Shown: one piece after another, positions 1-34,023 of the stretch
Position numbering within the stretch: the stretch's first letter is position 1
How the letters are laid out: each line of letters starts with the position of its first letter
From: Bacteroidota bacterium
GTDB taxonomy: Bacteria; Bacteroidota; Bacteroidia; Bacteroidales; FEN-979
Length of the DNA stretch: 34,023 bases
NCBI GenBank assembly: GCA_030706225.1
Contig: JAUZOW010000006.1
Span: 1 to 34,023 of the forward strand
Reading direction: 5' to 3'
Notes under the pieces: model-generated
What the model saw: the letters and a program-made list of their open reading frames with translations, nothing else
Told to the model about the DNA's origin: nothing
The model's database searches: none
Made by a program: the position numbers and the translations under genes

Positions 1-843
1 ATATACACCGGCTACAACCATGGTAGCGGCATGGATCAGAGCGGAAACCGGTGTCGGACCTTCCATAGCATCGGGCAGCCAGATATGTAACGGGAACATG
101 GCTGATTTACCGGCACCCCCCATGAAGACAAAAATCATGGACCAGGTCATTGTCGAAAGCCCTAAAAACAGTATTGAGCCGCCCTGTGTGATGGCAGTCC
201 CTTTCGGATCGGTCAACGTGATAAAATCAAAAGTCTTTGTAGTGACGGAAAGGATCAGGATCCCGATCAGAAACCCGAGATCAGCAAAACGGGTAACGAT
301 AAATGCCTTTTTAGAAGCTGCAACGGCTGTATCTTTTTCATAGTAGAATCCAATCAGCAAATAGGAAGAAACGCCGACGAGTTCCCAGAAAATATACATT
401 TGAAAAATATTGGTAGCGACAACCAGTCCCAACATTGAAAAAGTAAAAAGGGAGAGGAAAGAATAAAACCTTTCAAATCCTTTTTCTCCTTTCATATATC
501 CGAGGCTGTACCAGTGAACGACGAAAGAAACGGTTGTCACAACAATAAGCATGATAATGGATATAGGATCCAGAAGGACGCCCATATCTATATGCAAATT
601 TTCCGTAAACTGAAGCCATACCGTATTATAAGCAAGAAGTTTCGGGTAAGCGCCTTCCACCAGAGGAACCTGAAAGAAATACTGGTATGCTGTGTACCAT
701 GCAAGCACCATGGATGCTAACAGTCCTGAAGTACCAACCAAGCCGGAAACGATCGGTTTAAATTGTCTTCCGAACAATCCGATCAGGACAAAGAAGATAA
801 GAGGTATCAGAACAATCCAGACAGTATAGGTGAAGTTTATCAT
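1..843 (-). CDS. nuoL: NADH-quinone oxidoreductase subunit L, 5' part only
   Basis: Large antiporter-like membrane subunit of complex I, which helps couple quinone reduction to ion translocation. The ATG is at 843-841 and the frame stays open to the window edge, giving 281 N-terminal residues of a protein usually about 600-650 long. I translated it directly. It has the family's conserved blocks: a transmembrane helix with WELVG (Glu154) and the stretch GAGKSAMFPLHIWLPDAM (243-260, Lys246) followed by EGPTPVSALIHAATMV. Glu154 and Lys246 correspond to the Glu/Lys pair needed for proton pumping in E. coli NuoL. The gene starts 24 bases after nuoK, in the usual K-L order; nuoM and nuoN would be expected beyond the left edge. 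Truncation here is a window effect. Confidence 0.96.
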   Translation of the reverse strand, partial: MINFTYTVWIVLIPLIFFVLIGLFGRQFKPIVSGLVGTSGLLASMVLAWYTAYQYFFQVPLVEGAYPKLLAYNTVWLQFTENLHIDMGVLLDPISIIMLIVVTTVSFVVHWYSLGYMKGEKGFERFYSFLSLFTFSMLGLVVATNIFQMYIFWELVGVSSYLLIGFYYEKDTAVAASKKAFIVTRFADLGFLIGILILSVTTKTFDFITLTDPKGTAITQGGSILFLGLSTMTWSMIFVFMGGAGKSAMFPLHIWLPDAMEGPTPVSALIHAATMVVAGVY

Positions 844-867
844 GGGATATTATTTTGCAGTGCAGGA

Positions 868-1185
868 TTAATATTTCATTTCATCAATGTTTTCCACATC
901 AATTTTGTCGAGCCGGCGATAAATATTGATAATGATCGCTATAGCAACAGAAGCTTCTGCAGCGGCTACTGCAACAACAAAAACGGTAAAGAACATCCCT
1001 TCCAGATGTTCCGGATAAAGCAGTTTATTGAATGCTACAAAATTGATATTGACCGAATTCAGGACTAATTCGAGCGACATCAGAATGGTGATCAGATTTT
1101 TTCTTATCAGGAATCCGTAAATTCCTATGAAAAACATGATCGTTGCCAGAATAAGGAACCAGGTTAAAGGAATGCCTTCAAACAT
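868..1185 (-). CDS. nuoK: NADH-quinone oxidoreductase subunit K
   Basis: Small membrane subunit of complex I, 105 residues, the normal length for the family. Three transmembrane helices are visible (about 5-25, 30-52, 63-88). The two buried glutamates important for proton transfer are present: Glu39 in the LMSLELVLNSVN helix and Glu77 in VAAAEASVAIA. It lies between nuoJ (18 bases upstream) and nuoL (24 bases downstream) and is certainly part of the same transcript. No anomaly seen. Confidence 0.97.
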   Translation of the reverse strand: MFEGIPLTWFLILATIMFFIGIYGFLIRKNLITILMSLELVLNSVNINFVAFNKLLYPEHLEGMFFTVFVVAVAAAEASVAIAIIINIYRRLDKIDVENIDEMKY

Positions 1186-1203
1186 AGGATAATGTATTAT
1201 GAA

Positions 1204-1713
1204 TTAATCTTTTCTTTTTTTAGCAATGATGATCGAACCAATCATAGCGGCAAGCAGCAGGATACTGATCACTTCAAAGGGAAGTGAATAGCCAAATTTA
1301 TCAGTGCTTAATAAGGCCTGACCGATCGTATGGATATCCGTTTCCGGTGGATTCGGAGTCACGGTCGGAAATTCGGTTGCCAGGATTGTGATTATGCAAA
1401 GCACTGCTCCCGCTATCGCAGCAATGGCCGCCAGAATTCGTTTCGAAATGCTTGCTTTTTCAAGCTTTTGCGAAATATGGCTGGTTAGCAGGACGGAAAA
1501 AATAATCAGGACTACAATACCCCCTGCATAAAGAGTCAATTGAATAGCTGCCAGGAAATTGAACCGGAGCATAAAATAAAGTCCAGCAGTTGCTACGAGA
1601 ACAAAGAGAAGAAATGTAGCTGCCCGCAAGATTCGTCGGGTAGTCACCGTCAGTATCGAAAAGATGATGATGATCGCCGAAAGCAGGAAAAACATGAATT
1701 GATAGTTCGTCAT
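1204..1713 (-). CDS. nuoJ: NADH-quinone oxidoreductase subunit J
   Basis: Membrane subunit of complex I, 169 residues with five hydrophobic helices. The conserved third-helix region reads LTLYAGGIVVLIIFSVLL, typical of NuoJ/ND6. NuoJ contacts NuoA, NuoK and NuoH near the junction with the peripheral arm. Its ATG overlaps the nuoI stop by 4 bases (1710-1713), suggesting translational coupling. The loop between helices 4 and 5 is polar and poorly conserved, as usual in the family. Confidence 0.95.
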   Translation of the reverse strand: MTNYQFMFFLLSAIIIIFSILTVTTRRILRAATFLLFVLVATAGLYFMLRFNFLAAIQLTLYAGGIVVLIIFSVLLTSHISQKLEKASISKRILAAIAAIAGAVLCIITILATEFPTVTPNPPETDIHTIGQALLSTDKFGYSLPFEVISILLLAAMIGSIIIAKKRKD

Positions 1714-2192
1714 TCTTCAATATCTTTAATTATGGATGATCCCGGATGATTCAGTATTTTATTCAATTTGGTCCGGTCATAAACAGCATGTTCAAACCGT
1801 TGACCGAAAGCCAATGCATGGGAAGGGCAGTTTTTCACGCAAAGTCCGCAAAAAGTGCACATACCCAAATGATAAATATGTTTGTCGATAACTCTTTCTT
1901 TTTTCCCGTCAGGCAGATCGATTCTTTTGGATATGATTTCGATGGAGCCGTTCGGGCAACTTGTTTCACAAATACCGCAACCTGTGCAATGATGCTGGTT
2001 ATGTTCATTATGAATCATGATGACCTCACCTTTGAACCGGTCATACATTTTCATTTTATTCCGGTTCTCAGGATATTGTTCCGTCACGATCTCTCCGGGG
2101 CTGAAGAAGTACCTGTTGGTAACTGCCATCCCTTTCAGAAGGGATTTAACGCCCTTGAAGAGATCCGAGAAATATTTGAAAAAGCTGCTCAT
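1710..2192 (-). CDS. nuoI: NADH-quinone oxidoreductase subunit I (2x[4Fe-4S] ferredoxin-like)
   Basis: Peripheral-arm subunit of complex I that carries iron-sulfur clusters N6a and N6b and passes electrons to NuoB. The 160-residue protein has two complete CxxCxxCxxxCP motifs: Cys69/72/75/79 and Cys112/115/118/122, the classic TYKY pattern. The N-terminal 60 residues form the amphipathic membrane-associated segment. The gene sits 7 bases after nuoH and overlaps nuoJ by 4 bases. Because nuoE, nuoF and nuoG are missing from this cluster, NuoI is probably the outermost cluster-bearing subunit and a candidate contact site for a ferredoxin-like donor; that is inference. Confidence 0.97.
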   Translation of the reverse strand: MSSFFKYFSDLFKGVKSLLKGMAVTNRYFFSPGEIVTEQYPENRNKMKMYDRFKGEVIMIHNEHNQHHCTGCGICETSCPNGSIEIISKRIDLPDGKKERVIDKHIYHLGMCTFCGLCVKNCPSHALAFGQRFEHAVYDRTKLNKILNHPGSSIIKDIEE

Positions 2193-2199
2193 AGTGTTT

Positions 2200-3288
2200 T
2201 TAAAAATGCCAACCCAGTAAAACGATTAAAGCCATAAACAGAATATTGACGAGATTGATAGGAAGGAGGTATTTCCATTCAAGTGTCAACAGATGGTCGA
2301 TACGAAGCCGGGGGAAAGTCCATTTGAACAACATGATGATATATATCACGAAAGCGGTCTTCATAAAATACCATATGACAGGAGGGATATAATCCATCAC
2401 CACATTGAAACCATTCCAGGCAGGAATATGAAGAGGCATCCAGCCTCCCAGAAATACGGTTGCGGCGATAGAAGCCACAATGAACATGTTCATGTATTCT
2501 GCCAGGTAAAAGAAAGCGAATTTAATCCCGGAATATTCCGTATGATAACCTGCCGTAAGTTCTGATTCTGCTTCTGCTAAATCGAAAGGTCCGCGGTTTG
2601 TTTCTGCAGTAGATGCGATAACATAAAGGATAAATGCGATGATTGCGGGGATATGCCCTTTAAAGATGAACCAGCCGTTTTCCTGGGCCATAACGATCTT
2701 TGAAAATTGCATTGTGCCAGCCAAGACGATAATGGTAAGAAGGGAAAGGCCAACTGACAGTTCATAGGAAATGATTTGGGCTCCGCTTCTCATAGCTCCG
2801 ATCAACGGATATTTACTGTTACTCGACCAACCGGCAAGCAGTACACCGATCACACTCAGGGAAGATACAGAAATAATATACAGGATTCCTATATCGAAAT
2901 CGATAGCCAGAAGTCCCTGAGCAAAAGGGATGGCGCCGATAGCCATGAAAGAACAGATGATCACAATGTAAGGTGCAATATTGTACAGAAGTTTGTCTGC
3001 ATCTTTGGTACCGATAAGTTCCTTCATCAGCAGTTTAATGAAATCGGCAATCGTCTGGAAAATTCCATATTTTCCAACGCGGTTGGGACCAACGCGGTTC
3101 TGAATAAAACCACAGACTTTTCTTTCTGCATATACCAGGAAAAGCCCGACCAGAGCATAGAAGATCAGAAATGCCAGTCCGATCAGAGTCAGCTCAACAA
3201 TGAGCGCCCAGGCAGGAGACATGACGCTGTATAGCCATTGATCTATGGAATGCAGGAGCGGAGTAAAATCATATCTGGAGTAACCCAT
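2200..3288 (-). CDS. nuoH: NADH-quinone oxidoreductase subunit H
   Basis: Membrane subunit of complex I that forms part of the quinone channel together with NuoB and NuoD. The protein has 362 residues and about eight transmembrane helices. Family hallmarks include the cytosolic loop with [19 protein letters not shown] and the acidic [17 protein letters not shown] segment. It directly follows nuoD with a 12-base gap. In 14-subunit operons nuoE, nuoF and nuoG lie between these two genes, so their absence here is informative. Length and residues are normal. Confidence 0.97.
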
Positions 3289-3300
3289 ATAGTTATTTTA

Positions 3301-4428
3301 TTATCTGTCAATATCAGGGATAATTAAGTCAAGGGAACCTGAAATGGCGATCAGGTCAGCAATTTTGCATTTGCGGCTGATCCTGTCAAGGACACTCAGA
3401 TTGCTGAAGCATGGTGACCGGAATTTCCAACGGTATGGTGTTTTATTTCCATCGCTGATGCAATAGATGCCCAGTTCGCCACGAGCCGTTTCGACTCTTT
3501 GGTAATATTCGCCTTCCGGAAGCTTAATGACAGGCTTCATTTTAGCCGAATAATCACCTGCAGGGATATTATCAATCAGTTGTTCAATAATATGCATAGA
3601 TTCCCGCATTTCGTCCATCCTAACCTGGTAGCGGGCCAGTGTATCCCCTTCATCCCTGAGAATTTCCTTGAAATCAACCTTATCATACATGGAATAGGGG
3701 AAACGTTTGCGGACATCACAGGCGAAGCCACTTCCACGACCGGAAGGGCCTGTAATACCATAATTGATAGCATCTTCGCGTGATAGATAGCCAACTCCGC
3801 GTGAACGTTCAAGAAAGATCACGTTATTTGAGAGGATATTATCGAAATCGCTGAGTTTTTTGCTGAAATATTTGAGAAATTCCTTAACACGTTTCTGGAA
3901 ATTCGGATGGATATCCTGCATTAATCCGCCGGGGGTATAATAGCTTTGAAGAAAACGGGCGCCTGTTGTTTCTTCCCAGATATCCAGGATTTTTTCACGG
4001 TCGCGGAATCCGTAAAAGAAACAGGTCATTCCGCCAAGGTCCATTCCATAACATCCCCACCATAGCAAATGCGATTGAATACGTGTCATTTCATCCATGA
4101 TTGTGCGGATGTATTTAACCCGTTCCGGAACTTCAATCTGCAATGCATTTTCCACGAGGAGACAGACGGCATGATTATTCATATGTGCTGCGACATAATC
4201 CGTTCTGTCTGAGAGATGAATGATCTGCTGATAAGTATCTTTTTCGCACATCTTTTCGATACCCCGATGGATGTATCCGCAGTGAGGCTCAAGTTTTTCA
4301 ATGATTTCCCCTTCAAGGGTCAGACACAGCCGTAAAACACCATGGGTAGAGGGGTGTTGTGGCCCCATATTGACGTGGTATTCGACTTCTTCGGCCTGCT
4401 TTGCAGGAGCATTTATATCTTTGTTCAT
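3301..4428 (-). CDS. nuoD: NADH-quinone oxidoreductase subunit D (quinone-site subunit)
   Basis: The 49-kDa-type subunit of complex I, derived from the NiFe-hydrogenase large subunit; it forms most of the quinone pocket. It is 375 residues long. The signature MGPQHPSTHGVLR begins at residue 21 (His25, His29), and SDRTDYV contains Tyr78. His29 and Tyr78 correspond to the conserved quinone-headgroup residues. The typical ending (SLDLIIPDIDR) is present, so the gene is complete. nuoC and nuoD are separate genes here with a 2-base gap, unlike the nuoCD fusion of E. coli and many Bacteroides. Confidence 0.97.
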   Translation of the reverse strand: MNKDINAPAKQAEEVEYHVNMGPQHPSTHGVLRLCLTLEGEIIEKLEPHCGYIHRGIEKMCEKDTYQQIIHLSDRTDYVAAHMNNHAVCLLVENALQIEVPERVKYIRTIMDEMTRIQSHLLWWGCYGMDLGGMTCFFYGFRDREKILDIWEETTGARFLQSYYTPGGLMQDIHPNFQKRVKEFLKYFSKKLSDFDNILSNNVIFLERSRGVGYLSREDAINYGITGPSGRGSGFACDVRKRFPYSMYDKVDFKEILRDEGDTLARYQVRMDEMRESMHIIEQLIDNIPAGDYSAKMKPVIKLPEGEYYQRVETARGELGIYCISDGNKTPYRWKFRSPCFSNLSVLDRISRKCKIADLIAISGSLDLIIPDIDR

Positions 4429-4430
4429 GC

Positions 4431-4889
4431 TTACCTTTCAATGATGTTCACTTCATCAATATAGTCTTTCCGTAAAGGATAGCCTTTCCAGTCGTCATCC
4501 AGGAAGATCCTTTTCATGTTGGGATGATTGTTAAACCGTATCCCGAAAAGGTCAAATACTTCTCTTTCATGAAATTCGGCTGTTTTCCAAAGATCGGAAA
4601 CCGTATCAACAGAAGGATTTTCACGATCTTCGGTCTTTACCTTTAAAACAAGTGAATGTCCCAGTCGTATAGAGTTCAGGTGATAGACCACCATAAGATA
4701 TTTGACCATATCTACTCCACTGAGACAAAACAGGAAATCGAATTCGGTATCTTCGTCTGTTTTCAGCTTTTTAGCCAGTTCATGAAGTTTTGCTGCCGGA
4801 ATGATAAAAACAGGAAACTGCTTGTTTTCTTCAAATTGGGCATCGGGAACAAGGGAAAGAACTCTTTCCTTCAGTTTTTCAATATTCAT
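4431..4889 (-). CDS. nuoC: NADH-quinone oxidoreductase subunit C
   Basis: The 30-kDa-type structural subunit of the complex I peripheral arm. The 152-residue product contains the family signature around residues 107-140: FHEREVFDLFGIRFNNHP followed by RIFL and KGYPLRKDY. It lies 11 bases after nuoB and 2 bases before nuoD. It has no fusion partner and no cofactor ligands, as expected for NuoC. Confidence 0.95.
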   Translation of the reverse strand: MNIEKLKERVLSLVPDAQFEENKQFPVFIIPAAKLHELAKKLKTDEDTEFDFLFCLSGVDMVKYLMVVYHLNSIRLGHSLVLKVKTEDRENPSVDTVSDLWKTAEFHEREVFDLFGIRFNNHPNMKRIFLDDDWKGYPLRKDYIDEVNIIER

Positions 4890-4900
4890 AAACGTAAAGA

Positions 4901-5458
4901 CTATTTTGGTTCCTGGGTTTTTCTTTTATCTGCAATGGATTCAAGTTTAATCTTTCTCTGCAATTGCATGAATCCGTAAAGCAGTGCATCCGGGCCTGGA
5001 GGACAGCCGGGTATATAAACATCAACAGGAATAATGCTATCAACACCTCTTACCACATGATAAGAGTTGTAATAAAACGGTCCGCCAGAAACTGCGCAGG
5101 ATCCCATTGCAATAACCCACTTGGGTTCTGCCATCTGGTCATAAAGCCGTTTTAATACCGGCGCCATCTTATGTACGATGGTACCTGCCACGACAATCAC
5201 ATCTGCATGCCGTGGACTGGCCCGGTATACTTCAAAACCGAAACGGGAGAAATCAAAGCGTGCACCTCCGCAAGCCATCATTTCAATCCCGCAACAGCTG
5301 GTAGCAAAAGTCAATGGCCAAACTGAATTCGACCGGCCCCAGTCAATAATATCGTCAACCGTCGTAAGCAATATGTTACGTCCATGCTTTTCAAAGGTTT
5401 CCAGGGATTCATTATCCAGAAACTCTTCGTACTTGATACCTTTGATTTTTACTCCCAT
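4901..5458 (-). CDS. nuoB: NADH-quinone oxidoreductase subunit B (cluster N2)
   Basis: PSST-type subunit holding cluster N2, the last electron carrier before quinone. The 185-residue protein has the four ligand cysteines in the expected pattern: the tandem Cys55-Cys56 ([10 protein letters not shown]), Cys121 (MGSCAVSGG) and Cys152 ([10 protein letters not shown]). Its start codon overlaps the end of nuoA by 10 bases (5449-5458), so translation is probably coupled. The C-terminal tail of about 15 charged residues is not conserved in the family. Confidence 0.97.
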
Positions 5459-5799
5459 TTTAATGCTCCTTTCTTCCAGGCATAAAGAAGTCCGACACCC
5501 AGAATAAAGAAAAAGATCACGATTTCAATAAAACCTCTCATTCCGGTTTCTTTCATGACCTCCGCCCAGGGAAATAAAAAAATCGTTTCGACGTCAAATA
5601 CCAAATAAATAATGGAAAACATGTAATAACCGACATTGAATTGAAGCCAGGTCAATCCTTCGGTCGGAATCCCGCATTCGTATGGTTCGAATTTCTGAGG
5701 ATTGGAAGATTTTGGAGGGACGTAACTCGAGAAAAGAACTGCAACACCCACCAGAAATGCCCCGACAATAAAGAATAAAATGAGACTTTCGGCACTCAT
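5449..5799 (-). CDS. nuoA: NADH-quinone oxidoreductase subunit A
   Basis: First gene of the complex I operon. It encodes a three-helix membrane subunit of 116 residues. The conserved loop between helices 1 and 2 is present (FEPYECGIP, with Glu41-Cys42), as is the FDVET motif at 68-72. It follows a 120-base spacer after the DUF3109 gene, and a Bacteroidota-type -7 box lies about 28 bases upstream of the ATG. This makes nuoA the likely 5' end of its own transcription unit. Confidence 0.96.
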
Positions 5800-5826
5800 G
5801 TGTTAATGAATTAACAGTTAGGTGCA

Positions 5827-5834
5827 CAAAGTTA
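5827..5834 (-). promoter_or_regulatory. putative Bacteroidota -7 box for the nuo operon
   Basis: The minus strand reads TAACTTTG here, matching TAnnTTTG, the -7 consensus for Bacteroidota housekeeping promoters. It would place the transcript start near 5820, about 20 bases before the nuoA ATG at 5799. A clear -33 TTTG was not found at the ideal distance. The box lies in an AT-rich spacer with no ORF. Confidence 0.45.
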
Positions 5835-5919
5835 AAAATTTCTTAATAAAAAAACAGAAAGTTAATATAATGTTTTATAAAATGTTAGATAAAGCCAGGA
5901 AAGAGAATATAACGGATAC

Positions 5920-6480
5920 TCAGTGAGATTCACAATTTTTTTTCAATTCTTTATACCATTCTTTTCCATATTTGCGGATCAAAGCCGTTTCCAGGAACCG
6001 GTAGAGGGGAAGATTTTCTTTAAGTCCTTTATCCAGAGCGCTTTGGCAAATATACCATTTGTGATAATTAACCCCCTCACCTTCTTCAATTTTTATAAGC
6101 CTTACAGGATAAAGGTGGCATGAAATGGGTTTCGGGAAAGGAATTTTTTTTTCAGTATAAGCTTTTTCAATGGCACACCGGGCAATGCCTGAATCGAAAT
6201 AAATATAGGCACATTCTTTTCCGTTGATAAGCGGAGTTACATAAACACCAAAGGAATCGTAATCGAAGACACCGTTATTTTCAACTTCTGTAACGCCGCC
6301 CGGAGTCATAAACGGTTTGATTTCATCGATAAAATCTTCCAGAAAGGAGATTTCTTCTTCTTCCAAAGGAGCGCCGGCATCACCCTCTACACAGCATGCA
6401 CCCTTGCATTTGGCCAGATCACAACAGAAATGGACCGTACGAAGTTCGTCAGAAACTAATGTAGTACCAATCTTGTACAC
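5920..6480 (-). CDS. DUF3109 family cysteine-rich protein
   Basis: A 186-residue soluble protein with ten cysteines, which I recognise as the DUF3109 family common in Bacteroidota; its biochemical function is not known to me. The N-terminal cluster is HFCCDLAKCKGACC (Cys19, 20, 25, 29, 30). Further cysteines are Cys90, Cys102, Cys121 (in SCHLYP), Cys145 and Cys183. The spacing resembles YkgJ-type proteins thought to bind zinc or an iron-sulfur cluster, so metal binding is likely but inferred. The start is 10 bases after atpG, suggesting it is the last gene of the ATP synthase transcript. No signal peptide is visible. Confidence 0.85.
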   Translation of the reverse strand: MYKIGTTLVSDELRTVHFCCDLAKCKGACCVEGDAGAPLEEEEISFLEDFIDEIKPFMTPGGVTEVENNGVFDYDSFGVYVTPLINGKECAYIYFDSGIARCAIEKAYTEKKIPFPKPISCHLYPVRLIKIEEGEGVNYHKWYICQSALDKGLKENLPLYRFLETALIRKYGKEWYKELKKNCESH

Positions 6481-6490
6481 TTCAAGAAAA

Positions 6491-7387
6491 TTAGCCCTTC
6501 AGTGCTTCCGCTCCGTTGACGATTTCCAGAATTTCATTTGTAATAGTACTCTGGCGGGCTTTATTGTATGAAATCTGAAGCTCCTTAAGCAGATCATCGG
6601 CATTATCGGTAGCTTTTTGCATAGCGGTCATACGAGCACCCTGCTCGGAAGCAAAGGAATCCAGAATTGCTTTAAAAAGCTGTATCCTGAGTGTTTTAGG
6701 TATCAGTTCACGAAGGATCGTCTCTTTATCCGGTTCAAAGATATAATCGGCAGTGACTTCTTTTTCAATAGCTTTTGTTTTGGTTTCCTGAGCAGCCGGA
6801 ACGATTGGCAGAAACTGCTCCATAATCAGCCGTTGCACTGCAGCATTTTTAAACTGGTTATAAATAATGTGAATCCGGTCGTATTCTTTATCCGTAAATG
6901 CTTTCATCAATTTTTCAGCCAGCAGGCTGACGATATCAAAACGGAGAGAATCCAGCAAATCGTCTCTTACTTCAATTACATGATAATTCTTCTTACTGAA
7001 GAATTCCGAAGCTTTCCTCCCGATGCAAATCAGAGAAACATTCCCTTTTTCAAACTGAGCAGGGTACCTGGTTTCAATGAATTCCTGAGTGGCTTTAATG
7101 ATATTGGAATTAAATCCACCACAAAGGCCCCGGTTGGAAGCGATCACTACAATCAGGATCTTATTGGGATCACGTTCTTTAGAAAATGTGTTTTCACTGG
7201 AATTCTCGATGCTGGAACTCAGGTTCTGCAGTATCTCTCTTAGTTTTGCCGCATAAGGACGAAGCTTCAGTATGGCGGTCTGAGCTTTACGCAGCTTTGA
7301 AGCCGCCACCATCTTCATGGCATTGGTAATCTGTTGAGTTGATCTGACAGATGCAATGCGGATCCGAACTTCTTTTAGCCCCGGCAT
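6491..7387 (-). CDS. atpG: ATP synthase subunit gamma
   Basis: Central rotor shaft of F1, 298 residues. Both conserved ends are present. The N-terminus reads LKEVRIRIASVRSTQQIT with NAMKMVAASKLRKAQ following, and the C-terminal helix contains ATDNADDLL and YNKARQSTITNEILEIV. These two helices form the coiled coil inside the alpha3beta3 ring. It lies 9 bases after atpA and 10 bases before the DUF3109 gene. In many other bacteria atpD (beta) would follow; here it does not. Confidence 0.97.
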   Translation of the reverse strand: MPGLKEVRIRIASVRSTQQITNAMKMVAASKLRKAQTAILKLRPYAAKLREILQNLSSSIENSSENTFSKERDPNKILIVVIASNRGLCGGFNSNIIKATQEFIETRYPAQFEKGNVSLICIGRKASEFFSKKNYHVIEVRDDLLDSLRFDIVSLLAEKLMKAFTDKEYDRIHIIYNQFKNAAVQRLIMEQFLPIVPAAQETKTKAIEKEVTADYIFEPDKETILRELIPKTLRIQLFKAILDSFASEQGARMTAMQKATDNADDLLKELQISYNKARQSTITNEILEIVNGAEALKG

Positions 7388-7396
7388 GATATATGA

Positions 7397-8983
7397 TTAT
7401 TTTCTTTCAAATTTTACAGAAACCTCTTTGGCTGCTGATTCCATCGTTTTGACATCTTCATCGAGGAGTTTGCCATCTTTCAGGTTATCCAGAACCGGTC
7501 TGTGATGATCCTCCATATATGACAGGTATGCCAATTCAAAATCAGCCACACTGGTAGCCGGAATATTTTTCAGCAGGTTTCTTGTTCCGCAAAAAATAAT
7601 AGCAATCTGCTTTTCAACCGGCATAGGTGAATACTGAGCCTGTTTCAGGATTTCCACGTTTCTGGATCCCTGTTCAAGAACATTGCGTGTAGCAGCATCC
7701 AGGTCAGATCCGAATTTTGCAAAGGCTTCCAGTTCACGGAATTCAGCTTGTGCCAGTTTCAGGGTACCGGCGACTTTTTTCATGGATTTGATCTGTGCAT
7801 TTCCGCCGACACGGGAAACCGATATCCCGACGTTGATAGCCGGACGGATCCCGGCATTGAACAGACTGCTTTCAAGGAAAATCTGTCCATCTGTAATAGA
7901 AATAACATTGGTCGGAATATATGCAGAAACATCACCAGCCTGAGTTTCAATGATAGGAAGTGCTGTCAGGGATCCGCCTCCTTTTACCATATTTCTGATA
8001 GAAGCCGGCAGATCGTTCATTTTCTTTGCAATATCATCGGAAGAGATGATACGGGCAGCCCGTTCAAGCAAACGGCTATGAAGGTAGAACACATCACCGG
8101 GGTAAGCTTCCCTTCCGGGGGGACGACGAAGAAGCAGAGAAACTTCACGGTAAGCGACAGCCTGTTTGGAAAGGTCATCATAGATACAGAGAGCCGAACG
8201 GCCGGTATCTCTGAAAAATTCACCGATAGCAGCGCCGGCGAAAGGTGCATAGAACTGCATAGCGGCAGGGTCGGACGCAGTAGCGGATACAATAATTGTA
8301 TACGGCATGGCTCCCTTTTCTTCCAGGGTTCTCAGAATATTGGCTACGGTAGATCCTTTCTGTCCAATAGCCACATAAATACAGATAACCGGTTCTCCCT
8401 TATCGTAAAATTCTTTCTGATTAATAATGGTATCCAGAGCAATAGCTGTTTTCCCGGTTTGACGATCGCCAATGATCAGTTCACGCTGTCCTCTGCCGAT
8501 AGGAATCATTGCATCAATTGCCTTGATACCTGTTTGCAGGGGCTGGTTGACCGGCTGGCGGAAAATAACACCCGGTGCTTTCCGTTCCAGAGGCATAGAA
8601 TAATGGTCACCGATAATCTTTCCTTTGCCGTCGATAGGCTCACCCAGAGTATTGATTACCCTTCCCAGCAAGCTTTCTCCGACTTCAATGGAAGCGATTT
8701 TCCGGGTTCGGCGAACGATATCGCCTTCTTTCAGATCTGATGCATCTCCAAGAAGAACAACTCCAACGTTATCCTCTTCAAGATTCAGAACGATCCCCTG
8801 AACGCCATTTTTTTCAAATTCTACCAGTTCACCGGATTCTACATTATTCAATCCGTAAACGTGAGCAATGCCATCACCAATCTGAAGCACGGTGCCTACT
8901 TCTTCAAGCTCCGCTTCACTTTGGTAACCGGCAAGTTCCTGTCGCAGAATTGCGGTAACTTCCGCAGGCTTAATTTCTGCCAT
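7397..8983 (-). CDS. atpA: ATP synthase subunit alpha
   Basis: Non-catalytic nucleotide-binding F1 subunit, 528 residues, a normal to slightly long size. The P-loop is GDRQTGKT at 172-179. The family signature region [14 protein letters not shown] is also present, with the alpha-type arginine-finger segment inside VSRVGGNAQ. The beta barrel (about 25-95), nucleotide domain and C-terminal helical bundle are all intact. The gene lies 18 bases after atpH and 9 before atpG, in the standard H-A-G order. Confidence 0.98.
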
Positions 8984-9001
8984 ATTATCCTGTTATTAGT
9001 A

Positions 9002-9562
9002 TTAAAATCCTTTTAAATACAAGTTGATCCGGGCAATACCCAATCGTAATTTCTTAATATCATTTAAAATACTGGAATCGTATTGCTTATCTTCCCATTC
9101 TAAAATAAAACCGCCAATCAGCTCATCCCGAATTTCTTCAACCAGGTCGATCTTTTTTCCGGTCTGTTTTTCCATCAGGGCAATGACTGCTTTCCGGATG
9201 TCCGGAGTAACCGGCGTTGCAGTTTTCAGTTTTGTCGTCAGGATGCCTTTATATTTCTTATACAGGTTGATGAATCCGGCGACGATATCCTGGAGAAACA
9301 TTTCCCTGTTTTTGCGGATAAGAATATGTAAGAAGGAAAGAGTAAGCTTTTCCACTTTGGATGCAAAAATAGCATCAATGACCTTAAGCTTTTTCCCCGA
9401 GTTGATGATCGGGCTTTTCAACATCAGGCGGAATGTTCTGTTCTCAGCACAGACATTATTCACCAGATGGATATCAGCAAGGATCTTTTCAGGATCAGGC
9501 TGTTCCATTGCCAGATCAAACAATGCTTTTGCATAAGGAGCCGCTATATGAAGACTAATCAT
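9002..9562 (-). CDS. atpH: ATP synthase subunit delta
   Basis: Stator subunit that links F1 alpha to the b subunits; OSCP/delta family, 186 residues. The N-terminal helical domain begins with IAAPYAKALFDLA, the usual delta-family opening. The conserved C-terminal motif is present as DELIGGFILEWEDKQYDSSI, which normally reads close to P-x-L-I-G-G-x-x-I. It sits between atpF and atpA with 18-base gaps on both sides. It is not delta in the sense of mitochondrial delta (bacterial epsilon). Confidence 0.94.
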   Translation of the reverse strand: MISLHIAAPYAKALFDLAMEQPDPEKILADIHLVNNVCAENRTFRLMLKSPIINSGKKLKVIDAIFASKVEKLTLSFLHILIRKNREMFLQDIVAGFINLYKKYKGILTTKLKTATPVTPDIRKAVIALMEKQTGKKIDLVEEIRDELIGGFILEWEDKQYDSSILNDIKKLRLGIARINLYLKGF

Positions 9563-9580
9563 TCCGGAGAAATTATAGTA

Positions 9581-10075
9581 TTAATTAAAATTGACATCTT
9601 TCAGCAGTTCCTTTACAAATTCTTCCTGTTTTGCAGGTTCAGAAAGTTCTCTCCGGAGGACTTTGGATGCGATTTCCAGTGACATATCGGCCAGCTGGTT
9701 CTTTAGTTCCGTGAGAGCTGCCATCTTTTCATACTGAATGCTTTCCTTTGCGCTTGCCACGATACGGGCTGCTTCTTCATTGGCTTTCTGCTTGGCTTCC
9801 TCGATCAGATTTTCACGGATTTTACGGGCTTCCGCCAGGATATTATCACGTTCATTTTTAGCTTCCTGGAGTAATTTTTCATTGGAGAACTTCATCTTCT
9901 GCATCTCTTTACGTGCTTTATCAGCAGCGTTGAGAGACTGATGAATTGAGACCTCTCTTTCCTTCAGGGCTTTCATGATAGGTTTCCAGGCATATTTCCC
10001 CAGGATATAGAGAATGGCCAGAAATGCCAGGGTCATCCAGAATATCAATCCAATGCCGGGATTTACTAGTTCCAT
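9581..10075 (-). CDS. atpF: ATP synthase subunit b
   Basis: Peripheral stalk subunit of FoF1, 164 residues. One N-terminal membrane helix (about 8-27) is followed by a long, highly charged helix rich in Ala, Glu, Lys and Arg that forms the dimeric coiled-coil stalk. The membrane-proximal segment KYAWKPIMKALKEREVSI is typical of bacterial b subunits. It is separated from atpE by an unusually long 133-base spacer that holds a hairpin and a promoter-like box, so it may be transcribed partly on its own. Confidence 0.95.
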   Translation of the reverse strand: MELVNPGIGLIFWMTLAFLAILYILGKYAWKPIMKALKEREVSIHQSLNAADKARKEMQKMKFSNEKLLQEAKNERDNILAEARKIRENLIEEAKQKANEEAARIVASAKESIQYEKMAALTELKNQLADMSLEIASKVLRRELSEPAKQEEFVKELLKDVNFN

Positions 10076-10097
10076 ATGAATATTTTTTTTATATTTT

Positions 10098-10105
10098 CAA
10101 ATTTA
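10098..10105 (-). promoter_or_regulatory. putative internal -7 box upstream of atpF
   Basis: The minus strand reads TAAATTTG, a full match to the Bacteroidota TAnnTTTG box. It lies 23 bases before the atpF ATG (10075), giving a predicted leader of about 16 bases, like other genes here. The site is just downstream of the atpE-atpF hairpin, so it could restart transcription of atpF-H-A-G. No clear -33 element is visible, and the region is AT-rich, so a chance match is possible. Confidence 0.4.
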
Positions 10106-10106
10106 A

Positions 10107-10155
10107 GTGGGTGTCTTAAAAACCTTTATTTTTTTAAGATCTTTGAGGCACCCAC
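10107..10155 (-). other. stem-loop in the atpE-atpF spacer
   Basis: GTGGGTG at 10107-10113 pairs with CACCCAC at 10149-10155; inside it, CTTAAAAA-type sequences add further imperfect pairing. In the minus-strand transcript no U-run follows, so a simple intrinsic terminator is not well supported. An RNA-stabilising or processing hairpin at the atpE 3' end is equally likely. A second small inverted repeat, CTTAAC/GTTAAG with a 5-base loop, lies at 10166-10182, between this hairpin and the atpE stop. Confidence 0.6.
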
Positions 10156-10208
10156 ATCTTTACCTCTTAACCAACCGTTAAGCTGCAAAGTCTGCTTTCT
10201 CTCTTATC

Positions 10209-10496
<288 letters not shown>

Positions 10497-10512
10497 TCAT
10501 TTTTAAAAAAAA

Positions 10513-11679
10513 TCAATGGCTGGGTTCTTCCGTTGCTAATCCGAAGTACAGCGCCGACAAAAGCGTAAATACATAAGCCTGGATGAAGGCAACCAGAATT
10601 TCCAACAAATCCATGAAAATCATAAAGGCCATAGAGAATATGGAAACTCCCAGTCCAAGTGCAAGGGCCATTTGCCCGAAAATAAAAATAATGCTTACAA
10701 AACCCAGAACGATAATATGTCCTGCCGTCATATTGGCAAAAAGTCGGACCATCAAAACAAATGGCTTTGTAATAATTCCAGTGAATTCCACAACAGGCAT
10801 CAGAGGAACAGGGATCTTCAGCCACCAGGGCACTCCGGGAGTATTGATGATGTCAATCCAGTAATGCTTGTTCCCGTTGATGGTTGTAATGATCAGGGTA
10901 CATAATGCCATAATCCCGGTTACTGCAATATTTCCGGTAACATTGGCACCTCCGGGGAAAAATGGAATGATTCCCATCAGGTTATTCAGAAGAATGAAGA
11001 AAAAGATGGTAAGCAGGTATGGCATGTATTTTTCATATTTTTCTTCACCAATGGAGCTCTTGGCGATATCATCCCTCACGAAAAGGATCACCGGCTCCAG
11101 TAAGTTCTGAAGTCCGTGAGGGGCTTTATTCTGACAGGTTTTATAACGCTTTGCGACCGACAGAAAGACCCATATCAGGAGAATACAACTCATAAAAATC
11201 GCCAACACTGTTTTGGTAAAGGAAAAATCATATACTTTGGGACCGCTTCCCGTTTTTTCCTGTTGAATGGTAACGATCTTACCTTTATTAGGACCTTCTT
11301 CCGGAAGGACAAACTGCTTATAGGAATGATCCGGGTTATGAAAACGATTCGAAAAGAAAACAGTGAATTTCCCTTCGCTGATAAGAATTACCGGCAGTGG
11401 TATAGTCAGATCGAAATTCCCGGCTGAAAGAATGTGCCATTCGTGGTTATCCACAACATGTTCGATGATCATTCTTCCGGGATTGAATTTATCTTTACCT
11501 GATTCTTTTCCGGTAGATTTGGCAGTTAGTGCACGAGTGTTCGTTGTATCGGCAGGCTTAATCTGGGTTGTCCCCTGATTACCACCGATAACTCGGGTTT
11601 GGCAAAGCAGAAATACAATCGCCAGTATAAGAGCAAATGACCATTTTTTCCCGATCCTGCGGAAGCAATTTCTTTTCAC
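10513..11679 (-). CDS. atpB: ATP synthase subunit a, long Bacteroidota form
   Basis: Membrane stator subunit forming the ion half-channels. It is 388 residues, about 120 longer than E. coli AtpB. The C-terminal two thirds are the conserved part, including the essential arginine Arg312 in VLMVRLFANMTAGH and the LLNNLMGIIPFFPG helix. The extension begins with a signal-like hydrophobic segment (about 14-28) and continues as a polar region to about residue 153, probably outside the cytoplasm. Such an extension is common in Bacteroidota AtpB. A -7 box match at 11704-11711 suggests the atp transcript starts here. Confidence 0.95.
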   Translation of the reverse strand: MKRNCFRRIGKKWSFALILAIVFLLCQTRVIGGNQGTTQIKPADTTNTRALTAKSTGKESGKDKFNPGRMIIEHVVDNHEWHILSAGNFDLTIPLPVILISEGKFTVFFSNRFHNPDHSYKQFVLPEEGPNKGKIVTIQQEKTGSGPKVYDFSFTKTVLAIFMSCILLIWVFLSVAKRYKTCQNKAPHGLQNLLEPVILFVRDDIAKSSIGEEKYEKYMPYLLTIFFFILLNNLMGIIPFFPGGANVTGNIAVTGIMALCTLIITTINGNKHYWIDIINTPGVPWWLKIPVPLMPVVEFTGIITKPFVLMVRLFANMTAGHIIVLGFVSIIFIFGQMALALGLGVSIFSMAFMIFMDLLEILVAFIQAYVFTLLSALYFGLATEEPSH

Positions 11680-11703
11680 TTCAATTCCATCTTGAATTAA
11701 TCA

Positions 11704-11711
11704 CAAAAGTA
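11704..11711 (-). promoter_or_regulatory. putative -7 box for the atp operon
   Basis: The minus strand reads TACTTTTG, a full TAnnTTTG match, 25 bases before the atpB ATG at 11679. It lies just past the stop codon of the upstream lipoprotein gene (11716). This would give atpB a leader of about 18 bases, in line with the other boxes in this window. I found no convincing -33 TTTG. Confidence 0.45.
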
Positions 11712-11715
11712 TAAA

Positions 11716-12081
11716 TTATTTATGTGGATCAGGCTTATCAACAAGGAAAATAGTATATCCGTCAATTCCGGCATATACCCGGTAAGCTCCAAGATTTTTC
11801 CAGTTTTGAATCCGGTACCAGTAATATCCGGGAACCAGGTCTCCGAATGTAAATTTTCCTTCAGCGTCAGTCCAGTTTGTTGCAACATACGTAGTATCAG
11901 ATATATCTTTATATGTTCGGGCAAGGAAAAGTTTTTGGTTTGTCATGGGTTTACCCACAGAATCGACAACATAAACCGTTAAAGTACCCGTTGCGGGATC
12001 GGAATCCTTTGAGCATGAGGGAAAAACAAAAAAAAGGGAAACTAATATTAAGGGGATGAATACCAGATGTTTAAACTTCAT
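11716..12081 (-). CDS. small lipoprotein with prealbumin-like beta domain
   Basis: A 121-residue exported protein of unknown function. From the ATG at 12081 it has a Lys-containing start, a hydrophobic stretch (FIPLILVSLFFVFP) and a lipidation cysteine (Cys23, in PSCSKDSD), followed by a short acidic linker. The rest, beginning GTLTVYVVDSVGKPM, has the alternating pattern of a carboxypeptidase-regulatory/prealbumin-like sandwich, including DAEGKFTFGDLVPGYYWYRI. The frame extends upstream to 12177, but a -7 box match at 12106-12113 and the signal peptide favour 12081. It precedes atpB on the same strand with 36 bases between them; a role in ATP synthesis is not implied. Confidence 0.75.
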   Translation of the reverse strand: MKFKHLVFIPLILVSLFFVFPSCSKDSDPATGTLTVYVVDSVGKPMTNQKLFLARTYKDISDTTYVATNWTDAEGKFTFGDLVPGYYWYRIQNWKNLGAYRVYAGIDGYTIFLVDKPDPHK

Positions 12082-12105
12082 ATTTCCATGTATTTTAAAG
12101 GTCTG

Positions 12106-12113
12106 CAAAATTA
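12106..12113 (-). promoter_or_regulatory. putative -7 box for the lipoprotein gene
   Basis: The minus strand reads TAATTTTG, matching TAnnTTTG, 24 bases before the proposed ATG at 12081. It would be inside the coding region if the longer upstream start (12177) were used, so it supports the shorter gene. The -33 element is not evident. Confidence 0.4.
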
Positions 12114-12227
12114 CAATTATTTTAGATACGATGTAACCATCCTTCTGTTTTATCGTCTTATAACCTATAATTATCAATTGAATATTCCAGAATGTCTATT
12201 TAATTACGAGATTGCTATAAATTTTCC

Positions 12228-12235
12228 TATTTTTG
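12228..12235 (+). promoter_or_regulatory. putative -7 box for the tolC-adaptor genes
   Basis: TATTTTTG matches TAnnTTTG and lies 62 bases before the proposed tolC ATG (12298) in the AT-rich divergent spacer 12082-12297. No good -33 TTTG is present at about 20 bases upstream, so confidence is limited. Apart from this box and the opposing one at 12106-12113, I see nothing else in the spacer. Confidence 0.35.
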
Positions 12236-12297
12236 AACAAATTTTGTACTTGAATTTTTTTTGTTCTGGTTTGATTAATAACCTGATATCATCCCAT

Positions 12298-13749
12298 ATG
12301 AAGGATCGCGTCAACATTTTTTCTTTCCGGAAAGTTGTTTTGTTTATCTTTCTGGTTTTCAGCTGTATAGTTGCTAATTCCCAGAGAGTATGGACTTTGG
12401 AAGATTGCATCAATTATGCTTTTGATAACAATCTGGATATTAAAAAGCAATTGCTTACTGTTGAATCCAACAAACAGCTTGCTCTTCAAAGTACCCTGGC
12501 CATGTTGCCCACAATCAATGCCGATGGTACAAACGTCTGGAATTTCGGTCAGACCATCGACCTGTACACCAATTCATTTGCTTCTTCAACCGTAAGATCG
12601 AATAATTTTTATGTTCAGGGAGGAATCACGCTCTTTGGTGGATTGACCAAAATGAATACAGTCCGGGAGAACAAGATCAATCTGCTGGCAAGCCAGTACG
12701 ACCTGGATGTTATGAAAAACAGCATCGCACTTTCAGTTGCCGGCTATTACCTTGATATCCTGTTTAACCACGAGCTTCTTACGGTTGCTCAGGATCAGCT
12801 TGCCATCACCCAGGACCAGGTAAAAAGGATTTCCAAGATGGTTGACGCAGGATCATCCGCCAAAGGCGATCTGCTCAATATTCAGGCCCAGGAATCGACT
12901 GAAGAGCTTACCGTAGTGGATGCGGAAAATAAGCTGAATATTTCATACCTTACGCTGCAACAGCTAATCGACCTGGAAGTTTCGAAAGACTTCCGGATCG
13001 AAAAGCCCAACCTGAAATCTGTGGATACCGTACGGCAACTTGTACCTCCCGACAAGATCTTTGAGTACGCTGTACTGGCCCGCCCTGAAATAAAAAGTGC
13101 CGATCTGAGAGTCAGAAGCGCTGAACGGAACCTGGATATTCAGAGAGGGACCTTGTTGCCTACTCTCAGTCTCGGCGGAAGCTGGGGAACAGGTTATTCC
13201 GGAGCATCCAAAGAAATCAATACCGATATAAAGCCTGATACAACGCTGGTTCCTTTTGGTTTTACCCAGACAACCCATGAACCCGTATTATATCCTGAAA
13301 TAAACTACCAGTACAGGGTAAAATCTTTCAGCGATCAGTTGAAAGACAACAATAACAAATCGGTTGGATTTTATCTCAGCATTCCTATCTTTAACGGATG
13401 GCAGGCACATACCAACATCAGTCGTGCAAAAATCCTGAAAAATCAGGCAGAACTTGATCTTGAAGCACAGAAGAGAGATCTTAGGAAATCCATCGAACAA
13501 TCTTATGCCGATGCCATTGCTTCATTAAAAAAATATTATTCCTCTTTACAGAAGCTCAAGGCTCAGGAAGAATCTTTTAAATACACCCAACAGAAGTTTG
13601 ATGTAGGCATGATGACAGCCTTTGATTATAACAATGCCAAAAAGGATCTTACCAAAGCAGAATCGGATCTTTTACAGGCAAAATACGATTATATTTTCAA
13701 GGTAACTATTCTTGATTTCTATATGGGGAAACCTATCAGTATTAAATAA
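12298..13749 (+). CDS. TolC-family outer membrane efflux protein
   Basis: Outer membrane channel of a tripartite export system, 483 residues from the ATG at 12298. A signal peptide is evident (about 1-28, with hydrophobic VVLFIFLVFSCIVA and a cleavage region near ANSQ). The mature start WTLEDCINYAFDNNLDI is the standard opening of the OEP repeat. The second repeat ends with the long helix containing QQKFDVGMMTAFDYNNAK. The open frame continues upstream to 12067, but that part is AT-rich and would bury the signal peptide, so I reject it. The adaptor gene follows after 21 bases. No pump gene is adjacent. Confidence 0.92.
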   Translation: MKDRVNIFSFRKVVLFIFLVFSCIVANSQRVWTLEDCINYAFDNNLDIKKQLLTVESNKQLALQSTLAMLPTINADGTNVWNFGQTIDLYTNSFASSTVRSNNFYVQGGITLFGGLTKMNTVRENKINLLASQYDLDVMKNSIALSVAGYYLDILFNHELLTVAQDQLAITQDQVKRISKMVDAGSSAKGDLLNIQAQESTEELTVVDAENKLNISYLTLQQLIDLEVSKDFRIEKPNLKSVDTVRQLVPPDKIFEYAVLARPEIKSADLRVRSAERNLDIQRGTLLPTLSLGGSWGTGYSGASKEINTDIKPDTTLVPFGFTQTTHEPVLYPEINYQYRVKSFSDQLKDNNNKSVGFYLSIPIFNGWQAHTNISRAKILKNQAELDLEAQKRDLRKSIEQSYADAIASLKKYYSSLQKLKAQEESFKYTQQKFDVGMMTAFDYNNAKKDLTKAESDLLQAKYDYIFKVTILDFYMGKPISIK

Positions 13750-13770
13750 TAAACCAATTATTTTTGATCA

Positions 13771-15147
13771 ATGGCTTCAAAAAAAATCAAAAAACGTACA
13801 TGGTTCATTCTGGCCGGAATTATTCTTATCATACTGATCATTCTTGCCTTCGCTGTGAGAAATCACCGGGATATCGGTTTGAAAGTTGCAACCGAGAAAG
13901 TGTCTAAGAGAACTATCACTCAGACTGTTTCGGCTAATGGGAAAATTCAACCAGAAAAAGATGTGAAGATTAGTCCATATATTTCAGGTGAAGTAGTTGA
14001 ACTGACCGTCAAAGAAGGCGATCAGGTTAAAGCAGGAGATCTTCTTGCAAAAATTGATCCGGAGATCTATGTATCGGCTTATGACCAGAGTGTAGCTTCG
14101 CTGAATACGCAGAAAGCAAACGAAGCCAATGCTAAAGCCCGTTTTTCTCAGGCATCTTCTCAATTTGAAAATGCGCATCTTAATTTTGACCGCCAGAAAA
14201 AATTATTTGATCAGAACGTGATCTCTCAGGCTGATTTCGACCAGGCCAAATCTTCATTCGATGTTGCCAAAGCGCAGATGGATGCAGCTCAACAGGATAT
14301 CCGGGCCAATAATTATATGGTAAAGAGTGCTGAAGCAGCCGAAAAGAGAGCAAAGGAAGATTTGACGCGAACTGCCATTTTTGCTCCGAATGATGGAACG
14401 GTTTCAAAGCTCAATGTGGAAAAAGGAGAAAGGGTGACCGGTGCATCTCAATTTTCAAGTGGTACTGAGATCATGCGGATCGCAAATCTGAATGAGATGG
14501 AAGTTCAGGTTGAAGTCAGCGAGAATGATATTGTTCGTGTTTCCCTGGGTGACACCGCATTGATTGAAGTGGATGCATATATGAACCGTAAATTCAAGGG
14601 GATTGTTACAGAACTTGCCACCTCTGCAAACACAACCGGAACCAGTGTTGACCAGGTAACCAACTTCAATGTGAAGATCCACATCATAAAAGATTCCTAT
14701 AAAGACCTGCTGGATCCCAAGAAACCGGATTATTCTCCGTTCCGTCCCGGGATGACAGCTACAGTGGATATTCAGACCGAAACGGCAAGAAATGTCATTT
14801 CCCTTCCAATCCAGGCTGTTACGACCCGGGTTGAAAAAGATACTCTTGAAAAATACAATAAAAAAAATAAAAAGACTGCCGAACAGGGAGAAGATCAGGT
14901 AGAGATGATCAGTTCAAAGAAGCAAGGCGGAGAAATCCAGGAATGTGTATTTGTCCTTTCCGATGGAAAAGCTAAAAAAGTCAATGTAAAGACCGGAATT
15001 CAGGATAATACTTACATTCAGATACTTAACGGACTGAAAGAAGGTGATGAGGTGATTGTCAGCCCCTTTACTGTTGTTTCCAAAACACTGAAGAATGGGG
15101 ATAAGGTTAAAAAAGTTGATAAGAAAGACCTTTTCACAAAAGAGTAA
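13771..15147 (+). CDS. periplasmic adaptor (HlyD/MacA-type membrane fusion protein)
   Basis: Links an inner membrane transporter to the TolC-like channel encoded just upstream. The product has 458 residues. A membrane anchor (about 11-29) is followed by a split lipoyl domain (about 55-95 and 205-230), with an alpha-hairpin between them rich in Ala, Gln and Lys (about 95-200, including the QKKLFDQNVISQADFDQAK segment). Beta-barrel and membrane-proximal domains complete it. A Lys/Glu-rich insertion (about 355-390) is not typical. It most resembles MacA, whose partner MacB is an ABC permease, but no macB-like gene is in this window; the next gene is tsaB. Confidence 0.9.
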   Translation: MASKKIKKRTWFILAGIILIILIILAFAVRNHRDIGLKVATEKVSKRTITQTVSANGKIQPEKDVKISPYISGEVVELTVKEGDQVKAGDLLAKIDPEIYVSAYDQSVASLNTQKANEANAKARFSQASSQFENAHLNFDRQKKLFDQNVISQADFDQAKSSFDVAKAQMDAAQQDIRANNYMVKSAEAAEKRAKEDLTRTAIFAPNDGTVSKLNVEKGERVTGASQFSSGTEIMRIANLNEMEVQVEVSENDIVRVSLGDTALIEVDAYMNRKFKGIVTELATSANTTGTSVDQVTNFNVKIHIIKDSYKDLLDPKKPDYSPFRPGMTATVDIQTETARNVISLPIQAVTTRVEKDTLEKYNKKNKKTAEQGEDQVEMISSKKQGGEIQECVFVLSDGKAKKVNVKTGIQDNTYIQILNGLKEGDEVIVSPFTVVSKTLKNGDKVKKVDKKDLFTKE

Positions 15148-15183
15148 TCCCTCTGTTTGTACAGGCTATTGATCCTGTTTATT

Positions 15184-15882
15184 ATGCCATGGTTATTACA
15201 TATTGAGACTGCAACGCCGGTCTGCTCGGTGGCGTTAAGCCATAACGGACAGCTTGCCGGAATCCGTGAATCAAATGAAAAAAACAGCCATTCTTCACGG
15301 GTTACTGTTTTCATTGATGAACTTTTAAAGGAAGCCGGACTGGAACCTGCCGGACTGGATGCCGTTTCCATCAGTGAAGGACCGGGTTCCTATACCGGAT
15401 TACGTATTGGTGTAGCTACTGCAAAAGGCCTTTGCTTTGCCATCGGGAAACCGATGATTGCCGTCAGTACTTTACAGGCAATGGCACTGGGTCTGGCCCG
15501 GAAGTTCAAGCTGGATGATAAGGATCTCTTTTGCCCGATGATTGATGCGCGGAGAATGGAAGTTTTCACCGGAATTTTCGATTCTAAAGGAAATTTGCTT
15601 CATGAAATCACAGCAGAGATCATAACGGAACAATCCTTTCAGGAATTCCTGAAAGATCACCGGCTGCATTTCGGAGGCGACGGAGCTGCAAAATGCCGCG
15701 AAATTCTATCGAAAAATCCCAATACATGTTTTCATGACGATTTTTCTGCTTCATCAGAATATATGATTCCGCTGGCAGAAGAAAGATTTATCCATAAGCA
15801 TTTCGAAAATATTGCCTATTTCGAACCTTTTTATCTGAAAGACTTTGTTGCCGGAAAACCCCATGTCAAAGGGCTGAGATAA
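15184..15882 (+). CDS. tsaB: tRNA threonylcarbamoyladenosine synthesis protein TsaB
   Basis: Partner of TsaD in making t6A at position 37 of ANN-decoding tRNAs. The product is 232 residues. The diagnostic motif SEGPGSYTGLRIGVATAKGL is present near residue 63, and the N-terminus LLHIETATPVCSVALSH fits the ASKHA fold. I chose the ATG at 15184; an upstream TTG at 15157 would add nine residues not seen in the family. It lies 36 bases after the adaptor gene and could share its transcript. tsaD is not nearby. Confidence 0.94.
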   Translation: MPWLLHIETATPVCSVALSHNGQLAGIRESNEKNSHSSRVTVFIDELLKEAGLEPAGLDAVSISEGPGSYTGLRIGVATAKGLCFAIGKPMIAVSTLQAMALGLARKFKLDDKDLFCPMIDARRMEVFTGIFDSKGNLLHEITAEIITEQSFQEFLKDHRLHFGGDGAAKCREILSKNPNTCFHDDFSASSEYMIPLAEERFIHKHFENIAYFEPFYLKDFVAGKPHVKGLR

Positions 15883-15906
15883 CGCTTTTCAAATCGTTTT
15901 TTTACT

Positions 15907-15914
15907 TACTTTTG
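15907..15914 (+). promoter_or_regulatory. possible -7 box before ispG
   Basis: TACTTTTG matches TAnnTTTG only 9 bases before the ispG ATG at 15924. If used, the transcript would be nearly leaderless. The 41-base gap after tsaB means read-through from the upstream genes is an equally simple explanation. Confidence 0.25.
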
Positions 15915-15923
15915 ATTTCAGCA

Positions 15924-17102
15924 ATGAATTCGAATAAAATGATTTTTGGCTTTTCACGTTTTAAGACCCGCGTAGTGAATATCGGCTCCGTACCGATGGG
16001 TGGCGATAATCCCATCCGGGTACAGTCGATGACAAATACCAATACTCTCGATACCCTTGCAACTGTTGAACAATCTATCCGCATGATTAATGCCGGATGC
16101 GAATATGTAAGAATTTCCGTTCCCGGAATGAGGGAGACAGAGAACCTGAAAGAGATTAAAAAGGAGTTGCATCATCGGGGATATGATGTTCCTCTGATTG
16201 CCGATGTGCATTTTAATCCCAAAATAGCTGAAACTGCTGCAACTATCGTTGAAAAAGTCAGGATCAATCCGGGGAATTTCAGGCCGGGACATGATGGGAA
16301 AGCCGGCGATGAGCTTGAAGAAATCGCAAAGCGTTTGAAGCCGTTATTGCATATCTGCAAAGAACAGGGAACGGTTATCCGGATCGGTACAAATCATGGT
16401 TCGTTATCGGAACGGATCAAGAATTTTTACGGCGATACGCCGGAAGGAATGGTTGAATCCGCTATGGAATATGCCCGGATCTGCCGGGATGCTGGCTTCA
16501 ACGATCTGGTTCTTTCCATGAAAGCCAGCAATACCCGTGTAATGATTCAGGCAAACCGCCTGCTCGTAGAGAAGATGAAAGCGGAAGGGATGGATTATCC
16601 TCTCCACCTGGGTGTCACCGAAGCCGGTGCCGGAGAAGACGGAAGAATACGCTCGGCTATTGGCATTGGCAGTCTTCTGGCCGACGGAATCGGCGATACT
16701 ATCCGGGTTTCACTGACAGAAGATCCGGAAAAAGAAGTACCTGTTGCTTATGCTATCCTTCAATCTGCAGGCGCCCGGATTACAAAAACAGAATATATCT
16801 CCTGCCCTTCCTGCGGCCGGACATTATTCAATATCCAGGAAACCCTGGAAAGAGTCAAAGAAAGGACAAGTCATCTGAAAGGTTTGAAAATAGCCGTTAT
16901 GGGATGTATTGTAAACGGACCTGGCGAGATGGCGGATGCCGATTACGGATATGTGGGCGGAGCCCGCGGAAAGGTTATGCTGTATAGAAAACAGAAACTG
17001 GTTAAAAAGGATATAGATGAATCGGATGCAGTGGATGAGCTGATCCATCTGATCAAAGAAAACGGAGACTGGTCCGAACCTTCCCGGAAACATTCAATTT
17101 AA
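15924..17102 (+). CDS. ispG: (E)-4-hydroxy-3-methylbut-2-enyl-diphosphate synthase, compact form
   Basis: Iron-sulfur enzyme of the MEP isoprenoid pathway; converts methylerythritol cyclodiphosphate to HMBPP. From the ATG at 15924 the protein has 392 residues (an upstream TTG at 15912 adds four). Residues 1-275 form the TIM barrel. The C-terminal domain holds the [4Fe-4S] ligands Cys294, Cys297, Cys328 and Glu335 (CPSC, GCIVNGPGE). The wording of many segments (RINPGNF, IGTNHGSLSERI, LVLSMKASN, LHLGVTEAGAGEDGR, EYISCPSCGRTLF, GEMADADYGYVGG) matches the plant/Chlamydia/Bacteroidota subfamily. Members of that subfamily normally carry an extra domain of 200 or more residues between barrel and cluster domain; here the two are joined directly near residues 270-285. 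Confidence 0.96.
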   Translation: MNSNKMIFGFSRFKTRVVNIGSVPMGGDNPIRVQSMTNTNTLDTLATVEQSIRMINAGCEYVRISVPGMRETENLKEIKKELHHRGYDVPLIADVHFNPKIAETAATIVEKVRINPGNFRPGHDGKAGDELEEIAKRLKPLLHICKEQGTVIRIGTNHGSLSERIKNFYGDTPEGMVESAMEYARICRDAGFNDLVLSMKASNTRVMIQANRLLVEKMKAEGMDYPLHLGVTEAGAGEDGRIRSAIGIGSLLADGIGDTIRVSLTEDPEKEVPVAYAILQSAGARITKTEYISCPSCGRTLFNIQETLERVKERTSHLKGLKIAVMGCIVNGPGEMADADYGYVGGARGKVMLYRKQKLVKKDIDESDAVDELIHLIKENGDWSEPSRKHSI

Positions 17103-17143
17103 AATCATACAAAGAAATATTTGTTCAATTAAAACAAACAGCC

Positions 17144-17722
17144 ATGACAACGTCTTTGAAAGGAACCAAAACAGAAAAGAATCTCCTGAAAGCATTTGCA
17201 GGGGAATCTCAGGCAAGAAACCGCTATGAATTTTTTGCTAAAGTAGCCAGGAATGAAGGCTTTGAGCAAATTGCCAACATTTTTCAGGAAACAGCTAACC
17301 AGGAAAAAGAACATGCCAAGAGATTCTTCAAATTTCTGGAAGGCGGACCTGTCGAAATTACTGTCACATATCCTGCCGGTAAAATAGGGACGACAAAGGA
17401 AAATCTGAAAGCTGCCGCTGAAGGAGAAAATGAAGAATGGGGAGTACTTTATCCTTCTTTCTCGGAAACAGCCAAAGAAGAAGGATTCCTCGAAATCGCA
17501 ACTGCTTTCAAAATGATCGCGAAAGTTGAAGCCGAGCATGAACGCCGCTATCTGAAGCTTTTACAAAATGTTTCAGAAGACAAAGTATTTATTAAAGACG
17601 GTAAAGTATGGTGGAAATGCATCAACTGCGGTTATATATACCAGTCGGAAAAAGCAATGGAAAACTGCCCTGTTTGCCTTCATCCAAAGTCTTATATGCA
17701 GCTTTTAGAAGAAAATTATTGA
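17144..17722 (+). CDS. rubrerythrin
   Basis: Non-heme diiron peroxidase that protects anaerobes from hydrogen peroxide, 192 residues. The N-terminal four-helix erythrin domain has the diiron ligands in place: Glu21, the Glu54-x-x-His57 motif, Glu97 or 98, and Glu129-x-x-His132. The C-terminal rubredoxin-like domain has Cys159-x-x-Cys162 and Cys175-x-x-Cys178, binding one iron for electron input. Length and domain order are standard. It lies 41 bases after ispG and is followed by a strong hairpin. Its presence suggests life at low oxygen. Confidence 0.97.
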   Translation: MTTSLKGTKTEKNLLKAFAGESQARNRYEFFAKVARNEGFEQIANIFQETANQEKEHAKRFFKFLEGGPVEITVTYPAGKIGTTKENLKAAAEGENEEWGVLYPSFSETAKEEGFLEIATAFKMIAKVEAEHERRYLKLLQNVSEDKVFIKDGKVWWKCINCGYIYQSEKAMENCPVCLHPKSYMQLLEENY

Positions 17723-17736
17723 TATTCTGAAGCAAT

Positions 17737-17786
17737 AAATGCGTGATGCGTGATGCAGTACTCCTTAAGTCACGTGTCACGCATTT
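17737..17786 (+). terminator. long hairpin between convergent rubrerythrin and hydrolase genes
   Basis: A 17-base arm (17737-17753) pairs with 17770-17786 around a 16-base loop. The outer 10 pairs (AAATGCGTGA with TCACGCATTT) and inner 5 pairs (CGTGA with TCACG) are exact. The two positions between them form G-U pairs in the plus-strand RNA, so the stem is continuous there but interrupted in the minus-strand RNA. The left arm contains the tandem heptamer GCGTGAT twice. A Rho-independent terminator for rubrerythrin is the simplest reading. The T-run is short (TTTT within and after the stem). Confidence 0.7.
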
Positions 17787-17796
17787 TGAATGACAC

Positions 17797-18738
17797 TTAT
17801 TTCAGATTCGTAATAAATCCGGCAATCACCTCCACAAGGTCCTTTTTGACTGGTAAATCCGGATTGTTATAGATTGTTATTTGGTCCTGACGATCCAGTG
17901 TATTACACTCTTTCAGTACATGATTCATGTTGGGGATGATTTTCAATACTGCCCCGGGGGCGGCTTTTGAAAGGTTTTGTGCATCGTCAACCGATATCTG
18001 AATGTCTTTATCTCCCTGAAGAATCAGAATGGGAATGTTTAGTCTGGTGATCCATTCCTGAGGGTTATAACGGAACCATGAGATCATATAAGGTTGAACA
18101 CTGGGTCTGAATAACGAATATAACATTACCGTTACATTGTGAAGTGTATCCCCGTGTTTGAGCGAATCCAGCTTTGGAAATATTATATCGCGGATCCCTT
18201 GAGGCTGTGATGCCAGTTGTACTTTTAGCAGCTCATCGGCAGGAAGGCTTGTTCCTGCAATGGAGACAAATGCGCTGACCTTTGGATTTCCTGAACTTGC
18301 AACCATCCCGATCAGGGAGCCTTCACTATGACCTATGACAATAATCCGGGTGAAACGCTTGTCTTCAGAAAGCATCCGGATCCAATCTTTTACATCATTG
18401 ATGTATGTTTCAAACCGCAGGCTGGCTTCGGAAGTCGCCGCTCCTGCACTTTCACCAATAGCCCTCTTGTCAAACCGTACTGAAGCGATGCCTTGTTTCC
18501 CTAATTCTTCAGCAAGGTATTTCAGGGAATTATTCTTCATAGAAGATTGATTTCCATCCCGGTCAGTCGGTCCGGATCCTGAAATGATCAGGGCGACAGG
18601 AACTTTTTTCACAGAATCAGGCAGCAACAAGGTACCTTTAATATCACCGCCAGCAGTTTCCAGTGTGATAGTCTGTTCCTGTGCAAACAGAACGACATTA
18701 AAAATCAGAAATAACTGTAAAAAAATAATCTTCTTCAT
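17797..18738 (-). CDS. exported alpha/beta hydrolase
   Basis: Serine hydrolase of the alpha/beta fold, 313 residues, with a signal peptide (KKIIFLQLFLIFNVVLFAQ) for export. The nucleophile elbow is GHSEG (Ser138). The acid is probably Asp245 in LQGDKDIQI and the base His273 in NMNHVL. The segment ISGSGPTDRDGN near residue 52 supplies the oxyanion region. The substrate is unknown; it resembles dienelactone-hydrolase/acyl-esterase-like proteins. It is the last gene of a six-gene operon with envelope glycan and lipid genes (6-base gap from the lipid kinase), so removal of an acyl group from an envelope molecule is a reasonable guess. Confidence 0.88.
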   Translation of the reverse strand: MKKIIFLQLFLIFNVVLFAQEQTITLETAGGDIKGTLLLPDSVKKVPVALIISGSGPTDRDGNQSSMKNNSLKYLAEELGKQGIASVRFDKRAIGESAGAATSEASLRFETYINDVKDWIRMLSEDKRFTRIIVIGHSEGSLIGMVASSGNPKVSAFVSIAGTSLPADELLKVQLASQPQGIRDIIFPKLDSLKHGDTLHNVTVMLYSLFRPSVQPYMISWFRYNPQEWITRLNIPILILQGDKDIQISVDDAQNLSKAAPGAVLKIIPNMNHVLKECNTLDRQDQITIYNNPDLPVKKDLVEVIAGFITNLK

Positions 18739-18744
18739 ATATTT

Positions 18745-19701
18745 TTATTGAGCATCCGGTTTTCCCGTCACTACTTTTAAAGCCAGCGGCAGTATCTCAT
18801 AATTCAGTGGTGAATGACCCAGGGATTCGCCATCGGTTTCAAGAAAAATTCTGCCGGTCGAGCGAATCCGGATCTGTTTGCCGCGGAATGATTTTACAAA
18901 AGGAAGGTCAAGGAGTGTTCCGTTGTACAACCGGGGAGCATACCGGAGCACCAGATATTTCGGGGCTTTGACGATAAGAGTGATATCCAGCAGTCCATCA
19001 TCCGGTTCTGCAAAGGGAACTTGTTTCATTCCTCCTCCATTATATTTGCAGATCCCTACATTCATCGAAAAAATCTCCCCTTTGAATACCTGTTTCCCAT
19101 CGACTTCCAGAACGATCTCCATAAACCGGTACTGAAAAAGAGAGGCAAAAACAAAATAGAAATAGGTAAGAGGGCCACCGTGCCCTTTTTCTTTCATGAG
19201 ATTCGTCTTTTTCGCAACCAAAGCATCATAGCCCATCCCCGCAACGTTCATGAAAAAACGTGTAAATTTTTCAGAATCTTTAAAATAAGTAACTTTCCCA
19301 ACATCCTGGATAGCTGTCTTTTCCCTTTTTATGACCTGAATGGCCTTTTTATAATCAAAAGGGATTTCATAACTCCGGCCCCAATCGTTTCCCGTTCCAA
19401 CAGGTATCATACCCAAAGTTAACTCAAGCGGGGGAACCAATGTTTGTGTAAAAATACCATTCAGAACCTCATTCAGGGTACCATCCCCCCCGACGACAAG
19501 TATTTTCCGGTATCCTTTCCGGATCCCCTCCTGTGTTAGTTTAATAGCATGGAATTTACATTCCGTATAGACATAATCTTCTGAAAAACCTTCTTCTTTC
19601 AGGCAATGCAGAATATGAGGCCATTCCCGGGCGCTTTTCTTTATCCCTGCATTGGGGTTTACAATAATCAGCCATTTTTGCTCTATATCCATGATTTTCA
19701 T
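18745..19701 (-). CDS. diacylglycerol/sphingoid-type lipid kinase (YegS/LCB5 family)
   Basis: ATP-dependent lipid kinase of the DAGK catalytic family, 318 residues. It has the nucleotide-binding motif VVGGDGTLNEVLNGI (about 66-80), the second conserved stretch GMIPVGTGNDWGRS, and the C-terminal catalytic loop with ETDGES. The start NPNAGIKKS region is typical. The lipid substrate cannot be told from sequence; the family includes diacylglycerol, phosphatidylglycerol and sphingosine kinases, and many Bacteroidota make sphingolipids. The ATG used is at 19701; a second ATG at 19692 is also possible. It is 5 bases after the O-antigen-ligase-like gene and 6 before the hydrolase gene. Confidence 0.92.
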   Translation of the reverse strand: MKIMDIEQKWLIIVNPNAGIKKSAREWPHILHCLKEEGFSEDYVYTECKFHAIKLTQEGIRKGYRKILVVGGDGTLNEVLNGIFTQTLVPPLELTLGMIPVGTGNDWGRSYEIPFDYKKAIQVIKREKTAIQDVGKVTYFKDSEKFTRFFMNVAGMGYDALVAKKTNLMKEKGHGGPLTYFYFVFASLFQYRFMEIVLEVDGKQVFKGEIFSMNVGICKYNGGGMKQVPFAEPDDGLLDITLIVKAPKYLVLRYAPRLYNGTLLDLPFVKSFRGKQIRIRSTGRIFLETDGESLGHSPLNYEILPLALKVVTGKPDAQ

Positions 19702-19706
19702 CTGTT

Positions 19707-21383
19707 TCAGATCAGATCATCTTCCTTTCTGCCAAACAGGAAAAACGAATAGAAAAAGGCAAAAAAAGTTACTCCTGCCTGCGATTCAATAGTATCTTCA
19801 GGAATCATGGATATCATCGCAATGATGAAAAAAATCAGGAAAAAGTAATCCATGAATTCATTTAACCGGGCCGGAGGGTACAAAATAGCCAGAAGAAACC
19901 ATGCCAGTCCGAAAAGGCCAAATCCCACACAAATGGAAAGGAACTGATCGTGAGATCTCCAGCGTTGGTCAGGAGCCAGTTTGGAATGCATTTTTTCATA
20001 TTCCTTCTGAAAAGACTCATTCATATCACCTGTACCTACACCTAAAAGCCAGTTTTCGCGGATCAGATGCACCGATGCTCTCCAGAATTCGAGACGTTGC
20101 ATGAGTGAACTTCCCGTCGGGTTGCCGGTTTTCCGGTATTCGTCATATCCCCATAAAAGTTCATAGATCCGTCCACGTAAACTGAATTTCTCAAGAAAGA
20201 TATAATTAGCAACTCCTTTTTCAATGGCGTCCACTTCTTTATCGGTTAGTTTGCTTATGCCTTCTGCATCTTTTCGATAGCCTTTGGATGTAAGAAAACG
20301 AAGAATGGTAAAGGTAATAGGCTGATTCCGTTTGTCGAGGCTGTCGAAATTAATTTTAGACCGTTTATTCCAGGCAAATCTCAATTCATCCCACTGAATA
20401 TAAAGATAAACCGGGTTCCCGTTTTCAGTAATATGGCTATTGATATTATGTGTATAAGGATTCCCAAGGCGTGTGACTGTTTCAAGATGTCGTAAATCCA
20501 CTGGCTTTAAAGAATAGTAGTCTTTTCTGACGCTCATAAAATAAAGGATAGCGCTTCCAGCCGCAACAACGATTATAAAAGTCAGCCCCAGCTTCATGGG
20601 CAGATAGCGGCTCCGGAAAACCAGGACACACATCAATATAATAAAAGTAAGCCCGGTGACGACGATCCCAGTTTCCGCCTCAGTAATAACAAGATATACA
20701 CACAACCAGACGATGGTTAATCCGCTGAGGATTTTTACCCATAAAGGACACAATGGTTTCTTTATAATCAGGAAAGCCTGTATGAACAAAACCATACTTA
20801 TTAAAAGTCCCAGAATAATATGTGATACCGATTTTGATACATCCCGGATATCGACATAATCTCCCTGAAATAAGGTCCAGGAATTAATCAATGTTCTAAC
20901 AACTACAGCTGCAGAGAACAATAAAAGAATCTGGTAAAAATTTTTTCTTCCAAAAGCGCTGCTGGTAGAAATGAACAGAGGAAGCAGGAAGATCGGAAGT
21001 TTAGTTCTCAGGTCCTTGAATGCATATTCAAAATCAGTAGTATAAATAAGCCCCAGAATATGAAAAAGGAGAATTGAAGAAAAGACCCATGCCGGCTTAT
21101 TATGAATAAATGCCTTCAGCCCCTGGAAAATACTTTGAACCAATGAAGCCAGAAAACGGGGTAATAAAAGGATTAAAAACCGGCCTCTGGGTTCGGAAAC
21201 ATACTCATCTCTTAGTTTCCTCAGATTGATCCTTTCCAGGGCAAAGGAACCGGCCAGGAAAAATTGTGAAACACTCAGACCATATTTTGAATGGGCAAGT
21301 GAGACAACCAAAAGGCATATTCCAAAAACATAACCTGTACGAATGAATTGGCGATAGAATTTTTCAATAACTTCAAACTTCAT
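19707..21383 (-). CDS. O-antigen ligase/polymerase-like membrane protein
   Basis: Polytopic membrane protein of 558 residues, about 11-12 hydrophobic segments. The layout fits the Wzy_C/O-antigen ligase family: a block of helices (about 15-290), a long polar external loop (about 290-470) and a final group of helices (about 480-550). The loop contains the family-like segment LEFWRASVHLIRENWLLGVGTGD and later WRSHDQFLSICVGFGLFG, where the His is a candidate catalytic residue. Such enzymes join or polymerise lipid-linked glycans at the outer face of the inner membrane. It overlaps the deacetylase gene by 4 bases. Which of ligase, polymerase or another glycan transferase it is cannot be decided here. 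Confidence 0.85.
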   Translation of the reverse strand: MKFEVIEKFYRQFIRTGYVFGICLLVVSLAHSKYGLSVSQFFLAGSFALERINLRKLRDEYVSEPRGRFLILLLPRFLASLVQSIFQGLKAFIHNKPAWVFSSILLFHILGLIYTTDFEYAFKDLRTKLPIFLLPLFISTSSAFGRKNFYQILLLFSAAVVVRTLINSWTLFQGDYVDIRDVSKSVSHIILGLLISMVLFIQAFLIIKKPLCPLWVKILSGLTIVWLCVYLVITEAETGIVVTGLTFIILMCVLVFRSRYLPMKLGLTFIIVVAAGSAILYFMSVRKDYYSLKPVDLRHLETVTRLGNPYTHNINSHITENGNPVYLYIQWDELRFAWNKRSKINFDSLDKRNQPITFTILRFLTSKGYRKDAEGISKLTDKEVDAIEKGVANYIFLEKFSLRGRIYELLWGYDEYRKTGNPTGSSLMQRLEFWRASVHLIRENWLLGVGTGDMNESFQKEYEKMHSKLAPDQRWRSHDQFLSICVGFGLFGLAWFLLAILYPPARLNEFMDYFFLIFFIIAMISMIPEDTIESQAGVTFFAFFYSFFLFGRKEDDLI

Positions 21384-22195
21384 GCAAATAGTTTTTTCCT
21401 CCCTTTCCTGAATTTTGTCCTAAAAGTATAGAAATTATCAGTACCCCGGATATCTATCCGTTTCATTTCATAAGGATCCTTTAACGGCCATGAATTGATC
21501 CGGTTGCCGATCCGCAGTGCAAAAGATAACCCTTCCTGTTTGAAAAGCTGTTTCATATCCTGGAGCAGTTTTTTATCTTTTTTAGGATAACCTCCATAAG
21601 GATATGCCAGAACCCTGGAAAATGGAATATGATGGAAATTAAGTGTTTCAAAACAGTTGCGGAGATCTTCCTGCATATCTTCCAGAGCAAGATCTTTATA
21701 GCTCCTGTGTAAAAAAGAATGAAGCCCGATTTCAACCTGTGGATTCCGGGATATTTCTTTGAGTTCATCTGCCGTCATGACAGGCTCCGAACCTTTGTCC
21801 CAGATATTGGTTTTTCCAATGTAAGCAACAGGTATAAAAGACGTTGCTTTATGTTTATATTTTTCAAGCAGCGGTATTACCAGGGTATAAAAATTTTCGT
21901 AGGCATCATCAAAAGAAAGGATGACACTTTTAGCCGGAAGCTTATCTCCCTGTCTTAAAAGAATTTCAAGGTCTTTGAAATGCAGCGTGTGATAGCCCTT
22001 TCTTTGCAGATATTCAAAGTGTTTTTCCAGTTCCTGACTGGTGATCGTCAGAGAATCCTGCCGGTCGGGGGATACTTTATGGTACATAAGCACCGGAAGC
22101 CCTTTTTTCGGAGGAATCAGGAATCCCTGCTCAAGGATGAGCCAGGCCAGCAGTAAAAAAATAACAGCTGCCGGAATAATCAGAAAATAAATCAT
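21380..22195 (-). CDS. membrane-anchored polysaccharide deacetylase (NodB-like, CE4)
   Basis: Probable metal-dependent deacetylase acting on an envelope or extracellular glycan, 271 residues. An N-terminal membrane anchor (about 2-24) is followed by the opening motif PVLMYHKVS. Motif 1 is VILSFDDAYENF (Asp96, Asp97) and motif 2 is GLHSFLH with His159 and His163 as metal ligands. Motif 3 is AYPYGGYPKK. The usual TFDDG reads SFDDA here, a common variant. The gene overlaps both its neighbours by 4 bases, so its product is likely made together with the GT2 and ligase-like proteins. Confidence 0.9.
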   Translation of the reverse strand: MIYFLIIPAAVIFLLLAWLILEQGFLIPPKKGLPVLMYHKVSPDRQDSLTITSQELEKHFEYLQRKGYHTLHFKDLEILLRQGDKLPAKSVILSFDDAYENFYTLVIPLLEKYKHKATSFIPVAYIGKTNIWDKGSEPVMTADELKEISRNPQVEIGLHSFLHRSYKDLALEDMQEDLRNCFETLNFHHIPFSRVLAYPYGGYPKKDKKLLQDMKQLFKQEGLSFALRIGNRINSWPLKDPYEMKRIDIRGTDNFYTFRTKFRKGRKKLFA

Positions 22196-22944
22196 TTCTT
22201 TTTCTGTAATTCTATGGTTTTTGCAATTTTAAGAGTACCGTAGAAAGAAGCCAGCAGCGACCACATGAAGCCTGGAAAGCCATCCAGAATCCCGAGCCGG
22301 AGAAAGTAGAAAATAAAGAAGTTGACCGGGAATTTAAGTACAGCCTGAAAATGAGAAAATCTACGGTTTTTCTGAATATATCCCCTGGCAGCATCCGATG
22401 TATACGTATTTAATTTCTGAATATGATGGCTAAGATCCCGGTACGAATAATGAAGAATATGGTATTTCATCCGGCCGATTTTTCCTTCGAGGATAATATC
22501 TTCATGAACAGTGACTTCCATAAAACGGCCTTTTGTACGGCAGAAGAGTCTGAGTTTCGCCACACAGGTTCCGCTGAATTTCATCAGATGGCCCAGGTAA
22601 ATCAGGTCAAAAGGAATTTTATATCCGTTTTCTTCAATATCTGTTCTTGTTTTCCATTCCAAAAGTTCTATTTCACTTTTAGGGGTCAGAACTTCATCAG
22701 CATCCAGAGATAAAACCCAATCGCAGGTAGTTTGTTCCAGCGCAAACTGCTTTTGAGCAGCATATCCGGTAAATTTATGTTCAAAGACACGGCACCCTTC
22801 CTGCTTGCAGATCTCCAAGGTGCGATCGGTCGAAAAATCATCCACTACGACAATTTCATCCGCGATGGGTTTCACCGATTCCAGGCACCGGAGAATATTT
22901 TCTTCTTCATTCTTTGTAATGATAAAAACCGAAACAGTGGGCAT
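22192..22944 (-). CDS. glycosyltransferase family 2 (WaaE/KdtX-like)
   Basis: Inverting GT-A glycosyltransferase, 250 residues. It opens with VSVFIITKNEEENILRCLESV, has VVVDDFSTDRT at 33-41 and the metal-binding DAD at 81-83 (SLDADEVLTP). The later segment with VHEDIILEG and HILHYSYRDLSHHIQKLNTYT is typical of the subgroup that includes the LPS core transferases WaaE/KdtX. The C-terminal hydrophobic part suggests membrane association. A role in LPS core or related glycan assembly fits the neighbours, but acceptor and sugar are unknown. Confidence 0.9.
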   Translation of the reverse strand: MPTVSVFIITKNEEENILRCLESVKPIADEIVVVDDFSTDRTLEICKQEGCRVFEHKFTGYAAQKQFALEQTTCDWVLSLDADEVLTPKSEIELLEWKTRTDIEENGYKIPFDLIYLGHLMKFSGTCVAKLRLFCRTKGRFMEVTVHEDIILEGKIGRMKYHILHYSYRDLSHHIQKLNTYTSDAARGYIQKNRRFSHFQAVLKFPVNFFIFYFLRLGILDGFPGFMWSLLASFYGTLKIAKTIELQKKK

Positions 22945-22949
22945 AATGC

Positions 22950-23750
22950 TTATTCTTTTTGTATATTAAAATGATCCCAGTCAGGTCCCAAAGGAAATTC
23001 CTTACGAAAAGTATCCAGTTCATTTCTGGATAAAAGACAGGTTTTGATGCAGGGTTCTCCGGAAACAGAGGCTTTGCAGATAGCCATTCCTTTTGGATGA
23101 ACCATCATCGATTCCCCCGCATGATCAGTTCCCTGTCCGTCGGATCCAATTCTGTTCACTCCGATAACATAAGATTGGTTCTCCATCGCCCGGGCTGAAA
23201 GCAGTGTATTCCAGACCCGGCTCCGGCTTTTGGGCCAGTTGGAAAGGTATATCAGCAAGTCGTATTCATATCTTCCTTCCAGATAACCATTTCTGCTCCA
23301 GACAGGGAATCTGAGATCATAGCAAACCAATGGCAGGATATTCCATTCTCTCCAGGAAATGACCACTCTTTCGTTACCGGATGAGAATATCTTATTTTCC
23401 CCACTCATGGAAAAAAGGTGGCGTTTATTAATACCGATCCTTCTGCCATCCGGGAAAATACAATAAAGACGATTGTAAAATTTTCCGTTTTCACGGATGG
23501 CCAGGGTAGCCATCACCAGACAATCCTTCTTATGGGAAAGGCCGGAAAGAAATTCAACCGACGGGCCGTCCTCCTCTTCTGCAAATCGCTCAGGATCCGG
23601 ATAAAAGCCCGTATTGAACATTTCGGGAAAAAGAAGGACATCAACATGTGGCCGGATTTCATTTGCCATTAGCTGAAACCGTTCACAGTTCCGGAAAGGT
23701 TGGTTCCATAAAATATCTGCCTGAATAAAAGCTACCTGAAGATCACTCAC
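22950..23750 (-). CDS. omega-amidase / carbon-nitrogen hydrolase (YafV-like)
   Basis: Nitrilase-superfamily amidase, 266 residues from a GTG at 23750. The catalytic triad is visible: Glu43 in LLFPEMFNTGFY, Lys109 in INKRHLFSM and Cys143 in LVCYDLRFPVWSR. These match the YafV/NIT2 group, which hydrolyses alpha-ketoglutaramate and alpha-ketosuccinamate in methionine and glutamine salvage. The open frame reaches 24035, but that stretch lies antisense inside pgk and has no family resemblance, so I take the GTG as the start. It is the first gene of the envelope operon (5-base gap to GT2); this may be shared transcription rather than shared function. Confidence 0.9.
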   Translation of the reverse strand: MSDLQVAFIQADILWNQPFRNCERFQLMANEIRPHVDVLLFPEMFNTGFYPDPERFAEEEDGPSVEFLSGLSHKKDCLVMATLAIRENGKFYNRLYCIFPDGRRIGINKRHLFSMSGENKIFSSGNERVVISWREWNILPLVCYDLRFPVWSRNGYLEGRYEYDLLIYLSNWPKSRSRVWNTLLSARAMENQSYVIGVNRIGSDGQGTDHAGESMMVHPKGMAICKASVSGEPCIKTCLLSRNELDTFRKEFPLGPDWDHFNIQKE

Positions 23751-23812
23751 GGCTGTTCCCGAAGATTTTTCAGTAAAATTAAGAATACTTGCTTTTGACT
23801 CTTTAAAAATTT

Positions 23813-23820
23813 TAAATTTG
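23813..23820 (+). promoter_or_regulatory. putative pgk promoter (-7 box)
   Basis: TAAATTTG is a full TAnnTTTG match, 27 bases before the pgk ATG, predicting a leader of about 20 bases. CTTG at 23788-23791 sits 21 bases upstream and may serve as a weak -33 element. On the opposite strand, 23774-23781 reads TAATTTTA, one mismatch from the same consensus and 23 bases from the amidase GTG. This 97-base spacer therefore probably fires in both directions. Confidence 0.5.
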
Positions 23821-23847
23821 TCTTGAATAATCAAAAGCTTTGAAAAG

Positions 23848-25038
23848 ATGCAAATGATTGATGATTTCGATTTTAAGGGCAGGAAAGCTCTTATTCGTGT
23901 AGATTTTAATGTTCCCCTGGATTCTGCATTCCAGATCACTGATACAACGCGCATTGACGCTACTATTCCAACCATAAATAAAATTCTTGCCGGGGGCGGT
24001 TCCGTGATTCTGATGTCACATCTTGGACGTCCCAAAAGCGGTCCCGAAGAAAAATTTTCTCTGAAACATTTGGTCAGTTATCTTTCCAGGCAGTTGGGAC
24101 GTCCGGTTCAATTTGCCGATGATTGTATCGGACCTTCTGCCGTTCAACTTTCTGCAGCACTGAAACCGGGAGAAGTTCTTCTTCTGGAAAATCTGAGGTT
24201 TTACAAAGAAGAGGAAAAAGGCGATGAAGGCTTTGCGGGTAAACTGGCAGCCCTCGGAGATGTATATGTTAATGATGCATTCGGAACCGCACACAGGGCT
24301 CATGCTTCAACAGCCATTATCGCTAAATTTTTCCCCCAGGCAAAAATGTTCGGATATGTCATGTCAAGAGAACTGGAAGCCATCAATAATGTCATGAAAA
24401 ATGCCAAAAGGCCTTTTACTGCCATTCTCGGCGGAGCTAAGGTTTCCGGTAAAATTGAAATCATAAACCATCTGATGAATAAAGTAGATAACCTTATTAT
24501 CGGGGGTGGAATGATGTTCACTTTTATTAAATCCCTTGGCGGTTCAGTTGGAAACTCCCTGGTGGAAGAAGATCTGCTTGGCCTGGCAAAGAATACTATT
24601 GATGGGGCAAAATTGATGGGTGTTAATTTTTACCTTCCCACCGATGCCGTCATTGGCGATGCTTTCTCCAATGATGCAAACTTCAAAATTTCCAATGCCT
24701 ACGACATTCCGGCTAACTGGATGGGGCTGGATATCGGACCGTTATCCCGTGAAAAATTTGAATCCATTATCGCGAAATCGGCTACCATTCTTTGGAATGG
24801 ACCCATGGGTGTTTTCGAAATGAGCCATTTTGAAGAAGGAACAAAATTTATTGCCAATTCCGTTGCAAAAGCCACCAAATCAGGTTCTTATTCTCTGATT
24901 GGCGGCGGTGATTCCGTAGCAGCCATCCATAAGTACGGATTGGCTGACCAAGTCAGCTATGTTTCAACCGGCGGTGGCGCCATGCTTGAATTTATTGAAG
25001 GGAAAGTCCTTCCCGGCGTTAAAGCCATTGAGGATTGA
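23848..25038 (+). CDS. pgk: phosphoglycerate kinase
   Basis: Glycolytic enzyme that transfers phosphate from 1,3-bisphosphoglycerate to ADP, 396 residues, a standard length. The N-domain substrate motifs are RVDFNVPLD (about 17-25) and SHLGRPK, with [13 protein letters not shown] and [13 protein letters not shown] following. The C-domain has [12 protein letters not shown], the nucleotide-binding NGPMGVFE and the glycine-rich GGGDSVAAI. No missing residues were noticed. Its stop codon overlaps the start of the GT9 gene. Confidence 0.98.
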
Positions 25039-25994
25039 AGAATGTAATCATAAGCCGGACAGATAATCTGGGAGATGTGATTCTGACCCTTCCCCTGGCT
25101 GGCGTGATCAAAAAGCATTTTCCCGGATGCACCGTTTGGTTTCTGGGCAAAAGTTATACGCGTCCCCTTATCAGTCTTTGCCGGAATGTGGATCATTTTC
25201 TCGACCGGAATGACCTATCTTCTTTACCTTCTGCAGATGCCATCATTCATGTTTTCCCTGATAAAGAAGTTTGCAAGGCTGCGAAAAAAGCAGGGATCCC
25301 TATCCGGATTGCCACATCTCACCGTTGGTTCACACGTTTGTATTGCAACCATGTCATTTCTTTCAGCCGGAGAAGATCGGATCTCCACGAAGCCCAGCTC
25401 AATCTGAAACTATTGCAACCGCTTGGAATCCATGAATCCTTATCCCTTGAGAAAATACCTGAATATTATGGATTTGAGCTTCCCCGGAAAGAAAATCCTT
25501 CTTCCCCGGAAAAGAGCAATAAGAAAAAAATCATCCTTCATCCACGCTCAAAAGGCAGTGCCCGGGAATGGGGGCTCGATAATTATTCCCGGCTGATCAG
25601 CCTTCTTCCGGAAAATCTTTTCGAGATCTATATCACCGGAACACGTGAAGAAGGAGAATCCATGAGTGAATTCCTGAAAAAAAACAGCGGCCGTATTCAG
25701 GATATGACCGGCAGGTTGACTCTTCCAGAGTTGGTTGCTTTTATCGACCAGTGTGATGTCCTGATTGCTGCCAGTACAGGGCCTCTTCATATTGCTGCTG
25801 CCCTGGGGAAAAAAGTCATCGGATTATACGCTCCCATCCGCCCTATGCATCCCGGCCGGTGGGCTCCTTTAGGAAAAGACGCCCATTTTCTTGTTATCGA
25901 TAAAGTTTGCAGTAAATGCAGGAGAAGCGGCGACTGCGAATGCATCCGCAGTATTCTTCCGGAAGAAGTCGTAAAGAAGATCCGGGAGCAATAG
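25035..25994 (+). CDS. glycosyltransferase family 9 (heptosyltransferase-like)
   Basis: GT-B glycosyltransferase of the ADP-heptose:LPS heptosyltransferase family, 319 residues. The N-terminal motif [19 protein letters not shown] and the C-terminal nucleotide-sugar region ([23 protein letters not shown]) are diagnostic. Near the C-terminus [12 protein letters not shown] forms an unusual cysteine group. It starts with TTG at 25035, overlapping the pgk stop as TTGA; no in-frame ATG occurs nearby and the conserved motif begins seven residues later, so this start is well constrained. The end lies 4 bases from the convergent cvpA gene. Confidence 0.92.
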
Positions 25995-25998
25995 GTTT

Positions 25999-26511
25999 TC
26001 AGGGCATTTTCGGTATCTGAGGCGCTTTGACCTCCTGCCCGAATAATTTCATAGTCAATGGAAACACCTTTTCCGTCGGGCTATAAAACATGGATTGTTT
26101 CTTAGATTCCGGCTTGATGAGTCTCTCACCCGGATCGAAGCCGTGAATGATAAAGAAAATCACACTCAGGATCAAAAGACCTTTAGCCATTCCAAGAATT
26201 CCTCCCAGGATGTGATTGAAAAATCCCATGCCCGCTAAATCAACAATCTTTTCAATCCCTTTTGCTATAAGGATTACTGCAATGACAATCAGAAAAAAAG
26301 TAACGGCAAACGACAATGCCGGAAGAGATTCCTTTCCGGGATGAAAATGCGAAATAATCACTTTCCCGATAACATTTGAGAAATGAATCGCAACGTAAAT
26401 TCCCAGAACCAGTGCGATCAAAGAAGCCAGGCTGATGATAAAACCTTTCCGGACCCCGCGGACAATAAGCAATCCAGTGACAATCAGGATGATGATATCA
26501 AGATAATTCAC
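25999..26511 (-). CDS. CvpA family membrane protein
   Basis: Inner membrane protein of 170 residues with four hydrophobic segments. The opening YLDIIILIVTGLLIVRGVRKGFI and the later GGILGMAKGLLILSV are typical of the CvpA family, known from colicin V production in E. coli and linked to envelope stress survival. The molecular function is unresolved. Its start overlaps the mlaF stop by 4 bases, so it is the third gene of an mlaE-mlaF-cvpA operon. Confidence 0.88.
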   Translation of the reverse strand: MNYLDIIILIVTGLLIVRGVRKGFIISLASLIALVLGIYVAIHFSNVIGKVIISHFHPGKESLPALSFAVTFFLIVIAVILIAKGIEKIVDLAGMGFFNHILGGILGMAKGLLILSVIFFIIHGFDPGERLIKPESKKQSMFYSPTEKVFPLTMKLFGQEVKAPQIPKMP

Positions 26512-27275
26512 TGCTCCTTTTGTTGGAAATATTGCTTCAGACGTACCGTCAGTTCTGTGCCGAATACAAAATCATTAAGCTCTTTATTCGTTGTGTTCAG
26601 GATTTCCTTATTGCTTCCCGACCACCAAAGCTGCCCATTGTATATAAATGCAACGGTATCACCGATGCTAAGAACCGAGTTCATATCATGGGTATTGACA
26701 ATCGTAGTAATATTGTACTCTTCCGTGATTTCTTTGATCAAATGATCGATAACACCGGAAGTCTGAGGATCAAGGCCTGAATTAGGCTCATCACAAAAGA
26801 GATACCGGGGATTCATAGCGATAGCCCGGGCAATGGCAACTCTCTTCCGCATTCCTCCGCTGAGTTCCGAAATCTTTAATTTGTTGGAACCCTTAAGATC
26901 AACACGGTTCAGAACAAAGTTAACCCGTTCAAGTTTTTCCTTTAGGGATTGTTTTGTGAACATGGTCAGCGGGAACATCACATTTTCCTCTACATTCAGA
27001 AAATCAAACAGAGCAGCTCCCTGAAAAAGCATTCCGATTTCCTGGCGGATTGCTTTTCGTTCATTAAGAATCATTGTTGAAAAATTTCTGCCATCGTAAA
27101 GTATTTCACCGCTATCTACCTCATATAACCCGATCAGACATTTCATCAAAACCGTCTTTCCGGAACCGCTTCTCCCGATGATCAGGTTGGTCTTCCCTTT
27201 TTCAAAATGACAGGAAACTTCTTTCAGTGCCTGAAATCCTCCAAAATATTTATTTATTTTCTTCGCTTCGATCAT
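26508..27275 (-). CDS. mlaF: lipid-transport ABC ATPase (MlaF-like)
   Basis: ATPase of a MlaFEDB-type transporter that moves phospholipid between the inner membrane and periplasmic carriers. The 255-residue protein has Walker A GRSGSGKT (34-41), Q-loop FQGAALFDFLNVEENV, signature LSGGMRKRVAIARA, Walker B YLFCDEPNSGLDP and the H-loop NTHDM. The signature sequence and the residues after the Q-loop match MlaF rather than a general importer. It overlaps mlaE and cvpA by 4 bases each. Confidence 0.94.
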   Translation of the reverse strand: MIEAKKINKYFGGFQALKEVSCHFEKGKTNLIIGRSGSGKTVLMKCLIGLYEVDSGEILYDGRNFSTMILNERKAIRQEIGMLFQGAALFDFLNVEENVMFPLTMFTKQSLKEKLERVNFVLNRVDLKGSNKLKISELSGGMRKRVAIARAIAMNPRYLFCDEPNSGLDPQTSGVIDHLIKEITEEYNITTIVNTHDMNSVLSIGDTVAFIYNGQLWWSGSNKEILNTTNKELNDFVFGTELTVRLKQYFQQKEQ

Positions 27276-28012
27276 GTGAGAAGAAGTTGAGTAAGGATCA
27301 GGTTGAACAATATAATAAGAATACTGCTGACAACCACCGCTTTGGTGCTCGCCTGCCCTACTTCCAGCGCTCCCCCTTCAGTTTCATATCCGTGAAAACT
27401 GGAAATAGTAGAAATAATGAAAGCAAAAATGACCGTCTTGATCAATGCATAAAAAATCGAGAATTCTTCAAATGTATCCCGGAGGCCGGTAACGAAATCC
27501 GTTGATGTACATAATCCGGTGACCATAATGGCAGCCCAGCCCCCCACCAGCCCCAACCACATACTTATGATGATAAGAATGGGATTGATCAGGAGAGATG
27601 CCACTACCTTAGGTAAAATAAGGAAATTGGCGGAATTAACCCCCATGATCTCGAGCGCATCTATTTGCTCTGTCACTCTCATCGTCCCAATCTCGGAAGC
27701 AATTCGGGATCCCACTTTCCCTGCCAGAATCAAACTGATCATAGTAGGAGAAAATTCAAGAATGATGGATTGCCTGGTTGTAAATCCAATAAGCGACAAT
27801 GAAACAAGAGGATTTGCGATGTTATATGCTGTCTGAATCGCAACAACAGCGCCCATAAAAATTGAGATGAAAGCAACAATCCCAAGAGATTCTACGCCCA
27901 GATACTGGAATTCATCAAAAAGCCGTTTCCGGAATACGAACCCCTTTTGTGGACGAGTAAAAACTCTTCGCATCAAGAGGAAATAGCGACCGATGATTCC
28001 AAAAATTTTCAC
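27272..28012 (-). CDS. mlaE: lipid-transport ABC permease (MlaE-like)
   Basis: Permease of the MlaE/YrbE family, 246 residues with about five to six membrane segments. Diagnostic stretches are SLGIVAFISIFMGAVVAIQ, ILEFSPTMISLILAGKVGS and ASEIGTMRVTEQIDALEIMG. The start is GTG at 28012, which gives the expected N-terminus (GIIGRYFLLMRRVF). No mlaD, mlaB or mlaC gene follows, so the substrate-binding MCE protein must be encoded elsewhere if the system is complete. Confidence 0.94.
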   Translation of the reverse strand: MKIFGIIGRYFLLMRRVFTRPQKGFVFRKRLFDEFQYLGVESLGIVAFISIFMGAVVAIQTAYNIANPLVSLSLIGFTTRQSIILEFSPTMISLILAGKVGSRIASEIGTMRVTEQIDALEIMGVNSANFLILPKVVASLLINPILIIISMWLGLVGGWAAIMVTGLCTSTDFVTGLRDTFEEFSIFYALIKTVIFAFIISTISSFHGYETEGGALEVGQASTKAVVVSSILIILFNLILTQLLLT

Positions 28013-28055
28013 TCTAAAATATTTTTGCTAAAATAACAATCCTTCCGGTTCGTTG

Positions 28056-28063
28056 TATATTTG
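28056..28063 (+). promoter_or_regulatory. putative -7 box for the small lipoprotein/sprT genes
   Basis: TATATTTG followed by C is a full TAnnTTTG match. It ends only 4 bases before the ATG at 28068, so the transcript would begin at or next to the start codon, implying a leaderless first ORF. A -33 TTTG at the right spacing is not visible; TTTG at 28024-28027 is too far upstream. Confidence 0.35.
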
Positions 28064-28067
28064 CTTT

Positions 28068-28205
28068 ATGAAGAACGACGCAAAATACAAGAAAATTATA
28101 TTTCTTTTACTTCTGATGGCATTATTTGCCTCCTGTAGCCAAACTAATTATCCTCACCAGCAAAAACACTCCCGGAATGACTGTAATTGCCCGAAATGGA
28201 AATGA
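28068..28205 (+). CDS. 45-residue predicted lipoprotein, unknown function
   Basis: Short ORF read by hand. It encodes a basic N-terminus (KNDAKYKK), a hydrophobic core (IIFLLLLMALF) and a lipidation-type cysteine in ASCS (Cys23), followed by a polar tail of 22 residues ending in NDCNCPKWK. The lipobox is slightly relaxed (Phe at -3). Two further cysteines (Cys39, Cys41) flank an Asn in the tail. A promoter-like box sits just before it. It overlaps the proposed sprT start (28177) by 29 bases in another frame. Signal-peptide character and the lipobox support a real gene; the very short length and lack of recognised homology keep confidence moderate. Confidence 0.55.
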   Translation: MKNDAKYKKIIFLLLLMALFASCSQTNYPHQQKHSRNDCNCPKWK

Positions 28206-28794
28206 AGTAATTTTCTCTTCCGGGCTTTCTTCCTGGTTTGAAAAAAATGAAGTTCACTTTAGGATTGCCGGTACCCGGAAATCAAAACTCGGGGATTACC
28301 GGCCACCTTGGAACCATATGCCTGCACGAATCACAATTAATTCAGGATTGAATCCATATGAATTTCTGATCACTCTGATCCATGAAATGGCTCATCATAC
28401 AACCTGGAAAGAATGGAAAGAGGAGTCCTGGCGGGGAAGAATAAGGCCGGAACCCCATGGTAAAGAATGGAAACGGCATTTTCAGGAAATGATGACCCCT
28501 TTTCTGAATTCCGAATTTTTTCCGGATGATATTCTGGAAATCCTGCGACTTTACGTTCAGAATCCTACTGCTTCGTCAAAAACAAACCTGCAACTGGGAA
28601 GAGTTTTGAAAAATTATGACGGGCATGACAACACGGAGTTGCTTGAGAACCTTCCGACAGATGCATTGTTCCATCTTCCCGATGGCCGGATTTTCAAAAA
28701 AAAGGAAAAACTCAGGAAAAGATACCGTTGCCTGAATATGGAAAACCGGAGAACATATCTTTTTCATCCTTTGGTCAAGATTATAAGGGATTAA
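28177..28794 (+). CDS. SprT-like zinc metalloprotein
   Basis: Protein of 205 residues from the ATG at 28177, resembling SprT/Spartan-type zinc metalloproteases. The active-site motif is LIHEMAHHTTW (HExxH) with a third ligand likely in EPHGKEWKRHF. The preceding RKSKLGDYRPPW and ITINSGLNPYEFLIT are typical of the Bacteroidota version. The C-terminal half (KNYDGHDNTELLENLPTDA, then DGRIFKKKEKLRKRYRCLN) has the usual beta-hairpin and basic tail; only one cysteine is present there, so no zinc ribbon. A TTG at 28126 could extend it by 17 residues but would overlap the small lipoprotein ORF more deeply. A role at DNA-protein crosslinks is known for eukaryotic relatives only. Confidence 0.8.
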   Translation: MTVIARNGNEVIFSSGLSSWFEKNEVHFRIAGTRKSKLGDYRPPWNHMPARITINSGLNPYEFLITLIHEMAHHTTWKEWKEESWRGRIRPEPHGKEWKRHFQEMMTPFLNSEFFPDDILEILRLYVQNPTASSKTNLQLGRVLKNYDGHDNTELLENLPTDALFHLPDGRIFKKKEKLRKRYRCLNMENRRTYLFHPLVKIIRD

Positions 28795-28817
28795 GCAATT
28801 ATCCCACAACTCAAATC

Positions 28818-28849
28818 ATTGGATTTCTTATGCCTATATCGTACTTTTG
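28818..28849 (+). promoter_or_regulatory. putative manC promoter (-33 and -7 boxes)
   Basis: TACTTTTG at 28842-28849 fully matches TAnnTTTG. ATTG at 28818-28821 lies 20 bases upstream, the normal spacing for the Bacteroidota -33 TTTG. The predicted transcript start near 28856 gives a leader of about 20 bases before the ATG at 28877. This is the best two-part promoter seen in the window. It also rules out the TTG at 28847 as the gene start. Confidence 0.55.
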
Positions 28850-28876
28850 CATGAAACCTACTTTATTATTCTCCTG

Positions 28877-29974
28877 ATGACGAAACCGAAGCATAATTTT
28901 TGCGTGATCATGGCAGGAGGGATCGGTGCCCGATTCTGGCCAATGAGCCGCACTTCCTGCCCCAAACAGTTCATTGATATTCTTGGTACCGGTGAAACAT
29001 TGATCCAGCAGACATACCGGCGATTTTCAAAAATTATCCGGAAAGAAAATATTTTCATTGTTACCAATGAGATTTATATTGATCTGGTATTTAAACAATT
29101 GCCAAACATTTCCAGAGACCAGATCCTGAGTGAACCTTCCCGGCGCAATACTGCCGCATGTATCGTTTATGCCAATAACCGGATCCTTGCCATTGATCCG
29201 GATGCCCGGATTGTGGTTGCTCCTTCCGATCACATCATTTTAAAAGAAGATCTTTTCCTTCAGGATATCAATACTGCCCTTGAAGCGGTTGCCGAAAACG
29301 ACTGGCTCCTGACTCTGGGGATCAACCCGAGTCGCCCGGATACTGGATACGGCTATATCCAGTTTATGGAAGGAAATGTATATGCCAAAGAGTCTCGTCT
29401 TAAGAAAGTCAAGACATTTACTGAAAAACCCAATTATGAGCTGGCTGTGACTTTCGTGAAATGTGGCGATTTTCTCTGGAATTCAGGTATTTTCGTCTGG
29501 TCATTGAAGAGCATCCGGAAAGCATATGCAGAACTTCTTCCGGAATTGGATGTTCTCTTTGCCAAAGGAGCCGGTAAATACGGTACCCCGGAAGAAAACG
29601 CTTTTATCAACGAAGCATACGCCGTTTGTAAAAGTATTTCCATTGATTACGGAATCATGGAAAAAGCCGGTAATGTTTACGTATTAGCTTCGGATTTCGG
29701 ATGGTCCGACCTTGGAACCTGGGGATCCCTTTTTGAAAACCGGAATAAAGATGAAAATGCCAATGCTGTAATCGGCAAGAATGTAATGCTTTATGATTCA
29801 TCTAATTGCATTGTAAATATGCCCGATGATAAATTAGTCGTACTGGAAGGACTGAATGATTATATCGTAGTGGAAGCTCATGATGTCCTCCTGGTATGTA
29901 AAAAGGCCGATGAACAGCAGATCCGGCAATTTGTCAATGACGTTCGTCTGGAAAAAGGTGAAAGATTTGTTTGA
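28877..29974 (+). CDS. manC: mannose-1-phosphate guanylyltransferase
   Basis: Makes GDP-mannose from GTP and mannose-1-phosphate, the precursor of mannose, fucose and related sugars in surface glycans. The 365-residue protein has the nucleotidyltransferase signature MAGGIGARFWPMSR (12-25) with CPKQF following. Other family motifs are VAPSDHII, TGYGYIQ, FTEKPN and the GIFVW region. It lacks the C-terminal mannose-6-phosphate isomerase domain of bifunctional enzymes. I chose the ATG at 28877 because the upstream TTG (28847) overlaps the -7 box. It may supply sugar donors to the glycosyltransferases elsewhere in the window. Confidence 0.94.
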   Translation: MTKPKHNFCVIMAGGIGARFWPMSRTSCPKQFIDILGTGETLIQQTYRRFSKIIRKENIFIVTNEIYIDLVFKQLPNISRDQILSEPSRRNTAACIVYANNRILAIDPDARIVVAPSDHIILKEDLFLQDINTALEAVAENDWLLTLGINPSRPDTGYGYIQFMEGNVYAKESRLKKVKTFTEKPNYELAVTFVKCGDFLWNSGIFVWSLKSIRKAYAELLPELDVLFAKGAGKYGTPEENAFINEAYAVCKSISIDYGIMEKAGNVYVLASDFGWSDLGTWGSLFENRNKDENANAVIGKNVMLYDSSNCIVNMPDDKLVVLEGLNDYIVVEAHDVLLVCKKADEQQIRQFVNDVRLEKGERFV

Positions 29975-30035
29975 TCTGGTGACTTTTTGAAAATATCTTT
30001 CCTCGATGGACGTTGGTATTAATAAAATTTGACCC

Positions 30036-31541
30036 GTGGATATCTACCTTCGGAAAAAACGATGGAAATGGATTTTATTCGGAGCAGCACTAATTATCGT
30101 TGCTATATCATTGTATTACACCAATATCCTTGTAAAAGAGATCCGCAAGGATGAGAGGAAAAATGTTAAGGTTTGGGCGGATGCAATCCACCGGAAAGCC
30201 GACCTGGTTAATTTCACCAACAAACTTTTCGAACAAATCAGCGATGAAGAAAGACAAAGCGTAGCCACTTTGGCTGAAGCTCAACGACTTACCGTAGAAG
30301 CCAGACCCGACCAGGATGTTACATTCTACGTAAGGATAATTGAAAACAATACCAGTATACCGGTCATCGAAACCGATAAAGACGGTAACATCATCAGCGC
30401 CAGGAATGTTCCCTTCAATCTGGACACTTTAAAGAAACTTACCGGGCAGCTTCAAAAGGAATTTTCCGTTTATCCTCCTATTGTCAATAATTATATTGCC
30501 GGAAAACAACTCCGTCTTTACTACAAAGATTCCAATATTTTCACTGAACTCAGAGTGGTCCTGAACGACCTGATCAAATCATTCTTTTCGGAAGTAGTTT
30601 TGAATTCAGCATCCGTACCGGTTATCATAACCGACAGTACTCAGAGAAATGTCATCGAATTCGGACAAATACCGCCAAAGAAGATGAAAAATCCCGAATT
30701 TGTCAGCAAAATGCTTCGATCTATGGAGGCTGAAAATCAACCCATCAGAGTCGATCTGGCAGATACGGGAGCAAGGTATATCTTTTACAAAAACTCCTTT
30801 CTTCTCACACAGCTTAAGTTCTATCCTTACATCATGTTTGCGGTAATCGGGGTATTCCTTTTTATTGCCTACCTGCTTTTTAGCTATGCCCGGAAATCGG
30901 AACAAAATCAGGTTTGGGTCGGAATGGCAAAAGAAACTGCTCATCAGTTGGGAACTCCTTTGTCATCGATGATGGCCTGGGTGGAACTTCTTCAATTGAA
31001 AGGGATTGACGAGGAAACGCTGAATGAAATCCGAAAAGATGTTAGACGACTGGAAGTCATTACCGACCGGTTTTCCAAGATTGGTTCTGCAGCCAGGGTT
31101 GAGCCGGTCAATGTAGTCCAGGTAGTTAATGATGCCGTTTCCTATCTCCGTTCCCGCACCTCCTCCCATGTTGTATTTGAGGTAAACCCTATACCTCCTG
31201 CAGAAATTATTGTTCCTCTGAATACTCACTTGTTTGAATGGGTAATTGAAAACCTGATAAAAAATGCCGTGGATGCCATGGAAGGTAAGGGAATCGTCAA
31301 AATTGAAATCAAGGATGATCCTTCTGTTGTCACGATTGATGTTTCCGATACAGGTAAGGGTATCCCGAAATCGAGATTCAAGACCATCTTCAATCCCGGC
31401 TTTACAAGTAAACAACGGGGCTGGGGACTCGGGCTGACGCTTTCCAGAAGAATCATCGACAATTATCACAAAGGCAGAATCTTTGTAAAATCATCTGTTT
31501 TGAACAAAGGAACTACTTTTCGGATCCAGTTGCATAAATAG
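30036..31541 (+). CDS. membrane sensor histidine kinase, orphan
   Basis: Two-component sensor of 501 residues. Transmembrane helices at about 11-31 and 264-284 frame a periplasmic sensor region of roughly 230 residues with no recognised subdomain. The dimerisation domain contains ETAHQLGTPLSSMMAW, with His303 as phosphate acceptor. The ATPase domain has the N box ENLIKNAVDAM (Asn410), DTGKGIP and GWGLGLTLS. The start is GTG at 30036; an in-frame TGA at 30030-30032 fixes this as the earliest possible start. No response regulator gene is adjacent, so the partner must be elsewhere. Confidence 0.93.
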   Translation: MDIYLRKKRWKWILFGAALIIVAISLYYTNILVKEIRKDERKNVKVWADAIHRKADLVNFTNKLFEQISDEERQSVATLAEAQRLTVEARPDQDVTFYVRIIENNTSIPVIETDKDGNIISARNVPFNLDTLKKLTGQLQKEFSVYPPIVNNYIAGKQLRLYYKDSNIFTELRVVLNDLIKSFFSEVVLNSASVPVIITDSTQRNVIEFGQIPPKKMKNPEFVSKMLRSMEAENQPIRVDLADTGARYIFYKNSFLLTQLKFYPYIMFAVIGVFLFIAYLLFSYARKSEQNQVWVGMAKETAHQLGTPLSSMMAWVELLQLKGIDEETLNEIRKDVRRLEVITDRFSKIGSAARVEPVNVVQVVNDAVSYLRSRTSSHVVFEVNPIPPAEIIVPLNTHLFEWVIENLIKNAVDAMEGKGIVKIEIKDDPSVVTIDVSDTGKGIPKSRFKTIFNPGFTSKQRGWGLGLTLSRRIIDNYHKGRIFVKSSVLNKGTTFRIQLHK

Positions 31542-31548
31542 AAATCTG

Positions 31549-32688
31549 TTGGCCGGTATATACATTCATATTCCGTTTTGCAGAAGAAAGTGCTTCTATT
31601 GCAATTTCTTCTCGGTAGCTTCTACACAGTACCGGAAATCTTTTCTGGAAGGGCTGGCAAAAGAAATCCACCATAGGAGGGATTACCTGGAAGGGCAAAC
31701 GGTTTCCTCTATCTATCTGGGTGGAGGTACTCCCTCCCTTCTGGAAACCGAAGAAATTGGGGAAATTTTAAATACTATCCGGAACGAATTTATAATCGAT
31801 GCTGAAGCCGAGATTACTATTGAAGTGAACCCGGATGATGTGAAACCCGGATTGTTTGATTCATATAATAAATTGAATATCAACCGGATTAGTATCGGTA
31901 TCCAATCCTTTTTCCCTGAAGATCTCACCTATCTGAACCGGATTCATTCGGCAGAGCAGGCATATCAATCTGTCAAAGAGGCCTTTGCAGCTCAATTCCA
32001 AAACATAAGCATCGACCTGATCTATGGGATTCCAGGGTTGGGTGACCATAACTGGGAAATGAACCTTGAAAAGGCTTTTGAGCTGAACGTGCCGCATGTA
32101 TCAGCTTATGCACTTACTGTAGAACCCAAAACCCCATTAGATCTGCTTATCCGCAAAGGAACATTACCGCCGCCGGAGGAAGAAGATATGATCAGTCAGT
32201 TTAAAATTTTGATGGAACAGATGCGGGCACACGGATATGATCATTACGAAATATCAAATTTCGGTAAAAAAGGATTTTACTCACGGCACAACAGTATGTA
32301 CTGGACAGGAGGATATTATCTTGGTCTCGGGCCTTCTGCTCATTCCTATAACGGAAAATCACGCCAGTGGAATGCAGCAGGAATTGAAAAATACCTGGAT
32401 CAGATTCGCAACGAAGAAAATTGCCTGGAAATAGAAGTGCTTACCCCGGGTCAGAAATACGACGAATACGTAATGGTCTCATTAAGAACTCAATGGGGTT
32501 GTGATCTTGAAAAGATCCGGAATGATTTTGGACCCGGCCGGGAAGCTTACTGCCTGGGAAGAGCCGAAAAACATATCGATTCAGGGGATATTGAAAAAAG
32601 AGGTTCCATCCTCTTTCTTACCGGTCATGGGAAATTATTTGCCGATGCCATTGCTTCCGATCTGTTTACCGACAACGACGCTTTTTAA
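31549..32688 (+). CDS. hemW: radical SAM heme chaperone HemW (coproporphyrinogen oxidase-like)
   Basis: Radical SAM protein of the HemN/HemW family, 379 residues. The cluster motif begins very early: IYIHIPFCRRKCFYCNF with Cys11, Cys15 and Cys18 (CxxxCxxC). The SAM-binding GGGTPSLL and the downstream LTYLNRIHSAEQAYQSV block follow. HemW is thought to deliver heme; HemN makes protoporphyrinogen. The absence of an N-terminal extension and of the fourth nearby cysteine (residue after YC is Asn, then Phe) fits HemW better. The start is TTG at 31549, giving the canonical N-terminus, 7 bases after the kinase gene. Confidence 0.92.
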   Translation: MAGIYIHIPFCRRKCFYCNFFSVASTQYRKSFLEGLAKEIHHRRDYLEGQTVSSIYLGGGTPSLLETEEIGEILNTIRNEFIIDAEAEITIEVNPDDVKPGLFDSYNKLNINRISIGIQSFFPEDLTYLNRIHSAEQAYQSVKEAFAAQFQNISIDLIYGIPGLGDHNWEMNLEKAFELNVPHVSAYALTVEPKTPLDLLIRKGTLPPPEEEDMISQFKILMEQMRAHGYDHYEISNFGKKGFYSRHNSMYWTGGYYLGLGPSAHSYNGKSRQWNAAGIEKYLDQIRNEENCLEIEVLTPGQKYDEYVMVSLRTQWGCDLEKIRNDFGPGREAYCLGRAEKHIDSGDIEKRGSILFLTGHGKLFADAIASDLFTDNDAF

Positions 32689-33596
32689 TTTTCAGCTTTC
32701 CCTCTCAGAAAAGTTCCCAGAGGAAGTTTTCTTTTGCCACGATCGGTAAAGAAAAGTTCTCCAGATTCGATTTGCCCGATATTACGGAAAGATACATTTA
32801 CCAGGTTTTCAGCAATAAGTGAGGAGAAACCCATAGAATAAAGGCTAAAAAGGACAAAACCGCCGGGTTCCAACAGTTGACTGCAGTTATCCATCATTTC
32901 CTGGATCGCATCCTGAAGGACCCATTTTTCACCATCCGGCCCTCTTCCGTAAGCAGGCGGGTCAAGGATAATTCCATGATAATGATTTCCCCGTTTGGCT
33001 TCCCTCCTGACAAATTTCAGTGCATCTTCCACAACCCAGTGGATATCTTTCAATCCGGAAGCTTCCATGTTTTCCCGGGCCCAGGTGATCACCGGTCTTA
33101 CGGAATCCACGTGAATCACTTCAGCACCTGCAGCTGATGCAGCAAGGGAAGCGCCTCCGGTATAAGCAAAAAGGTTAAGGACTCGAAATCCTTTCTTTAT
33201 AGGGTTTTCCTGAATTAAATCGAAGATATAATCCCAGTTGGGGGCCTGTTCAGGAAAAATCCCGATATGCCCGAATGATGTGAGACCAAGACGGAATTTC
33301 AAATGCATTTTATTATACCGGTAATCCAGGTACCATTGATCCGGCATACCTCTTTTCTTTTTCCATTCTCCTTTTTCCTGGGCATCAGGACGGTTGGTTT
33401 CTATACCTTTCATCCGGATGTATTTTGCAGAATAAAGCTTTTCCCATTCGCTTTCCGGCAAAGATTTTTTCCAGACAGCTTGTGGTTCAGGACGGCAAAG
33501 AATATGCTTTCCAAACCGCTCGAGCTTTTCCGATCCTCCAGAATCGATCAGCTCATAATCCTGCCAGTTCGATGAAGATGATAGTTGTATGTTCAC
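32685..33596 (-). CDS. class I SAM-dependent methyltransferase (COG1092, RlmI-like without PUA)
   Basis: Probable RNA cytosine-C5-type methyltransferase of 303 residues. The SAM-binding motif I is VLNLFAYTGGASLAASAAGA, with EVIHVDSV following. The catalytic-type motif is ILDPPAYGRGPDG. The N-terminal half (IRMKGIETNRPDA, WYLDYRYNKMHLKFRLG) forms the central domain seen in the RlmI family, but the usual N-terminal PUA domain is absent. Target position is unknown. It converges on hemW and the two stop codons overlap (32685-32688). Confidence 0.88.
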   Translation of the reverse strand: MNIQLSSSSNWQDYELIDSGGSEKLERFGKHILCRPEPQAVWKKSLPESEWEKLYSAKYIRMKGIETNRPDAQEKGEWKKKRGMPDQWYLDYRYNKMHLKFRLGLTSFGHIGIFPEQAPNWDYIFDLIQENPIKKGFRVLNLFAYTGGASLAASAAGAEVIHVDSVRPVITWARENMEASGLKDIHWVVEDALKFVRREAKRGNHYHGIILDPPAYGRGPDGEKWVLQDAIQEMMDNCSQLLEPGGFVLFSLYSMGFSSLIAENLVNVSFRNIGQIESGELFFTDRGKRKLPLGTFLRGKAEN

Positions 33597-33998
33597 AAGT
33601 AAAGATTTGTTTTTCTGTCACGACAGGTCATTTATTCTCTCTTTCCATGGCTTTCCGATCCCATAAAGATACAACTGTCCTGAGAAATTCCGCTTTTTCT
33701 TTATATAGCTGATTCCGTATATATCGTATGCTCACTAAATTCATGTGACAGATGAAAAAGCATTTGGAATATTTACTATGAAAGCTGAAAGCCCGAAAAA
33801 GGTTCCCAGAACCATTACGGCAGGTGTTTTCCATCGATCCGGAGGGATCAGCCAGCGGATGAATCTGTTCATATCACAAAGTGAAGAACAAAATATCAAT
33901 CATTTTCTAATCAAGCTTAAGAAATAATTTTTACAGGTGTTTAATAAAGATAATTCTTTTATTTTTACCTCAAATTCTATTCTATTGCCCCAATTATC
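33597..33998. other. mostly non-coding stretch
   Basis: About 400 bases upstream of the methyltransferase gene. Apart from the NrfH-like anchor fragment (33741-33872, minus strand), I found no convincing gene. A 68-codon minus-strand frame (33834-33628) and a 60-codon plus-strand frame (33745-33927) have no family resemblance. The part from about 33890 to 33970 is AT-rich, as expected for a promoter region, with a near-match to the -7 box (TATTTTTA at 33960-33967). No tRNA or CxxCH-encoding sequence was seen. Confidence 0.6.
33741..33872 (-). pseudogene. truncated NrfH-like membrane anchor (43 codons)
   Basis: Hand translation from the ATG at 33872 gives 43 residues then TGA. The pattern FIRWLIPPDRWKTPAV, VLGTFFGLSAFIV and NIPNAFSS matches the N-terminal anchor of NrfH, the NapC/NirT-type tetraheme small subunit of cytochrome c nitrite reductase. 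That anchor has the form L-x-P-P-x-x-W-(K/R)-x-P-x-V, LG-x-F-x-GL and x-NA-x-S-Y-L-S. In NrfH the first CxxCH heme motif follows within about 15 residues; here the frame stops and no CxxCH can be read in any minus-strand frame down to 33597. A gene remnant is the simplest reading; a functional one-helix microprotein is possible but less likely. Confidence 0.55.
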
Positions 33999-34023
33999 AT
34001 GACCAAACTGATCACCAGTCTTC
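33999..34023 (+). CDS. possible start of a gene cut by the window edge
   Basis: An ATG at 33999 opens a frame (MTKLITSL) that runs to the right edge. It follows an AT-rich stretch with a near-match to the Bacteroidota -7 box about 32 bases upstream. Only eight codons are visible, so no product can be named. Confidence 0.3.

Follow-up and report, generated by a model that had tools for sequence, protein, structure and literature searches.

Intact nrfHA loci in the family and the locus of the window

The closest described systems are NrfH (TIGR03153; PF03264, Cytochrom_NNT), NrfA (PF02335, Cytochrom_C552; NCBIfam NF008339 / TIGR03152), and the nrfH-nrfA-methyltransferase-hemW locus of relatives in the same family (for example, L081, L068, and L087). 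In all 16 intact loci, NrfH carries four CxxCH motifs and NrfA four CxxCH and one CxxCK. The NrfH and NrfA of L081 (E 3.1e-49 against TIGR03153 and 3.3e-173 against PF02335, respectively) are true members of their families. The locus described here lies near the end of contig C198, which at 34,023 bp is the whole stretch of DNA analyzed (the window) and belongs to a 2.66-Mb genome of 241 contigs and 99.18% completeness. It has the same neighbors as the relatives' locus, in the same order and on the same strands, but it misses ~1.9–2.0 kb of nrfHA as well as the Rrf2/Fe-S/DUF438/DUF2249 block where relatives have one. Its likeness to NrfH comprises anchor residues 1–41 (37–55% identical to same-family NrfH), whereas the heme-binding domain and all four CxxCH motifs are missing; its likeness to NrfA comprises the last ~34 residues (up to 64% identical), whereas the catalytic domain and all five heme sites are missing and the remnant lies out of frame with the anchor. 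Both ends of the operon lie in order at the ancestral site, and the interior is gone.

Because intact nrfHA is syntenic in relatives, the NrfA tail is retained, and the genome holds no intact copy of its own, the locus is very probably the scar left by deletion of an nrfHA operon, both ends of which can still be read. The original prediction, made from the anchor, had named the loss of an ancestral nrfHA by deletion among its options, and this option is borne out by the synteny in 17 of 18 genomes, the retained tail, and the lack of an intact copy.

This synteny was established at the family level, since a same-genus search returned the genome of the window alone. NrfA was searched in 81 genomes including the window's own, 42 of them being of the same family, and full-length NrfA (E below 1e-160) was present in 18 of these 42. 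A stretch around the best methyltransferase match was taken in 40 of the 42 same-family genomes, the other two having no match. Among the 18 genomes bearing NrfA, nrfA adjoins the methyltransferase in 17, with hemW convergent beyond the methyltransferase where the match and the stretch extend; in the eighteenth (G033), NrfA is on another contig. nrfH stands beside nrfA in 16 of the 17 loci, the exception (L098) starting at a contig end near nrfA. In the window, the two neighbors are a class I SAM-dependent RNA methyltransferase (Methyltrans_SAM, PF10672; 32685..33596, minus strand), which follows nrfA in relatives, and a hemW-like radical SAM protein (31549..32688, plus strand; name taken from the original prediction), the convergent neighbor with conserved synteny. 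A comparison of related loci had been proposed along with that prediction, and nrfHA does stand beside the methyltransferase and hemW in relatives. From NrfH residue 41 to NrfA profile position 469, the 16 intact loci measure 1,863–2,012 bp, and this stretch is absent at the scar. Both profiles were also run over the 23 same-family loci where no nrfHA adjoins the methyltransferase, in search of similar scars, and yielded noise only (best E 2.3 for NrfH and 1.3 for NrfA), with L104 and L105, which hold only a methyltransferase fragment or paralogue, and L071, L079, L092, and L096, which are split or truncated at contig ends, being weak tests.

Remnants of nrfH and nrfA

The nrfH remnant (33741..33872, minus strand) is an ORF of 43 residues with its ATG at 33872 and its stop at 33741, situated 151 bp from the contig end; an in-frame TTG upstream of the ATG extends it to 52 amino acids. 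As originally described, it contains LIPPDRWKTP, VLGTFFGLSAFI, and NIPNAFSS, and it reads as NrfH anchor codons 1–41 followed by V, T, and the stop. Against a profile of 16 NrfH proteins from same-family genomes, it was found among 1,116 six-frame ORFs at E 1.4e-11, with residues 1–41 aligned to profile positions 1–41; a variant of the anchor on contig C63 of the same genome gave E 1.7e-13, and the third-ranked ORF, which is unrelated, gave E 0.089. The NrfH-type identity that had been proposed for the anchor thus holds. The profile match covers the N-terminal single-helix anchor feature with its PP..W and YIS.A.S boundary, and the best relative is L029 (the NrfH of G038; 55% over 38 residues). 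A search of NCBIfam and Pfam with the 43-mer alone returned no family at E ≤10; the family-specific profile was needed to detect it, general libraries being blind to the 43-mer by itself. A search of phage records with 33600–34023 gave no match, so a phage origin is without support.

The anchor had been claimed to end exactly where the first CxxCH would begin, with no heme motif downstream. That it is cut before the heme-binding part is confirmed, but the exact position is not: in an intact NrfH (L081), the first CxxCH starts at about residue 49, and the match of the anchor ends at residue 41, ~8 residues earlier. The lack of heme motifs was likewise upheld, as no CxxC[HK] occurs in the six frames of 33501–34023; in the six-frame motif scan, the CxxCK catalytic heme site and the four CxxCH of NrfA are also absent at the scar.

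The original prediction missed the second half of the locus, in that the C-terminal tail of NrfA lies directly downstream of the anchor, on the same strand and in another frame. This nrfA remnant (33628..33732, to 33762 at its widest, minus strand) holds the last ~34 NrfA codons and the stop, which is all that the NrfA profile finds of an intact adjacent partner. The tail matches positions 469–497 of 504 in the NrfA profile of relatives (E 1.5e-5), positions 415–440 of 441 in the NCBIfam model TIGR03152 (E 0.0048), and the NrfA of L031 with 64% identity over 28 residues (E 2e-10). With the NrfA profile, the C63 variant of the tail gave E 0.0068, and the next ORF of other origin gave E 2.5. Taken alone, this short match is of only moderate strength, the NCBIfam match (E 0.0048) lying far under the whole-protein cut-off of the model. 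Between the two remnants, the frame changes at a junction placed approximately at 33733..33749 (minus strand), where TGTCACATGAAT gives CHMN when read in the frame of the tail; this is only suggestive of a remainder of the first heme site of NrfH (CHVMN). The stop of the nrfA remnant is ~30 bp before the methyltransferase start.

A second variant of the scar and the search for an intact copy

The upstream leader (33873..34023) runs to the contig end and is overlapped by C63 (L003; 5,574 bp), the end of which matches the window end with 96% identity over 385 bp (window 33638–34023 against C63 5190–5574), the overlap having an identical stretch at each outer end. From the overlap, C63 leads into a divergent SpoU/TrmH-type methyltransferase gene, and only 126 bp separate this gene from the nrfH remnant (C63 coordinates 5214 and 5341). 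Upstream of the scar variant, C63 also holds what we take to be an RluA-type gene, a relative of which is at the equivalent place in L069. The simplest reading is that C198 and C63 are one locus at which the assembly was broken by a strain difference; the upstream side of the scar accordingly rests on the C63 overlap and synteny and not on one continuous sequence.

The rest of the genome was searched for an intact nrfHA, as had been proposed earlier, and none was found. PF03264, which does recognize the NrfH of a relative (50 bits), had no match in the genome, and PF02335 had one weak match on C90 (E 4.7e-4). The C90 protein was rejected as a surviving NrfA: it is multiheme, its best Pfam match is Cytochrome_C7, and no CxxCK was seen on reading it. 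Its PF02335 score was 26.8 bits with neighbors and 22.8 as a single ORF, the cut-off being 24.1. Searches of the genome for members of the upstream block found in relatives returned, for qNOR, only a 39% identical protein on a separate contig (C30 1398–3593; L186) and, for Rrf2, only a 26% partial match. The search for DUF438-hemerythrin gave no match and had no positive control, and this empty answer shows little.

Block upstream of nrfHA in relatives

Many same-family genomes carry a block that separates the TrmH-type gene from nrfH (or from the methyltransferase) and that is absent at the window locus. Its members are an Rrf2 regulator, a 4Fe-4S protein, a DUF438-hemerythrin-PAS protein, DUF2249, sometimes a nitric oxide reductase (NorB type), and presumably a cupin. 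The block was seen in L066–L070, L080, L081, and others, and it resembles an island for nitrosative stress that has repeatedly been lost in part. Among the named loci (the best 80 of 256), NrfH or NrfA occurred in none of the 80 fetched stretches. In 14 of these 80, which carry no nrf sequence, the TrmH-type gene and the methyltransferase stand head to head, and the matches span ~0.9 kb as measured from the distal end of the TrmH-type match to where the methyltransferase starts. Either the family acquired the block by insertion and it was lost again here, or the lineage of the window never gained it; nrfHA itself was once present in this lineage.

Decay of the remnants and alternative explanations

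Over 386 bp, 13 SNPs and one 1-bp indel distinguish the variants on the window and on C63. In C63, the start codon of the anchor is changed from ATG to ATA, and the indel breaks the frame of the NrfA tail. Six SNPs lie within the anchor, and each of the five codons that they affect either encodes another residue or is no longer a start. Where the helix ends, C63 has YIS, as intact relatives do, and the window copy has NIP. Taken with the start and tail differences, both copies therefore look derived, each in a different way. Nothing in the comparison points to a coding constraint on the remnant, which with two variants is a small sample and would be consistent with drift.

These differences bear on the idea, raised originally as the alternative to a deletion, that the NrfH anchor is still made as a single-helix membrane peptide with a new role. 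The window copy does retain an ATG, and its 43 codons form an uninterrupted frame that encodes a hydrophobic helix. Against this stand the ATA of C63, the five of five differing anchor codons that are non-synonymous or lose the start, and the 23 related loci without nrfHA in which no similar remnant was detected, and we consider a retained peptide most improbable. Equally improbable is that one strain variant expresses the anchor fragment as a small membrane peptide, or the frame of CHMN and the NrfA tail as a chimeric peptide; if true, the expressed peptide would capture a new small gene just as it arises from the deletion of an operon. Because C63 has lost the start codon, its tail carries an indel, and all changed anchor codons are non-synonymous or start losses, the locus is read as a decaying scar and not as a working anchor peptide. 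The same point changes in the remnants fit decay and so speak against an assembly artefact, whereby reads from an intact nrfHA would have been lost or wrongly joined and no scar would be present in the cells. Such an artefact might be suspected from the position at a contig end, the fragmentation of the genome into 241 contigs, and the overlap of two variants, but the same fusion is found in two different variants on two contigs, and elsewhere in this 99% complete genome neither NrfH nor a genuine NrfA is matched; an artefact is thus very unlikely.

An explanation compatible with the scar is that the 5′ part of the remnant has been kept as a leader or promoter for the downstream methyltransferase. 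As the methyltransferase lies on the same strand, ~30 bp past the stop of the nrfA remnant, transcripts from the old nrfH promoter would run into it. However, the 13 SNPs and the indel in the overlap reveal little constraint, and a leader is not needed in general, since the 14 head-to-head loci among the best 80 of 256 do without nrf sequence. We regard this role as unlikely, albeit less so than the peptides and the artefact.

For the deletion scar, we propose that nrfH codon ~41 was joined out of frame to about nrfA codon 469 by a single deletion or by a few, and that the upstream block, which in many relatives extends from the TrmH-type gene to nrfH, was also lost or never gained. The remnant would now be untranslated, or translated without use, and drifting, and the cell would be unable to reduce nitrite to ammonia by NrfHA. 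As a single case, this is ordinary gene loss and decay that is unusually legible, and it shows how a metabolic loss can be traced from a small unannotated ORF. The lineage would once have had nitrite ammonification that later disappeared; in relatives, the operon persists at the equivalent chromosomal site. Judged by titles, the papers that literature searches turned up, one of them on N2O reducers, gave no matching account of an nrfA pseudogene or of nrfHA loss in Bacteroidetes/Bacteroidales.

Patchy distribution of nrfHA in the family

A methyltransferase tree was built for the window together with 35 loci of the family and 20 of the 80 named ones; family loci in which the methyltransferase is fragmentary were dropped. 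The window falls within the family, in a clade of 35 rows supported at 95/86, although some branches are weak and the branch of the window is long (0.62), with its exact neighbor weakly supported. Lineages with and without nrfHA surround the window, and nrfHA is patchy; the well-supported (starred) branches require the nrf label to change at least seven times. Such a patchy locus could serve the study of repeated gain and loss of nitrite reduction.

Two minor observations were made among relatives. In two same-order genomes, the NrfA matches (L013 and L027) contain one internal stop, which may reflect a decaying nrfA or effects at the edge of the match. Two relatives that lack nrfHA have a small ORF near the methyltransferase, at the place where nrfHA would be (L066 6675–7241, minus strand; L069 3542–4003, plus strand), which resembles an IS200/IS605-type Y1 transposase.
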